Notes under the pieces: model-generated
The model's database searches: none
Told to the model about the DNA's origin: nothing
Seen by the model: the letters and a program-made list of their open reading frames with translations, nothing else
Position numbers and translations under genes: made by a program
Part shown: positions 1-64,000 of the stretch, piece by piece
Layout of the letters: each line of letters begins with the position of its first letter
Position numbering within the stretch: position 1 is the stretch's first letter
Origin: Ferruginibacter sp.
Lineage (GTDB): Bacteria; Bacteroidota; Bacteroidia; Chitinophagales; Chitinophagaceae
Direction: 5' to 3'
Length of the DNA stretch: 64,000 nt
Assembly (NCBI GenBank): GCA_025963635.1
Contig: JAOQAK010000054.1
Span: 1 to 64,000, forward strand

Positions 1-33
1 TTTGTTCACTGGCAGAAGGGGATTAAATATTGA
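1..33 (+). CDS. Group II intron reverse transcriptase/maturase, last 10 residues
   Basis: The first 33 bases read FVHWQKGIKY and then a stop. The FVHWQ ending is shared with the intron-encoded protein on - at 2917-3099, which ends LFVHWQYGYTP, and the stop lies 11 bases before domain V, as expected for an intron-encoded protein. Only the extreme C-terminus is visible. Whether the rest of the protein is intact cannot be told from this window. Confidence 0.7.
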   Translation, partial: FVHWQKGIKY

Positions 34-117
34 CTGAATAACAAGAGCCGTATGAAGGGAGACTTTCACGTACGGATCTGTGAGCGGCTGAGGCTGAAAT
101 GCTTTGGTCTACTCGAC
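1..117 (+). mobile_element. Group II intron, 3' end (domains V and VI)
   Basis: The window opens inside a group II intron read on +. The hairpin at 45-78 has the form of domain V: 34 bases, GAGCC at the 5' base, ACGGATC at the 3' base. It is followed by a domain VI-like arm (GTGAGCGGCTGAGG) ending in CTACTCGAC at about 117, which fits the AY 3' end of such introns. The same arm, with the same ending, is found inverted at 889-937, so the two introns are close relatives. The rest of this intron lies to the left of the window. The 3' border is placed by comparison of the two copies, not by a known exon junction. Confidence 0.8.
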
Positions 118-269
118 CTCTTTCTAAGAAGCTTTTCGGTAATTTTATAATCATCATTCTTTTAAGCATTTCCACCGGGCTGGACCAGCATCAATTCCCT
201 GCCCTTCGGCAATGCAAAACGTTAGGCGAAACTTTATCGTCACTCTACCACAATTCCTCAATTTAAAAA
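118..269. other. Spacer after the intron, with a GTTAGGC core-like site
   Basis: No coding sequence is evident. The stretch directly after the intron (TTCGGTAA followed by an AT-rich TTTAT) resembles the 3' flank of the inverted intron near 845-865. At 221-227 there is GTTAGGC inside ACGTTAGGCGAA, which fits the GTTRRRY right-hand core of integron attC sites and lies 43 bases before the next reading frame. No matching left-hand core is visible, so this is only a lead. Confidence 0.3.
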
Positions 270-752
270 ATGCTTAAGACGATTTTATCATTTGCATTTT
301 CAACCTTACTTTTCTCTTGCTCAAATACACAAGACTTTGAATCTACAGTCAAAAAGTATATTACAGATTACAGATTCCATATTTGCAACATTTAATGACC
401 CTCCTGCCGATATATTTCTATGCAGGCTGACACAATAACCGGAAGCATAGTTGACAAGCAATTCTTTGATAATAACAGTGAGGCAGTAGAGTATTTGAAA
501 AAGCAAAAAGAACGATCATATCTGAAAAATAATAAAGAAACAACAGGACTAGATGTAGGAGACCAAGTCCTGAAAGAATATATTAGACAATTTGACGACC
601 GAAAAGAACATCCCTTAAAACCTGACTCAATCATTCAAGTAAATGTGAATGTTAAGTATAAACGAAATGAACTGGGAACCTTAATATTTAGAGACCTATA
701 TCTAATATATTACCCTAAAGAGAAAAAGTTTATTGTAAGAAAAACGGAATAA
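270..752 (+). pseudogene. Small lipoprotein gene broken by two compensating frameshifts
   Basis: An ATG at 270 opens a lipoprotein-like start (MLKTILSFAF, then LLFSC as lipobox) that stops at 393 in its own frame. From about 373 to 415 the neighbouring frame reads on sensibly (DSIFATFNDPPADIF). From 420 the first frame resumes with MQADTITGSIVDKQFF and runs to a stop at 752. Joined across the two shifts it would be a protein of about 160 residues with a hydrophilic, Lys-rich C-terminal half. I do not recognise the family. It sits between two inverted introns, away from any operon. Sequencing error at two places could give the same picture. Confidence 0.45.
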
Positions 753-996
753 AAATTGTTCAAAGTAGATTTTAGCAATACAGATCCATAGCAAATTTGT
801 ATTAATTAAAAAAGGAAAATTTGAGATTTTAAAGGCGCGAAAATAAATTTTACCGAATATTTAAGCCTTCTTTAAGACAGTTTGAAAAGTCGAGTAGAGC
901 AAGGGTTGCCAAATGTACAACCCTCAGCCGCTCACAGGTAGGGTCTAGCAGTGGCGCATTGATCCTTAAGATGATGTTTCCACCACCCGCCTCGTC

Positions 997-1030
997 AAAC
1001 GCACCGTGCGCATTTAACGCACTGCGCTTT
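997..1030 (-). ncRNA. Domain V of the inner group II intron
   Basis: On - the sequence starts AAGCGCAGTGCG and ends GCACGGTGCGTTT. A 7-pair lower stem, a 2-base CG bulge on the 3' side and a 5-pair upper stem (GTGCG with CGCAC) can be drawn by eye. This is the characteristic catalytic hairpin of group II introns. It lies 33 bases after the reverse transcriptase stop. Pairing was drawn by hand, not computed. Confidence 0.6.
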
Positions 1031-1062
1031 CCTAATGATTTCATTTAAAAGTTTATAGCCTA

Positions 1063-2353
1063 TCATGTCCGAACAACTTTCCTCGGGGATACTTTAAAGT
1101 CGCTGCAAATATTGTGTACAGCATATAGTCCCTTTGTACTCCATTCTTTCCAACCGAAGCCACGTTTTCCTTTGGCCTTCATCTGATGCCTCCGGAGCTT
1201 CAGGGTTAGCCAGTCTTTTAGATATCCAAATGCTTTGCTTGAATTGCCTATTTTAAAATATTGCACCTAGCCACGCAGTATTGGATTGATAAGGTCTCTT
1301 ACCCTTGTCAGTGGTTGCGATTCATACCGCTGAAACACATCCCGTATCTTCTCTATCACTTTAGTCCTGGCCTGCATCTTAGGCTGATAGTTTACCCTCC
1401 ATTTTCCAGTCTTCGTTTTTAATCTTCTAAATTCAAAGCCAAGGAAGCCGAAGCTATCGCCTTTCGCTAATCCAGTTCTTTGGTCTTTTCTTCGTTGATG
1501 TGTACCTGCAGCTTGTTCAGTTCTTCCCGTAGTCTTTTATTGATCCCCGCCCATAGCCAGTCCCATTTACGATGTCCATCCACCAAGATCACTACATCAT
1601 CAGCAAAGCGTGCGTATTCCACATGCGTATATTTTCCCTCCCGAGTTGTTTCTTTTGCTTTCTCAAGCATTTTATCCAATTCGTTGAGGTAAATATTGCT
1701 CATCAATGGTGAAAGAACGGATCCCTGAGGAACCCCTTCCTTTCCTCCAATCTTAAGCATCTGTTTGGTCAGTCGCATGATCTTTTCATCCACAATCCGC
1801 TCTGCAATTTTTGCCAATAAAATGTGATGTTTCACTGTGTCAAAGTAACTTTTCAAATCCAGATCAATCACCCGTGTCTTTTCTTTGACTACAGCTTCTG
1901 CTACTTTTTCTATCGCTGCGTGGGCGGTTCTTTTGGGCCGGTAACCATAGGACCCATCCTGGAAGTCTGCATCAAACACAGGCTCCAAAATCAGTTCACA
2001 GCCCCCTGTACAACCCGGTCCCTGATCGTTGCGATCCCCAGCTTCCGGGTTTTCCCATTAGCCTTGGGTATCTCTTTGATCCGGTTGCGGGTGGGTTGAT
2101 AAGTTCCTTTGACCAACTCGTCCTGTATGCTTCGCAGAAAACCGTTTACCCCGCTCTTTTCAATGTCACCGAAGGTCATTCCATCTATCCCTGGCGCCCC
2201 ATTATTTCTTTTGGCCATTTGGTAGGACTCGATCAGGGTTTCGGCCTTACATACGTGAACATACAATCCCCAGAAACGATGGTCTTTATCAGCCTTCGCT
2301 TTCATGTATATCTTCCTTCTCAGTTCCTGCAATGAAATAGACGTTTTTATCAT
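1063..2353 (-). pseudogene. Inner-intron reverse transcriptase/maturase, inactivated
   Basis: The protein starts MIKTSISLQELRRK at 2353 and carries the usual reverse transcriptase blocks: GAPGIDGMTF, then SYGYRPKRTAH, GVPQGSVLSPLMSNIYL and the catalytic FADD (in YARFADDVV), followed by maturase sequence ending SPRKVVRT. It is broken three times. A one-base loss near 1990 shifts the frame after VVQGAV. Another shift lies near 1467 after EEKTKELD. A TAG at about 1267 replaces the expected Trp in the maturase motif RGWVQYF. Family members splice and mobilise their own intron. This copy cannot make a full-length product as read, so mobility would need help in trans. Confidence 0.85.
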
Positions 2354-2866
2354 TGTCGTCTTTGCCTCCCATTTTTGTTAGAAGAATATCATTAGTAAGG
2401 AGACTTCGCTCCATTCCTATTAAGGAACTTCTCAGCTACTTTTCTCCTATCCGACTCCCTCTCATCTTCAGTTCATTTCCTTATTTCAAGTTATAGAACC
2501 TACCTTTTTCCAGGCATTTCTGCCGGGGATGAGGAGGGTATCTCCAGTTGCGTTACATATCCTTGTTACCATGCTATTGCTACCACCCCGCCAGCCGTGT
2601 CATTTCCCGTTTCAGTCAATTTCGGAGAGACATGCTGCCTTCGCTATACGGTTAATAGCTCGGCCTGCCGGATTTAATCACTTTCGAGGCTACCTGTGCA
2701 TTCACTTGCGTTATGGCCTGGTAACTTGCGTGCCTGCTTTACAGGACACTTTTCAATGAGCTTCATGAGTTTCATTTCTTCCACCCATGTCATTTAGCTC
2801 AGAACTTTGACTTTTATTCTGATGGGACTTGCACCCATTGGATATGTCCACCTTAGCTGGACGCAC
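2354..2866 (-). other. RNA domains I-III of the inner group II intron (non-coding)
   Basis: About 510 bases on - between the 5' GTGCGTCC end of the inner intron and its reverse transcriptase. There is no convincing reading frame on either strand; the apparent + frame at 2529-2759 has no recognisable protein. Length and position match the structured 5' domains of group II introns, which hold the exon-binding sites. I did not fold it. Confidence 0.6.
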
Positions 2867-2899
2867 AACCGTGCGTGAACCTCTCGGCTCATATGGCTC
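2867..2899 (-). ncRNA. Domain V of the outer intron, cut at its last base
   Basis: On - it reads GAGCCATATGAGCC, then GAGAGGTTCACGCACGGTT. Compared with domain V of the first intron (45-78 on +) it lacks only the closing C. That C is present at 937, on the other side of the inner intron. This exact split is the main evidence for the nested arrangement. Confidence 0.7.
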
Positions 2900-2916
2900 T
2901 TACAGGTCAAAGTGAT

Positions 2917-4055
2917 CTAAGGGGTATAGCCGTACTGCCAATGCACAAACAAGTTGGGAAAGTTTTTATAGTCCTCTCTTAGCTGTGTCCGTGCCTCTTT
3001 CATACGTCTTCGGAACCGCTTATATTTGTTAGTGTACCAGCACACTAAACGGTCATTCAGTTTCGAAAATACCTCCTGTAAAGCTGATGGGTTAAACACT
3101 GAGAAATAACGGATCCAGCCACGGATCTGCGCTCCTATCCGATCTGCAATTACCGGCAGCGTTAGCGAAGTTGACCGATGAATTCTTAATCGCTCAAAAT
3201 ATTGAATAATCCGTTTCTTCGACTCATTGCTGATCCTTGTCGGTAGGCAATGTGCCTTTGGCCATCCTTACACATCACCAGAGACGGACTGAATTCATAA
3301 CCCAAAAAGTCGAATTTCACCGTCCCGTTATTCCCCCGGCGATTGGACTGCTTGCAATAAACAATCTTCGTCTTCTCCGGATGCAACTCAAGTTTACAAG
3401 CTGCCATCCGTTTCCGGATACGAGTCAGCAAGTATTTGGCTTCCTTCTCCGTTTTGCAATGAACGATAATATCGTCCGCGTAACGTTCCCATCTTACACG
3501 TCCGGACGTGGGTTTATCTGCATAATGCTTTTGCATCCATCCATCAAACACCACATGCAAAAACATGTTCGATAGTAATGGGCTGATCACCCCACCCTGT
3601 GGTGTGCCCTTCGTCCGCTCTGCCAGTCTGCCGTCGGGAAGCAACATCGGACTTTCAAGCCACCGCCTGATATACAACAGAAGCCACGACTGACTGAAGT
3701 AGTTTGCTACCACTTCCAGCATCAGTTCATGGTCTATGTTATCAAAGTAGCCCTTAATGTCCATGTCGATCACCCAACCACACTCATGACAACGATCCAG
3801 ACATTGGCGGATCGCTTGGTGCGCCGACTTCCCGCAACGATAACCATAACTGTCCAAATGAAACACTTTTTCCATCACCGGTTCCATCACGTTGACCGCA
3901 ACCTGCTGCGCTATACGATCTGTCACCGTTGGTATTCCCAGCATCTTTTGCCACCATCCATTTTGAGTATTTCCACACCACATATCGCTTTGGAAAATAG
4001 CTACCGCTTGACATCCGATTCCATAACTTGTACAGCAAACCCGCTTTCGACACAT
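2917..4055 (-). pseudogene. Outer-intron reverse transcriptase/maturase, truncated and frameshifted
   Basis: Reverse transcriptase blocks are clear on -: LLYKLWNRMSSGSYFP in one frame, then after a shift near 3975 GIPTVTDRIAQQVAVNVMEP, SYGYRCGKSAHQAI, IDMDIKGYFDNIDHEL, GTPQGGVISPLLSNMFL and the catalytic YADD (in WERYADDIIVHC). A second shift near 3190 leads into the maturase end, whose last frame is 3099-2917 and closes LFVHWQYGYTP. The N-terminal block before LLYKLWN is not recognisable, so the gene is truncated at its 5' end as well. It is a different lineage from the inner reverse transcriptase and close to the one ending at base 33. No functional product is expected. Confidence 0.85.
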
Positions 4056-4361
4056 CGGACTGTTGAAGGCCTTTGGCCAGCATCGATTCCCTGCCCAAGA
4101 AAAATCTTAAAACTTTTGAGATTTGCCATGAGTGAGTGGATGATTGATAAATCTGTCCTGTAAAATAGAAGAAACACCGGTAAAGTAAGGCGTACATTAG
4201 ATAGCCTGATGGTAAGAATGGCCTAAAAACAAAGTGAACGTTTCATATAAAATTCATAACAGGCAGTAATCAGCTTAACTAAGAGCAATTTTTGGAATAA
4301 ATGAAAAAGTAACCGATTGCATTTTTTTATTTAAAAAAACCTTATTTCCTTTGATAAAAAG
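4056..4361. other. Junction of dead intron and lacI promoter region
   Basis: About 300 bases between the truncated intron and lacI. I see no gene. The frame on - at 3784-4197 that enters it is an extension of the broken reverse transcriptase. The right half is AT-rich promoter-like DNA with a LacI-type operator at 4308-4321 and a possible -7 element, TTCCTTTG, at 4346-4353 (one mismatch to the Bacteroidota TAnnTTTG). Confidence 0.5.
4308..4321. promoter_or_regulatory. LacI-family operator upstream of lacI
   Basis: The site AGTAACCGATTGCA matches the general LacI-family operator pattern TGnAAnCGnTTnCA at all but its first base. It lies 40 bases before the lacI start, so autoregulation is likely. 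A second near-copy with the same ACCGATT core lies just after lacI at 5423-5436. The assignment is by pattern and position only. Confidence 0.55.
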
Positions 4362-5408
4362 ATGCATCCAATGCCAGAAGAAAGGGAAATCACCATTTAC
4401 GATATTGCCAGGCACCTGAAAATTTCGGCGGCTACGGTTAGCAGAGGGCTGCAAAACAACCCTGTTGTTAATAAAAGCACCCGGAAAAAAATTGCTGAAG
4501 CGGCAAAGCTGCTGGGATACCGCTCTAATACATTTGCCAGCAGTTTAAGAAGCAGGCAAACCCATACCATTGGCGTACTAGTACCCCGTCTGAATAGTCA
4601 TTTTATGTCGTCTGTACTGGCCGGCATGGAGAATGCCGCCAGCCCACATGGGTACAATCTGATTATAGCCCAATCGCAGGAAAATGCTGAAAAGGAAAAG
4701 GCAAATGCAGTGACGATGTTTAACAAAAGAGTAGATGGATTGCTGATCTCGCTTGCATATAATACAGAGAATTTACAGCATTTGGAACCGTTTTTCAAGC
4801 GAAAGATCCCAGTTGTTTTTTTTGATCGTGTTGATCTGCATAAGGAAAGTATCTCTGTGGTCATAGACAATTTTGGTGCTGCCTACAAAATCACTCAACA
4901 CCTTGTAGAACAAGGCTGTCATAGGATTATGCACCTGGGCGGCAATGTTCTGAGAAACGTTTATAAAGACCGGTTGGCGGGGTACCAGCAAGCGCTTAAA
5001 GATAGCGGTTTGCCCTTTCTGGAGAAACTTCATATAAGCGGCCCCCTTTCAGAAGGGGCCGGAACAGATGCCGCCAGGTACATCCTGGACTTAGCTCCGG
5101 AAGATCGCCCGGATGCAGTATTTTCTGCCAATGACACTGCGGCCGTGCATTGTATGATGACCCTGAAATCTGCCGACCTTCGCATCCCGGAAGACATCGC
5201 TTTTGCTGGATTTAACAATGACCCGATCAGCAAAGTGATTGACCCCAATCTCACCACGGTTGACTATTCCGGTGATACGATGGGCAATATAGCAGTTACC
5301 AACCTGATCAATCATCTAAAGGGAATCAGTAACTTATATACAACCAATTCTATTACGTTAAGGGCGGATATGGTTGTCAGGGCTTCCTCATTAAAACAAA
5401 TTAAATAA
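4362..5408 (+). CDS. LacI family transcriptional regulator of the xylan cluster
   Basis: A 348-residue DNA-binding regulator of the LacI/GalR family. The N-terminal helix-turn-helix with hinge is residues 10-65 (ITIYDIARHLKISAATVSRG), followed by a periplasmic-binding-protein-like sensor domain (about 65-335) with the family's GVLVPRLNSHFMSS start, VDGLLIS and FAGFNNDPIS segments. The length is normal. A second ATG three codons in (4371) is also possible as start. It is the first gene before GH115 on the same strand, flanked by two LacI-type operators. By family and position it probably binds a xylan-derived sugar or oligosaccharide in the cytoplasm and controls itself and the hydrolase genes downstream. 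The ligand is inferred, not shown. Confidence 0.93.
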   Translation: MHPMPEEREITIYDIARHLKISAATVSRGLQNNPVVNKSTRKKIAEAAKLLGYRSNTFASSLRSRQTHTIGVLVPRLNSHFMSSVLAGMENAASPHGYNLIIAQSQENAEKEKANAVTMFNKRVDGLLISLAYNTENLQHLEPFFKRKIPVVFFDRVDLHKESISVVIDNFGAAYKITQHLVEQGCHRIMHLGGNVLRNVYKDRLAGYQQALKDSGLPFLEKLHISGPLSEGAGTDAARYILDLAPEDRPDAVFSANDTAAVHCMMTLKSADLRIPEDIAFAGFNNDPISKVIDPNLTTVDYSGDTMGNIAVTNLINHLKGISNLYTTNSITLRADMVVRASSLKQIK

Positions 5409-5774
5409 TTTTTGCGGTCTCATACAACCGATTACAAATTGGGGCGAAAAAATTAGCCTAAATGTAATAAATTGCAAGTTATTGAGAATTTAATTACCAT
5501 TTCCGTAACATGATTTAGGGGAATTATTTTAAGCTGTTAGGAAGTTGTAAGAGCGGGATCAAGTCTCATAAAAACCCGGGTATGCTGGTCAGCAATCCGT
5601 AGGGCAAGTGAAAGTATTTGGCCGACACCCGTGGGGTATGTGGGCCAGTACAATGCACTAAAATATTTTATGGTGCCGAATTTTTATCGAGAGTGGAAAT
5701 GGTGCGGATTTTTCAATCGCCCCGGTTTTGTAATCTTTCTTTAGTAATAGACCGGAACGCATAAATGAATAAGA
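5409..5774 (+). other. Intergenic promoter region of the xylan cluster
   Basis: No gene is evident in these 366 bases. They hold the LacI-type operator at 5423-5436 and a long AT-rich lead-in to GH115. I could not fix a -33/-7 pair: TAATCTTT near 5731 is the closest -7 candidate. Confidence 0.4.
5423..5436. promoter_or_regulatory. LacI-family operator between lacI and GH115
   Basis: The site TACAACCGATTACA matches TGnAAnCGnTTnCA at 9 of the 10 defined positions and shares the AACCGATT core with the site at 4308-4321. It begins 15 bases after the lacI stop and about 340 bases before GH115, a place where the lacI product could act on the hydrolase operon promoter. Based on pattern and position only. 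Confidence 0.5.
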
Positions 5775-8294
5775 ATGATAAAAACGATTCTCCTTGCTAT
5801 ATGTTTTGTCACAACCTTTTCTCAAGGCAATGCTCAAATTATTACTCCCGTTAAAACAAGCTTTGATCTTTCAACAGCAACCATCGCAGTGGATCCGAAT
5901 GATTTTACCCTTGTAAAAAAAGCCGCCGCAATGTTGCAAGACGACATTGAAGTTGTTACCGGCAAAAAAATACCTATTCAATTCGCTTTAAAACCAACAA
6001 CAAAAAATAACATCTTCATTGGCAGCAGCAGCAACTCATCGTTCATAAAAGCACTCGCAGCAAACGGGAAAATAAGCCTTAATACAAATCAGTGGGAAGC
6101 TTTCCAGGTACAAAGCATAGATGGCAATCTCATCATCGCAGGCAGCGATAGAAGAGGAACTGCCTACGGTGTACTTGAAGTGTCAAAACAAATTGGCGTA
6201 TCCCCTTGGTACTGGTGGGCCGATGTGCCCGTAAAAAAGCAAGCAGCGCTCTATGTCAATACCAGTACAGTTATTACCGATGCTCCAAAAGTGAAATACC
6301 GCGGCATATTTATCAATGATGAAGCACCAGCTTTATCCAGTTGGAGCAAGGAAAAGTTTGGCGGCTTTAATCATAAATTTTATGAGAAGGTTTTTGAACT
6401 GATACTAAGATTAAAAGGAAATTACCTGTGGCCAGCCATGTGGGGAAATGCATTTTATGATGACGATTCACTAAACATACAAATGGCCGATGACTATGGA
6501 ATAGTGATGGGCACTTCTCACCATGAACCCTTGATGAAGGCTCATGATGAGTGGAGAAGGTATGGAACCGGAAAATGGAACTATGACAGCAATAAAGTCA
6601 AATTGCAGGAGTTCTGGCGGGCTGGTATGCAAAGGGCCACCAATGAAAAGATCGTGAGTGTGGGCATGCGGGGTGATGGTGACGAACCGATGTCACGCGA
6701 AACTGCAACAACGCTGTTGGAAGGAATTGTAAATGATCAACGCAAGATCATTGAAGAAGTAACACAAAAGCCGGCTTCCGAAACACCGCAGCTATGGGCA
6801 CTTTACAAAGAAGTGCAGGATTATTATGAAAAAGGGATGCGGGTGCCGGATGATGTTACACTTTTATTGTGCGATGATAACTGGGGCAATATCCGAAAAC
6901 TACCGGGGCTTGATGAGAAATCTAGAAAGGGTGGTTACGGGATTTATTATCACTTCGATTACGTTGGCGGTCCCCGTAATTACAAGTGGCTTAACACAAA
7001 CCCACTCCCACGCATTTGGGAGCAGATGCACCTCGCCTGGGAATACAATGCAAGGCAAATATGGATTGTAAATGTGGGCGATATCAAACCCATGGAACTT
7101 CCGATCTCTTTCTTTTTGGATTATGCCTGGGATCCGACAAGGATCGATGCTGCAGGCATTCAACCCTATACCGTACGGTGGGCAAAGGCGCAATTCGGAA
7201 CCAAATATGCAAGCGCAATTGCTGACCTGCTGGCAAAATATGCGAAGTACAATGGCAGAAGAAAACCCGAACTGCTGGATGACAAGACTTACAGTTTCTT
7301 TTATAGCGAATGGGAGCGAGTGGTAAAAGAATACAACGATCTATTACAAAAAGCAACTGCTATCAACAATGAATTAGCTCCTGAATTTAAAGATGCATTC
7401 TATCAACTAGTGCTTCACCCCATTAAAGCATGTGCCAACCTGAATGAAATGTATTACAATGTCGCATTGAATAAAAAAGCATACCAGGAACAAAATATAT
7501 CAGCCAATAATTATGCTGATAAGGTAAAGGCATTGTACCAGGAGGATTCCCTGATCACAATTGAATATCATCAGCTCCATAGCGGCAAGTGGAATCACAT
7601 GATGAGCCAGACACATATTGGTTACACAAACTGGCAACAACCTCCGGTGAACCGGATGCCCAGGGTAAGCTATTTACCGGCAGGAACTGCAAACAAAAAC
7701 GAAACAACAGGTACCGGTGCTATAATCAAAGCCTCTTACAGCAAAACCGTTAGGACAAACAACTTCATTGAACAAGACGGAGTTGTTTCCATTGAAGCCG
7801 CACATTTTACAAAAGCCAGTAACAGCAAACTCATCTCCTGGAAAGTATTGCCCAATCATGGCCGTACCGGTGATGCGGTAACAACATTTCCTGTTACAGC
7901 ACCAGCACAAAAACCAGCGTCCGGAACACCTTACCTGGAATATGAAATCCATACTACCAGTAAGGATAGCTTTACAATTTCCAGCTACTTTTCTCCCACC
8001 CTCAATTTTCATGGGGAGGGCAACGGATTACAATTTGCCATTTCGGTGGATGATGAAACTCCACAGGTCATCAGCATTAATAAAGACGATAAGAACAGCA
8101 CTAGCGGCATCTGGAATAAATGGGTGAGTGAAAGCATCATTATCAAAAGCAGTAAGCATAAAATTAGTATGCCCGGCAAACACACCATAAAATACTGGAT
8201 GGTAAATAGTGGCGTAGTATTGCAAAAGTTGGTGGCGGATTTTGGCAGCATGAAACCAAGCTACCTGGGCCCTCCTGAAACGAAATCAAAATGA
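5775..8294 (+). CDS. GH115 alpha-glucuronidase (xylan side-chain removal)
   Basis: An 839-residue secreted enzyme with signal peptide (MIKTILLAICFVTTFSQGNAQ). Family GH115 removes (4-O-methyl-)glucuronic acid from internal and terminal xylose units of glucuronoxylan. The N-terminal alpha/beta domain (about 25-165) has the family's DRRGTAYGVLEVSKQIGVSP and WYWWADVPV segments. The catalytic barrel (about 175-480) includes KGNYLWPAMWGNAF, GTSHHEPL, GMRGDGDEPM and the LLLCDDNWGN stretch. Helical and beta-sandwich C-terminal regions follow (DGVVSIEAAHF at about 655). The length is typical. It is followed after 25 bases by GH10 on the same strand, so it is very likely the first structural gene of an operon. 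Probably periplasmic or surface. Confidence 0.93.
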   Translation: MIKTILLAICFVTTFSQGNAQIITPVKTSFDLSTATIAVDPNDFTLVKKAAAMLQDDIEVVTGKKIPIQFALKPTTKNNIFIGSSSNSSFIKALAANGKISLNTNQWEAFQVQSIDGNLIIAGSDRRGTAYGVLEVSKQIGVSPWYWWADVPVKKQAALYVNTSTVITDAPKVKYRGIFINDEAPALSSWSKEKFGGFNHKFYEKVFELILRLKGNYLWPAMWGNAFYDDDSLNIQMADDYGIVMGTSHHEPLMKAHDEWRRYGTGKWNYDSNKVKLQEFWRAGMQRATNEKIVSVGMRGDGDEPMSRETATTLLEGIVNDQRKIIEEVTQKPASETPQLWALYKEVQDYYEKGMRVPDDVTLLLCDDNWGNIRKLPGLDEKSRKGGYGIYYHFDYVGGPRNYKWLNTNPLPRIWEQMHLAWEYNARQIWIVNVGDIKPMELPISFFLDYAWDPTRIDAAGIQPYTVRWAKAQFGTKYASAIADLLAKYAKYNGRRKPELLDDKTYSFFYSEWERVVKEYNDLLQKATAINNELAPEFKDAFYQLVLHPIKACANLNEMYYNVALNKKAYQEQNISANNYADKVKALYQEDSLITIEYHQLHSGKWNHMMSQTHIGYTNWQQPPVNRMPRVSYLPAGTANKNETTGTGAIIKASYSKTVRTNNFIEQDGVVSIEAAHFTKASNSKLISWKVLPNHGRTGDAVTTFPVTAPAQKPASGTPYLEYEIHTTSKDSFTISSYFSPTLNFHGEGNGLQFAISVDDETPQVISINKDDKNSTSGIWNKWVSESIIIKSSKHKISMPGKHTIKYWMVNSGVVLQKLVADFGSMKPSYLGPPETKSK

Positions 8295-8319
8295 TCTTGA
8301 ATAAAATAAATTCTTCTAT

Positions 8320-9429
8320 ATGTTAAAAAACAAATGCTCCTGGCTGGCAATAACTGCAGCCATGTTTTTGTCGGGCTATACTTCCGGGCAAAATAATGCG
8401 GCGCCCGCTGCCTCGTTAAAAGAAACTTTCAAAAACGATTTCCTTATTGGTACCGCATTAAATGCCAGCCAGATAGAAGGTAAAGACACCAGGGCGGCGG
8501 CACTAATACTCCAACAGTTCAATGCTGCAACGCCTGAGAACATTATGAAATCGATGATCATTCACCCGGCCTGGGATCGTTACGATTTTGATCTTGCCGA
8601 TAAACTGGTGGATTATGGAAAAAAGAACAATATCAAAATAAACGGTCATACCCTTGTATGGCATAGCCAGCTCCCGGCATTTATGCGCAACATGAAAGAT
8701 GCCGATTCTGTGAGAAAGTTTTTTACGGATCACATAAATACAGTTGCCCGTCGCTACAGTGGAAAGGTTTTTTCCTGGGATGTGGTGAATGAGGCACTGA
8801 ACGAAGATGGTACCATGCGTAAATCCATCTTCCAGCAAAAACTGGGTGATGACTTTGTTACGGAAGCATTCAGGCTTGCCCAGGCAGCTTCGCCGAACAC
8901 AGAACTTTATTACAATGATTATAACAACGAACAACCCGCTAAACGTGCCGGTTGTATTGCCCTGGTCAAAAAGATCCAGGCGGCAGGCGTACGGATTGAC
9001 GGAGTTGGTATACAAGGACATTGGCAGATTGGAAAAATACCGCTGAAAGACATCGAAGAAAGCATCCTGCAATATGCTGCATTAGGCCTGAAGGTGCACA
9101 TCACGGAGCTTGATATTGAAGTGTTGCCGCGCAATTTTCAAGGGGCGGATGTGAGCCAGCGAATGGAAAATAATGCTGCACTTAATCCCTACAAAACCGC
9201 CCTGCCCGATAGCGTGCAGCAACAATTGGCTAATGATTACGAAGCGCTGTTCAAACTTTTTTTGAAACACAGTGACAAAATAGATCGGGTAACTTTCTGG
9301 GGAGTAAATGATGGACAGAGCTGGCTTAATGATTGGCCGGCAAGAGGCAGAACCAACTACCCATTGTTGTTTGACCGCGAATTCAAACCGAAACCTGCGT
9401 TTTACAAAGTGATCGCAACAAAAAACTAA
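8320..9429 (+). CDS. GH10 endo-1,4-beta-xylanase
   Basis: A 369-residue secreted xylanase. An N-terminal signal region (CSWLAITAAMFLSGYTSGQ) precedes a single GH10 barrel from about residue 33. The acid/base Glu is E158 in WDVVNEAL and the nucleophile is E263 in VHITELDIEV. GHTLVWHSQLP, TPENIMKSMIIHP and the C-terminal FWGVNDGQSWLNDWP complete the family pattern. There is no carbohydrate-binding module. It cleaves internal xylan bonds to xylo-oligosaccharides. It lies 25 bases after GH115 and 22 before the sugar symporter, so co-transcription is expected. The first ten residues are short and charged (MLKNK), typical of a Bacteroidota signal. Confidence 0.95.
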   Translation: MLKNKCSWLAITAAMFLSGYTSGQNNAAPAASLKETFKNDFLIGTALNASQIEGKDTRAAALILQQFNAATPENIMKSMIIHPAWDRYDFDLADKLVDYGKKNNIKINGHTLVWHSQLPAFMRNMKDADSVRKFFTDHINTVARRYSGKVFSWDVVNEALNEDGTMRKSIFQQKLGDDFVTEAFRLAQAASPNTELYYNDYNNEQPAKRAGCIALVKKIQAAGVRIDGVGIQGHWQIGKIPLKDIEESILQYAALGLKVHITELDIEVLPRNFQGADVSQRMENNAALNPYKTALPDSVQQQLANDYEALFKLFLKHSDKIDRVTFWGVNDGQSWLNDWPARGRTNYPLLFDREFKPKPAFYKVIATKN

Positions 9430-9451
9430 TTGCACCTCTAAACCACGAATA

Positions 9452-10885
9452 ATGATTTCAAGCGCACAAAAATTATCAGTTAAAGAAAAAATTGGATATA
9501 GTTTAGGGGACCTTGCTGCCAACCTCGTGTTTCAAACCCTCATGACCTACCTGGCCTATTTTTACACAGACATTTACGGACTCGAAGCAAAGCATGCGTC
9601 TGCAGTTATCCTTACTGTCGGTCTTATTGCAGCGTTTGGCTTTAACCCGATTATTGGAGCCATTGCTGATCGTACCGTTTCAAAATGGGGTAAATTCAGG
9701 CCCTGGATATTATTTACAGCAGTACCACTTGGTGTAATAGCATTGCTTGCATTCAGCACTCCTCATTTTGAATATAAAGGAAAAGTGATTTATGCGGTCG
9801 TAACCTACACATTGTTATTGTTGTTGTATGCGGCAAATAACCTTCCCTATTCTGCGCTGAGTGGCGTAATTACCGGCGATATGAAAGACCGGAACAGCTT
9901 GTCTGCCTACCGCTTTGTTGCAGTAATGTTTGCCCAGTTTTTTGTACAGGTATTTATGCTGCCGATCATTGAAACCGTTGGCGGAGGAGATAAAGCAGTG
10001 GGTATTGAAAAAGTAATGACCTGGCTGGCAATTATTGGGACCATCATGCTATTAATCACATTTTTTACTACCCGGGAAAGAATAGTACCTAAGCCCGAAC
10101 AAAAGTCAAGTTTAAAAGAAGACCTGATCGATCTGTTTAAAAACAAACCCTGGGTTATCATGCTGGTGCTTACAACCCTGGTATTTATTACATTGGCGAT
10201 GAAAGGTGGGTCGTACGTATACTATTTTAAAAACTATGTAGATAAAGAAAGGTTAACAGACTTTATCAGCCCTATACTACATTTTTTATCCCGCATTGGT
10301 GTCAATTTTTTTGGAGAAGATCCGGTCTCGGCGGGTTTTGGTTTATTCAATGCGGGGGGTATCATTTTTATGATCATCGGTATTACTTTATCAAAAAGAT
10401 TAGCTGATAAATATGGCAAAAGAGATGTGTTTGGAATTGCCTTGTTTATTTCAACTTTGTTTATTATCCTCTTCTATTTCTTCGCTCCAACTTCGGTAGA
10501 ATTAATATTTACCTCACAAATTTTACATGGCTTCTTCTACGGTATTACCATACCCTTGCTTTGGGCTATGATTGCAGACGTGGCTGATTACAGTGAATGG
10601 AAAAATAACCGCCGTGCTACAGCGATCATTTTTTCCGCTATGATGGTGGGATTGAAAGGTGGATTAAGTATTGGGAGTGCACTATTAACGTGGATATTAG
10701 GCCTATTTAATTATGTACCTAACAGTGATGCCGCACAAACAGCTACTGCAATACATGGCACCAAAATGCTGGTGAGTATTTTTCCGGCCATTCCTTTTTT
10801 AATAGGTATTGCCCTATTATTTTTTTATGAGATCAACAAAAAAATGGAAGTACAGATTGAAAGTGATTTGAAACAGCGCAGATAA
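9452..10885 (+). CDS. GPH-family sugar:cation symporter (xyloside transporter)
   Basis: A 477-residue inner-membrane protein with about 12 predicted membrane segments. It has the glycoside-pentoside-hexuronide (MelB/XynT-type) N-terminus (KEKIGYSLGDLAANLVFQ), the loop ADRTVSKWGKFRPW after segment 2, and LWAMIADVADYSEWKNNRRATAI in the second half. Family members move oligosides into the cytoplasm with a cation. Its place between a secreted xylanase and a GH43 without signal peptide suggests uptake of xylobiose or xylo-oligosaccharides. This replaces the SusC/D route, which is absent from this cluster. The order of the substrate and the ion used cannot be read from the sequence. Confidence 0.9.
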   Translation: MISSAQKLSVKEKIGYSLGDLAANLVFQTLMTYLAYFYTDIYGLEAKHASAVILTVGLIAAFGFNPIIGAIADRTVSKWGKFRPWILFTAVPLGVIALLAFSTPHFEYKGKVIYAVVTYTLLLLLYAANNLPYSALSGVITGDMKDRNSLSAYRFVAVMFAQFFVQVFMLPIIETVGGGDKAVGIEKVMTWLAIIGTIMLLITFFTTRERIVPKPEQKSSLKEDLIDLFKNKPWVIMLVLTTLVFITLAMKGGSYVYYFKNYVDKERLTDFISPILHFLSRIGVNFFGEDPVSAGFGLFNAGGIIFMIIGITLSKRLADKYGKRDVFGIALFISTLFIILFYFFAPTSVELIFTSQILHGFFYGITIPLLWAMIADVADYSEWKNNRRATAIIFSAMMVGLKGGLSIGSALLTWILGLFNYVPNSDAAQTATAIHGTKMLVSIFPAIPFLIGIALLFFYEINKKMEVQIESDLKQRR

Positions 10886-11009
10886 TCCGCTACGCACATC
10901 AAATAAACTTTTAGCTTAAGGATATCGTGCACTTGGGAAGCAGCACTAATAAGAATGATGCAACAATATTAATAACATAAAAAACATTCCATTCAGGATT
11001 AAAAATTTT

Positions 11010-12047
11010 ATGCCAGAAGATAAAATAGATCAAATCGATTTTGACGATTTAAATCAAAGAGCCATCTCGCAGCCATTGGTTACACATATCTACACAGCCG
11101 ACCCGTCGGCCCATGTATTCAATGGTAAAATTTATATTTATCCTTCGCACGATATAGATGCAGGTGAAGCATTCGATGATTTGGGAAGTCATTTTGCCAT
11201 GGAAGATTATCATATTCTATCTATGGACAGTCCGCAAACCGAAGCCATAGATAATGGTTTGGCCCTGCACGTAAATGATGTACCCTGGGCTGATAAACAG
11301 TTATGGGCTCCTGATGCAACGGAGAAAGATGGCACTTATTATTTATTTTTCCCGGCAAAAGGCCATGATGGTATTTTCCGTATTGGTGTGGCAACCAGTT
11401 CCTCTCCGGTTGGGCCTTTCAAGGCAAAGCCTGAAGCCATCCAGGAAAGTTTTTCGATTGACCCTGCTGTGTTTAAAGATGATAACGGCAGTTACTATAT
11501 GTACTTTGGCGGTATCTGGGGTGGACAGTTGCAACGCTGGAGAACCGGTAATTTTAATAGTGGGCACCCGGAAAGTCCGGTTGCATTTTTGCCCGAAAAC
11601 AATGAACCTGCTTTGTGTGCGAAAGTTGCAAAGCTCAGGGATGATTTACTCGGGTTTGCTGAAGCGCCGAAAGACCTGTTGATACTGGATGAAAATGGCG
11701 ACCCTTTATTAAACGGTGATAATAGCCGCCGCTTTTTTGAAGCTAGTTGGATGCACAAATACAACGGCAAATATTATTTTTCTTACTCCACTGGTGACAC
11801 GCATTTGGTGTGCTATGCCCTTGGTGATAATCCCTACGGACCTTTCACCTATGCAGGCAGAATTTTAGAACCTGTTGTGGGCTGGACTTCCCATCACTCT
11901 ATTTGTGAATTTGAAGGACAATGGTACCTGTTCTATCACGACAGCAGCCTGAGCAAAGGTGTTACCCACCTGCGAAGCGTAAAAGTTACACCACTTGAAT
12001 ATGATGAAAACGGAAAAATAAAAACCATTGCACCTTATTCATCTTAA
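11010..12047 (+). CDS. GH43 beta-xylosidase / alpha-L-arabinofuranosidase, cytoplasmic
   Basis: A 345-residue five-bladed propeller hydrolase of GH43. The catalytic base Asp is in YTADPSAHVF (about residue 31), the helper Asp in FSIDPAVFKDDNGSYY, and the acid Glu in FEASWMHKYNGKYYFSYS. There is no signal peptide (MPEDKIDQIDFDDL), so it should act in the cytoplasm on xylo-oligosaccharides or arabinoxylo-oligosaccharides imported by the symporter just upstream. Its length is typical of single-domain GH43 proteins. The exact specificity (xylosidase or arabinofuranosidase) is not decided by these motifs. A 124-base gap separates it from the transporter. A short stem-loop lies just after its stop, at about 12050-12070. 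Confidence 0.9.
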   Translation: MPEDKIDQIDFDDLNQRAISQPLVTHIYTADPSAHVFNGKIYIYPSHDIDAGEAFDDLGSHFAMEDYHILSMDSPQTEAIDNGLALHVNDVPWADKQLWAPDATEKDGTYYLFFPAKGHDGIFRIGVATSSSPVGPFKAKPEAIQESFSIDPAVFKDDNGSYYMYFGGIWGGQLQRWRTGNFNSGHPESPVAFLPENNEPALCAKVAKLRDDLLGFAEAPKDLLILDENGDPLLNGDNSRRFFEASWMHKYNGKYYFSYSTGDTHLVCYALGDNPYGPFTYAGRILEPVVGWTSHHSICEFEGQWYLFYHDSSLSKGVTHLRSVKVTPLEYDENGKIKTIAPYSS

Positions 12048-12231
12048 TAAGGTATTTGATAAAATGCCTAAGTAAAGCGTCCTGTTTTTGTGATACCAAA
12101 AGTTGAAAACCAACTTGCTTATTATCAAAGTAGCAGGTTCATTCACAGACTGCAGCCGGCACGCACATAATATTCAATGCAATCGTCGATTTGATAACAA
12201 GCTTAGTTAATAAAAATTTAAAAATCAACAG
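12048..12231. other. Intergenic region before the GH10 remnant
   Basis: No gene is visible. An 8-pair stem-loop (AGGTATTT with AAATGCCT) follows the GH43 stop but lacks a T-run, so it is at most a weak terminator or processing site. Confidence 0.3.
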
Positions 12232-12411
12232 GTGAAAACGGTCTTCACAAAACCATATTTATTGTTAGCAGTCCTGTGTTGCCTGGGAACACTTATCCAG
12301 GCACAAGAGACAACCAGCGCTTCCAGTTTAACATTGAAAGAAGTATATAAAAATCTCCAGCTTCACATCAGGAATCATCCTGCAAAACCATCATTTCAAG
12401 TATTAAAATGA
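12232..12411 (+). pseudogene. Internally deleted GH10 xylanase remnant (signal peptide plus both ends)
   Basis: A GTG-started frame of 59 residues. It has a clear signal peptide (residues 1-24, ending GTLIQAQ), then LTLKEVYKN, which resembles the first helix of secreted GH10 xylanases (compare SLKETFKND in the gene at 8320). It then jumps to NHPAKPSFQVLK, which resembles the last residues of such enzymes (compare FKPKPAFYKVIATKN). The simplest reading is a second xylanase gene that lost about 300 codons in frame. The remaining peptide could be exported but cannot be a xylanase. It could instead be a small secreted protein of its own. Spacing (40 bases to the next gene) keeps it in the operon. 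Confidence 0.45.
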
Positions 12412-12453
12412 TCGGTGTATTGATATTGAATTTGTTTATTTAAAAAGTCTGTA

Positions 12454-14397
12454 ATGAATAATAAATTGAAGTATGGTTTTCTAGCTGTTTGCACATTGGT
12501 ATTTCTTCAAGGTACATTCAGCCAGGTAAGGCTTCCGAGATTGGTAAGAGACAGCATGGTATTGCAAAGAGCTGCGCAGGTGAAAATATGGGGCTGGGCC
12601 TCGCCAAATGAAAAAGTAACTATTCGCTTTCAAAACAAAAAATACAGTACAATCACCGGTACCGATGGAAAATGGTTGGTGGCACTTGCTCCGATGAAAG
12701 CCGGCGGGCCATTCTCAATGGATATCTCGGGAAAAAATAACATCACACTGAAAGATATTTTGATCGGGGATGTTTGGTTTTGCAGTGGTCAATCTAATAT
12801 GGTTCACCAACTGAATATCCATGATGTTACGTATGAAAAAGAAATTGCAACAGCAAATTATACTGAGATCAGGCAGTTTTGGATACCGACCCTTACCAGC
12901 CTGGCAGGCGCTCAACCTGGCTTGCCAACAGGATATTGGACCGCTGCAGTAGGCGAAGCGGTAAGACCCTTTTCTGCAGTAGCCTATTTCTTTGCAAAAG
13001 ATATTTATGAAAAATACAAAGTGCCCGTGGGCATCATCAATGCCAGCGTAGGCGGCACTCCCATTGAAGCCTGGATAAGTGAAGACGGCCTAACGGAATT
13101 TTCTTCTTTACACAAAACCATCGAAAAAAATAAGGACACTGCCTACCTGAACAGTTTTACCCGCAGGGCTCCTGTAAGTTCCAGCCGGCAACAGTTGCCC
13201 GTGGATGCCGGTATGGCCGCTGCAACAAAGTGGTTTGAGCCTGCCTACTTGCCTAAAGGCTGGCGCAATATCAATATCCCCGGCTACTGGGAAGACCAGG
13301 GCATTAAGGATCTGAATGGAATTGTCTGGTACAGGCGAGAGATTGATATCCCGGCTACAATGGTGGGGAAAGCTGCAAAGGTATTCCTGGGTAGAATTGT
13401 GGATGCAGATGAATTGTATATCAATGGACAAAAGGTGGGCACTACCGGCTACATGTACCCGCAACGCAGGTATAATGTACCCGCGAATTTGTTGAAGGCG
13501 GGCAAAAATATTTTTGTGATCCGCGTAACCAATACCAATGGCAAGGGTGGCTTTGTACCAGGCAAACCTTATTGTATTTTCTCCGGTGCAGATACTGTCG
13601 ATTTAAAAGGCTACTGGCAATATAAGGTCGGACTTGTTTACAAACCATTTACCGGTGGTGGTTTTGGTGGTGGTGGCGTCAACGCACAAAACCAACCCGC
13701 AGCTTTATACAACGCGATGGTAGCTCCTGAAATCAATTATGCGATAAAAGGTTTTTGCTGGTACCAGGGCGAAAGCAATACCGGCCGTGCCCAGGAATAC
13801 GAAAAGCTTTTGCCAGCCCTGATCAACGACTGGCGCACCAAGTGGAGCCAGGGCAGTTTGCCATTTGTTTACATACAATTGCCCGGATTTATGGATTACA
13901 ATTATTTGCCGGGCGAAAGTCAATGGGCCGAATTAAGAGAGGCGCAATTAAAAGCCTTGAGCGTTCCCAACACAGCCATGATAGTCGCGATTGATCTCGG
14001 TGAATGGAATGATATTCACCCGGACAATAAGCAGGATGTGGGCAAGCGGGTAGCCCGGGCTGCAATGAAGGTTGCATACAACGAAGACATCGTTTATTCG
14101 GGCCCATTGTTTAAATCTGCAACGGTATCCGGTAACAAAATCATCATAGATTTTACAAATACAGGCAGCGGATTGATCACCAATGACGCAGAGGAACCTG
14201 GTGAATTTGCGATTGCAGGTGCTGATAAAAAATTCGTGTGGGCGAACACAAAAATAGAAGGAGATAAAGTGATTGTATGGAGCGATGAAATAAGTACTCC
14301 GCTCTATGTAAGATATGCCTGGGCGGACAACCCCGTTAACCCAAATCTATTCAACAAGGAAGGATTGCCGGCATCACCATTTAGGACAGATAAATAG
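12454..14397 (+). CDS. Sialate O-acetylesterase-like carbohydrate acetylesterase
   Basis: A 647-residue secreted SGNH-type esterase with signal peptide (ending FLQGTFSQ). The nucleophile Ser is about S114 in CSGQSNM, and the Asp/His pair is in NDIHPDNKQDVG near residue 518. PVGIINASVGGTPIEAWI and KGFCWYQGESNTG are further family blocks. Between them, at about 265-370, lies a beta-sandwich insert like the sugar-binding domain of GH2 enzymes (GIVWYRREIDIP, ADELYINGQKVG). The same layout is known in bacterial acetylesterases acting on hemicellulose (CE20-type). In this cluster it most likely removes acetyl groups from xylan; the sialate name only reflects family ancestry. A Gly-rich loop (FTGGGFGGGG) at about 395-410 is notable. 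Confidence 0.85.
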   Translation: MNNKLKYGFLAVCTLVFLQGTFSQVRLPRLVRDSMVLQRAAQVKIWGWASPNEKVTIRFQNKKYSTITGTDGKWLVALAPMKAGGPFSMDISGKNNITLKDILIGDVWFCSGQSNMVHQLNIHDVTYEKEIATANYTEIRQFWIPTLTSLAGAQPGLPTGYWTAAVGEAVRPFSAVAYFFAKDIYEKYKVPVGIINASVGGTPIEAWISEDGLTEFSSLHKTIEKNKDTAYLNSFTRRAPVSSSRQQLPVDAGMAAATKWFEPAYLPKGWRNINIPGYWEDQGIKDLNGIVWYRREIDIPATMVGKAAKVFLGRIVDADELYINGQKVGTTGYMYPQRRYNVPANLLKAGKNIFVIRVTNTNGKGGFVPGKPYCIFSGADTVDLKGYWQYKVGLVYKPFTGGGFGGGGVNAQNQPAALYNAMVAPEINYAIKGFCWYQGESNTGRAQEYEKLLPALINDWRTKWSQGSLPFVYIQLPGFMDYNYLPGESQWAELREAQLKALSVPNTAMIVAIDLGEWNDIHPDNKQDVGKRVARAAMKVAYNEDIVYSGPLFKSATVSGNKIIIDFTNTGSGLITNDAEEPGEFAIAGADKKFVWANTKIEGDKVIVWSDEISTPLYVRYAWADNPVNPNLFNKEGLPASPFRTDK

Positions 14398-14670
14398 GCA
14401 TCATATAAGTGGCTATGCTGGCTGTTTGCATAATTTCAGATTGAGGGACATCATGCAAAGTCGCAGCATGATCGGTTATCCATCGCTGCTGTAATTATTC
14501 AGAAAGGAGCACATGAATTAATCAGCGGCGACAGCATATCGATAACCTTTCAGTAAACGCGACTTTTTGCCATGGAAAATATTGAAACTGTCTGGGAACG
14601 GATGGTAGTTAAAAACTAAGTCATACCAGGACCAACAAATGTAATTACAACTTTATATTAAATTAGTATC
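14398..14670. other. Intergenic region before CE15
   Basis: No recognisable gene in these 273 bases. Short frames are present, such as MENIETVWERMVVKN at about 14573, but they have no supporting features. Confidence 0.3.
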
Positions 14671-16212
14671 ATGAAAAAAATAAGCTTTCTCATCACCCTC
14701 CTCACGTTTGTTTTTACAGCAATGGCACAGCTAGCCACGATTGACAGCAGTAAATATCCACACCTTACCAACTTCACGGCGCAGCAAGACCAGGCGCAGA
14801 TGATGCAGCAATTGGGTATAAAAAAATTAAGACCCGGTCCGAGCGGCAATCCAAAAGACTTGAACCACGCGAATGAGGATGAAGCACTCGCAAATCCATG
14901 CCCGCAACTACCAGATGCACTCACCACAAAAAAGGGGAAAAAAGTAACCACACCTGAACAATGGTGGAAGCAACGTCGCCCCGAAATTGTGCAAGATTTT
15001 GAAACAGAAATGTACGGCAGGATACCGTCGAAAACGCCAAAAGTAACCTGGACTGCAAAAATTACAGATCACGAATTCGTGGTTCGTACTCCCGTTATTG
15101 CGAGACAAATGGTAGGGCATGTTGATAATAGTGAATACCCGCTCATTGATGTAAACATCAATATGACGCTTGTTTTGCCAATGAATGTTAAAGGCCCTGT
15201 GCCTGTTTTGATCATGTTTGGTTTTCCATCGTTGCCTGCACCTGCACAACCCAACCCGGCAGATATGGAAAAGATCAACACAACTTTCAAAGCAATGATG
15301 ATACAACAGAACCCGGACATGAAGGCAGTATTTGACCGCTACCCTGCCTATGCACCCATCACCCGGCTGGCCGGTCCCAACTTTTTTGCTCCGCCACCTA
15401 CGGACCTTTCTCCAACAGAACAGTTACTGGCAGCAGGCTGGGGATATTGTGTATTAGAACCCAACAGCGTGCAGGCCGACAATGGTGCAGGCCTTACAAA
15501 AGGCATTATAGGTTTGGTAAACAAGGGCCAACCACGTAAACCCGACGACTGGGGTGCATTAAGGGCCTGGGGCTGGGGCGCTTCCCGTGCACTCGACTAC
15601 CTGGAAACCGATACATTGGTAGATGCAAAAAAGGTGGGTATAGAAGGGGTATCGCGTTACGGTAAAGCGGCATTGGTCACCATGGCCTTTGACCAGCGTT
15701 TTGCCGTTGTGCTGGTCGGTTCTTCAGGTAAAGGGGGCGCCACCCTGCAACGTCGCGTATTTGGCGAAGCTGTAGAAAGTCTAGCCGGCAGCGGTGAGTA
15801 TCATTGGCTGGCCGGCAATTATTTAAAATATGCTGCCGCAGAATCATCCTTTGGAGGCAAAACAGGGTGCGACCTGCCCATCGACTCACATGAATTGATA
15901 GCGCTTTGTGCACCAAGACCGGTTTTTATCAGCTACGGTATACCTGAAAAAGGCGATGCCAAATGGCTTGATCAAAATGGAAGTTACAAGGCAACCATAG
16001 CAGCAGGCACTGTCTTCAAATTATTGGGTGTAAAAGATCTTGGCATAAGCAATGATTATATCATTGAAAAAATGCCGCCTGTATTGACCGGTTTATTGGA
16101 TGGTGAACTGGCCTGGCGCCAGCATGATGGTGGCCATACCGATGCTCCGAACTTCCAGTACTTCATACCCTGGGCAGGAAAATTTTTGAAATACGAACGC
16201 CGGCCCAAATAG
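14671..16212 (+). CDS. CE15 glucuronoyl (4-O-methylglucuronate) methylesterase
   Basis: A 513-residue secreted esterase with signal peptide (ending TAMAQ). The nucleophile is S328 in GIEGVSRYGKAAL, the bacterial form of the CE15 motif. The His is in RQHDGGHTDAPNF near residue 495. GALRAWGWGASRALDYL and FGEAVESLAGSGEYHWLAGNY are family blocks. CE15 enzymes cut ester bonds between glucuronic acid on xylan and lignin alcohols, which complements the GH115 enzyme in the same cluster. The 60-residue extension between signal peptide and catalytic domain is of normal size for bacterial members. It is the last gene of the xylan cluster on this strand. Expected location is periplasm or cell surface. 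Confidence 0.9.
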   Translation: MKKISFLITLLTFVFTAMAQLATIDSSKYPHLTNFTAQQDQAQMMQQLGIKKLRPGPSGNPKDLNHANEDEALANPCPQLPDALTTKKGKKVTTPEQWWKQRRPEIVQDFETEMYGRIPSKTPKVTWTAKITDHEFVVRTPVIARQMVGHVDNSEYPLIDVNINMTLVLPMNVKGPVPVLIMFGFPSLPAPAQPNPADMEKINTTFKAMMIQQNPDMKAVFDRYPAYAPITRLAGPNFFAPPPTDLSPTEQLLAAGWGYCVLEPNSVQADNGAGLTKGIIGLVNKGQPRKPDDWGALRAWGWGASRALDYLETDTLVDAKKVGIEGVSRYGKAALVTMAFDQRFAVVLVGSSGKGGATLQRRVFGEAVESLAGSGEYHWLAGNYLKYAAAESSFGGKTGCDLPIDSHELIALCAPRPVFISYGIPEKGDAKWLDQNGSYKATIAAGTVFKLLGVKDLGISNDYIIEKMPPVLTGLLDGELAWRQHDGGHTDAPNFQYFIPWAGKFLKYERRPK

Positions 16213-16660
16213 TAACAAACATCCCCTCCTTACAAGAAAGATTACTACAGAAAACCAATCGCTGAAGTGCTCCTGTTAATCATGGTTGCAAATGCATCTG
16301 TCTCAACAAGCACTCACACGCTAAAGAAGCATGTGGTGGGATGCTGTCTACCGGGATGCATTTGAGATCGGTCAGGCAACTTTCCGTGCCGCTTACTCGC
16401 TGGCATATTCTTCCGGGGGATTTGGCAATATCTGAACCTTGGCTTGCTGAAATGTAATAACCGGCGAGCAGGCATACAAACCAATGTTATTGCGAAAAGT
16501 ATAATCCATAAAAGTAAGTTTTGCTAAGCCGCCCCCTATCCAGGTATTAGCCACCCCATGCAATTCATTTCGCAGACAAATACGCCCGGTTTGCATATCA
16601 GTTTTATAAAAGTGGATTTAATGAGAGACCTTCATATCCTTTAGTCAGGCACTTCAAGTT
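16213..16660. other. Intergenic region with a decayed fragment on - and a regulatory motif
   Basis: On - (16596 to 16393) a frame reads RNELHGVANTWIGGGLAKLT and ends near PNPPEEYASE. It has the look of a beta-sandwich domain end (possibly a secreted hydrolase or lectin-like domain), but it has no start context and no partner, so I take it as a remnant. The + strand carries a motif at 16569-16598 shared with the promoter of the barrel gene at 18553, and a TTCATATCCTTTAG element at about 16631. Confidence 0.4.
16569..16598 (+). promoter_or_regulatory. Shared upstream motif, copy 1 (LytTR site candidate)
   Basis: TTCGCAGACAAA, 10 less conserved bases rich in C, then TTGCATA. The same arrangement recurs at 18449-18477 with identical spacing and only about five differences. 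Both copies are followed 50-65 bases later by TTCATATMCTTT, a -7-like element, and then a start codon. This copy precedes the sensor kinase, the other the barrel gene right after the LytTR regulator. It is therefore a good candidate for that regulator's binding site. Confidence 0.6.
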
Positions 16661-17728
16661 ATGAAAAAGTCTTTCATCGTTTTACTACACATAGGTTTTT
16701 GGATGTGTTACTTCATATTGATCGTAATCATGTTGAGTGTTTACTATCGAAGCAGCCTATATGCAAGTGCGCCGAACTCCCGAATGTTGATTGCTTTTAA
16801 AAATATTATGCTGTTTGCATTTTTGCCTTCCTTCCTTTCTTTCTATTTGTATTATTTCATCTTGTTTCCTAAATACCTGCAGCAAAAAAAATTTATCCGG
16901 GCAATCATTGTTGGCCTGCTTATATCAGCCTCTGCAGCCATTATGGCCTACATCCTGCACAGGTATTTAATAGAGACAGGGCGTGTGATTGACATGGACG
17001 AGGGCGGTAAACATGGTCGGTCTACCGCACTTAGGGTAATCATCATTATGACTTTTATCGGCGCGGTTTGTGGCATGGTTGCCCTGGTGATCAAAGGTTT
17101 TATCACCTGGTTCAATGAAATTAAATTGAAGCAAGCTTTGAAGGAAAAGAACCACGAAATGGAACTGGCGTTGATAAAATCCAAACTCGATCCGCATCTT
17201 TTATTCAACACGATCAATAACATCGACGCACTCATTATAAAAGACGCTGTTGAAGCTTCCAATTATTTGAATAAATTATCCGATATCATGCGGTTTATGT
17301 TGTATGAAACCATGGCCGATAAAATTCTGCTGTCGCAGGAAATTGAATACATAGAAAAATACATTGCCCTGCAAAAAATAAGAACTGCAAACGTTCATTA
17401 CGTACAGTTTTTGGTAACTGGTATCATCGGTACTAAAATGATCGCACCGATGGTTTTCATCCCTTTTATTGAAAATGCCTTTAAGCACACCAATAATAAA
17501 AAACTTGAAAATGCCATTACCGTCCATATCATTGTAAACAGTAAGACCATCCAACTTGTATGCGAAAACAAATTTGATTCCAAGCCGGTGGTGCACCAAC
17601 CGGATAGTGGTTTGGGTAATGAGTTAATTCAGAAACGCCTACAGCTTATTTATCCGGAAAAACACGTGCTGGAAGTGAATAAAACAAATGAACTGTACAC
17701 AGTAAACTTAACGATTACCAATGGATAA
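16661..17728 (+). CDS. LytS/YehU-type sensor histidine kinase
   Basis: A 355-residue membrane histidine kinase. Four hydrophobic segments (about 6-27, 45-70, 80-100, 123-148) are followed by a short coiled linker and the His_kinase domain with H179 in SKLDPHLLFNTINNID. A HATPase region follows (N-box in IPFIENAFKHTNNKK, G-box in DSGLGNELIQKRL). The family form is usually INPHFLFN; here the residues around the His read LDPHLLFN. No periplasmic sensor domain is present, so the signal is probably sensed in or near the membrane. The gene overlaps the response regulator by 8 bases, so the two are translated together. The conserved upstream motif suggests autoregulation. Confidence 0.92.
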   Translation: MKKSFIVLLHIGFWMCYFILIVIMLSVYYRSSLYASAPNSRMLIAFKNIMLFAFLPSFLSFYLYYFILFPKYLQQKKFIRAIIVGLLISASAAIMAYILHRYLIETGRVIDMDEGGKHGRSTALRVIIIMTFIGAVCGMVALVIKGFITWFNEIKLKQALKEKNHEMELALIKSKLDPHLLFNTINNIDALIIKDAVEASNYLNKLSDIMRFMLYETMADKILLSQEIEYIEKYIALQKIRTANVHYVQFLVTGIIGTKMIAPMVFIPFIENAFKHTNNKKLENAITVHIIVNSKTIQLVCENKFDSKPVVHQPDSGLGNELIQKRLQLIYPEKHVLEVNKTNELYTVNLTITNG

Positions 17729-18416
17729 ATACACCTGCATCATCATTGAAGATGAGCCCCTTGCCCTGGAAAAAACAAAATCTTTTGTAAACAAAGTTCC
17801 CTTTTTAAGTTTAAGTGCAACTTTCGACAATGCATTAAATGGGCTGACTTACTTAAACAACAACAAAGTAGATGTACTTTTTTTAGACATCAATATGGAT
17901 GAATTATCCGGTATAGAATTACTGGAAAGTTCTAAGATAAACAGCCAGGTGATTATTACAACTGCGTACCAGGAATATGCATTAAAGGGCTACGAACTGC
18001 AGATAACAGACTATCTCTTAAAACCATTTACATTCAACCGTTTTTTACAGGCGGTCAATAAAGCACAGGAAAATTTAAGTCAGCGTTTTGTTGAAAAACA
18101 ACTGGATTTTATTTTCGTAAAAACAGAAAACCGGCTTGAAAAAATTATGATCAACGATATCCTGTACATAGAAGGTATGAGAGACTATTTGCGCATTCAT
18201 ACTTCCGGTAAAAAGATCATGACCTTGCAAGGTTTTAGCGAACTTGAACAACTAATTCCAGCCCACCTGGTATGCAGGGTACACAAATCGTATATGGTTG
18301 CAATCAATAAAATTGATTCCATCGAACGCAGCAGGATTAAAATTGCAGATCAGTTAATTCCCGTATCAGATACTTACAAGGAAGCCTTCCTTCAACTCAT
18401 CAACGGCAAGGCGTAA
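17721..18416 (+). CDS. LytTR family response regulator
   Basis: A 231-residue cytoplasmic response regulator. The receiver domain (1-120) has acidic pocket IIEDEP, phospho-acceptor D56 in VLFLDINMDE, and the Lys in DYLLKPF. The LytTR DNA-binding domain (about 133-229) begins FIFVKTENRLEKI and has LYIEGMRDYLRIHT and VCRVHKSYMVAI. It pairs with the overlapping sensor kinase. LytTR proteins bind two direct repeats about 21 bases apart. Just such a repeat of TTCGCAGA occurs at 18428 and 18449, directly after this gene and before the barrel gene, which is the likely target. Confidence 0.94.
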   Translation: MDKYTCIIIEDEPLALEKTKSFVNKVPFLSLSATFDNALNGLTYLNNNKVDVLFLDINMDELSGIELLESSKINSQVIITTAYQEYALKGYELQITDYLLKPFTFNRFLQAVNKAQENLSQRFVEKQLDFIFVKTENRLEKIMINDILYIEGMRDYLRIHTSGKKIMTLQGFSELEQLIPAHLVCRVHKSYMVAINKIDSIERSRIKIADQLIPVSDTYKEAFLQLINGKA

Positions 18417-18427
18417 CAGCCTAATAT

Positions 18428-18478
18428 TTCGCAGATTAAAATTCCTGGTTCGCAGACAAACTCCCCCGCTTTGCATAG
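18428..18478 (+). promoter_or_regulatory. LytTR site candidate, copy 2, with direct repeat
   Basis: TTCGCAGA occurs at 18428-18435 and again at 18449-18456, 21 bases apart (two helical turns), the spacing usual for LytTR-binding repeats. The second copy continues as TTCGCAGACAAA, then a C-rich stretch, then TTTGCATA, as at 16569-16598. A -7 box TACTTTTG (consensus TAnnTTTG) follows at 18507-18514, 39 bases before the start codon at 18553. This is the arrangement expected for an activator-dependent promoter. Confidence 0.6.
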
Positions 18479-18552
18479 CTGAATTGCACGCCCACACTCG
18501 TTCATATACTTTTGCTCCAGTTAAATAATTTAAAAAAAGTAAAAAAATTATC

Positions 18553-19203
18553 ATGAAGCAGAAATTACAAACAGGGCTCGTATTGGGTATGCTTTTCCTG
18601 GCAGCAAACACATTTGGCCAAGCCAAAACTTACCTGGACCTAATGGTGAATGTGGTAAACACCAACCTCAACTATGGTTCAGCCAACAGCGCACTGGCTG
18701 ATTATAAAAAATCGACCAATGGTATACAGGCAGGTGCATCCTTCCAGGCCGGTATTACATCCGGCTTTTCATTGGTTACCGAATTATATTATATGAGGAA
18801 AGGAGGCAAACTAAAAACCAACAACCCCACAACAACCGATGAATCAAGCCTTCGCTTAAATACATTGGAATTGCCGGTGCTGGCTCGTTTACATCTTGGT
18901 AAATTCTACATGAATGCAGGACCGTCTATCGCGTACAACCTTGGCGGGAAAAACACAATGGGCAATATGTCAACTAAGCTCTCCTTTAGAAACTCAAGCG
19001 ACGGTGTGAAGCGTTTTGATGCAGGTATTCAGATGGGTGGAGGTATTGAGTTTCCTTTCAAACAAAAAAGGATTGCGCTGGATATAAGATACAGTTACGG
19101 TTTAACTAATCTATCCTATGATAGGGAAATACATAACAGGGCTGTGATGATCAGTGTTCATTTTTCAAAGGCATGGATAACAAATCCACTCGGAAGAAAA
19201 TAA
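18553..19203 (+). CDS. Outer-membrane beta-barrel protein (PorT-like)
   Basis: A 216-residue protein with signal peptide (ending AANTFGQ) and alternating amphipathic strands ending in a C-terminal beta-strand (VMISVHFSKAW then a short tail). GIQAGASFQAGITSGFSLVTE, LPVLARLHLGKFYMNAGPS and GGGIEFPFKQKRIALDIRYSYG match the small barrel proteins (OMP_b-brl_2) common in Bacteroidota. Its role is unknown; such proteins sit in the outer membrane. The gene follows the LytTR regulator after 136 bases and shares its promoter motif, so it is probably an output of that system. The C-terminal tail after the last strand (ITNPLGRK) is unusual for a barrel. Confidence 0.8.
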   Translation: MKQKLQTGLVLGMLFLAANTFGQAKTYLDLMVNVVNTNLNYGSANSALADYKKSTNGIQAGASFQAGITSGFSLVTELYYMRKGGKLKTNNPTTTDESSLRLNTLELPVLARLHLGKFYMNAGPSIAYNLGGKNTMGNMSTKLSFRNSSDGVKRFDAGIQMGGGIEFPFKQKRIALDIRYSYGLTNLSYDREIHNRAVMISVHFSKAWITNPLGRK

Positions 19204-19258
19204 GAACATTCATCATTATCTCATAAAAAATAGCTGATCAATTTTAAAAAATAATAAG

Positions 19259-19660
19259 ATGACTGAATTAAAAGAACTACGCAAAGAAAAAATTATTTAC
19301 CGGGCAGGCATCATATTCTTGTCAACATGGTTTGCCGCCAGCGGCTTTATGGAAGTCACTAAAAATCCACTGGTTTGGCACAGAACGATATTGATGGGCT
19401 ATCCACCTTATTTCATTACTACTTTAGGTATTGCAAAACTCGCTGGGGTAATTGTATTATTAGTTCCAAACAAATTACATTGGTTAAAGGAATGGGTCTT
19501 CGCAGCATTCTTCTTCGATGTCATTTTCGCGTTTATATCCGGTTATTCCTTCGGTGGTATTTCCGGACTTGTAACGCCTGTTGCCGCTTTTATTTTCATT
19601 CTGATAACCTATATCATGTTTCGTAAAATTAATCCTGCACTGAGGGTGTCATTTATTTAG
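19259..19660 (+). CDS. DoxX-like membrane protein
   Basis: A 133-residue protein with four hydrophobic segments (about 14-30, 48-66, 74-93, 101-121). IYRAGIIFLSTWFAASGFMEV, then MGYPPYFITTLGIAKLAGVIVLLVP matches the DoxX-like family, small inner-membrane proteins of mostly unknown function. It is on the same strand, 55 bases after the barrel gene, and could be co-transcribed. No catalytic residues can be pointed to. Confidence 0.8.
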   Translation: MTELKELRKEKIIYRAGIIFLSTWFAASGFMEVTKNPLVWHRTILMGYPPYFITTLGIAKLAGVIVLLVPNKLHWLKEWVFAAFFFDVIFAFISGYSFGGISGLVTPVAAFIFILITYIMFRKINPALRVSFI

Positions 19661-19745
19661 TAATCATTCCCGACCAAACCGGGCAGGTGATTTCAAAGCC
19701 CTGGCTCAAGAATAAAACATAAGACCATCCCTTAAAAAATAGAAA

Positions 19746-20468
19746 ATGAATACATATCAAAATGTTGCGATCGTCACGGAGATATCAACGGCAAAACGTC
19801 CGATGACCTCACTGCGCAAGAGGTCGCTGGTTGCGGGCGTACTGTACTTGCTCACCTTTGTATCGATCCCCACCCTTGCGCTCTACGTTCCGGTGCATAG
19901 TACGAACTACATTACCGGGCCTGGCCCGGACACTGTTGTCATCATCGGCGGCATCCTTGAGATCATTGTCGCCCTCGCGGGTATTGGCACAGCCGTAGTC
20001 TTATTCCCGGTGCTCAGGAAGCAGAATGAAAGTGCATCGCTGGGCCTGGTTGCCGCTCGTATCCTGGAATCGGGTACCATCTTTGTTGGCGTAGCCTTCC
20101 TGTTGTCGATCGTTACTTTGCGACAATCCGGATCCGGTGCAGATGCGTTGGTCACCAGCCATGCACTTGTCGCCCTGTACGACCGCATCTTCTTACTCGG
20201 ACAAAGTTTCATGCCGGCTATATGCGACTTATTGCTTGGATTTATGTTGTACCGGTCACGACTGGTGCCCCGTAGCCTTTCACTGATTGGAATTGTTGGA
20301 GCGGTGCCGTTGCTGGCAGGTTATATCGCCATGCTTTTTGGCATCATAGGACAGCATTCACCTTTAGCAGGATTATCTGCATTACTAGTCGCACTATTTG
20401 AATTTTCGTTGGGCACCTGGCTCGTCGTCAAAGGCTTTAAACCCTCACCGGTTACAAGCGCCTCGTGA
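19746..20468 (+). CDS. DUF4386 family membrane protein
   Basis: A 240-residue protein with six or so hydrophobic segments. SLRKRSLVAGVLYLLTFVSI near the N-terminus, VVIIGGILEIIVALAGIGTA, and FMPAICDLLLGFMLYRSRLVPR are typical of DUF4386 membrane proteins, whose function is unknown. A second ATG at about 19803 (MTSLRKRS) starts nearer the first membrane segment and may be the true start; the first ATG is at 19746. Base use is visibly richer in G and C than the flanking genes (many GGC, GTC and CTC codons), which suggests recent arrival from another lineage. Confidence 0.8.
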   Translation: MNTYQNVAIVTEISTAKRPMTSLRKRSLVAGVLYLLTFVSIPTLALYVPVHSTNYITGPGPDTVVIIGGILEIIVALAGIGTAVVLFPVLRKQNESASLGLVAARILESGTIFVGVAFLLSIVTLRQSGSGADALVTSHALVALYDRIFLLGQSFMPAICDLLLGFMLYRSRLVPRSLSLIGIVGAVPLLAGYIAMLFGIIGQHSPLAGLSALLVALFEFSLGTWLVVKGFKPSPVTSAS

Positions 20469-20482
20469 AATAATTCGATTCA

Positions 20483-21049
20483 TTATGCCGGATGCCAACC
20501 TCTCCGCTCATCCCACTCCCTTTTCAACATGGCATATTGAAATTCGCTTCCCCACTTGCCTTTGAAAAATACATTTTCGATAAAATGCCCTTCCTGCCTG
20601 AAGCCGGTACTTTTTAACAGGTTCAACGAAGCCAGGTTTTCAGCATCGACAATTTCGACAACACGATGAACTCCCTTTTTGTCAAACAGAAAAGACAGTA
20701 TGCTTAGCAAAGCCTCTTTTGCGAAACCTTTTTTTTGTTCCAGGTGTGAAATCGTAATACCAATTTCGGAAACCCTGGTGTCGAATTGATCTAATTTAAT
20801 AGCACAATCTCCAATAAGCTTTCCCGTCGCTTTATTTTCAATAGCATACTGCACCCATTCTCCTGCCCTTCCGAATTGCTTTGTTGAATTGTCTTTAATA
20901 AATGTTTCAGCTTCTTCCATTGTCATTACGTCAAAACCCTGGTATTTGGTTACCTCTGGATTAGAACGATAACTGTGAAAATCGGCCAGGTCACTTAAAG
21001 CAAGATGCCGGATGTTAAGTCTTTTGGTTTCTATGCTTAAGAGTTCCAT
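20483..21049 (-). CDS. GNAT acetyltransferase (RimJ/RimL-type)
   Basis: A 188-residue cytoplasmic protein. ETKRLNIRHLALSDLADFHSYRSNPEV at the N-terminus and SEIGITISHLEQKKGFAKEAL, with the acetyl-CoA loop QKKGFAKEA near residue 105, are typical of the RimJ/RimL group. These acetylate protein N-termini, ribosomal proteins or small molecules such as some antibiotics. VHRVVEIVDAENLASLNLLKSTGF is the usual end block. The target cannot be told. The gene converges with the DUF4386 gene (14 bases between stops). Confidence 0.88.
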   Translation of the reverse strand: MELLSIETKRLNIRHLALSDLADFHSYRSNPEVTKYQGFDVMTMEEAETFIKDNSTKQFGRAGEWVQYAIENKATGKLIGDCAIKLDQFDTRVSEIGITISHLEQKKGFAKEALLSILSFLFDKKGVHRVVEIVDAENLASLNLLKSTGFRQEGHFIENVFFKGKWGSEFQYAMLKREWDERRGWHPA

Positions 21050-21290
21050 TGTGTGAATTTTGATTGCCTTTCAATATCATCGTTGTGTAAGCGCTGGTGC
21101 CAATATCAAGTTAATAAATTCAACCGGGTTTTCCGATTGCTCCTGGTTTTGTTCCTTAATGAGCAGCTTTGATGGCCAAAATTATTTGCCACGGCAAAAA
21201 GATTTCAGGACATGTGATCGATAAATTCGTTCATCCTTTATTGAGGAGAAACATTGAAAGTGAGCATTGCCAAAGAGCTGATGTCAACTT
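21050..21290. other. Intergenic region, nothing recognised
   Basis: I see no gene, repeat or hairpin of note in these 240 bases, which hold the 3' flank of the SDR gene and the promoter of the acetyltransferase on -. Confidence 0.3.
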
Positions 21291-21887
21291 TTAATATGGT
21301 TTTATCACCTGCCCGGTATTGGCACCGAATACCGCCTTACGAAAACCAAATTCAAGCTGTTGCATGGTAACGGGAATATCTCCCGGAAAATAGGGGAAGT
21401 ATTGAGGAGACTCTTCAATAACCGTAGGGCTCACCGCATTGATGCGGATTCCATTTTCCAATTCGATGGCTGCTGCTCTCACGAAAGCTTCCACCGCTCC
21501 ATTGGCTGCAGAAGCATTGGCAAAATTCGTTTGCGGATCGTGCGTTAGAGCGCCGGTGATCAACGAAAAAGAACCTTTAGGATTGATATAGTGTTGCCCA
21601 ATTAATACGAGGTTGATCTGGCCCATCATCTTACCATCAATACCTTTTCTGAATTCCTTATCCGTCATTTTTTTCCAGGGACCTACATAAGTTGGACCTG
21701 CTGTGCTTATTAGTGCATCAAACGCACCCACCTGCTTGTACATATTTTCAATGGATTCTGTAGAGGTAATATCTACCTGGATATCCCCTCCTTTGGAAGC
21801 TGCTTTTACAACCTCATTTTCCTTTTCAAATGCCCTTGCCAGGTATTTTCCCATGGTGCCTGTTGCACCTACGATGATAATTTTCAT
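21291..21887 (-). CDS. Short-chain dehydrogenase (short SDR)
   Basis: About 198 residues. The start MKIIIVGATGTMGKYL at 21887 puts the NAD(P)-binding GATGTMG motif at residues 7-13; an earlier in-frame ATG at 21929 adds 14 residues without sense. STAGPTYVGPW follows the nucleotide-binding half, and FANASAANGAVEAFVRAAAIEL stands where the usual YxxxK helix would be, with no Tyr or Lys of that motif visible. Small SDRs of this type are common and often have no known substrate. It lies 86 bases after an AraC regulator on the same strand, which may control it. Confidence 0.82.
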   Translation of the reverse strand: MKIIIVGATGTMGKYLARAFEKENEVVKAASKGGDIQVDITSTESIENMYKQVGAFDALISTAGPTYVGPWKKMTDKEFRKGIDGKMMGQINLVLIGQHYINPKGSFSLITGALTHDPQTNFANASAANGAVEAFVRAAAIELENGIRINAVSPTVIEESPQYFPYFPGDIPVTMQQLEFGFRKAVFGANTGQVIKPY

Positions 21888-21973
21888 TTTTGTAAATTTT
21901 AATATTTGTTTACGCAAAAGTAATTTCACCGGCAGGTGATGGATAGGACAATAATGCAGTTGTACGGCACTTA

Positions 21974-22834
21974 TCAGGGTTTCTGCCTGAATGCTTCGGG
22001 TGAATACCCGGTTTGCTTTCTGAAGAACCTGATAAAATATGAAACGTCTTCGTAACCTAGTTGGTCGGCGATGGCTTTAATCTGAGTGGGAGTAGCCAGC
22101 AGGTTCCTTTTCGCTTCCAGGATGATATGCTCGTTTATTAATTCTGAAGCCGTCTTCCCAACGGTCGCTTTGGTGATTTCATTCAATTGGTATGGTGAAA
22201 GATTCATTAAGTCACTGTATTGGGTTACTTGCTTATGGGTAGTAATGTGATTCTCCAACAATGCTAAAAATTCTTCAAGGCGCTCCTGAGCATATGAACT
22301 GACATTTGTTGACGGGCCTTGGGGATTAGGGCTTTGCCGTATAAACTCAATGAAGAAAATATCCATGTGGGCCTTAATCACATCCAAAAACCCTTCTTCC
22401 CTTGCAGTGTACTCCTGTAAAATATCGGTTAATATCGCATACAATTTTTCAAACCTTTTTATCTCCAGCTCGCAAAAGTTTTTATTGCTTGCCTTTCGCA
22501 ACCGCTGAGCAGATGCCTTGTCTTTGGGATGGTAAAATTCAGTATTAAACTCCAGGATGTAGCCCCTGGCATCCGCCTTCAATTGGAACTGATGTACCTG
22601 GCCGGGGCGCATAACGAAAACGGAATGGTCAAAAACATTATAGCTGGTAAAGTCTATTTCATGCGTGCCCTGTCCCTTTTGCAGGGCAATAATAAAAAAG
22701 AAATCGTGCCTGTGCAGTTCATGAAACAAGTCCTCCCTGTCAAGCAAATCCTCCACTTTGCGAATCGTAAAACGCTCCGGAACTACCCGCTCATTAGGAG
22801 CAGCACTGATCTGTCTTATGGGAATTTTCTTCAT
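21974..22834 (-). CDS. AraC family transcriptional regulator
   Basis: A 286-residue regulator. The N-terminal cupin-like ligand domain (about 30-125) includes LFHELHRHDFFFIIALQKGQGTHEIDF and FVMRPGQVHQF. The C-terminal double helix-turn-helix domain (about 185-284) has MNLSPYQLNEITKATVGKTASELI and the second helix set IADQLGYEDVSYFIRFFRKQTGYSPEAFR. The order and length are normal for the family. By location it may regulate the SDR gene downstream, possibly with itself. The effector is unknown. Confidence 0.92.
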   Translation of the reverse strand: MKKIPIRQISAAPNERVVPERFTIRKVEDLLDREDLFHELHRHDFFFIIALQKGQGTHEIDFTSYNVFDHSVFVMRPGQVHQFQLKADARGYILEFNTEFYHPKDKASAQRLRKASNKNFCELEIKRFEKLYAILTDILQEYTAREEGFLDVIKAHMDIFFIEFIRQSPNPQGPSTNVSSYAQERLEEFLALLENHITTHKQVTQYSDLMNLSPYQLNEITKATVGKTASELINEHIILEAKRNLLATPTQIKAIADQLGYEDVSYFIRFFRKQTGYSPEAFRQKP

Positions 22835-23199
22835 GTTGATTAATCCAAAGCCATTTTAACCTCTACTACACTTTGCAAAACTATTCCAGCAACAGGTGCC
22901 CGTAGCGGGCTTCGGGCCTGTAATGGCACACCATGTTGTCAAACGCCATTATGGTAAATATAGTTTATAGCCAGCAAACTGTATTACATTCGAAGCGATC
23001 TGTGATATAGCTTCAGTAGCATCCAGGAAGGTTACAGGGTTTAGTGAATGTATCAGTAGAAGCAGGTGTATATACCGGCTCCAGGTTATATTGATACAGT
23101 TATAATCTGCTGTAAAAAGGCCGGATTTTATTGTTTGACAAATAAATTGACATGATGATATAAAGCATCGCAGTACTAAATCTGTCAATTTATTAACCA
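22835..23199. other. Intergenic region, nothing convincing
   Basis: A 365-base gap between two genes on -. The open frame on - at 22949-23203 has no family resemblance and low-complexity hydrophobic content, so I do not call it. No strong terminator is seen. Confidence 0.3.
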
Positions 23200-24660
23200 T
23201 CACTCACACAATGCATTTATCATTCCTTTGAAAATAAATCCATGAAAAGGAAGAACAGCAAGCCAATATAAACGCCCCTTTAATCCAAGTGGACGGAAAG
23301 TAGCCGTTTGTTCAAGTTCATTTTTTTCATTGATAAAAAATTCAAGCCATGCTTCTCCCGGCAATTTCATTTCTGCGTATAAGAGCAATCTCCGGTCTTC
23401 CTTGCTTGCTACCAGCACCCTCCAGAAATCAAGCGACTCTCCCGGGTATAACTGGGTTGGACTTCTCCGCCCACGGCGTAAACCTACTCCACCAACCATT
23501 TTGTCGAGCAGGCCTCTTGTTGTCCAAAGCCATCCGCCGTAATACCAACCATTGTCACCACCAATGCGCCATATTCTATCAAGTGTTTTTTGCACATCTT
23601 TTACCTTGCGTTTTCGTATGTCCTTAAAGGTTCCTTCCTTTGGCACCTGCAAATGCACTGTCAAACCTTTGTATAAAATATTACTTGTCGTCGCATCTTT
23701 CCAACTGGATAGCACCTGGTCATTCTCAATTTTCACAAATGCGAGTTCAATAGCTTTTTCATAAGGAGTGGGAGTTATGTGCAGGATTTCGCCAAGATCA
23801 TTTTGGTTTCCAATTACTTCAACTTTCATGCTATCCACCAGGTTTTTAGCAAGTTGATAACTGGTGGAGGTAACAAAGTATAACCAATAGGATGATAGCC
23901 GTGGAGTCAAAACGGGTAACACTAGTATCTTTCTTTTAAGTCCTCTTACAGTAGCAAACTTTAATAATAATTCTTTATAAGTAAATATTTCACCACCACT
24001 TATATCAAAACTATTGTTTAATGCCAGCGGTAACAAAATCACCCCCTTTAAATACGCCACAACGTCTCTTATTGCAATGGGTTGCGTTTTGGTGTTAAGC
24101 CATTTAGGCGTTATCATTACAGGCAATTTCTCCACCAGGTCGCGTATTATCTCAAAAGAAGCGCTTCCCGAACCGACAATTATTCCTGCCCTTAATGCGG
24201 TGAAAGAATAACCGCCTGTTTTTAAAATATTCTCCACTTGAAGTCTTGAGTGAAGATGTTTAGACAAATGACTTTGATTTGCAATGCCGGTGAGATAGAT
24301 CACCTGCTGTACATTCGTTTGCAACATCCTACGCTTAAAGTTTTCAGCGGATGCAGCTTCCATTTTTTCAAAATTACCATCGCTTGTACTCATCGAATGA
24401 ACAAGGTAATAGGCTATATCAATTCCTTCAGGAATGTTTTGTAATGTTTCTTCCCGCAAAAGATCAACTTCAATCACGGAGATATCGGGATTCTGAAACC
24501 TTTGAAGGTCGAAGCGTCCCTTATCTCTCACGCAGCAATACACAGAGTGATTCGCGGACAGCAATTCTGGAAGCAGTCGTTGAGCAATATAACCGGTTGC
24601 ACCAGTAAGTAGAATTTTCAAATTGAAATGAATTTTGATTATCCAAAACGCATTTATCAA
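23200..24660 (-). CDS. NAD(P)-binding SDR protein with C-terminal DUF2867 domain
   Basis: A protein of about 475-486 residues. The N-terminal atypical SDR domain starts LKILLTGATGYIAQRLLPEL with the GATGYIA nucleotide motif, then VIEVDLLREETL, YYLVHSM and SFTALRAGIIVGSGSASFEI. The C-terminal part (about 320-480) with RIWRIGGDNGWYYGGWLWTTRGLLDKMVGG and LYPGESLDFWRVL is a DUF2867-type domain. The combination is known as a single family of predicted oxidoreductases with no assigned substrate. The first ATG is at 24660, but a TTG at about 24618 directly before KILLTG is an alternative start. It stands alone on -, upstream of katG, which diverges. Confidence 0.85.
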   Translation of the reverse strand: MINAFWIIKIHFNLKILLTGATGYIAQRLLPELLSANHSVYCCVRDKGRFDLQRFQNPDISVIEVDLLREETLQNIPEGIDIAYYLVHSMSTSDGNFEKMEAASAENFKRRMLQTNVQQVIYLTGIANQSHLSKHLHSRLQVENILKTGGYSFTALRAGIIVGSGSASFEIIRDLVEKLPVMITPKWLNTKTQPIAIRDVVAYLKGVILLPLALNNSFDISGGEIFTYKELLLKFATVRGLKRKILVLPVLTPRLSSYWLYFVTSTSYQLAKNLVDSMKVEVIGNQNDLGEILHITPTPYEKAIELAFVKIENDQVLSSWKDATTSNILYKGLTVHLQVPKEGTFKDIRKRKVKDVQKTLDRIWRIGGDNGWYYGGWLWTTRGLLDKMVGGVGLRRGRRSPTQLYPGESLDFWRVLVASKEDRRLLLYAEMKLPGEAWLEFFINEKNELEQTATFRPLGLKGRLYWLAVLPFHGFIFKGMINALCE

Positions 24661-27351
<2,691 letters not shown>

Positions 27352-27488
27352 TTGTAAATATGGCGCCCGTTGATTCTATCGCTCACCAATGATCGAAATA
27401 GATCACCTGGCCTCCTGAAAATAGATTACCGGGAAAGCCGCCCAATCACGTAGCCTGATTGGATTAGTCTTTAAAGATGGCTTTCATG

Positions 27489-27532
27489 GGCATCGCTCAC
27501 AATAGGATTACTGTTGTGGGCGGTGCCTTTTT
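27489..27532 (+). terminator. Rho-independent terminator after katG
   Basis: GGCATCGCTCACAA pairs with TTGTGGGCGGTGCC as a 14-pair stem with two G-U pairs on the + transcript, an 11-base loop, and a run of T directly after. It lies about 137 bases after the katG stop. Confidence 0.75.
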
Positions 27533-27909
27533 AAATACAAAAATAATACGAAAAATTGCTGTGGAATGCCAGACAGTAAGTCCTGCATTAACTGCAGATG
27601 CCGTACTAAACCAAGCAAGACCAAAAACCTGGCGCATACAATGATAAGGTAATAGCAGTAGGAGCATCTACCGGGGAATACAAGCAATAACTACTTTTTT
27701 GGAAGCATGTGTAATAAAATACCAAACAACGGTTAGTCAACAAGTATATAATCAATGATTCACAGAAGATTAAAGTTAAAGTAACACTTACAAATTTCAT
27801 TTTTGCCGCGTCACCCTGCAGGGATGCGGACCATCATACTCATCGACGCAGGAGAGATACCACCTGATCCGTCTGGGATAAAAAAGGCTAAGGAAACTCC
27901 AGAAAGAAA

Positions 27910-27954
27910 ATGAACCGGTAACTTTCAGTAGGTACTGAAATGTTCCAGGTTCAT
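27910..27954 (-). terminator. Long hairpin closing the glycan-utilisation operon
   Basis: On - the arms begin ATGAACCTGGAACATTTCAG and return as CTGAAAGTTACCGGTTCAT: about 20 pairs with few mismatches, a very short loop, and TTTTCTTTCT after it. It begins 17 bases beyond the stop of the last gene of the operon. It is terminator-like, though the T-run is interrupted by C; mRNA end protection is an alternative role. Confidence 0.55.
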
Positions 27955-27970
27955 CAGCATTTACGAAATT

Positions 27971-29269
27971 TTATTTCTTTACAAAAAATGGGAAGTTTGC
28001 GGTTGCTACTTTATTTTTCCCATCACTAATATACACAAACAAACGGTAAGCACCTTCTTTTGATGGAACAACAAAGGATATCTTGCTTTGATTGGTATTA
28101 CCAGCAACAGGGTTCTCTATAGCTTTCGGACGGGCTTCAAAATCGCCGCCGTCACTCAATTGTGTTGGTTCGGGAAGTATATCCCAACGATAAAAAAGAC
28201 GATCATTATCAGGATCAAATGCCCTAGCAACTGCATTATAATTATTACCAGGTTTTAAGTACAGATAATCGATTGGTTTTTGATTGTTCACCTGCAATGA
28301 GTAAATATGCGGCGCCTGGTTTTTGGGCCATGTACCGGACCATAAATATTGCATTACATCGGCTACTTCAGACTCCTCTCCCCTTTCTGTAAATATTCCA
28401 TACCATGTAGGTGTGCGCTCCTGCTTTTGTCCCCATAAGAACACATACGAACCCAAACACCTGTCTTTATCCTTCGCAATAGAATATTCGTACCGAATTT
28501 TGTAAACGGCAGCTTTTTCACTGCTGGTTTCTTCAATTGCCGATTTCCATGGCGTGGTTAAACTTTCCCAATGTCCTGTTGGCCCCCACTCGGTTACCAT
28601 GTAAGCACCGGTCCAGCCGGTGTTTCGAATATTTTGAGGCAAGCCTGCCAAATCTCCGTATGTATTAATAGATAAGAAATCCAGGTCAGGGCAACGTTCT
28701 TTTACATTGGTCACCAAATCTTTGTTGATTCCTGCAAACACTGTACAAACGGGATGGTTGGGATCCAGTTCGTGTATCATCTTCGCAATATCATTCACTG
28801 CATTCCAAACTTTTTGGTTTTTGTAACGGAGATTCAGTTCGTTTCCTATAGCCCATGCAAGTAATGCAGGATGGTTTCTGTACTTTAAAATTTCAGCACG
28901 CAAACGATCCAGTTGTTTTCTTACAACAACCGTATCGTCATAATCAAATCCATGTCTTTCTATTGCCACATCCAGCCCCATCAGCACGGTTAAGCCATAT
29001 TTTTGAGCTGAATCCAATACTTTTAGCCCGTTTCTGCTTCCCCATGTACGGATGGAGTTGCCGCCGTAAGCAGCAATGCGATCGGGAAATGTACTGCCCC
29101 CGGCACCTTTAACAAAATAAGGCTGCCCTGCACGTAAGAGTTGGAATTTCCCCTCTGCCGTTTTTGTTATTTCAACTTTTACAGGTGTTGAAGATGCATT
29201 GTTATACTGTGCATTGGTATTAGCTGTGCAAAAAATACCTGCCAATACTATGTAAAAAAATCGTTTCAT
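27971..29269 (-). CDS. GH2-like clan-A glycoside hydrolase, secreted
   Basis: A 432-residue protein with signal peptide (ending GIFCTANTNA). A TIM-barrel of the GH2/clan GH-A type spans about 30-310, with E144 in LLAWAIGNELN as probable acid/base and E227 in YMVTEWGPTG as probable nucleophile. GGNSIRTWGSRNGLKVLDSA and LDFLSINTYG are further clan blocks. It lacks the N-terminal sandwich domains of full GH2 enzymes and instead has a C-terminal Ig-like domain (about 325-430, APHIYSLQVN to TANFPFFVKK). The exact family is uncertain: endo-beta-glucanase-like families of clan A are as likely as GH2. It is the last gene of the operon, 21 bases after GH3. Confidence 0.8.
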   Translation of the reverse strand: MKRFFYIVLAGIFCTANTNAQYNNASSTPVKVEITKTAEGKFQLLRAGQPYFVKGAGGSTFPDRIAAYGGNSIRTWGSRNGLKVLDSAQKYGLTVLMGLDVAIERHGFDYDDTVVVRKQLDRLRAEILKYRNHPALLAWAIGNELNLRYKNQKVWNAVNDIAKMIHELDPNHPVCTVFAGINKDLVTNVKERCPDLDFLSINTYGDLAGLPQNIRNTGWTGAYMVTEWGPTGHWESLTTPWKSAIEETSSEKAAVYKIRYEYSIAKDKDRCLGSYVFLWGQKQERTPTWYGIFTERGEESEVADVMQYLWSGTWPKNQAPHIYSLQVNNQKPIDYLYLKPGNNYNAVARAFDPDNDRLFYRWDILPEPTQLSDGGDFEARPKAIENPVAGNTNQSKISFVVPSKEGAYRLFVYISDGKNKVATANFPFFVKK

Positions 29270-29290
29270 GTTGTTACTCAGTTTAAATAT

Positions 29291-31579
29291 TTATTTATCA
29301 CTAATACTCAATTCTTTTAATAACCTGTTTTGATACAAAACGGGATTTGTTTTCTCTACAACAATTGTTTCCCGAACTTCAAAAGAAGCCTTCTGACGAA
29401 TATCTTTTGAGGAGGCACCGATAAGTACTTCGTATTGCCCTTTATCTGCAACCCAGGCAGACATTCCGCTCCAGTACGAAGCTAGCAATTTTGCATCCAA
29501 AGTAAATGTCAGTTGCTCCGATTCGCTAGGTTGTAACAGTTTGGATTTTGCAAAGCCTTTTAACTCTTGTACCGGCTTTTCAATTTCAGTTTTAGGAGCA
29601 GCAATATACAGTTGTACAGTTTCTTTACCGGCAACCTTACCAGTATTTTTAACTGTTACGGTAATTGTTATTTTATCGGAAAAAATCGGGCTGCTAAGTT
29701 TAATACCTGAATATTGGAACGGTGTATAAGAAAGCCCGTATCCAAATTCATAAGCTGTGGGTTTATGAAAGGTTTCGTAATAACGGTATCCTACATAAAT
29801 ACCTTCGTTGTAGTAAGCATTTACAATGTTACCCGCGGGTTCGCCCGGGAAATTATCTGCTGAAGGAACATCGGTATATACCATGGGAAATGATTGTGCC
29901 AGCTTACCTGATGGGTTCACTTCTCCTTTTAATATTTTGACTAAAGCATTCGCACCTTCCATACCTGTTTGCCATGCCAACACAATGGCATCAACATCAT
30001 CTCTCCAATCTGCTGTTGCTATAACACCGCCAATGTTTAGTGCCACCACCACTTTTTTACCGGCTTCGTGATAAATTTTAGACACTTGTTTAATAAGGTC
30101 TTTTTCAGTTTCCGATAAACCGAAATCTGTTATTTTTCTATCAGAACCTTCACCTGCATTACGTGCAATCGTTATAATTGCTATATCATTATTCTTTACA
30201 TCTGCTTTAATTAAATCTTCTGTTATTGGCATCTCTGCATGAAAGTCAACAGCAAATTTTTTGTTTCGCCGTTTACTGTTAGTGATAACAGTATCAATAA
30301 ATTGCTGATATGTTTTTTGAAGACCAGGTGTAACGACATATCCTGCATTTTGAAAAGCTTCTGCAATAGAAATTGATTTTTCGAAATTAACTTCCCCGCT
30401 TCCTGTGCCGCCGGTAATAAAGGCACTGTAAGAATTTTTCCCGAAAAGGGCTACTTTTTTAATCTTCGCAAAAGGAAGTGTTTTGTTATCATTCTTTAAA
30501 AGAATCATTGCTTCTCCTGCTGCTTTTGCTGCAACTTGTGCATGCGCTTTTAAATCAGGAGCATTAGAAAAAACATATTGTTTGAAATGGGGAGTGCTGG
30601 TGATGAAATCCAAAATACGTGCAACATTTTCATCCAATGTTTTCTCATCAATTGTTTTATTTTTTACTGCAGCTAATAGTTCCTTTACCTGGTGATTTCC
30701 CGGCATAATAAGATCGTTACCGGCTTTCATTTGAGCAACGGCATCATCACCGCCATCCCAATCCGTCATTACCATTCCTTTAAAGCCCCATTCTTTACGC
30801 AGGACGGTAGTAATTAAATCATAATTCTGAGAAGTATATAGTCCGTTTAACCTGTTGTAAGAAGACATAATTGTCCATGGCTGAGATTCCTTAACCGCAA
30901 TTTCAAATCCACGTAGATACAACTCACGTAAAGCCCGCTGACTGATCACTTCATTTACAGATTTTCGGTTTGTTTCTATATTATTCGCAACAAAATGTTT
31001 AAGCGAAGTGCCAACGCCGTTGGATTGAATTCCATTTATCATAGCAGCGGCCAGCTTTCCGATTAATAAAGGATCTTCAGAATAGTATTCAAAATTGCGC
31101 CCGCATAATGGATTACGCTGTAAATTAATTGCGGGTGACAATAATACATCTGCACCGTATTCATGTACTTCATTTCCCATTGCTTTTCCTACTTCTTCTA
31201 CTAATGAAGTATTCCATGTAGAAGCTAATGCGGTAGCTGTAGGGAATGCTGTGCAATAATATTTTTTAGCATCGCCTTCCCTGTTTGAATTGATTCTTAA
31301 TCCTGCAGGCCCATCGGGAAGTACGGCAGGAGTAATACCTAAACGGGGAATTTGATAGGTGCAACCGGCAGCACCGGGCACTAATACCGTTTTTTCTCCT
31401 GAGGCAGGATTTTTCCATGTATCGCCTCCGATGCCAACAACGAGCCGGGCTTTCTCTTCAAGCGTCATCGCCGCAATTACTTTGCTGATATTATCTTTGC
31501 CCAACTGCGGCAGTTTATTTTGTGCAAACAGGGTTGACATTAACATTCCCGTACAAACAAAAGAGATGAGTTTCTTCAT
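29291..31579 (-). CDS. GH3 beta-glucosidase/beta-xylosidase-type hydrolase
   Basis: A 762-residue secreted GH3 enzyme. I take the start at 31579, where MKKLISFVCTGMLMSTLFAQ forms a signal peptide; an ATG four codons upstream is also open. The N-terminal barrel has the nucleophile D273 in GMVMTDWDGGDDA, KHFVANNIETNR, and SYNRLNGLYTS. The sandwich domain (about 350-560) contains the loop with GEGSDRKITDFGLSE, where the acid/base Glu is expected. A C-terminal FnIII-like domain (about 600-740) starts near YEFGYGLSYTPF. It would trim oligosaccharides in the periplasm. GH3 specificity cannot be read from sequence alone. Confidence 0.93.
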   Translation of the reverse strand: MKKLISFVCTGMLMSTLFAQNKLPQLGKDNISKVIAAMTLEEKARLVVGIGGDTWKNPASGEKTVLVPGAAGCTYQIPRLGITPAVLPDGPAGLRINSNREGDAKKYYCTAFPTATALASTWNTSLVEEVGKAMGNEVHEYGADVLLSPAINLQRNPLCGRNFEYYSEDPLLIGKLAAAMINGIQSNGVGTSLKHFVANNIETNRKSVNEVISQRALRELYLRGFEIAVKESQPWTIMSSYNRLNGLYTSQNYDLITTVLRKEWGFKGMVMTDWDGGDDAVAQMKAGNDLIMPGNHQVKELLAAVKNKTIDEKTLDENVARILDFITSTPHFKQYVFSNAPDLKAHAQVAAKAAGEAMILLKNDNKTLPFAKIKKVALFGKNSYSAFITGGTGSGEVNFEKSISIAEAFQNAGYVVTPGLQKTYQQFIDTVITNSKRRNKKFAVDFHAEMPITEDLIKADVKNNDIAIITIARNAGEGSDRKITDFGLSETEKDLIKQVSKIYHEAGKKVVVALNIGGVIATADWRDDVDAIVLAWQTGMEGANALVKILKGEVNPSGKLAQSFPMVYTDVPSADNFPGEPAGNIVNAYYNEGIYVGYRYYETFHKPTAYEFGYGLSYTPFQYSGIKLSSPIFSDKITITVTVKNTGKVAGKETVQLYIAAPKTEIEKPVQELKGFAKSKLLQPSESEQLTFTLDAKLLASYWSGMSAWVADKGQYEVLIGASSKDIRQKASFEVRETIVVEKTNPVLYQNRLLKELSISDK

Positions 31580-31696
31580 AATGTATTTCATTTGGATATT
31601 TATTTCTTACGACTTGAATCTATAATTAAAAAGGTTTATTCTTTTTTGAAGTTTCAAATGCAAACCAGGTACTCTATTATAATTTGGTTTTATTTT

Positions 31697-34600
31697 TTAT
31701 GGGATTGAAACAACGTACAATGAGGAACGTGTGGTAATAAATAAACTTTTGCCATCAGCACCGCCAATGCAAATAGTAGCCGGTCTTTCCGGCACTTTTA
31801 TTATACCCGTTTGTTTTCCGCTGGCATCATATACATAAATCTGTCCATCTGCTATATATACATTTCCTTTGGCATCAGTTGTGTTATTAAATTCGCCACG
31901 TTCTGTAAAACTTTGAAGGTTTTCCAAATAACCATTTTTGCTTACCTGTAACTGCACCGTTCTTTTATCGTATTCATCCGTGGCATATACTTTTTTACCC
32001 GGGAACGCTTCAATTAATGTGTTAGACCGGGCAAGATCATATACGTCGGGAATAATGGTGACGCCGTCTAAAGCAATAAATGCTTCTGCTGGTTTATTTA
32101 CAACAACAGAACTGAAATCGTGATAATCTCTCCAGCGATTTGACGGATACAATGCTTTATAAATATTGGTATAAGGCATCGGAACTTTTTTTAATAGTTG
32201 AATGGATGCTTCAGGATTTTCCAGGTTGATTGAATATACCCAAACTCCAAAACCAGAGTTACCCCATCCGCTGAATGAAGTACCACTCGCATCCTGCGGC
32301 AAAGGGAAGGTTTCGGGTTTTCCTTCTTTCAAATACCCGGGTCTCGGAACATATTTGAATACTACCAATAAACGATCATCTCTGTCGCAGCCCAACGATA
32401 GCGGCTCCCATGGAAAATCGGCCACCAGGCTCAATGATCGTGTTGCAGCAGACCATTTGTAGATTTTCTTTTGCCTGGTTTCGCTGAAATAAATATTTCC
32501 TTTGCTGTCTTTGCAAATGCCATCTGCAAATTCAAATCCTTTTGCTAATTGATACACTTCATTTTTTGCAGCAGCGGCAATTTGTTTATTGACATTGCTT
32601 CCGCTTATATGTAAGCGGGCAAATTCCCAGGGCCTTACTTCGGTATCAGCATTAACATCGTATAAAGGAACAGTGGTAGTGTATTTTGTTTGGGCAAAAT
32701 TGTGCACATTGAGCAATTCGAGATTCCTGCAATTCCATGTTCTGATGGAATAAGCAAAAGGCGTATTAACACGAATTACCCTAAACATATATAGATTGGC
32801 AAATACAAGATTTTCGCAGTTATCTAATTCAACAGGTTGTGCCAAAGAACCTTCCCTGCTTTCTTCTTCCAGTTGCATTGCATATATTTTCCAGTTGGAT
32901 ACATTCTTAAACCTGACTTCGTTACGCACATGATGTTCGATAGACATCGCATAAATGCAGGAAGGCGTTGAAGTATTGGATACATAAATACCGGAAGATG
33001 CAAACGTATTAGCTGTCCAGATATTTTTAAATGTTCCTCCCCCACCATCGGTAATCCATAAACTCCAATATTGTGTATCCCATGCGACATCCATTCCCGG
33101 AAGAACGCGGGAACCGAAATTATTATTTTGACGATTGCGCTGGGTTGGTGTTGCTGTATTTGCGGGTTGAGGTTGCGGACGAGCCATAGAACCATGCCCC
33201 CCAATAAACTTCACATCATTCATATAAGACTCTGGCCCTGCCATCCATTTACAGGCAACCGCCCGATTGTTATACGCCCCAGTATTCAATCCGATGCCTG
33301 TTAAAATATTCGTTCCGTCTTTCGGAGTTTCAACAATAGGTTGTGGGCCGCCGAATCCTCCAAAAGCTTCTGTATTATCATCAATAAAAAATTGAGTAGC
33401 CATCGGATGAAGACCAATCAATGCTGTATTATTTTTTAAATGAAGTGTTGATGAAACTTTATACCATCCCTGCGGAACATAAATAGCAGGATAACGGTCA
33501 ATTGCATCCTGGATGGCTTTGGTATCATCGGTTATTCCATCACCTATTGCACCAAGTGTTTTCAGATTTACCCAACTATCCATAGCAGGCAATGAGGGGA
33601 GTTTGCCGGTAAATGCTGAAGCGAAATAATTTTCAACATTCATTTCTTTTACAACTTTGCAAACGGGTTCCTGTCCCAGATCATCCATTTGCCAACCGTA
33701 CGTAAAATTGGTTACTTTATAAATAATGCCTGGTGCCACAATTTGCTCTTTGCTGTTTCTGAGTAGCGACCAAACCGGTACCTGGCGACAATTTACATTG
33801 CGGATATTTATCTGCGTACCTGCACTTCCTTCATTACTGATGATAAATGCAGGACCGCTTACCTGTTCAAAAGATCCGTCTTCAATAAATATTTTATCGT
33901 TATAGTTTGAATCAATATTAATAACTGTCGGCACATTTTTTACAGTCATTCTTACAATGGTTAATCCTGCTTCCTGTGTTTTAATAGCCGCTTTTCGTTG
34001 TCCTTCGAAATAAGTATCCGTCATCATAAATTGCCAACCCGGTGAAGGCTTGGTTGTATAAATACCATAATCGCCGCCAAAAAAACGTATATCTTCCATT
34101 TCATTACCAACCTCAAACATGCCTGCTTTGCCAGCGCCGATCTGGATATCTACATGCGAAACAAAACTGTGTTGTGCATAATGCGTTCTTAACGCAACGG
34201 CCAGTGGATTTCCACTTTCAATTTTTAAATCAATATTTGAAAAGCCACTGTAAAAAGTTCCTGCTCCTGCATCATTCACACGTTCTCCATCTTTAGGAAC
34301 AGTGCTTGTAAACCAAAACATATATTTTGCATTCCCTTTATCACCGGAAGGGATTTCCTGGAAACCGGGTGCATTTTTTTGTAAAATAATTTGAGGCCGG
34401 ATTTTCCCGTAGCCAATAAGCCTGACGGCTTGCGGAACATAAATTGTTTTGCTGATTAAATATTTGCCTTCGGGAATGAAAACAATTCCAAAATTGTATT
34501 TGCTCTTTACCATATCAATTGCTTTTTGCAAAGCATCCGATACATCCGTTGATCCATCTGCCTTAATACTAAAAATATCCGGCGTAAAATAAACGGCTGA

Positions 34601-34708
34601 AGAGTCTTCGGGTTTCTGGATATAAAAAGACTTGCCCGGAGGTACTGCCTGCACAATTGTAAATAACAGGCAAAATATAAAAACGAACAGAAGGTATTTA
34701 CTTTTCAT
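31697..34708 (-). CDS. Tandem beta-helix (GH55/pectate-lyase-3-like) plus beta-propeller protein
   Basis: A 1,003-residue secreted protein; the start at 34708 gives a clean signal peptide (MKSKYLLFVFIFCLLFTIVQA), whereas the first ATG 32 codons earlier does not. Two right-handed beta-helix regions follow, each opening with the GDGxTDDTxAIQxAI block of the Pectate_lyase_3 family: SIKADGSTDVSDALQKAID at about 45 and LGAIGDGITDDTKAIQDAID at about 390. Two such helices in tandem are the plan of GH55 exo-beta-1,3-glucanases. A C-terminal propeller of SMP-30/NHL type covers about 720-1000 (FADGICKDSKGNIYFSE, NNTTDAKGNVYIADGQIYVY). The catalytic residue was not identified, so hydrolase or lyase activity is inference. 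This fusion is uncommon in my experience. Confidence 0.75.
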   Translation of the reverse strand: MKSKYLLFVFIFCLLFTIVQAVPPGKSFYIQKPEDSSAVYFTPDIFSIKADGSTDVSDALQKAIDMVKSKYNFGIVFIPEGKYLISKTIYVPQAVRLIGYGKIRPQIILQKNAPGFQEIPSGDKGNAKYMFWFTSTVPKDGERVNDAGAGTFYSGFSNIDLKIESGNPLAVALRTHYAQHSFVSHVDIQIGAGKAGMFEVGNEMEDIRFFGGDYGIYTTKPSPGWQFMMTDTYFEGQRKAAIKTQEAGLTIVRMTVKNVPTVINIDSNYNDKIFIEDGSFEQVSGPAFIISNEGSAGTQINIRNVNCRQVPVWSLLRNSKEQIVAPGIIYKVTNFTYGWQMDDLGQEPVCKVVKEMNVENYFASAFTGKLPSLPAMDSWVNLKTLGAIGDGITDDTKAIQDAIDRYPAIYVPQGWYKVSSTLHLKNNTALIGLHPMATQFFIDDNTEAFGGFGGPQPIVETPKDGTNILTGIGLNTGAYNNRAVACKWMAGPESYMNDVKFIGGHGSMARPQPQPANTATPTQRNRQNNNFGSRVLPGMDVAWDTQYWSLWITDGGGGTFKNIWTANTFASSGIYVSNTSTPSCIYAMSIEHHVRNEVRFKNVSNWKIYAMQLEEESREGSLAQPVELDNCENLVFANLYMFRVIRVNTPFAYSIRTWNCRNLELLNVHNFAQTKYTTTVPLYDVNADTEVRPWEFARLHISGSNVNKQIAAAAKNEVYQLAKGFEFADGICKDSKGNIYFSETRQKKIYKWSAATRSLSLVADFPWEPLSLGCDRDDRLLVVFKYVPRPGYLKEGKPETFPLPQDASGTSFSGWGNSGFGVWVYSINLENPEASIQLLKKVPMPYTNIYKALYPSNRWRDYHDFSSVVVNKPAEAFIALDGVTIIPDVYDLARSNTLIEAFPGKKVYATDEYDKRTVQLQVSKNGYLENLQSFTERGEFNNTTDAKGNVYIADGQIYVYDASGKQTGIIKVPERPATICIGGADGKSLFITTRSSLYVVSIP

Positions 34709-35267
34709 AATCAACACAGAATTAAGAAGCTGTTTAAAAATGATGTTTCCGTTTGGCATATTGCGGTTCGTTGGCTGGAACTGCGGCGATCGCTGTGGTT
34801 TCACGCAACCTAAAGTACATACAGAAATAAATCGAATGAAATAAAACCTAAAAGACTCAATTGAAAATGTAACTTTTCTAAATTTCAGATTGTTTGAAAA
34901 TGAGATAAGATGCTATTGCTCCGTCAGGAGCATCGTGTTTATAGAAATAGTGACTGCTTTAGGCATGGGCTCCATAGGAGCCACGTAAAGACCACGCAAA
35001 TACGTGGCTCCTATGGAGCCGGTATATCTCTTTGCCTCTATCTATAAACACGTTGCTCCTATGAAGCAAAATTCAACTCACATTTTACTACCTATAATTG
35101 ACTGGTTGTCATTTAATGGATGTGTATATACTTTAGGTGTTCCCACGAACCACCCTTTCACTTACAGGACATTCTTAAAATCGTTTTTAAACAGCTTCGA
35201 AATAAAGTTCTTATTAATTATTTTCAATTAAACAATAATCAATTAACATAGTAGCGTCTGTTCGGGA
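34709..35267. other. Gap within the operon carrying a nested inverted-repeat element
   Basis: A 559-base non-coding gap between the glycan-binding lipoprotein and the beta-helix gene, unlike the 8-50 base gaps elsewhere in this operon. Most of it is the inverted-repeat element at 34918-35068. The gene downstream may need its own promoter. I see no gene in it. Confidence 0.5.
34918..35068. repeat. Nested inverted-repeat (REP/MITE-like) element
   Basis: The inner arms GGCTCCATAGGAGCCACGTA (34968-34987) and its exact complement (35001-35020) form a perfect 20-pair stem with a 13-base loop. Outer arms at 34918-34950 and 35036-35068 share GGAGC, then CGTGTTTATAGA, with few mismatches, giving a second stem around the first. 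Each arm also contains smaller palindromes (CTCCATAGGAG). The design resembles repetitive extragenic palindromes or a miniature element. No other copy is visible in the window. Confidence 0.65.
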
Positions 35268-36143
35268 TTATTCCTGGATACGACGGAAATCTACATTCCA
35301 AACACTTACTCCCTGCGTACTGAAGTGACCATTTGGAGAGTTGCAACCCAGTTTGATTACAACATAAACAGTACCGCTCGAACCAAAAGTAAGGTCAAAT
35401 GTTTTGGTACCATTAAATGCAGTCCATGTACCCCATGCAATAACACCAAGTTTCTTATTCTCCGTATAATCTTTACCATCTGCGGGTATTTGTGTTTGTC
35501 CAAGATATACTTCAACCCAGGCATCCTGTGTAACGCCATAAGAAACATTCGTAGTAAAGCGATAGGTTTTGTTGGCTACTACCTGTACAGCCTGGTAAAT
35601 ACCTCCGTTAACAGAAGCGGTTACGGGTTTAGTAGCAGTTGTAGCCGTATATTGTCCGTTAGCGAGTGTCCAGATTATTTTGTTGGCATTCGCATCATAC
35701 CTGCTCCAAAGCAGGTTGTCTCCTGCATTCATTTTTCCACCTTTGATAAGGTTATCATATGCAGGGTCATTTTTAGTAGTAGTTACATTGACGGAAGGCG
35801 CATTATACAGTCTGCCTCTTTTATCCAATGCCCACATTTTAACGGTATAGGTTCCTGCCAATGGATAAAAAACAGTATCTATTGTCTTTCCCATTAACGG
35901 TCCGCTTCCTTTACCTACATCCCACCTGGAACCTACACACTGCCCCGGTGTAGTATTGGTAATAACAAATTTTGTGTCATTGCCCGCAACAGGTGTTACA
36001 GTAAAGCTGGCAGCCAGGCTATCAACTTTATCGTATGTTTCATAGCTGACGTTGCTTTCCTTTTTGCACCCGAAAAGAAGGATAGCACCCAGCGCCAGGG
36101 GAAGTATACTCCTTATTATTTTGAAATTTATGGTTGATTTCAT
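35268..36143 (-). CDS. Surface glycan-binding lipoprotein (SusE/F position)
   Basis: A 291-residue lipoprotein with lipobox LLFGCKKE at about residue 26. A PKD-like Ig domain (about 45-125; GSRWDVGKGSG, FYPLAGTYTVKMWALDKRG) is followed by a beta-sandwich (about 130-290) with GGIYQAVQVVANKTYRFTTNV, like carbohydrate-binding modules, and a C-terminal strand VSVWNVDFRRIQE. It sits directly after the second SusD, where glycan-binding SusE/F-type lipoproteins are usually found. Likely anchored on the cell surface to hold the polysaccharide. It is not a known enzyme, and its ligand is not shown. Confidence 0.8.
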   Translation of the reverse strand: MKSTINFKIIRSILPLALGAILLFGCKKESNVSYETYDKVDSLAASFTVTPVAGNDTKFVITNTTPGQCVGSRWDVGKGSGPLMGKTIDTVFYPLAGTYTVKMWALDKRGRLYNAPSVNVTTTKNDPAYDNLIKGGKMNAGDNLLWSRYDANANKIIWTLANGQYTATTATKPVTASVNGGIYQAVQVVANKTYRFTTNVSYGVTQDAWVEVYLGQTQIPADGKDYTENKKLGVIAWGTWTAFNGTKTFDLTFGSSGTVYVVIKLGCNSPNGHFSTQGVSVWNVDFRRIQE

Positions 36144-36192
36144 GATGATAATTTTATTGAGTTTTATGGTAAATTATTGCCGGAAGATGTAA

Positions 36193-37875
36193 CTACCAGT
36201 TAGCGTTTTGTGTCCATCCCGTTTTTGTAATTTCACTTTGAGGAATCGGATACCAGTTCATTTTTGTGTTATCATAAACTCTGTCTTCCAATTTTTTAGG
36301 CGTATAAACAAAGTTTGAACCGTTCAATGTAATGGATATGCTTCTTACAGGAACATTAAAAATGCTTCCTTTCTTCAATCTGCGTACATCCCACCAGCGG
36401 AAACCTTCAAAACCCAATTCCACATTGCGTTCATGTAAAATGGCATCTTGTGTAAGATCTGTAAGCGCTGGCATTGTACTACGCGTTCTTACTTTATTAA
36501 GCGCCTGCAGTGCCGTCATACTATAACCCAACGGATCACCTGTTGCGCCATAAGCATTAAACATGGCTTCTGCATAGTTCAATAAAACCTCTGCATACCT
36601 GAAATATAACCATTGGTGTTTCGTGGTTGTATTATTCAACAAATCAACACTTTGGTTTACATATTTAGACAGGTAGTAACCCGTTTTGGTAGCATTCAAT
36701 TTAGGCTGTCCGCTGTTTCCGCCGTAATATGTTTGAATGGTGGTGGATTTAAACGAAGTTCCGTTGTATACAACCGTGGCTGCCAAACGAGGGTCCCTGT
36801 TGCTGTATGGATTAGCAGCATGAACCGGGTTGTTCCAGTCAAAAGGCACCGAGGTACTTCCGCTCTTCACTTCAAACTCATCTACAAAGTTTTGACTTGG
36901 TGTAACACTACTGCCGTCACTCCCTTCGAACATAATCGGGAAGTTGTTCTTTTCGAATCCGTTCTGAGCGCCGTTTCTCTTAAAGAAAATTGCTTCAACA
37001 GAAGTTGTATTGGTAGCGCCAAATACATTTGCATAAGAGGCATCAAGAGAAAACACATTCATTGCAATTACTTCACGGGCAGCAGCAGCTGCAGCAACCC
37101 ATGTAGTGGTTGATCCTGCATCTTTAAACAAGGGGCTGGCTCCATACAATAGCGCTCTTGATTTCAGCGCTTTAATAGCTCCGTTCGTAGCCCTGCCCGA
37201 TTCGTACCAGCTTGTTGAAGAACTCGTGCGAACGCTATCAGGAATAATAACCGCAGCTTTATCGCATAAAGCCGTGATGTATTTGAAGCACTCATCAACT
37301 GTATTTCTTGACAACCCTTTCCATGTGGCGGGTTGATTATAATCCAGCGCCTTATCTATTGTAGGAACTCCTCCGTAGCGTTTTACCAATTCAAAATAGA
37401 AGAATGCTTTAAGATAATAGCATTCCCCTTCCATAAACTTAAGGTTCAATACCGCTTTTTTATAGCTGGTAGAATCATTGTTTACAATTGAATTTTGAAG
37501 GGATGATAAATCAACTTCTCCTTTATGTTCCAGGAAGAGATTTGCCTGGTAAATACCATCGAAATAATTAGACCATGGTCCATCAGGGTTGTTAAATTGA
37601 TTCCACACTCCATAGTTAAATGTGTGAGAGCGGTTGTTTACATTAGTATGATAAGCAGCGTCTGTTGCAGCTTCCATATCCATCCCCGCAAAACCATCGG
37701 GCAAATGACCGTATGCATTCCATACAATCCCCTGGATGTAGTCGTACTTCTTATACATCAGGTCTATCGGCATATCAGCTGGTATGTTTTTTACATCCAG
37801 GAAATCTTTCTTACAGGAAGAGAGACAGAATGCCGCAAATACTATAATAAAGATGACATTATAATTTTTTTTCAT
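36193..37875 (-). CDS. SusD-family glycan-binding lipoprotein (second pair)
   Basis: About 560 residues. The start at 37875 (MKKNYNVIFIIVFAAFCLSSCKKDFLDV) places the lipobox Cys at about 22; an ATG five codons earlier is also open. SusD hallmarks: FLDVKNIPADM, GECYYLKAFFYFELVKRYGGVPTI, YFRYAEVLLNYAEAMFNAYG, then LTQDAILHERNVELGFEGFRWWDVRRLKKGS, and a final NWYPIPQSEI. The TPR-rich fold binds oligosaccharide at the outer surface as lid of the adjacent SusC. It lies 23 bases after that SusC. Confidence 0.95.
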   Translation of the reverse strand: MKKNYNVIFIIVFAAFCLSSCKKDFLDVKNIPADMPIDLMYKKYDYIQGIVWNAYGHLPDGFAGMDMEAATDAAYHTNVNNRSHTFNYGVWNQFNNPDGPWSNYFDGIYQANLFLEHKGEVDLSSLQNSIVNNDSTSYKKAVLNLKFMEGECYYLKAFFYFELVKRYGGVPTIDKALDYNQPATWKGLSRNTVDECFKYITALCDKAAVIIPDSVRTSSSTSWYESGRATNGAIKALKSRALLYGASPLFKDAGSTTTWVAAAAAAREVIAMNVFSLDASYANVFGATNTTSVEAIFFKRNGAQNGFEKNNFPIMFEGSDGSSVTPSQNFVDEFEVKSGSTSVPFDWNNPVHAANPYSNRDPRLAATVVYNGTSFKSTTIQTYYGGNSGQPKLNATKTGYYLSKYVNQSVDLLNNTTTKHQWLYFRYAEVLLNYAEAMFNAYGATGDPLGYSMTALQALNKVRTRSTMPALTDLTQDAILHERNVELGFEGFRWWDVRRLKKGSIFNVPVRSISITLNGSNFVYTPKKLEDRVYDNTKMNWYPIPQSEITKTGWTQNANW

Positions 37876-37898
37876 TTTATATGATTTCAATGTTCGTT

Positions 37899-40754
37899 CT
37901 AAAATTTTGCTTTAACTCCTACTGTAACGGTCTTCATTAAAGGATATCCCATTGAAAGTCTTTCTGGTTCCAATCCTTCAATTTTAGTACTTACCAGGTT
38001 ATTGCCGCTAACAAAAATTCTCAGCGCATCAATCTTCTTTAAGCTGCCTTTTGAAGGAAGTGTATATCCTATTTCAACACTGCGTATTTTGAAGAAGTTG
38101 CCGTTGCGAAGCCAAAAATCAGCCTGTTGGTTATTGTTATTGTTTACCAGTGTAGACAATCTTGGTGAGGTAGCAGTTGTTGCGGTTTCCGATGTCCAGG
38201 GATTGGTTGAGAAAACGGTAATGTTATTATTGTTTGCCAATGGATGTGTATAATCAAACGCATCATCCAACAAGCTTACCGTTCTGTTCATTACCCCCTG
38301 GAGGAATGCATCAAAATCAAAACCGCCATATTTAAAGCCTAAGTTAAAGCCTACAGTAATTTCAGGAAGTTTAGCAAACTTCATCGGTACCTTATCATAA
38401 TTGTTGATGATACCATCCCCATTTTGATCGATATATTTCAAATCGCCGGGACGCACCTGGCCATAACTTGATTTTACAACTCCCGATACTAAATTACCAC
38501 TGGCATCAAAATCTGCGACCTGGTAAAATCCTGCAGTTTCCAATCCTCTCATCTGGCCAATTTTGTATCCCTGCTGGTACAGGTAATTATAAGGCTGGGC
38601 GTCTTCTGCTCTTTGCGTTATTTTGTTACGAACATAAGACAGAGAAGCTCCGCCATAATATTCGAAATTGGTTTTTATTTTCTCACGATATTGAAGCGCA
38701 ATTTCAAAGCCTTTGTTTACAGCTTCCCCGGTGTTGGTGCTTTGCAAATCAAATCCCGTGTAACTTGGTATACCAACCGGCACTTCCAAAATGCCTGTAC
38801 GTTTTTCAGTAAATACATCAATCGTTGCATTTAATTTTTCAAAAAGGTTTAATTCAACACCTATATTGGCTGTTTGCTTTGCTTCCCAGGTAAAATTGCT
38901 GTTAGGGTATGCACCTTCTGAACGTCCGCCATAGGTTACATCAGTTGTTCCTAATATTACGTTTCCGCTAGATATACCCCATCTTTCATATAAGAAACGG
39001 AAGTCTTCGTTCGTACTGGCTGTTGTACCGTAAGATGCTCTTAGTTTTAAGAAGTTGATCACTTTATTGTCTTTCAAAAAAGCCTCATTACTGGCTATCC
39101 ATCCTAAACCAACCGCAGGGAATAATCCGTAACGATGACCGGATTGGAAGTCGCCTGAACCTGCATACGAGAAAGACAAGTCAGCAACATACGTTTTACT
39201 GTAATCGTACGTAACAGCTCCGCGAACTCCCTGTTCAACCACTGCATAAGTCTGACCGTCATGCGAGTAATTTGAACGGTTTCCCTGCACTACCCCGGTA
39301 AAAGTATTTTTGCCAAAAGTTCTGTCATAATTAAATCCAACCTGGAAAGAGTTCCTGTTCCAGTGTGCATTGCCACCATCATTGATACTTTGGCTTACCG
39401 CTCCTGATACTTTATACACCGTATTACCGGAAGCATCCATAACAGGGTTATCATACGCGTCTTTTGTAATTTCAAAAGCAGGCACTGCAAATCGTTTTTC
39501 ATACACGCCTGTATACACGTTGCTGAAAGAAATACCACCGTTAAAAGATAATCCTTTCACGAAAGCATCCAGTTTTTCATCAAAGCTTAAGTTGGTTTGC
39601 AAATTTCTTGTGTGTGAATTATAGACACCGTTTTGCCTGAGTAATTGCACCGGATTAAAATTGTAAACAGAGTTATTACCCCATGTACCATCCAGGTTTT
39701 TTACTGCAAATGCCGCTGCCGGGATCCGCAACAAGTTGGAAAACAATGAAGCTGCGGTAAACCCTGAGGGGGTGCTACGATCTTCTGTAATTGCCGAAAC
39801 TGTGGCCTTTACAGATAAGTTTTTGTTCAATTGTAAATTGACATTCGTTCTGAGGTTAATTCTTTTGTATTTGGCATTCGTACCGAAGTCCTGGTCTATA
39901 AGATCCGCATCTTTATATGCACCTTTAAAATCTGTATAGCCGCCTAATACGAAAAATTTAGCTTTACTGTTACCTCCGCGGAATGAAATATTATAATCCT
40001 GGTTTGCAGAGTTATTGTTCAATACCTTATCATACCAGTTTACATTAGGATGAAAAGGATCGTCATTCGCTTTGTATAATTCCGGATTGTAGTACTTAAC
40101 CGGCAGCCCGTCATTCTGTAAAGCTTTATTATAGGCATTTACATAGCCATAAGCATCCAAAACTTTTGGCATTGCAATAGGCGTAAGGTTTCCATACCGG
40201 GCATTTACTTCAATCTTTGTTTTACCGGTCACTGTTCCTTCTTTTGTACGTACACTCAGTACGCCGGCCCCGCCTTCAAAACCGTAAATGGAAAGGGCTG
40301 CGGCATCTTTCAGTAAGGTTATTGATTCAATTTCAACTGGCGATAAGGCTGCCAACGCATTCATGTCTACCTGGAATCCATCCAAATAAATAGCGATTGC
40401 ATTTCCGGCAATATTCCAGCTGCTTTGACCACGCAGGTAAAGTGTCGGGTTATCGTACCCGGGCTCGCCGGAGCCTGTTGTAACCGTTAATCCGGGAATA
40501 CGCCCCTGCAAGGTGTTCAGTAAATTGCCGGAATTTGTTCTTGCCAGTTCTTCCCCTGTGATCGTAAAAACTGCCCCTGTATTTCTCCAGCTTTGCTCAG
40601 TTCTAACACCATGGTCAACAAGATTAGTTATAGGATTTTTGGTCAGTCCTGGTAGGGAGTCTGACGGATTGGCAATCTTCGTTTGTGCCTGGGTTGCAGA
40701 GAACCCGGAAAACAAGGCCAGCCAAACGAAAAGTTTTATATTTTTATATTTCAT
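37899..40754 (-). CDS. SusC-family TonB-dependent transporter lacking the N-terminal extension (second pair)
   Basis: About 951 residues from the ATG at 40754 (MKYKNIKLFVWLALFSGFSATQAQ); the upstream in-frame ATG at 40823 adds 23 charged residues and lies inside the preceding gene. The plug domain (about 55-165) has TITGEELARTNSGNLLNTLQGRIPGL, LYLRGQSSWN and LLKDAAALSIYGFEGGAGVLSV. A long barrel follows and ends in TVTVGVKAKF. The carboxypeptidase-like domain normally between signal peptide and plug is absent, making it about 150 residues shorter than the first SusC. It imports oligosaccharide with its SusD. The pair follows the first SusC/D pair directly. Confidence 0.93.
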   Translation of the reverse strand: MKYKNIKLFVWLALFSGFSATQAQTKIANPSDSLPGLTKNPITNLVDHGVRTEQSWRNTGAVFTITGEELARTNSGNLLNTLQGRIPGLTVTTGSGEPGYDNPTLYLRGQSSWNIAGNAIAIYLDGFQVDMNALAALSPVEIESITLLKDAAALSIYGFEGGAGVLSVRTKEGTVTGKTKIEVNARYGNLTPIAMPKVLDAYGYVNAYNKALQNDGLPVKYYNPELYKANDDPFHPNVNWYDKVLNNNSANQDYNISFRGGNSKAKFFVLGGYTDFKGAYKDADLIDQDFGTNAKYKRINLRTNVNLQLNKNLSVKATVSAITEDRSTPSGFTAASLFSNLLRIPAAAFAVKNLDGTWGNNSVYNFNPVQLLRQNGVYNSHTRNLQTNLSFDEKLDAFVKGLSFNGGISFSNVYTGVYEKRFAVPAFEITKDAYDNPVMDASGNTVYKVSGAVSQSINDGGNAHWNRNSFQVGFNYDRTFGKNTFTGVVQGNRSNYSHDGQTYAVVEQGVRGAVTYDYSKTYVADLSFSYAGSGDFQSGHRYGLFPAVGLGWIASNEAFLKDNKVINFLKLRASYGTTASTNEDFRFLYERWGISSGNVILGTTDVTYGGRSEGAYPNSNFTWEAKQTANIGVELNLFEKLNATIDVFTEKRTGILEVPVGIPSYTGFDLQSTNTGEAVNKGFEIALQYREKIKTNFEYYGGASLSYVRNKITQRAEDAQPYNYLYQQGYKIGQMRGLETAGFYQVADFDASGNLVSGVVKSSYGQVRPGDLKYIDQNGDGIINNYDKVPMKFAKLPEITVGFNLGFKYGGFDFDAFLQGVMNRTVSLLDDAFDYTHPLANNNNITVFSTNPWTSETATTATSPRLSTLVNNNNNQQADFWLRNGNFFKIRSVEIGYTLPSKGSLKKIDALRIFVSGNNLVSTKIEGLEPERLSMGYPLMKTVTVGVKAKF

Positions 40755-40785
40755 GTTATTTTCAAGTTTTATGTAATCAACTTTA

Positions 40786-42714
40786 TTACCATCCCGGGTT
40801 TTGACCATCCCAATTTTTTCCACCCAAATACCCCATACTTATTTCTGTGTATGGAAACGGCACATAGTAATATTTTATTGGAAATACCCTGGCACCATAA
40901 GAAACAAGGCTCCAGTTTAAAAAAGGATTGGTTGGTTTAGGAGTAACTCCGTTGGTTGCTGCGGTAACCGCAAATCCATGAAGTGTTTGGTTTAAAATAA
41001 TATGTGCAGTTACCCAACGATGTAAATCATTGTACCGGTGATCTTCAAAAGCCAATTCTATTGAACGTTCGTTTTGAATGGCGGTTCTAAAAGCAGCCTG
41101 GTCGGGCAACATTGATGCGTCTTTAACCGGCATCCCTGCTCTTTGTCTTACAAGGTTCATATAATTAAATGCATCACTTGAAGGACCCCCATATTCGTTC
41201 AATGCCTCAGCATAACTTAAATAGAATTCAGCTAAACGGAACACAGGCCATGCGAAGTGATTGTCATTGTTATTATCAACACGTGCTACAAATTTTGAGC
41301 ATTCAATAGCGCTGCCAAATCCATCTGCAGCATTAGAATCATCAATAAGGCTTCCCTTTGCGTAAGCACCATCTGTTGACGCTTTGTAATAAGCCAAAAA
41401 CGTTTTTCCACTATTGTACCATTGGCCTCCCCAGGCAAGTGACTGATAGGCACGGGGGTCTAAATTGAGTCCTTCGAAATACGCCTTAAAGTCGGTTCCG
41501 GTTGAAGCAGGAATCCATTTAGTACCATCCCTTTTTTCATAATTCTGTAAAAACTCAACAGGCACATCATTTTTAGCTCCCCATCCCATCATGCGTACTT
41601 TAGAGAAATTGTATCTTCCCCAGTCTGCCCAATTACTAAAAGCATTTGGATCGTTTTGAGTAAAAGTATTTACCAGGATCATTTCAGGATTGCCATAAGC
41701 TCCGGTAGTACCGGCAACATTATTACATACCGCTTCATAATCTCCAAGACCTGCATAATTATCTGTTTTTACAGTGGTGGCTGGCTTTCCGGTATTGTAT
41801 AAAGAAACACCGGCAGTAGCAGCAGCATCGATTACAGCTTTAGCAGCATCTGCAGCTCTTTTCCAACGTTCTTTGCTGTAAGCAGTATAACATAATACAG
41901 AATCTTTGGCCGTACCAAAACGGGCACCGGTTAAAGTAGCAGTCATTTCGGCTGGTGTATTATACAATGGGCTGGCTGCATACAGTAAAATCCTTGCTTT
42001 TAGCGCTAATGCAGCAATAATGGTTACTTTACCATAATCAGTTGTAGACCTGGTAGCAGGCAACAAACTTGCAGCCTGGTCGCACCAGCTAACGATTGAA
42101 TCTACAACGGACTGAACAGATGAGCGCGGAATGGAAATCTGTCCATCACCATCCAATACTTCAGAAACAACCGGGATACCTCCGTACAAACGAAATGCAC
42201 TGTAATGTGACATTGCACGGCAAAAAAGTGCCTGTGCTTTTACATCAGTTTTCCACTCGGGGGATGCATCAGCTACCTGGTCTATATTTTTCATCACCAG
42301 GTTCGCCTTTCTGATTGCTTTATACCAGCCGGTAAAGGCAATATTAGCTGTACCACGGGCAGTGATAGGTCCCCTGTCGATACTATAGGTAGGAGCCATG
42401 CCGCCGGCAATGTAATATTGATAGTTTAAATTAGCAGCAACCCAGGCTGCACCCGGAAGTAACAGGTGCACATTGTCTGTAAGCACATCTTCACGGCTAT
42501 CGGCAGAATTGGTCATTACAAAACCTGTTGGAATACACCAGCCATACATGTCAGCTACTGCATACTGGGCCTGTTTTTGTGTATGGAAGATGGTATCTAC
42601 TGTTACAGCTCCTCCTTTGGGCTTTTCCAGGAAATCTTTTTTACAGCCTGTCATCATTCCCGCCGAAATAATTCCGGCTATTAGCAGGAGAGGAATGTAT
42701 ATTCTTTTTTTCAT
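40786..42714 (-). CDS. SusD-family glycan-binding lipoprotein (first pair)
   Basis: About 642 residues. I place the start at 42714 (MKKRIYIPLLLIAGIISAGMMTGCKKDFLEKP, lipobox Cys at about 24), 25 bases after SusC; the longer frame to 42816 lies inside the SusC gene. SusD blocks are CRAMSHYSAFRLYGGIPVV, FRLAEFYLSYAEALNEYGG, and FRTAIQNERSIELAFEDHRYNDLHRW, with an FPYTEISMG end. It is longer than the second SusD (about 560), with extra loops in the middle (about 250-430). Surface lid of the SusC encoded before it. Confidence 0.95.
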   Translation of the reverse strand: MKKRIYIPLLLIAGIISAGMMTGCKKDFLEKPKGGAVTVDTIFHTQKQAQYAVADMYGWCIPTGFVMTNSADSREDVLTDNVHLLLPGAAWVAANLNYQYYIAGGMAPTYSIDRGPITARGTANIAFTGWYKAIRKANLVMKNIDQVADASPEWKTDVKAQALFCRAMSHYSAFRLYGGIPVVSEVLDGDGQISIPRSSVQSVVDSIVSWCDQAASLLPATRSTTDYGKVTIIAALALKARILLYAASPLYNTPAEMTATLTGARFGTAKDSVLCYTAYSKERWKRAADAAKAVIDAAATAGVSLYNTGKPATTVKTDNYAGLGDYEAVCNNVAGTTGAYGNPEMILVNTFTQNDPNAFSNWADWGRYNFSKVRMMGWGAKNDVPVEFLQNYEKRDGTKWIPASTGTDFKAYFEGLNLDPRAYQSLAWGGQWYNSGKTFLAYYKASTDGAYAKGSLIDDSNAADGFGSAIECSKFVARVDNNNDNHFAWPVFRLAEFYLSYAEALNEYGGPSSDAFNYMNLVRQRAGMPVKDASMLPDQAAFRTAIQNERSIELAFEDHRYNDLHRWVTAHIILNQTLHGFAVTAATNGVTPKPTNPFLNWSLVSYGARVFPIKYYYVPFPYTEISMGYLGGKNWDGQNPGW

Positions 42715-42739
42715 TTTTTCTTTTTTCTGATTTAACAAT

Positions 42740-45700
42740 TTAAAAACCGACATTGATACCTGCGTTATAGGTACGGGTAAGCGGGTAGCCCATATAACCC
42801 ATATTTTCAGGATCACCCCAAATAGGGTTCTTACTCCATGTATATAAGTTAAATCCGTTCATATACACACGAACTGAACCAAGCCCGGCCGCTTTCAGAA
42901 TTCCACGTTGGAATGTATAGCCAACTTCCAGGTTTTTCAACCGCAGGTAAGAAGTATTCAAATGGAAATAGGTATTCATATAGGTCTGACGGTTATAGGC
43001 TGCAATAGGGAAACTGATTGATTCTCCCGCAGTATAACGATCTGGTGTAAACCGACTCCAATCCACATCATACAAAGCTTCTGTTGTACCATTAAAATGC
43101 AGGTTTGTTGCAGGCATTGGATCTGCTGCTACACCTGCTGCACCCTGAAGTAACAGTGACATATCAAATCCTTTATAACTAAATCCGAATGACATACCGT
43201 AAGTAACCCTGGGAATGGATGTATACCCGGATCTTACATAATCTTTATCATCAATAGCACCATCATAATTCACATCGGTCATTTTAATATCACCAGGTTG
43301 CAAAGGCACATTTCCAACAGAAAGATCTTTTTGATACACGGCATTTCCCTGGATATTTTTATAAGGATTGCCACCGTTATCTTTTGCCAAAACAGGCTGT
43401 GACAGTATAGGGTTATTATCTTTATCAACTGCATATAAATCAGCCCATGAATTATATAAACCATTTGCCTGTAGGTATTTCCCCTCATTAATCGATTTAC
43501 CTGTTTGCGCCTGGTATTCAAGCCCTGCAACAATTGCTTCATCACGGAAAACAACTTCATTTTGGTTATTGGAAATATTGCCTTTTATCCAGAAATTAAA
43601 GTCCTTGTTTAGTTTATCACGGTAAGTGATCTCCAATTCGTTGCCCCAGTTTTTCACTTCTCCAAGATTGTAAAAAGGTAAAGTTGCAGCAACAATTCCC
43701 GGAACTGTTCCCCTGCCTGAAAGGATATCTTTTCTGTGCTCATTATAGTGGTCAAAAGTTGCACTGATCTTATCCTTAAAGAATTTCGCCTCAAAACCAA
43801 TATTTTCTTTTTTTGAAGTTTCCCAGGTTACAACAGGGTTTCCAAGTGTACTTTCCCAGGCTGCGGGTACCCTGGTACGATTAGAGCCGTTCAAACCAAA
43901 ATAATACCCTTGCATTACAGTAGTGGGATTGGTTTGGGCATAAGCCCATACATCCGGCAAGTACAAATAACGGCTACCCTGTACTACATCATTACCTACC
44001 GTACCAATAGATCCCCTGAATTTTAAGAAACTAACATAATCATTTTTAGGCCAGAAAGACTCTTTGCTTGCTACCCAACCCAGTGAATATGCCGGGAAGA
44101 AGCCAAATCTTAATCCCGGAGGAAAGTTTTCAGAACCATTGTACCCCATATTAAATTCAGCAAGATATTTACCCTTATAACCATACGTAACCCTGCCAAC
44201 AACACTTTCATAAGCATGCGGAAGGCTATATGCTAAATTTGGATCGAATTTTTTATTCAAATTGGCCATTGCCAAAGCTGTAATTGTATGATCGCCAATA
44301 GTGCGGTTATAGTTCAATGCAAACTCTGTATACACTGTACGCCATTTGCCCCGGTACCAGTTAGCCCATCTTTGTGATGGAGCTTCATTATTCATTTGTA
44401 CCCAAATCGGATCTAGTTTATCTCCATTAGGATTTGGGCGTACATCCCACATTACAGGAAATGACTGCCCGCCCGATGTGCTGGAAAAATAGCTATCGTA
44501 TGACCCTCTCAGACTTGCAGAAAGGCCTTTGGTAAGGAAATCTAATTTATGCGTTAAGCGGATAGCAGAATTAAGCGTACTGTTATTGTTAATGTTGTAC
44601 TGGTTACGCATTGCCAGGCTGTACAATGGGTTAAATTGTTCCGGATTCTGATTCCAGATAAATGTAAACCTGTCATTAACATAACCCGGAGAACCCATAG
44701 GATTGGTCCACCTAAGATTCTTCTCATAGTTATAACCATCGTTGTTCATCCCTGAAACCTGGACAAACTGTGTTCCTATATCTACAGAAATTTTAAAGTC
44801 ATCATTCACATCAAAATCAAAATTGCCTCTCAGGTTATATCTATCTTTTCTATAATCCATTTCTTTAGAGAAAGGCATATAATCAGTGTTAAACAAACCG
44901 CCCTGCGTTAAATAACCTGCAGAAAGGAAATATTTCATGCTTTTGACACCACCGCTAATGTTAACATTCGCCTGCGTTTGCGGTGCGGATTTTTTGTAAA
45001 TCTGCGCCTGCCAATCCTGGTCAGGATGAAAATACGGATCATACCATGGATTCAATGAACCGTCTGGCATTTTGGGTGTATGCGCATTTTGAAAATACTT
45101 TAAATCATCATTGCTGAATTGCGGTGTGTAACCAGCAACCGTTGGTGTATTTCCACTTCTTTTTGCAATGAAATTGCTATAGCCATTAGCCTGGTTTGTT
45201 ACATCTGCATCATTGGCATGTTGTTGCCAATAAGTTTCCAATACCTGCTCATTACGCAATGTGGCATACTGGTAAGAGTTAACATAATTTGGCTGTCTTA
45301 GAAACTGGTTAGCTGCCGTTTGAACAGTGGCGCTAACTTTCGGAGTTCCTTCCTTACCTCGTTTGGTATTGATAAGGATAACACCGTTTGCACCACGCAC
45401 CCCAAATACTGCCGTGGCGGAAGCATCTTTAAGAATACTGATGTTTTCAATTTCGTTTGGATCGATATCGTTGTAAGAATCCCTGACAATTCCATCCACC
45501 ATAACCAACGGGGCTGTACCGCCTGCGTACGTACCAACACCTCTTATATATAATGCTGATGCATCATCACCGGGTTTACCAGAACTTTGAACTGATATTA
45601 AACCAGGTAACCGACCGGCAAGGCCGTTGCTGATATTCGCTACCGGGGACTGTACAATTTCTTTTGCAGATATTGTACTGATGGCTGCGGTTACAGAAGC

Positions 45701-46063
45701 CTTTTTTTGCTGGCCGTAAGCCACCACTACAACATCAGATAAGTCAACCGCATCACTTTGAAGGGTAATATTGAAAAAAGTTTTTGTACCAATTGCTATA
45801 TTCTGTGCGGCATAGCCTACACTTGTAATGGTCAAACTTTTATATGAAGGATCAATTGAAAAGGAAAAAACACCTTGCGTGTTAGTTGCTGTAGAAAAAT
45901 TTGCATTTGTTTTGGTTGCCGTTATGGTGGCTCCGGTAATCGGAAGACCTTTTTCGTCTATTACTGTACCGTTAATTTTTCTTGTTTGTGCTGTACTTTC
46001 CTGTTGTACCACAATTGCGAAGAAAAAAAGTAAAAGCTGCCACAGAAATTGTTTTTTGCTCAT
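42740..46063 (-). CDS. SusC-family TonB-dependent outer-membrane transporter (first pair)
   Basis: A 1,107-residue protein with signal peptide (ending QQESTAQ). The order is a carboxypeptidase-like domain (about 28-105; INGTVIDEKGLPITGATITAT), a SusC signature with VVVVAYGQQKKASVTAAIS, a plug domain (about 115-230; NISNGLAGRLPGLISVQ, ILKDASATAVFGVRGANGVILI), and a 22-strand barrel ending RTYNAGINVGF. It takes up oligosaccharide across the outer membrane using TonB energy, with the SusD encoded 25 bases downstream. It is the first gene of the operon, after 1.4 kb without a clear gene. The regulator of this operon is not next to it. Confidence 0.96.
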   Translation of the reverse strand: MSKKQFLWQLLLFFFAIVVQQESTAQTRKINGTVIDEKGLPITGATITATKTNANFSTATNTQGVFSFSIDPSYKSLTITSVGYAAQNIAIGTKTFFNITLQSDAVDLSDVVVVAYGQQKKASVTAAISTISAKEIVQSPVANISNGLAGRLPGLISVQSSGKPGDDASALYIRGVGTYAGGTAPLVMVDGIVRDSYNDIDPNEIENISILKDASATAVFGVRGANGVILINTKRGKEGTPKVSATVQTAANQFLRQPNYVNSYQYATLRNEQVLETYWQQHANDADVTNQANGYSNFIAKRSGNTPTVAGYTPQFSNDDLKYFQNAHTPKMPDGSLNPWYDPYFHPDQDWQAQIYKKSAPQTQANVNISGGVKSMKYFLSAGYLTQGGLFNTDYMPFSKEMDYRKDRYNLRGNFDFDVNDDFKISVDIGTQFVQVSGMNNDGYNYEKNLRWTNPMGSPGYVNDRFTFIWNQNPEQFNPLYSLAMRNQYNINNNSTLNSAIRLTHKLDFLTKGLSASLRGSYDSYFSSTSGGQSFPVMWDVRPNPNGDKLDPIWVQMNNEAPSQRWANWYRGKWRTVYTEFALNYNRTIGDHTITALAMANLNKKFDPNLAYSLPHAYESVVGRVTYGYKGKYLAEFNMGYNGSENFPPGLRFGFFPAYSLGWVASKESFWPKNDYVSFLKFRGSIGTVGNDVVQGSRYLYLPDVWAYAQTNPTTVMQGYYFGLNGSNRTRVPAAWESTLGNPVVTWETSKKENIGFEAKFFKDKISATFDHYNEHRKDILSGRGTVPGIVAATLPFYNLGEVKNWGNELEITYRDKLNKDFNFWIKGNISNNQNEVVFRDEAIVAGLEYQAQTGKSINEGKYLQANGLYNSWADLYAVDKDNNPILSQPVLAKDNGGNPYKNIQGNAVYQKDLSVGNVPLQPGDIKMTDVNYDGAIDDKDYVRSGYTSIPRVTYGMSFGFSYKGFDMSLLLQGAAGVAADPMPATNLHFNGTTEALYDVDWSRFTPDRYTAGESISFPIAAYNRQTYMNTYFHLNTSYLRLKNLEVGYTFQRGILKAAGLGSVRVYMNGFNLYTWSKNPIWGDPENMGYMGYPLTRTYNAGINVGF

Positions 46064-47243
46064 ATTTTTCGTAGGATTTGTTAAGAAATGAAATAAAATT
46101 TTTACTGGAGAATTTTCGGTAAATCTTAATATTGAAAATTAATACGGGTACCTAAGAAGGCGGTCGGTGATATATCTCAAAAAAGATTTTGAAGTTGACA
46201 AGCATGTCATTCATATTATAGCAATTTTTATAAGAAGAATATTTGTAACCGATCTACGGGGATCAGTAAACAGCGATACAGTATTTTATACCTTTTTTTG
46301 TTGATGTTTAGCACCTGCTTTGTCTCATCCCCCCACATTGATAGTGAGCGTATTAATATAATATAACAGTTACCATCAAACGCTTAAAACTGCTCTATTT
46401 CGCACCTTCAAATACATCTAAATCTTTTAAACCTTAATACGTTTGGCATAGTCGCATATAAATATTTTACACATCATCAAAAGCATTGGCACCAGCAACC
46501 CATTTGTTAATGAAATGCAAATGTGCGCTGAAATAGCAGCATCTCCACATTAAACACTACATCAAAAACACTACATCAAAAAAAAAGACAATTGAAAACC
46601 AATACGTTAGGCGAACAACCAAACGGAATAGAATACTTCGTGTCCTAGAAAAAACTTTTCATGATTATTTTACTACACGTTGGGAACAAAATTTATATGA
46701 TTAGTTATTTATGGCATATCACCTCATTCGAGGCTTTCTAATTGGCGGAAGAATCAATTCCCGCAAACCAAATGAATACTAATTATTTCATATTTATTAG
46801 CCTCTTGAAATGGTCCATTGTTTTGATGCATCTCCCGAATCTATTAGAGGATGGTTTAATATTTTTCCGACAGCAACATCCTCTTTAACTCCTGAATTTT
46901 GCAAACAAAAGAAGGGACCTAAAGTGCAGGAGCCAAAAAATAATGAGTATAATTAAAATAGATATGATTTACAAAAAGCTAACGAAGGCTGGATTGATTA
47001 TTTAAATGTACCCAGTTAGATATAAGATTAAAATACCAGGTACTTACTACTTTTTCCGATGCATGATTTCTTGCAATACTTTTTATGGGAAACAAATAAT
47101 AAAAAAACCTGGACGTCAAAAAAGCGCTTTGTAATATCCCATCCTGAATACTATCCAATGTTTTATATACAGCGATACTGCAACTTGATACCCTGGTTAG
47201 CTTGTTTGAGAGAGGGGCTCACAACTTCTCTTTAAACCTGGCC
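46064..47243. other. Long non-coding region upstream of the SusC operon
   Basis: About 1.2 kb without a believable frame on either strand. It is AT-rich and must contain the operon promoter on -. I saw a short tandem repeat of AACACTACATCAAAA at about 46555-46580, a lone GTTAGGC core at 46606-46612 within ACGTTAGGCGAA, and AATACCAGGTACTT at about 47033. None proves a function. No regulator gene is present. Confidence 0.4.
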
Positions 47244-47282
47244 AAAAAAAAAACCCCGCTATTTGAATAATAGCAGGGTTTT
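47244..47282 (-). terminator. Rho-independent terminator on -
   Basis: On - AACCCTGCTATT pairs with AATAGCGGGGTT (one G-U), with a loop of about five bases and a run of T after it. It ends transcription coming from the lipoprotein gene at 47511-48011, about 230 bases upstream. Confidence 0.75.
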
Positions 47283-47394
47283 CTGAATCATAACATTTTA
47301 TTTGCTTGGAACTTTTTTGCTTCGCGAAATTGTTCTGTTTCAAAAAAAAACTTCCATGAGACACTACGCAAAAGCGGACCGTGTTGTTATGCAC

Positions 47395-47505
47395 ATTGTC
47401 CTCTGCGGTTAATGGCACGGCCTTCAAGAGATACCTGCCTGCGTCTTCGAGTTTATTCTCTAAAAAATAAGTGGTACCAATATTACACAACGCAATTCCT
47501 TTCCA
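47395..47505 (-). pseudogene. TPR-repeat fragment
   Basis: Directly after the lipoprotein gene on -, another frame reads KAWKGIALCNIGTTYFLENK, continuing LEDAGRYLLKAVPLT. This is a single good tetratricopeptide repeat with the usual small and aromatic spacing. After it the frame loses all protein character and runs into the terminator. It is best seen as a left-over of a TPR protein, perhaps a TPR-containing regulator. It is not a functional gene on its own. Confidence 0.35.
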
Positions 47506-47510
47506 TGCTT

Positions 47511-48011
47511 TTATTTTTTCATTGCCATCGAAATCCTGAAAACTCCTTCGGTAACTTCTATTTTCTTATCATCACTGGCTCCGGTAAAAAAGAATTTTCC
47601 TTCTGCCCATTCATTATCCACTTTTGTAACTTCCATTTCCCCTGAATAACCTCCCCATAATCCTACTTCGTCATTTGTCATCAGGTCGACAGCATTATCG
47701 TGACTAAAGGTTGTTTTTTTGCCAGGCACCATATCTCTCCTGTCATAAGGAAGGCTAATACTTACTCCATTATCATCACCGACAATTCTACCGGCTGCTT
47801 CAGGGGGCATAATGGAATTGGCTGTCCAGTTTTTGTCTTTGATCTTAGCTGTCATTGTCCAGCCGCCTGCTGTTGTTGGTATTCCGCCCGGTTGCATTTG
47901 CTTTATTGCCGATTGAACTTCCTTTGCATCGCTGATTGCTTTATCCGTATTATCATTGCCACAGGAATAAAGCATGAATGTTAAAATTAATAATGGGAGA
48001 ATGTGTTTCAT
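47511..48011 (-). CDS. Small lipoprotein of unknown function
   Basis: A 166-residue lipoprotein: MKHILPLLILTFMLYSCGND gives the lipobox Cys at 17. The mature part has a helix (KAISDAKEVQSAIKQM) and then a beta-rich domain (WTMTAKIKDKNWTANSIMPPE, ending EVTEGVFRISMAMKK) resembling small Bacteroidota lipoproteins (DUF6252-like). No enzyme motif is seen. It stands alone on - and is followed by a TPR fragment and a terminator. Confidence 0.75.
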   Translation of the reverse strand: MKHILPLLILTFMLYSCGNDNTDKAISDAKEVQSAIKQMQPGGIPTTAGGWTMTAKIKDKNWTANSIMPPEAAGRIVGDDNGVSISLPYDRRDMVPGKKTTFSHDNAVDLMTNDEVGLWGGYSGEMEVTKVDNEWAEGKFFFTGASDDKKIEVTEGVFRISMAMKK

Positions 48012-48493
48012 AAATGGTGCTTTTAAATTTCAAAATGATTGAAGATATAAAGATTATCAGATATAACCGAGGCTTGTGAAACCAGGCTAAACTAAACTTA
48101 GGCTGTATTGCAATTCAATTTACTTAAGAGAACAATCTCTTTAAACCACTGTAACAAAAAAGTTGCAGATAAGGCCCGCAGAAAATGATTTCCCGGTCTC
48201 TTTTCTCATTATTGGATTATGCTCTCCGGGAAACAAATTGTGCAAAGCCCATGTTGCTGCAAGGCTTCCGAATCGCTAATTATTTCGCTTATATTTAAAA
48301 CCCGTAAGAAGATTCCGCACAAAATAAAGACTCAAAAATAAGGCACCAGGTTGCTTGTCAGAATACCTGCAGACCTGGGCGGGAGGTATTTTTATTGCAT
48401 TGCGATGCAAAGTTCCTGATCAAAAAGATTGAATAAACGATTTTACTACAGAGAGGCAAATGCGCTTAGCAGCCTCCGGGACTTTGCGTGAAC
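48012..48493. other. Intergenic region, nothing recognised
   Basis: A 482-base gap between genes on -, with no frame worth calling. It presumably holds the lipoprotein promoter and the end of the acetylesterase transcript. Confidence 0.3.
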
Positions 48494-49252
48494 CTATTTT
48501 AATTTCTTCATCGCTTCTGCATACCGTATCCCTAATTCCCTTGCAGAAGCCGCGTCAAAATGCGTCTTATCACCTTTGTCAGTCAACCCTTTAGCACTTA
48601 CTACTGCCGTGTGCGAAACATTTTCCGGTAGTGAATCAATTACCTTATTGACCAGGTCAGTTTTGCCGAAATACCCTATCTCTCCTGCTACAAAGGGTAG
48701 ATTGGGATTATTAAATTCAGATCTGAAATGCTTGATAAGTGTTTTCAGTTTATCCATGTACACTACTGCTCCCGCTGGGTTGTTATCAGATTCTCCCTGG
48801 TGCCAAAGGATGCCTTTCAGTACCCCTTTTTGCATAGCTATTTTTGTTCTTTTTACAGCATCATCATAGGGATGGGCTGTTTCTAAATACACAGAATCCT
48901 GTTGCCAGACACGGATGGGTGATCCTCCCCATGCACAAGGGATCAACCCTATATTTATTTTTTTGTCATTACCGATCATTGCTTTTGCAAACGAAATTGC
49001 AGGACCGATGCCCGCCACGTTTGGTTTGTCAAAATGCACCGGGTCAGTTGCCGGCACCCATTCATTATTTTTATCCAACATCCACACGTGCGGGTCAACT
49101 ATTTTACTGATTGAATCAGGTGCCGCCCGGCCTGCCATATTGGATTGGCCCACCAACAGGTACAAATGAAAATTAGGATCAGTCTTTTCCTGGGCAAAAA
49201 GGCAAACTGTTGCCAGAAAACAACAAACACTGTAAAGGATTTTTTTTATCAT
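48494..49252 (-). CDS. CE6-like carbohydrate acetylesterase (SGNH/SASA family)
   Basis: A 252-residue secreted esterase with signal peptide (ending VCLFAQ). The Ser nucleophile is S37 in YLLVGQSNMAGRA, the oxyanion and structural block is GILWHQGESDN, and the His/Asp end is DKTHFDAASARELG. This short layout, one SGNH domain with GQSNMAGR, is that of CE6 acetylxylan esterases and related acetylesterases. It would remove acetyl groups from a plant polysaccharide in the periplasm. A 152-base gap separates it from the amylase upstream. Confidence 0.87.
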   Translation of the reverse strand: MIKKILYSVCCFLATVCLFAQEKTDPNFHLYLLVGQSNMAGRAAPDSISKIVDPHVWMLDKNNEWVPATDPVHFDKPNVAGIGPAISFAKAMIGNDKKINIGLIPCAWGGSPIRVWQQDSVYLETAHPYDDAVKRTKIAMQKGVLKGILWHQGESDNNPAGAVVYMDKLKTLIKHFRSEFNNPNLPFVAGEIGYFGKTDLVNKVIDSLPENVSHTAVVSAKGLTDKGDKTHFDAASARELGIRYAEAMKKLK

Positions 49253-49404
49253 GACCTGATATTTTTTTGACGCAAGGGAGCCAAGGTGGTAAGAGTGAAC
49301 ATTCGCCCGGCGTTAACCCGCTAAAGGATTTTTTTTATCTAAGAAATCAATCAGCGAATATACGTTTGTATTTAGCGCTGCCATTTATCCAAATTGAGGC
49401 TGAC

Positions 49405-51216
49405 TTAATTACTTAAAATCACAAGGTCCATTGGTTTTACAGTCACCTGCCTCAGTATTCTTTTTGAATTTACTTCTTTGTATGGGACGTTTTGCAAAAA
49501 TGCAGGAGCAAATGACACAGGCTTTTTACCCCGGTTAACGATAACTATTATTTTCTCCCCGTTATATTGCCGGCTAAATGCATATACTTTTTGCGTATCA
49601 TCTATAAGCAAAGTGGAAAAACTTCCAAGCCTGATTGATTTATATTGCTTATGTAGCGCAATGATTTTTTTGTACCACGCAAATAGTTCTGAATTGAATG
49701 CCACGGCATCAGGATCGTGCCTGGTCTGATCCGGGTTAAAAGTTTCAGCATCATATTTCTTTTCGGGCCACAACATCGGTTTCCGGCAATCAGGGTCATT
49801 AGCGCCCCACATACCGCATTCATCGCCATAATAGATCATCGGCGAACCCAGGTACAATATCTGGAAGGCTGCAATTAATTTTTGTTTTTGCAATTGTACT
49901 GAAGTGGGTTTACGGGTATTGTAATTTTTATTATTACTTTTCTGGCTCCAGTTAAAATATTCTCCCCACTCACCAAACTTTTTCCCATCAGCATTCGCGA
50001 CTGCGCTTCCTATACGGGTGGCATCGTGACTGTCCATTAGATTCTGCATATTAAACGCGACACCGGCACCAAAAGCTTCCCGCAATTCTTTTAATTTTTT
50101 ATCAAATGCAGTCACACTGGAAGCCGTTGAATCCTGCACAAAAAAGTCGTGCATAATGAACGCGAAATTGTAATTCATCGTGGCATCAAACTCATCGCCC
50201 TGTAAATAGGGTCGGGTTTGCCCGATTGGGTAAACCAATTCGGCCGTTATATAGGCCTGGGGATTAACTGTTTTTACCAGTCTCCGCCAGTCTTTCCAAA
50301 AGGGATGTCCCACATCATACGCAACATCGAGCCTCCATCCGTCAATTCCATAGGCTGTGCCTTTACCCATCGGATTCATCCACCTTCGCGTTGAGTTAAA
50401 AATATATTCTTTTGGGCCATGTACGATGCCGCCACTGTCTTCCTTAAATTCAGGAAGTGTTTTTACTCCAAACCAGGATTTATATTGGAAAGTAGTGCCT
50501 TTTGCGGAATCACGCCAACTCGCTATATTAAACCAATCTTTGTAGGGAGAGGTCTGTTGATTTTTTTCAACATCCCGGAAGGCAAAACTCTTCACACCGA
50601 CATGATTAAAAACTCCGTCGAATATGATGTACATTTTCCGTTTATGAATTTCTTCAATAAGCTTCAATGCCAGCAGGTCTGCTTTTGTCCATACCCATTT
50701 TCCCGGATCCATCGGGTCTTCGCTTTCAATGAGTTTTTTGTCACCTTCCGGATCGGGTCCGAACGTAGGATCTACGTGATGATAACACAAGGCATCATAT
50801 TTATGAGAAGAGGGTGACCAGAAAACAGGTGTCATGTAGATGGCATCAACGCCCAACGACTTGATATAATCCAGTTTGTCGATTACACCTTGCAGATCGC
50901 CCCCATAACGCCGGCGCTGTAGATTGAACCAGATGTTCTTGCCGTTTTTTTGCTCATATGATTGCAATTGGTACCAGTCACTCGTCCAGGGATGGACCTG
51001 GAAATCTGACGTATCATCGAATGGATAAGCGCCATTTTGATCTTTTACTTTCGGATCATTTTTGAGGTCACCATTATTAAAACGCTCAGGAAAAATCTGG
51101 TACCATACTACTCCCTTACTCCAATCCGGGGTGAAGTCTTTTTGCGCAAAACAGGTAAAATTGGTTAAAAATAAAGCGGAGGTAATAACTGAAGTATAAA
51201 TTTTTTTTAGCTTCAT
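49405..51216 (-). CDS. GH13 alpha-amylase family enzyme (neopullulanase/cyclomaltodextrinase-like)
   Basis: About 603 residues, secreted (MKLKKIYTSVITSALFLTNFTCFAQ from the ATG at 51216; an ATG four codons earlier is also open). Four GH13 regions are visible: IIFDGVFNHVG (I), GIDGWRLDVA with the nucleophile Asp (II), AYITAELVYP with the acid/base Glu (III) and LMDSHDATR with the stabilising Asp (IV). WSKGVVWYQIFPERFNNGD near the N-terminus and a C-terminal sandwich (about 520-600) complete the architecture. There is no starch-binding module. It cleaves alpha-1,4 (possibly 1,6) glucans. It is not near the SusC/D operon by orientation, so it may serve starch or glycogen separately. Confidence 0.92.
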   Translation of the reverse strand: MKLKKIYTSVITSALFLTNFTCFAQKDFTPDWSKGVVWYQIFPERFNNGDLKNDPKVKDQNGAYPFDDTSDFQVHPWTSDWYQLQSYEQKNGKNIWFNLQRRRYGGDLQGVIDKLDYIKSLGVDAIYMTPVFWSPSSHKYDALCYHHVDPTFGPDPEGDKKLIESEDPMDPGKWVWTKADLLALKLIEEIHKRKMYIIFDGVFNHVGVKSFAFRDVEKNQQTSPYKDWFNIASWRDSAKGTTFQYKSWFGVKTLPEFKEDSGGIVHGPKEYIFNSTRRWMNPMGKGTAYGIDGWRLDVAYDVGHPFWKDWRRLVKTVNPQAYITAELVYPIGQTRPYLQGDEFDATMNYNFAFIMHDFFVQDSTASSVTAFDKKLKELREAFGAGVAFNMQNLMDSHDATRIGSAVANADGKKFGEWGEYFNWSQKSNNKNYNTRKPTSVQLQKQKLIAAFQILYLGSPMIYYGDECGMWGANDPDCRKPMLWPEKKYDAETFNPDQTRHDPDAVAFNSELFAWYKKIIALHKQYKSIRLGSFSTLLIDDTQKVYAFSRQYNGEKIIVIVNRGKKPVSFAPAFLQNVPYKEVNSKRILRQVTVKPMDLVILSN

Positions 51217-51228
51217 TTTGAAGTTCAT

Positions 51229-52304
51229 TGAGCGGTGATAGAAATAATAATGTTGACCAGAATTTAGGTGTACTCCGATTTCTAATATTTAGTACCAGGT
51301 AACTATATGGTTGCAAAATAATCTGTGTTCTAAAAGCTGTGCTATTCACGTCATTGCTTTTTTACATCCCTGGCAAAAGTGCTATATGAAGGTAGGACTT
51401 ATATGTACGGTTTACACAATGAATTTATGCCCTAATTATTAGTTCGAATAAAATTTAAAAAACTAGTCAACGCTAAACATTTCGGCCGTTTATGGAATTT
51501 CGATAGTTACTCCATAATCTATATAACACTCCTGGCTTGCTGCTTTTTTAATTTCTCGTATTCCTTCTCAGTGACATTCCTAGCAATAAGAGCAACAATC
51601 CAGGCAGTTTGATATGTCTCCCCATAGTGATTGCCCACAAACATGTTAACAGATGAAGATATCAAAGGTACACACGGGTATTCATTTACTCAATGATGAT
51701 TATTAGGCGAAGCCATGTTGCAAATCAAACGGCTCCCAAACGGCCTTATTACTTATGTTCTTTTATGAGCCAAAGCAATGTGCGTTCACTCTTTTGTTTC
51801 AGCAATATCCAGGTGTGCCTTCTTAACACATCCGCTGTAACAATCTCATTTCTCGGGTTGACTGGTGCCTGGCTGGATTGTTCCTTGTGAAAGGTGAGCT
51901 GGTAATGTAATCCCGTTAATCCACATCAAACAGGCTGTCGACGATTTTAAATTCTTCGATTTTGCTTGATTAATTCTGCAATGGAAAATCCTCCCGCGAA
52001 GACCCGGGGTTTATCAGAAATTTTCGGCAACACATGATTGCTGAACTTGAAAAGGTGATGAAGAACATGATAAATCAAAATTAAAAATCCGAACAGCAGG
52101 TGCGTCATGCAAGTAGCTATTTTCAATATTCTGTACCAATTACTGTTAGCTGTTTATTATCTAAACTTGTCGTGGTGGAATGGCAGAGTGGCAACAGAAT
52201 ACTCAGTTAATTTCATTCATAAATATTTTCAGCAATAAGAATAATAACAACTATTGCATTTTTCGGCCAAAAATTGTATTATAGATTTATCTAAAACCAG
52301 GCAG
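51229..52304. other. Divergent intergenic region with decayed reading frames
   Basis: About 1.07 kb between the amylase (-) and the sensor kinase (+). On - two short coding-like stretches remain: MFVGNHYGETYQTAWIVALI (to about 51514) and, upstream, NPRNEIVTADVLRRHTWILL continuing to a stop near 51756. They look like pieces of one degraded gene, and I do not recognise it. The right end carries the kinase promoter. Confidence 0.35.
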
Positions 52305-55300
52305 ATGAATACTATTTACAGAACATGCTTAGTTTCTTTGCTTTTTATTTTTTGGATGAACCGGCAAGGCATTGCTCAAAAAGAGCAACTGCGCTTTGAA
52401 CACATCGGCGTTGAGGAAGGGCTTTCTAATGAAACCGTAACAACCATATTACAAAGCAGGGAAGGCTTTTTGTGGTTTGGTACTTTTGATGGATTATTTA
52501 AATATGATGGTTATTCTTTTACCAAATACCAGCTTGATCCTTTCGATCCCACCTCGCTTTCTCAGAATTTTATATACACCATTTTTGAGGATAGAAATGG
52601 TACGATCTGGACTTCATCATTTGAAGGTTTATGCAAGTTTGATAAAGACTCTGAAAAATTCACCCGCTATAAACCTTCCCAAAGTGGCAAATTCTCTAAT
52701 CCAAATATCACTGCTATTAATGAAGACGCTGATGGAATGCTGTGGTTAGGAAGCGCATCAGGCGGACTGTGCCGGTTCAACCGGAAAACAGGAAAATTTT
52801 TGCCCGAGAATTTTAATTTAGATTACCGACAGTCACCAGGTGGGCAGGCTGAACTTTACGGCGAGATAAGATGCATTTACAAAGACCAGCGTGGCACCTT
52901 ATGGGTCGGAAATAACTCCGGCTTACACAAATTGAATATAATTCCAACAAATGCAGGAGAACCCTCCGGAGTTAGCTTTACATCTTACCGGCACATCCCG
53001 GGTAATATAAATAGTTTAAGCAGTAATGTTATATCAGCTATTATTGAGGACAGGGCAGGAATTATTTGGCTTGCGACCACTAATGGATTAAACAGTTTTG
53101 ATAGAAAAGCAGGCATATTTAAGCATTACCAGCATGACCCCGAAAATATACATTCTATCAGCGGTAACAACCTGGCGCCCTGGTATAGAAGTGGAATCAA
53201 AGAAGACAAAGAAGGGAATTTATGGATCTGTACTAACAAAGGATTAAATAAACTTAACAGGGATCGTAACATTTTTACCGCTTATTTTCACAAACCCGGC
53301 GATGCGTATAGTTTAAGTTCTGATACTATTCTTTCACTGGAAATTGATCAGGCGGGTATCTTATGGGCGGGCACCTGGGGCCTAACACTTAATAAAGCAA
53401 ACCCGGGTCATAAATCTTTCGGGCTTATTCGCCACGATCCAACCAATGTTAACTCTTTAAGCAATAACCTGGTCACCACTATAGTGGAAGATTCATCCGG
53501 TATTATTTGGATAGGCACCTATGGGGGAGGATTGAATCGCTGGGATAAAAAAACGGATCAGTTTACCCATTTCAGGAATATCCCTTCCAATCCCAAAACA
53601 CTGAGGTCCGATGATATTCACTCGATTTTAGAAGACCGGGATGGAAAGCTTTGGGTTGGCAATGGAGCAGTATTATCCAGGTTAAATAAGGAAACCGGGC
53701 AATTCACTCACTATAATAGTAATGCGGCGAATTTTAAGGAAGAATTTCATAAGTATATTCTTTCTATTGCTGAAGATCACCAGGGACTTCTTTGGTTAGG
53801 TACCGCAAACGGCGTCAAAAGCTTTAACAAAAAAAAGGGTGAGTTTGATACACATTATTATCATAATCCACGGGATTCCAATGGTATTAGTGATTACACA
53901 GCAACAACTGTTTTTGCAGATTCAAGGGATAATATATGGATAGGCTATGGCAGTATCGCAACTGATAAACTCAACAAACGAACCGGCATCTTTACGCATT
54001 ATAAACACAATCCCCAGGATTCCACGAGCATCAGTTCTAATATTGTAAATTGTTTCTATGAAGATTTAAAAGGGAACCTGTGGATGGGGACTACATCGGG
54101 AGGCTTATGCCACTTCGATTATCAAAAAGAAAAATTTTTAACCTTTACCGACAAGGATGGGTTACCTGGTAATACGATTTACTCTATTGTAGAAGATAAT
54201 ACCAATCAACTTTGGCTAGGTACCATTAACGGGTTATCAAGATTTGATCCGGTAACAAAAACTTTTACTAACTACGACTACACCGACGGATTGCAAGGCA
54301 ATGTTTTTGCTGCAGGCGACAGAGACAAAGGCGCTCATTTTAAAGGCAGGGATGGCACTTTATATTTTGGGGGGAATAATGGATTTAATTTTTTTGATCC
54401 GCGGCAAATTAAAGCAAATAGCTCTGTAGCACCTGTAGTTATTACCCAATTTAAACTGTTTGATAAACCCGTAAAAGGCGCCAATAATTTAAAAGCAATT
54501 GTTTTCGAACATAACCAGAATTACTTCTCTTTCGAATTTTCTTCTTTAAGCTTTTACAATCCGGCTAAGAACCATTATGCTTATAAACTGGAAGGAGTTG
54601 ATAAGGATTGGATTTATAGCGGAACAAGGCGCTATGTTAGCTATACCAATATTGATCCGGGCACCTATACGTTTAGAGTAAAGGGAACAAACAACGATGG
54701 CGTTTGGAATGAGAAAGGTACTTTTATTTCCATCACAATCAACCCACCGTGGTGGCGTACCTGGTGGGCTTATACATTAACTGTTTTGCTATGTGCAGGA
54801 TTTATCTACGCAGTGTTCCGCTATCGATTAAATAAAATACGCATACAACATGAATTAGAGTTACAACAACATAAAGCATCACAACTCGAAATAGAAAGCC
54901 GGCAGGCATTATTATATGAGCGCTTACGCATAAGCAGGGAACTTCACGATGATATAGGAAGTACTTTAGGCAGTATTTCAATCTATAGCGAAGTGGCAAG
55001 AAAACGTACTGAAAAAAATGAAAATGCCGATGAAGTACTCTTTAAAATTGGTCTTGTTTCACGGGAATTGATAGACAAGATGAGCGATATTGTATGGAGT
55101 TTAAATCCTGATAATGAAAGCTTTGAGCAACTACAAGATCGCATTATAACCTTTGCAACAATGATGCTTACTCCGCATAATATTAAATATGATTTTGATG
55201 CTGATGAAAGATTAAAAGAACTGCATTTCACCGGTGAGCAACGTAAAAACATTTTTCTAATTTTTAAAGAAGCCCTGCACAATGTTGTGAAATATGCAGG

Positions 55301-55553
55301 CTGTAAAACAGTCAATATATCATTGTGTGTAAAAAATAATCATTTAACAATGTCAATAAAGGATGATGGAAAAGGTTTTGATGCAGTAAAAACTATTGTG
55401 AACAACGGACCGTCAAACGCTTCGCCGTTAGGCAGTATAGGCGGGGCTGGAATCAAAAACATGCATGCAAGAGCAAATGCTATGGATGCAAAGCTGTCCA
55501 TCAATTCAAAAATAAATGAAGGCACTTCTGTACAACTTACAGTAAACTTATAA
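52305..55553 (+). CDS. Two-component sensor kinase with periplasmic propeller and Y_Y_Y domain
   Basis: About 1,082 residues. The start at 52305 gives the signal peptide MNTIYRTCLVSLLFIFWMNRQGIAQ; the frame opens 17 codons earlier. The periplasmic part (about 30-720) is made of two-component regulator propeller repeats (SREGFLWFGTFDGLFKYDG, EDRAGIIWLATTNGLNSFD, EDSSGIIWIGTYGGGLNRWD and more). The Y_Y_Y domain (about 760-820) ends GVWNEKGTFISITINPPWW. One membrane helix (about 823-845) leads to a HisKA_3 domain with the His near residue 880 in SRELHDDIGSTLG, then a HATPase_c domain (GGAGIKNMHARA). Unlike hybrid systems it has no receiver or DNA-binding part; these are supplied by the next gene. 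It senses an unknown periplasmic ligand, often a glycan piece in this family. Confidence 0.94.
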   Translation: MNTIYRTCLVSLLFIFWMNRQGIAQKEQLRFEHIGVEEGLSNETVTTILQSREGFLWFGTFDGLFKYDGYSFTKYQLDPFDPTSLSQNFIYTIFEDRNGTIWTSSFEGLCKFDKDSEKFTRYKPSQSGKFSNPNITAINEDADGMLWLGSASGGLCRFNRKTGKFLPENFNLDYRQSPGGQAELYGEIRCIYKDQRGTLWVGNNSGLHKLNIIPTNAGEPSGVSFTSYRHIPGNINSLSSNVISAIIEDRAGIIWLATTNGLNSFDRKAGIFKHYQHDPENIHSISGNNLAPWYRSGIKEDKEGNLWICTNKGLNKLNRDRNIFTAYFHKPGDAYSLSSDTILSLEIDQAGILWAGTWGLTLNKANPGHKSFGLIRHDPTNVNSLSNNLVTTIVEDSSGIIWIGTYGGGLNRWDKKTDQFTHFRNIPSNPKTLRSDDIHSILEDRDGKLWVGNGAVLSRLNKETGQFTHYNSNAANFKEEFHKYILSIAEDHQGLLWLGTANGVKSFNKKKGEFDTHYYHNPRDSNGISDYTATTVFADSRDNIWIGYGSIATDKLNKRTGIFTHYKHNPQDSTSISSNIVNCFYEDLKGNLWMGTTSGGLCHFDYQKEKFLTFTDKDGLPGNTIYSIVEDNTNQLWLGTINGLSRFDPVTKTFTNYDYTDGLQGNVFAAGDRDKGAHFKGRDGTLYFGGNNGFNFFDPRQIKANSSVAPVVITQFKLFDKPVKGANNLKAIVFEHNQNYFSFEFSSLSFYNPAKNHYAYKLEGVDKDWIYSGTRRYVSYTNIDPGTYTFRVKGTNNDGVWNEKGTFISITINPPWWRTWWAYTLTVLLCAGFIYAVFRYRLNKIRIQHELELQQHKASQLEIESRQALLYERLRISRELHDDIGSTLGSISIYSEVARKRTEKNENADEVLFKIGLVSRELIDKMSDIVWSLNPDNESFEQLQDRIITFATMMLTPHNIKYDFDADERLKELHFTGEQRKNIFLIFKEALHNVVKYAGCKTVNISLCVKNNHLTMSIKDDGKGFDAVKTIVNNGPSNASPLGSIGGAGIKNMHARANAMDAKLSINSKINEGTSVQLTVNL

Positions 55554-55569
55554 ATTTATTTTCCCGGTG

Positions 55570-55589
55570 AATTACCAAATTTGGTAATT
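55570..55589. promoter_or_regulatory. Perfect palindrome, putative operator 1
   Basis: AATTACCAAATTTGGTAATT is a perfect 20-base palindrome in the gap between the kinase and regulator genes, 45 bases before the regulator start. Its core ATTACCA-4-TGGTAAT recurs with one mismatch before the gene at 56644. A NarL-type dimer would fit such an inverted repeat. Confidence 0.6.
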
Positions 55590-55634
55590 GATATTCCTGC
55601 AAATGAACAGAACTTTACAAATAAATAACGGCAG

Positions 55635-56282
55635 ATGAGTGGCATTAAAGTGATCATATTTGATGATAACGATTCGCTGAGAGATTCCATTTCTATGCTT
55701 TTACAGGACAATGCAGATTTTACACTTGCAGGTTCTTATTCCCATTGCTTTGATGCTGCAGAAAATATAACGAACACAAAACCAGACGTAGTAATCATGG
55801 ATATTGATATGCCAGGTATGAATGGCATTGAAGGGGTGAAGCTGATACGTAAAAATTTTCCCGCAGTACAAATATTAATGCTTACCGTTTTTGATGATGA
55901 TGAAAAAGTATTTGCAGCCATCAAAGCCGGCGCAAATGGTTATATTTTAAAGAATGCTGAACCTCAGCATTTGCTGCATGCTATTTCAGAAGTATATAAC
56001 GGTGGTGCTCCCCTTACTCCAGTGATCGCAAAAAAAATATTGCACCAATTTAAAACCATACTGCCTGAAGAGGAAAAAGACTATCAACTAAGTACACGGG
56101 AGAAAGAAGTGCTCAGCTTATTGGTGGATGGGCTTTCTTATAAAATGATTGGTGCTAAACTAAGTATTACTTATGATACCGTTCGTGCCCACATGAAAAA
56201 AATTTATGAAAAGCTCCATGTGGCTTCCATGACAGAGGCTGTAGCAAAAGCCATCACCCAAAATATTTTTCCTGCTAAATAG
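55635..56282 (+). CDS. NarL/FixJ-type response regulator
   Basis: A 215-residue response regulator. The receiver domain (1-125) has the acidic pocket IIFDDND, phospho-acceptor D56 in VVIMDIDMPG, and the conserved Lys in GYILKNAEP. The LuxR-type helix-turn-helix (about 148-210) has LSTREKEVLSLLVDGLSYKMIGAKL and ITYDTVRAHMKKIYEKLHV. It follows its sensor kinase after 81 bases, and the two form one system. The palindromes at 55570 and 56428 are candidate binding sites, suggesting autoregulation and control of the Tat-exported SGNH protein downstream. Confidence 0.94.
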   Translation: MSGIKVIIFDDNDSLRDSISMLLQDNADFTLAGSYSHCFDAAENITNTKPDVVIMDIDMPGMNGIEGVKLIRKNFPAVQILMLTVFDDDEKVFAAIKAGANGYILKNAEPQHLLHAISEVYNGGAPLTPVIAKKILHQFKTILPEEEKDYQLSTREKEVLSLLVDGLSYKMIGAKLSITYDTVRAHMKKIYEKLHVASMTEAVAKAITQNIFPAK

Positions 56283-56643
56283 TTCAGCAGGCTGCATTTT
56301 ATAACCCCTCTTTTATTGTAAAAAGTTTTCAAGGGCTGTTTGCGTTTGTTTAAAAACAGCACATTTTTTTCTCGTTAATATAAGCCGCCGCCTAAGTCTT
56401 CCTTCCTGTTCCACCTGCACGAAGTCAATACTACCATTGTTGGTAATTGATGGGCCCCTTCATTTATTTTTATTTTGTTCTGACTTGTTTGTGGGTATTG
56501 TAACCAACAGATCACATTTCGAAGAAGTACTGGTTCACCATTACAACCCCTAACCTTTCGGTTCTAAAATTATGAAGACAAGAATTTATAAATCCCCTAA
56601 GAATAACCTTTAACCATCTATATTCCCTTTATAATTAAATATT
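56283..56643. other. Intergenic region with putative operator
   Basis: These 361 bases have no gene. They hold the inverted repeat at 56429-56446 and AT-rich promoter DNA before the SGNH gene. Confidence 0.4.
56429..56446. promoter_or_regulatory. Inverted repeat, putative operator 2
   Basis: CTACCATTGTTGGTAATTGA contains ACTACCA-4-TGGTAAT, one base away from the palindrome core at 55571-55588. The following bases, TGGTAATTGAT, are also the same in both. It lies about 200 bases before the Tat-exported SGNH gene. Confidence 0.55.
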
Positions 56644-58566
56644 ATGAAAAAAGCAAATCAAAATAAACGCTTATCTCGCCGAAAATTTTTAGTGCAAAGT
56701 ACTTTTCTATCAGGTGGGTTTTTAGCCTTTCCTTTTACTTCCAGAGCTTCTAATTTTTTATCTTTTAATCCTAATAATCAGGAAATACTTAAAGCTGTTG
56801 TATTAGGTGATTCTGCAATGTGGGGACAAGGGCTCAAGGAAGCAGATAAATACAGTACCATTTCTGTAGCCGCTGTTGGCAGAATATTAGGTCGTGAAGC
56901 AAAAATCGAAACTAACCTCGCCCACAGTGGTGCAGCAATTGAAGCTTCGAAAGAACAGCGTAAAAAATTTGCAAATACATACCCCTCCCTGTTTGCCTGG
57001 ACCGATTTCACGGATGGCGCAACAACAAAACTTGCTGAAGACTTTGTTAATAAAAAGGACGAAGATCCAACAGTCTTTTATGGAGATGTGCCATCAACTT
57101 TTCCAACAATCTCCTATCAAGTTAGCCGGGTGCCTAGTTCAACTGCAAATAAAGCCGAGTTGGTTCTTATAAATGGGGGAGCCAACGATCTCGACTTTGA
57201 GGAATTCTTACATCCTTTAGAGCATCGCGATGATTTTGTTCACTACTATGAGCCATTGCTCAAAGAATACACGTTCACAAGAGTTATGGCACTCCTTAAA
57301 GCGACACGTATAAGGTTTCCGAAAGCGGTGATTGTATTTACGGGATATTTTTCCCCGTTTGCGCCAAACACGTCCAATTCGGCAATTAAAAATCTATTTT
57401 ATCACTTGAAAGGTGTTCCTCATTTTGCAAGGCGTGCAAATGAACTTTTTAATTATAAAAACCCTGATCAGCTTGTAATCGAAGCCCAATATCGCTCACA
57501 TTTTGGCTTGACAAGGGGGTTATATTGGACGAGAAAAGCAATAGCGGACTTAAATAATAATCCGGATGTTAAAGGCCCCGGGATATTGTTTGTGCACCCG
57601 TGTATTGCACCTAAACACTCTGTTTTTACTGAGGATTCCTATTTTCACAAAAACTATAAAATTTCAGAAATAAAAGATTCTGCAAAAGAGTTACGTTTTC
57701 AAAATATTCCAAGACTAGATAAAGAAGATGAATTTAAACACCTTTACAATCTTTTGGCACCTACCCCTCAAGGGATTAATGCTAAATCGCAAGCAGAGAA
57801 AGTCTTAAAAAATCTAAATGGTTCAAAAGATTTGATAAATGCTCTTCATCATTATATATCATCACCTGGAAATTATACTTATGCTCAGAAACTAAGAGGA
57901 ATTTTATCCAACGAATTAGAACGACTCGACCACGCAAAGATCGCTTCATTTCTGCATCCAAATGAGAAGGGGGCCCAACGATATGCGGATGAAATTGTTT
58001 CAAGGTACGCAGAACGATTATATCGTGTCAATATTGGTAATGATATTATTAAATTTAACCATCCCCGTCCACGTGGTTCAAATGATACGGAACGAGTGGC
58101 CGATATCTTCAAACGCTACGGTTTGCAATCCTACAATATTAGTCCAGCTAATGCGTCACAATTAATGCTTGTTGACTCAATTGGGTTGGAAATTCAGACC
58201 ACTTCAAATTCCGAAAAACAAATGTTTGACAACATTTTTCTCAATCTGGGAGATCAACATCGCTGGCAACTTAATTTTCCATACGAATATGAACTTGTTC
58301 CCTTGAAAGCTATTAAATGGATGCATAACCAATTTAATCCAGGATATACAGATTTTTTTACTATGGACGGATTAGGCGTGCATTTAAGTTCGATTGATCA
58401 ATTCACTCTCGAGCGGGAGAAAGGTTTAGGTACCAATGCCGGCTCAAGACCATTGACAATTTCAAAAATTATATTATACCTCAACGGAATAAATGTTTAT
58501 AGCGTTTCTTCGGTTGGAAATTTAAATCGGGACGGAAGAATAACCCTGCCATATCCAATAAGCTAG
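56644..58566 (+). CDS. Tat-exported SGNH/GDSL-like hydrolase of unknown substrate
   Basis: A 640-residue protein. The N-terminus has a twin-arginine signal (RLSRRKFLVQSTFLSGGFLAFP, about 9-30). The SGNH fold follows: AVVLGDSAMWGQG with Ser 57 as probable nucleophile, INGGANDLDF with the Asn/Gly block near 177, and FLHPNEKGAQRYADE with the His near 438. A C-terminal sandwich-like domain of about 140 residues (IGLEIQTTSNSEKQ, then ISKIILYLNGINVYSVSS) may bind ligand. Between the blocks are large insertions (about 200-420). The family is an uncommon long SGNH type; esterase or lipase activity is inference. Its promoter carries the same inverted repeat as the upstream regulator. Confidence 0.75.
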   Translation: MKKANQNKRLSRRKFLVQSTFLSGGFLAFPFTSRASNFLSFNPNNQEILKAVVLGDSAMWGQGLKEADKYSTISVAAVGRILGREAKIETNLAHSGAAIEASKEQRKKFANTYPSLFAWTDFTDGATTKLAEDFVNKKDEDPTVFYGDVPSTFPTISYQVSRVPSSTANKAELVLINGGANDLDFEEFLHPLEHRDDFVHYYEPLLKEYTFTRVMALLKATRIRFPKAVIVFTGYFSPFAPNTSNSAIKNLFYHLKGVPHFARRANELFNYKNPDQLVIEAQYRSHFGLTRGLYWTRKAIADLNNNPDVKGPGILFVHPCIAPKHSVFTEDSYFHKNYKISEIKDSAKELRFQNIPRLDKEDEFKHLYNLLAPTPQGINAKSQAEKVLKNLNGSKDLINALHHYISSPGNYTYAQKLRGILSNELERLDHAKIASFLHPNEKGAQRYADEIVSRYAERLYRVNIGNDIIKFNHPRPRGSNDTERVADIFKRYGLQSYNISPANASQLMLVDSIGLEIQTTSNSEKQMFDNIFLNLGDQHRWQLNFPYEYELVPLKAIKWMHNQFNPGYTDFFTMDGLGVHLSSIDQFTLEREKGLGTNAGSRPLTISKIILYLNGINVYSVSSVGNLNRDGRITLPYPIS

Positions 58567-58733
58567 TTAATCAAATGAATATCTAAAATTTAAATTGTGA
58601 AAATTAAATCCGGTCTAAGCCCACCTGGTTAATACTTTCAAAGCCTTGGGTTACGATTTCTAAAAACTGAATAATTCTAATTCGGTTTTGGTATTAAACG
58701 GATTTACATTTTTAACCTATTAATTAATTTTTT

Positions 58734-59828
58734 ATGAAGCGAATAACCAAAACTTTACCAGTCGCGGGATTAGTCCTTCTAATTATAACTTCATCCTGCA
58801 AAAAAGAAATGCTTCCTGATAATTCTATTGCAAAAGCAAATCCTGATAATTCGATAGCGAAAGTAGGGTTAGACCAACTCAGTTTGCAAAAGGTGTTGGT
58901 AACAGGCCTTGCAGGCAGTTTGGGCAGCACGATCGGTCCTGGCGGTGATCTGTTTGTGCCTGACTCCAAGGCAGGCGCGATCTTACGCATTGACCCGAAT
59001 ACTGGCGATTATACGACCTTCGCCAGTGGATTACCGCAGTTGATTCCCGCAGTTGATCCCAATATTGGTGGGGTTAGTGATGTAGCATTCATCGGCGGGA
59101 AAGCCTATGCCCTTGTAACAGCGGTTGACGATCCTCTCTTTCCGACCGGCCAGGTCAACGGCATTTACCGGGTCGACGGGCCGAATAGCTACACCGTTAT
59201 TGCAGACATTGGCGCTTTCAACCTTGCCCATCCGCCAACCGGCTTCGATTTCGAGGTTGCAACCGGAGTCTTGTTTGCGATGCAAGCCTATCGCGGTGGC
59301 TTTCTTGTAACGGACGGTCACCTGAACCGGGTGCTACACGTTACACTCGATGGTGAAATCACCATCGTAAGGCAATTTGGCGACATTGTTCCCACCGGCC
59401 TGGCAGTGAAAGGCAATGAGGTATATATGTCTCAGGCCGGCCCCGTGCCTCACCTTCCTGAAAATGGAAAGGTTTTGTCATTTAGCCTAAAGTCCCCTAC
59501 TGTCACAACCGTTGCCTCCGGTGCTCCGCTGCTCGTTGATGTGGAGTTTGGGCGTGGTCAAACACTCTTTGCTCTTTCGCAGGGTACTTTTAGTGGTGGC
59601 ATACCCGGAAATCCGGCCCTGCCTAATACCGGCTCGCTTTTGAGGGTTAACGCGGATGGTACGTTTAGCGTCGTTGCCGACGAACTTGACCGACCCACCT
59701 CATTTGAAATAATCGGGAACACCGCCTACATCGTTACACTCGGCGGTGAAATATGGACTATTGATAACATTGCCGATCCGCCGTTTGGTCAGGCTCACCA
59801 GAAACACCTGCTGCATCGTCATCGTTGA
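58734..59828 (+). CDS. ScyD/ScyE-family beta-propeller lipoprotein
   Basis: A 364-residue protein. MKRITKTLPVAGLVLLIITSSCKKEM gives the lipobox Cys at about 22. An imperfect in-frame tandem repeat PDNSIAKANPDNSIAKVG follows at about 29-46. The rest (about 50-350) is a propeller with LVTGLAGSLGSTIGPGGDLFVPDS, GGVSDVAFIGGKAYALV, PPTGFDFEVATGVLFAMQAY and GNTAYIVTLGGEIWTIDNI, resembling the ScyD/ScyE family. Function is unknown; members are secreted or surface proteins. Codon use is richer in G and C than its neighbours, suggesting transfer. A basic tail (HQKHLLHRHR) ends it. Confidence 0.8.
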   Translation: MKRITKTLPVAGLVLLIITSSCKKEMLPDNSIAKANPDNSIAKVGLDQLSLQKVLVTGLAGSLGSTIGPGGDLFVPDSKAGAILRIDPNTGDYTTFASGLPQLIPAVDPNIGGVSDVAFIGGKAYALVTAVDDPLFPTGQVNGIYRVDGPNSYTVIADIGAFNLAHPPTGFDFEVATGVLFAMQAYRGGFLVTDGHLNRVLHVTLDGEITIVRQFGDIVPTGLAVKGNEVYMSQAGPVPHLPENGKVLSFSLKSPTVTTVASGAPLLVDVEFGRGQTLFALSQGTFSGGIPGNPALPNTGSLLRVNADGTFSVVADELDRPTSFEIIGNTAYIVTLGGEIWTIDNIADPPFGQAHQKHLLHRHR

Positions 59829-60565
59829 CTGGTAAAAAACATAAAAACAAGCATTGCCCTGTGGGTTTTACACTGCACAGTTCAACACAATACATTTCTT
59901 TTAACCCGGATGTGTAAACGAACAGAAGCTTATAGTTTAGATCAGCTTACTCATTTCGGTAGTCTTGGTATTCAAAAATTATGGCTGGCATACACTTCCA
60001 CTTTGCCTTTGATGGCGTACAGAAGATGGGGAAGGAGTAACAATGGCTGGATTTAACTGTCTTTGAATATTATTAATACCATTAACAGGCGTTTTTTCAA
60101 AAACGCCTGTTACTTTTTTGTCGCCGGTTTTAGCTTTTTTGCAATTTATGCAGGAAAGATGGAAAAGGTGACAGCAGATCCGTGGCTTATTTGGCCCGCC
60201 AGCCATAAGTCGCTTATAACTATTTGTGGAGGAACCGGATTACTTAAAATCGCCAGGGAAAAGGGTATAAAACCCGTTGTTGTTTGCATAAAAAAAAACT
60301 TCACCCCGCCTTCCTTTGGTTGCCTTCATATGAACATACGAAAAAGTAGAGCCATCCACACCCACGTCGTGGTTATAAACACTGATTACATTCCGCTTGC
60401 TATTGAATCTGAAAACTCCCGCTTATGATCCTACCCACATATTTTTTTGACTACCTATTAGAATGCCCGTTATGGTGGTAGAAGCAGTTGCAGCGTTTAT
60501 GGTTCAGGGTGAATAAGTCGAGGTGGTTAAACCATGTATTCTCCTTACGATGGCCAGTTTCGCCA
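59829..60565. other. Non-coding region with terminator, no clear gene
   Basis: The open frames here on both strands run through the strong hairpin at 60084-60119 and show no family character. I take the region as the 3' flank of the ScyD/ScyE-like gene and decayed DNA. Confidence 0.4.
60084..60119 (+). terminator. Rho-independent terminator
   Basis: AACAGGCGTTTTT and its exact complement AAAAACGCCTGTT are separated by two bases (TC), then TACTTTTTTG. A 13-pair hairpin followed by a run of T, 255 bases after the ScyD/ScyE-like stop; on + it would end that transcript. Confidence 0.75.
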
Positions 60566-60672
60566 TGAAAAAACTTTCACTGTTTGCTTGCCTTCTCGCA
60601 TATGTATTTACGGCACAATCGCAGAACTATGTAATAATACGGAGCTGCTTTTGCATAATATGGAATTCTTAG
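60565..60672 (+). pseudogene. Orphan signal peptide, gene remnant
   Basis: ATG at 60565 reads MKKLSLFACLLAYVFTAQSQ, a good secretion signal, then NYVIIRSCFC and a stop after 35 residues. The following DNA has no matching frame. It appears to be the front end of a lost secreted protein, but a small secreted peptide is possible. Confidence 0.3.
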
Positions 60673-61937
60673 AAGCGTCTCACCAACGAAGGCGGATAAA
60701 AAACCAAAAGGAAACGGAATAAATGAAATGGCTGTGCGTTCTGGTTGTGTTTATGCCGGAATCTTTTTTTTGGTCGGGCGCTAGCGTTTGCCCCCGTAGT
60801 ATCTTTGCTTACTAAAAACCACTTAAGCAATAATGCTTATTATGCGCAGGCATTCTTGTTTGCCTTTGGCGAATGTTTGTTGCGAACCATTTCATTTAGT
60901 CCTGACCTTGCTTTCCGCTTTATGCAAAGAGGGTCCTGTTCAGAACTGAGCTTTCACGTTTCAATGCTTATCGTCCACAATACATTGCCACGCTGGCATT
61001 ATTTACACCATTAGGTTTTTAATGCCGTTTTGTATGAAGTAATTGCGGATAAGATACTCCTGTACTATGGCAGTAGATTTTAGAATTGAGCAAGGTTATT
61101 TTTACGCTGCTCCAATAATTCTAATTGCTGCAGTATGATTTTGAATTGCTGCCGATGAGGGTAAATGATATTGCCCGCCGGCTGAATGATGCCGCTGGTT
61201 TCTCCGATATAATAATTGGAATAACAGACCCAGGTGAACTATTTTAAAAGCACGTGCCTTGTGCAAGCCATAGGTGAGTCGGTAATAAAATCTTTCATTT
61301 CTTTATTGTTTGCAGTGGCAACAAAAGAATTTACCCAGGGCTGAGAACCTTGGTTACCGGCATTGTTTCCTTTCGATAAAATAAAAGATTGGATATTAGG
61401 AAAGAAATGCTGTGATGGGTGATAGCAACGGATTGAAAGCGGCATCATAAGTTGTATACCGCTGGTTTTTACATTTGTGCCAAGCGCCACATCTGGGCCA
61501 GCGATAGGCAACCCAAACGCAGCGTGGTTAGGCAGGCAAGTTTTTTTTAAAAAATACTACCTGGAGTGAGCCAAATTTGCGAAGCAGGCGGAACGAAAGG
61601 TGGAGATCTTTTTTAAAAGATCGATAGGCAAGCGAAGCGAAGCGCAGACCTTGCCGACTGGATTGGCATAACTTGCCTTTCGCGGGCCAAAATGGAAGAT
61701 GATAAAATTTATATGTTACTAGGCAAGGGTTGACAAATTTTAAGGTGAGTGCATACGAAGGATGGCCGAATGAGATATGATTTGCAAATGTTAAAAAGCA
61801 TTCTCTCATTAAACATTACTTCAATTAAATCATCAATATTACTGCACCTACTGTAATTTCATCTATATAAAGAATTAACGGAAAGTGAGTTAATTATTAG
61901 AACCATTGAAACAGATCTTTTAACCAAAAAGCTTAAC
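60673..61937. other. Decayed region around the DUF6943-like remnant
   Basis: About 1.3 kb with only broken frames. The - frame at 61528-61809 has no protein character and its DNA contains repeated AGCGAAGCGAAGCGC-type words near 61633. Together with the orphan signal peptide and the interrupted protein it looks like the ruin of a mobile or accessory element. I cannot name the element. Confidence 0.4.
61085..61535 (-). pseudogene. Small Bacteroidota protein with in-frame stop (DUF6943-like)
   Basis: On - a frame reads PNHAAFGLPIAGPDVALG, FILSKGNNAGNQGSQPWVNS, FVATANNKEMKDF, then a TAG at 61239-61241, then continues in the same frame with FTWVCYSNYYIGE and a helical end QQLELLEQRKNNLAQF to a stop near 61085. 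The SKGNNAG..P..NSFV block recalls the DUF6943 family found in Bacteroidota mobile regions. There is no ATG start; the frame opens upstream without a good start. One nonsense codon and a lost start make it a pseudogene. Confidence 0.4.
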
Positions 61938-62411
61938 ATGAAAACGGTGATGTTCACTCTATTTATTGGTCTTATGTTTTTATCCTCCTGCCATGTAAAG
62001 AATGTGAAGGAACCCGAGTACCGGGATATTCGTGAAGTTCACTTGATCGAACTTGGCGTGTTACAATCCACTGCCGGGGTAGACCTGGTATATTATAATC
62101 CAAACAACTTCGGGATACAGGTTATAGAAGCACGCGGAGATGTATATGTCGATAACCAATTCCTCGGCCGCTTCGGTTTGAATGAATCCGTGCAGGTAAA
62201 TAAAAGATCGGAGTTTGTATTACCGGCGATTTTAAGACTCGATATGATCGGTGCAATTAAAAACCAGCGTGAATTGATCAAAAAGAAAGAAGTGCTGTTG
62301 CGTATTGAGGGTTTGGCAAGGATAAAGAAAGTGGGAATTACAAGAGATGTTCCGATCAGGTATGAAAGCATGCAAAACATTGAACGATTGAGAAGCTTAA
62401 TTGCAAAATAG
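61938..62411 (+). CDS. LEA type 2-like lipoprotein
   Basis: A 157-residue lipoprotein: MKTVMFTLFIGLMFLSSCHV puts the lipobox Cys at about 18. The mature domain, with LIELGVLQSTAGVDLVYYNP, NNFGIQVIEARGDVYVDNQFLG and SEFVLPAILRLD, matches the LEA14/WHy fold (late embryogenesis abundant type 2), a small beta-sandwich. Function in bacteria is not established; stress tolerance is suggested by family. It is single on +. No clear terminator of its own lies close behind; the nearest structure is the palindrome at 62741. Confidence 0.82.
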   Translation: MKTVMFTLFIGLMFLSSCHVKNVKEPEYRDIREVHLIELGVLQSTAGVDLVYYNPNNFGIQVIEARGDVYVDNQFLGRFGLNESVQVNKRSEFVLPAILRLDMIGAIKNQRELIKKKEVLLRIEGLARIKKVGITRDVPIRYESMQNIERLRSLIAK

Positions 62412-62740
62412 ACTTTCTCATACCTTGATAAACGAAAACGGGACTACTGCCGTGATCCTGTTTTAATTGTAATATTTTAAAGTTTGACTGAAATTATCGA
62501 TGAAATATAAACTCTCTGGGAGTGCTAAAATAATTGTTACATATAGTTTAGTTTTATGATTGTAGGCACCTCCTTCCCCGTAACTCCCAAGATATTTGCA
62601 ACATTACTTCTGTTAGTTTAAACTGTTTTAGTTGACATATTCAATTTTTACACTGATTATTTTCATGAAGTATGATATAAAACTCATCAATCCGAGCCAA
62701 ATGTGATTTTGTACTATGTTTATACACAAATGGTTATAGG

Positions 62741-62783
62741 AATTCGGTGACAAATAAAAGAATTCTTTTAGTGTAACCGAATT
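62741..62783. repeat. Large imperfect palindrome
   Basis: AATTCGGTGACAAATAAAAG is followed by the centre AGAATTCT and the return arm AGTGTAACCGAATT. The two arms match over about 19 of 22 bases with a perfect AAAAGAATTCTTTT centre. GTGACAAA is also answered by TTTGTCAC at 62783. It could be a bidirectional terminator, an operator or a small mobile element. There is no other copy in the window. Confidence 0.5.
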
Positions 62784-62825
62784 TGTCACAATAGAAATGA
62801 TATTCTTTGATATTATTTGGTAGGC

Positions 62826-62863
62826 TAAAAAAAAAGCCCGTAAACACTGAGTTTTACGAGCTT
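62826..62863 (-). terminator. Rho-independent terminator after the sugar transporter
   Basis: On - AAGCTCGTAAA pairs with TTTACGGGCTT (one G-U), with a loop of about eight bases and nine T directly after. It lies about 78 bases after the transporter stop at 62941. Confidence 0.8.
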
Positions 62864-62940
62864 ATTTCATCTCCAATTTCGTACATGTAACTGTATATCC
62901 CGTCGTCTTTAATTTGTAAAAATCTGCCTGGTTTGTTTAT

Positions 62941-64000
62941 TTATTCTATATTGAATGCCTGGCGAGTGATCGTTTTCTTTTCTGTCTTTTTAAAGGTCCA
63001 ACTTCGAATCGAATAACCATAGAAGGAATAATACACCAGGAATAGATAACAAGGTAATAGAACCCAATATGCATGGCGAGCGTCATATATATCGACAAAG
63101 TAGCCATATATAACAGGGAGAATGGCATTTCCCGCCAGCCCCATTACCAGGAAAGATGCACCGAGCTTAGTAAACCTGCCTAAACCGTCTAATGCAAGCG
63201 GCCATATTCCAGGCCAGACCAATGAGTTTACCAATCCCAGCATAACCACAAACCATATCGAAATATCGGCAGTATGGCCTAAGAGCGTAACCTGTCCCTT
63301 TGCATAAACGATGAGCAATGTGAGTACAATACCGCAAACCGTACATATTCGTAAAGCGCTGACCTGGCTGATAAACCTGGGGATACAGATGATACCTATA
63401 ATATATCCGAAAATTGTTGCAGCGAGGGTGTAGGAGGGGAATACTTTACCTTCCATTAAATTGATATTCATTGATCCGGCGTAGCTGATAACTGTGTCGA
63501 TAGAGATCACTTGGGTACCTACATGCAGAAAGATAGCGATCGCACCCAGGATCAAATGAGGAAACTGGGTAACACTTTTTTTTGATGAATTGGCCAAAGC
63601 CAGATCCTCGTTTTCATGTTCTGTATCCACTTTAGGCAGCGGAGAAAAACGGATCAGCAAGCCAAGCCCGAAGAGCACTGCGCCAACGCAGGCATAGGGC
63701 ACAATTACCCTTTCGATAAGTTCATGCAACGCATCATTTTTCTCCGCTTCGCCCATTTGAGACAGTTTGCTAAACAAGTCACCGTCGGTAGCTCTGAAAA
63801 TTACCGCTGCAAATAATAAAGGGGCAAGAATACCGGCTCCCTTGTTACAGATGCCCATGATGCTGAAACGCTGAGCAGCACGTTCCCTGGGGCCTAATAT
63901 GGTAATATATGGGTTAGCAGCAGTTTGCAAGAGGGCCAGACCGGCACCTATGGAGAACAAACCCAAAAGAAATACCTCATAGGTCATGGTAAAAGCTGCG
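62941..64000 (-). CDS. FucP-type sugar MFS transporter, 3' part (runs off the window)
   Basis: At least 348 residues on -, open to the window edge (the frame continues upstream of the ATG at 63987 as AAFTM). Membrane segments follow the pattern of the FHS sugar:proton symporters: LGLFSIGAGLALLQTAANPYITILGPRERAAQRFSIMGICNKGAG is the family's diagnostic loop, and SLVWPGIWPLALDGLGRFTKLGASFLVMGLAGNAILPVIYGYFVD is the matching second-half block. Family members import fucose, glucose, galactose or similar sugars. The first segments are missing because of the window end. The long charged loop between the halves (KVDTEHENEDLALANSSKK) is typical. Neighbours do not tell the substrate. Confidence 0.9.
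   Translation of the reverse strand, partial: AAFTMTYEVFLLGLFSIGAGLALLQTAANPYITILGPRERAAQRFSIMGICNKGAGILAPLLFAAVIFRATDGDLFSKLSQMGEAEKNDALHELIERVIVPYACVGAVLFGLGLLIRFSPLPKVDTEHENEDLALANSSKKSVTQFPHLILGAIAIFLHVGTQVISIDTVISYAGSMNINLMEGKVFPSYTLAATIFGYIIGIICIPRFISQVSALRICTVCGIVLTLLIVYAKGQVTLLGHTADISIWFVVMLGLVNSLVWPGIWPLALDGLGRFTKLGASFLVMGLAGNAILPVIYGYFVDIYDARHAYWVLLPCYLFLVYYSFYGYSIRSWTFKKTEKKTITRQAFNIE

Follow-up and report, generated by a model that had tools for sequence, protein, structure and literature searches.

The inner intron of the psbF twintron in the Euglena chloroplast also splits domain V (D5) of a group II intron, as does the intron described here; it differs in being a fixed gene intron of a chloroplast and not a mobile lineage that targets D5. 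In the archaeon Methanosarcina acetivorans, the target of nested introns lies in intron ORFs. Methanosarcina introns repeatedly home into other introns, and M. acetivorans is set apart from the system described here by being archaeal and by nesting up to five introns, according to the available part of a review (PMC4424553). Twintrons are already known from bacteria, and in the two for which the available parts of the sources give a readable site the inner intron lies in domain I (D1) or domain IV (D4). In Thermosynechococcus elongatus the inner site falls between two start codons of the outer RT ORF, in D4 (PMC2882425, available part). That system resembles ours in that EBS/IBS pairing is good, the site is a conserved one of another group II intron, and identical inner introns occur in diverged outers, but its inner introns lie in D4, lack an ORF, are related to their outers and come from one genome, whereas those described here lie in D5, have their own RT, occupy unrelated outers and occur in many genera (PMC2882425, available part). 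Trichodesmium is likewise a case of bacterial nested group II introns; sequential splicing was shown there, which we only infer here, and its inner intron lies in D1, at a single locus in a gene (PMC4649490, available part). The literature that we searched, which covers few subscription papers, held no bacterial D5 twintron and no D5-targeting lineage.

Here we follow up a nest in the first 64,000 nucleotides of contig JAOQAK010000054.1 of Ferruginibacter sp. (GCA_025963635.1), hereafter the window. We consider it very probable (roughly 0.88) that D5 serves one lineage of group II introns as a homing site programmed by sequence, with EBS1 and EBS2 as guides, and that the nest in the window is a decayed case. 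This reading is based on the recurrence of the site, the covariation of EBS1 with IBS1, pairs of filled and empty outer introns, and the presence of one inner intron in unrelated outers. Other loci are denoted by L and a number.

A group II intron splits domain V of another group II intron

Read along the minus strand, the outer intron runs as ...GAGCCATATGAGCCGAGAGGTTCACGCACGGTT up to 2867, the inner intron begins with GTGCGTCCAG at 2866 and ends as ...GACCCTAC at 938, and the outer intron resumes with CTGTGAGCGG from 937 to its 3' end, CTACTCGAC at 889, which is kept in the copies elsewhere in the genome. The insertion separates nt 33 from nt 34 of the outer D5, at the terminal base pair of the hairpin. 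A first-pass annotation made from the sequence alone had given both joints and the split at a base pair correctly, and had pointed to an uninterrupted D5 in the intron at the window start; that plus-strand copy (43-117) indeed has the unbroken ...CGTACGGATCTGTGAGCGG and scores 61.1 bits against RF00029 (Table 1).

Table 1. Nested introns and associated features in the window
Feature	Position	Strand	Remarks
Inner group II intron, GTGCG...CCCTAC	938..2866	-	1929 nt; sequence reading and RF02003
Outer D5, first 33 nt (target); IBS1 at 2867-2872	2867..2899	-	stem damaged
Outer D5 last nt, linker and D6 up to outer 3' end	889..937	-	read from sequence and own-genome copies
Sister outer intron 3' end, uninterrupted D5 (45-78) and D6	1..117	+	contig begins at window 1
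Outer RT remnant, residues 48-412 of 418, three frames	2938..4035	-	N-terminus missing, no D1-D3 found
Inner RT/maturase, three frames and one stop	1066..2353	-	broken
Inner intron's own D5, 3' strand TGCGTT instead of ACGGTT	997..1029	-	by eye, against relatives' own D5
EBS1 of inner intron, AACCGT	2648..2653	-	6/6 pairs with outer-D5 ACGGTT; unbiased covariation scan
EBS2 of inner intron	2678..2681	-	pairs with exon -9..-12; weaker than EBS1

The inner element starts with GUGYG, ends after CUAC and has exact empty-site boundaries, which agree with those of relatives and with filled and empty pairs (the pairs being those of relatives, not of the window copy). A covariance model, the check proposed in the first-pass annotation, assigns 2840-2706 to D1-D4 of the inner intron (RF02003, 83.8 bits), 26 nt inside its 5' end; the offset is the same in L051 and L062, and 13 relatives score 105.7-120 bits. 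The inner intron is 81% identical across its length to a Salegentibacter copy (L051), and one fragment of its RT in the window has an RVT_1 match. Both introns have the same orientation, and the site is uninterrupted in sister copies. The nesting itself, a group II intron inside D5 of another as first described, is confirmed by the joints, the Rfam match and the relatives. The annotation had also suggested looking for the outer intron without the inner one, and uninterrupted D5 sequences were found in the own genome and in plasmids of Bradyrhizobium, Rhizobium and Paraburkholderia.

The window nest is a fossil in which both partners are dead. Both RTs are frameshifted, each across three frames (2353-1997, 2006-1461 and 1503-1066, with one stop, in the inner RT). 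The outer remnant spans from a break near 4060-4035 down to 889 on the minus strand, and in the fold of the joined D5 the middle stem stays open. A sister of the outer intron in the same genome (L132) has an RF01999 D1-D4 match of 87.5 bits and an open RT of 418 aa; compared with it, the window outer RT begins at about residue 48 (window ~4035). The outer intron is not otherwise complete: RT residues 1-47 are missing, and no D1-D4 match for it within the window reaches the Rfam threshold. As both introns are decayed, we regard the nest as the remnant of one D5 insertion event. Sequential splicing, which the annotation implied by proposing that the outer intron could fold only once the inner one is removed, finds no support for this copy, with outer D1-D3 not found and both RTs broken.

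The own genome has a single copy of the inner intron, and outer copies with intact ...CGTACGGTTC occur elsewhere in it (contigs C73 and C74). Four of its contig ends (the starts of C73, C74 and C93 and the end of C96) lie ~44-52 nt outside an outer-type D5, which suggests that a multi-copy outer intron was collapsed in the assembly. Separately, the 3' flank of the plus-strand sister intron (window 118-224) is a dispersed repeat that recurs at several sites of the genome (78-93% identical along most of the repeat) and in part also at 4075-4096, beside the outer-intron break; with its hairpin-like core it may be attC-like or another kind of repeat. A 110-aa ORF without a Pfam match (window 420-752, plus strand) lies between both outer intron ends.

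Domain V is a recurrent insertion site in many genera

With the inner RT fragment and a single relative as queries, a collection of 84,980 species yielded at least 542 confirmed stretches, of which the best 80 were kept. Boundaries were examined in 46 loci among these best 80 (L051-L096), while L097-L130 entered a motif scan only. The 5' end was readable in 27 of the 46 loci: 12 lie in D5 (L051, L052, L053, L055, L057, L061, L062, L063, L067, L068, L091 and L096), 14 lie elsewhere, and one, L074, is preceded by a D5-like hairpin and was counted as ambiguous. Among the other 19, L064, L066 and L070 are placed in D5 by a D6-like 3' flank, their 5' ends being unreadable, L065 and L076 are unsure, and the remainder are elsewhere or have no readable flank. 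Two 5'-truncated copies from another genus of the host family (L012 and L014) end against D5/D6. Across the best 80 of the at least 542 stretches (1.33 Mb, both strands) there are 2160 GTGYG sites; a D5 motif precedes 12 of them, and all 12 are 5' ends of the inner-intron class.

Going by record titles, the D5 inserters include Bacteroidota, proteobacteria, Desulfofustis, Pelodictyon and others, several being metagenome bins. L057, titled Acidobacteria, groups with Burkholderiales introns on the RT tree and may be mis-binned or transferred. Among plasmids, a query made up of 35 nt of D5 and 301 nt of intron found 37 records, a redundant set with many near-identical Bradyrhizobium plasmids; the match starts at base 1-3, from D5 on, in 23 of the 37, at base 25 in two, at base 35-36 (intron only) in nine and at base 228 or beyond in three. 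Near the host, close relatives are scarce (4 of 394 family genomes, own included, and 1 of 298 order genomes, the own), and among 395 genomes of the phylum the junction pattern is present in the own genome only. In viral contigs, the 16-letter junction pattern (15 fixed bases) occurs in 35 stretches, none with D5 upstream, and a D5-plus-start pattern gave no match; phages and E. coli genomes likewise gave none. D5 is therefore a frequent site and not an exclusive one, given that about half of the placed loci lie elsewhere and that D5 insertion does not form one clade (see below).

Guide sequences covary with the insertion site

In 29 introns, each column of the intron was compared with exon positions -1 to -20. 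This recovered EBS1 as an antiparallel run of nt 214-219 against -1 to -6 (with the L138 row misplaced by two bases), in which 21 to 29 of the 29 introns are paired per position and the -6 pair is weakest; EBS2 was recovered more weakly, as nt 186-189 against -9 to -12. With the L138 row corrected and G-U counted, 164 of 174 EBS1-IBS1 positions are paired in the 29 introns, compared with a mean of 97.3 and a maximum of 124 in 10,000 shuffles. Every row has at least 5/6 pairs and 19 rows have 6/6. The 15 rows outside the D5 group pair at 86 of 90 positions, a value equalled by none of 5000 shuffles (maximum 63). Within the D5 inserters alone, 1196 of 5000 shuffles reach the observed value, the shuffle being uninformative there because their targets are nearly alike.

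In the relatives, as in the window, the pairing partner of EBS1 is the 3' strand of D5. Departures of the outer D5 from its usual sequence tend to be followed by EBS1, to judge from L061 (ACAGTT/AACTGT), L067 (ACGGAT/ATCCGT), L138 (TCGGTT/AACCGA) and L163 (GCAGTT/AACTGT). L055, L160 and L162 fit less well, with 5/6 EBS1 pairs with or without wobble. Because the site is hit repeatedly and fits the guides of the intron, such a nest is no rare accident.

The same inner intron occupies unrelated outer introns

In Bradyrhizobium, one outer intron type is found both empty and filled. Empty plasmid copies (L139, L140 and L141) are 99.3%, 97.8% and 90.2% identical to the outer intron of L136, and the same type is filled in L136 and L143 with exact joints and zero added bases. 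By eye, L140 and L143 have the start of the 3' exon in common. L136 and L143 have both inner and outer (99.5%) in common and different 3' exons.

Copies of the Bradyrhizobium inner intron in L136, L143, L159 and L162 agree at 99.8-100% over 1944-1945 nt (100% over 1944 nt between L136 and L162), and L160 shares its first 400 nt with them. No blastn match over 2500 nt upstream links the outers of L159 and L162 to those of L136 and L143 or to each other, and outer RT identity among L143, L160 and L162 is 32-43%. In their last 800 nt, the outers of L160 and L162 have only 29 nt of D5 in common, the D5 sequence being the same. In L062 and L063, the first 400 nt of the inner intron are identical, compared with 84.8% identity over the last 800 nt of the outer. 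As far as sequences can tell, the pattern is one of recent, independent insertions. At position 3012 of L163 the invaded D5, GAGCTGCTTG...GAGCAGTT, is similar to the D5 that belongs to L089 itself. As L089 is distantly related to the inner class, this class may also invade its own relatives.

Alternative explanations

An ordinary intron might have landed in D5 once by chance, and the single copy in the own genome, together with a junction pattern confined to that genome within the phylum, is what such an event would leave. The same D5 position is however filled in many genera by introns whose guides fit it, and near-identical copies occupy it in outers that are unrelated, which leaves chance nesting with next to no credibility. 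Group IIC introns recognise hairpins at terminators, and an intron class with that habit could enter D5 merely as a hairpin. D5 forms a strong hairpin, folding energies are low for the 5' exons at D5 sites, and two of the rows not counted as D5 (L059 and L074) have folding z below -2. Yet the other 13 of these 15 rows have z above -2 and no marked hairpin, contrary to a group IIC-type rule of insertion beside a hairpin, while the 15 pair EBS1 with IBS1 as closely as described above. The common rule is therefore pairing and not hairpin structure, and targeting of hairpins as such is very unlikely. We reject both chance and hairpin targeting as main explanations.

Equally improbable as a general account is composite spread, in which nests move or duplicate as a whole and a small number of insertions underlies the recurrence. 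Single pairs may be explained in this way: L136 and L143 agree in inner and outer and differ in 3' exons, and L160 and L162 agree over 29 nt of D5. Near-identical inner introns in outers that do not align (L136, L159 and L162) are beyond its reach, and the identical inner sequence in the more diverged outers of L062 and L063 also speaks against it.

Nests with open reading frames

Some nests may be alive. In L062 (Burkholderia sp. OK233) the frames of the outer RT (517 aa) and the inner RT (454 aa) are both open, and L162 has two adjacent annotated RTs of 413 and 459 aa by coordinates; from these frames we would count both nests as possibly active. In L143 the outer RT is annotated and the inner RT matches only partly; the inner intron there exceeds that of L136 by one base. 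The two intact inner RTs of L051 and L062 have RVT_1 and GIIM domains, and no endonuclease domain was found in either. RT similarity lies upstream of 11 of 16 D5 loci, the window included. No outer RT was found within 3.5 kb upstream in L055, L061, L067 and L137, and L091 offered only 55 nt; with none upstream in 4 of the 16 D5 loci checked, the outers often look decayed.

Several loci have further layers. L067 has D1-D4 matches upstream, with two D1D4-6 matches upstream of the invaded D5, and L057 has two RT-like stretches upstream of its invaded D5; these doubles are perhaps tandem or further nested introns. By eye, L062 (2885-7170) seems to be a three-level nest, with the outer intron inside a transposase gene that we take to be IS6-like. 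The reading frame of the outer RT in L062 stops inside D5.

RT phylogeny and the introns' own domain V

We placed 45 rows on an RT tree, of which 16 are D5 rows, three of them labelled through the 3' flank only; L087 and L093 were dropped as too short, and L058, L072 and L094 stand without a label. D5 insertion requires 8 changes on this tree, at least 6 of them forced by starred branches, compared with a mean of 13.3 for shuffled labels, of which 1 in 500 was as low; near-copies in the tree add to this clustering. A single clade of D5-targeting introns finds no support on this count, the trait being clustered and not single. One supported clade unites the window intron with L051 and L052, all three inserted in D5.

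In many relatives, the own D5 is a hairpin of 33-34 nt. Our script, which failed in many rows including the window and took a wrong stretch in L060 and L068 (rows excluded), found none in the window inner intron, and there was no RF00029 match at the gathering score; by eye the hairpin is present with one pair changed. Most members with a found own D5 have an altered 3' strand (TGCGTT and similar), whereas two more distant ones, L088 and L095, are canonical. In all eight D5 inserters with both readable, EBS1 pairs with the own D5 at 2-5 of 6 positions, compared with 5-6 of 6 for the target, the margin being one pair in L067. Self-avoidance stays a suggestion because members inserted elsewhere have the same altered D5, and as a trait of D5 inserters only it is weakened.

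We put at about even odds a wider reading, in which distant bacteria would harbour a hyperparasitic guild of group II introns inside the catalytic core of others, the victim's splicing and mobility would hinge on the guild's removal, and the guild would owe its escape from self-insertion to compensatory base-pair changes in the D5 of its members (mostly TGCGTT compared with the target ACGGTT/CCGGTT).

Discussion

We propose that D5, which is highly conserved in other group II introns, offers in its 3' strand a match to EBS1 and EBS2 of the inner lineage, and that the intron RNA with its RT would reverse-splice into D5 DNA just before the last nucleotide and then be copied in. Priming might take place at replication forks, as is known for introns without an endonuclease (PMC4424553, available part). 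Splicing of the inner intron first would restore D5 exactly. D5 would be a good harbour because it is present wherever group II introns are, insertion is in sense, and splicing would restore it.

Twintrons may have been undercounted, as is suggested by one published extraction program by which the outer intron of a nest is not detectable (PMC8919778, available part). Natural filled and empty pairs and nests with open frames offer material for questions of nested-ribozyme splicing, and further questions are opened, such as whether an occupied outer intron can move and how introns avoid targeting themselves. The lineage described here would mean that introns are themselves parasitised by introns: retroelements that use guide-RNA pairing to parasitise the catalytic centre of elements like themselves, with a target, D5, that a group II intron can hardly give up.
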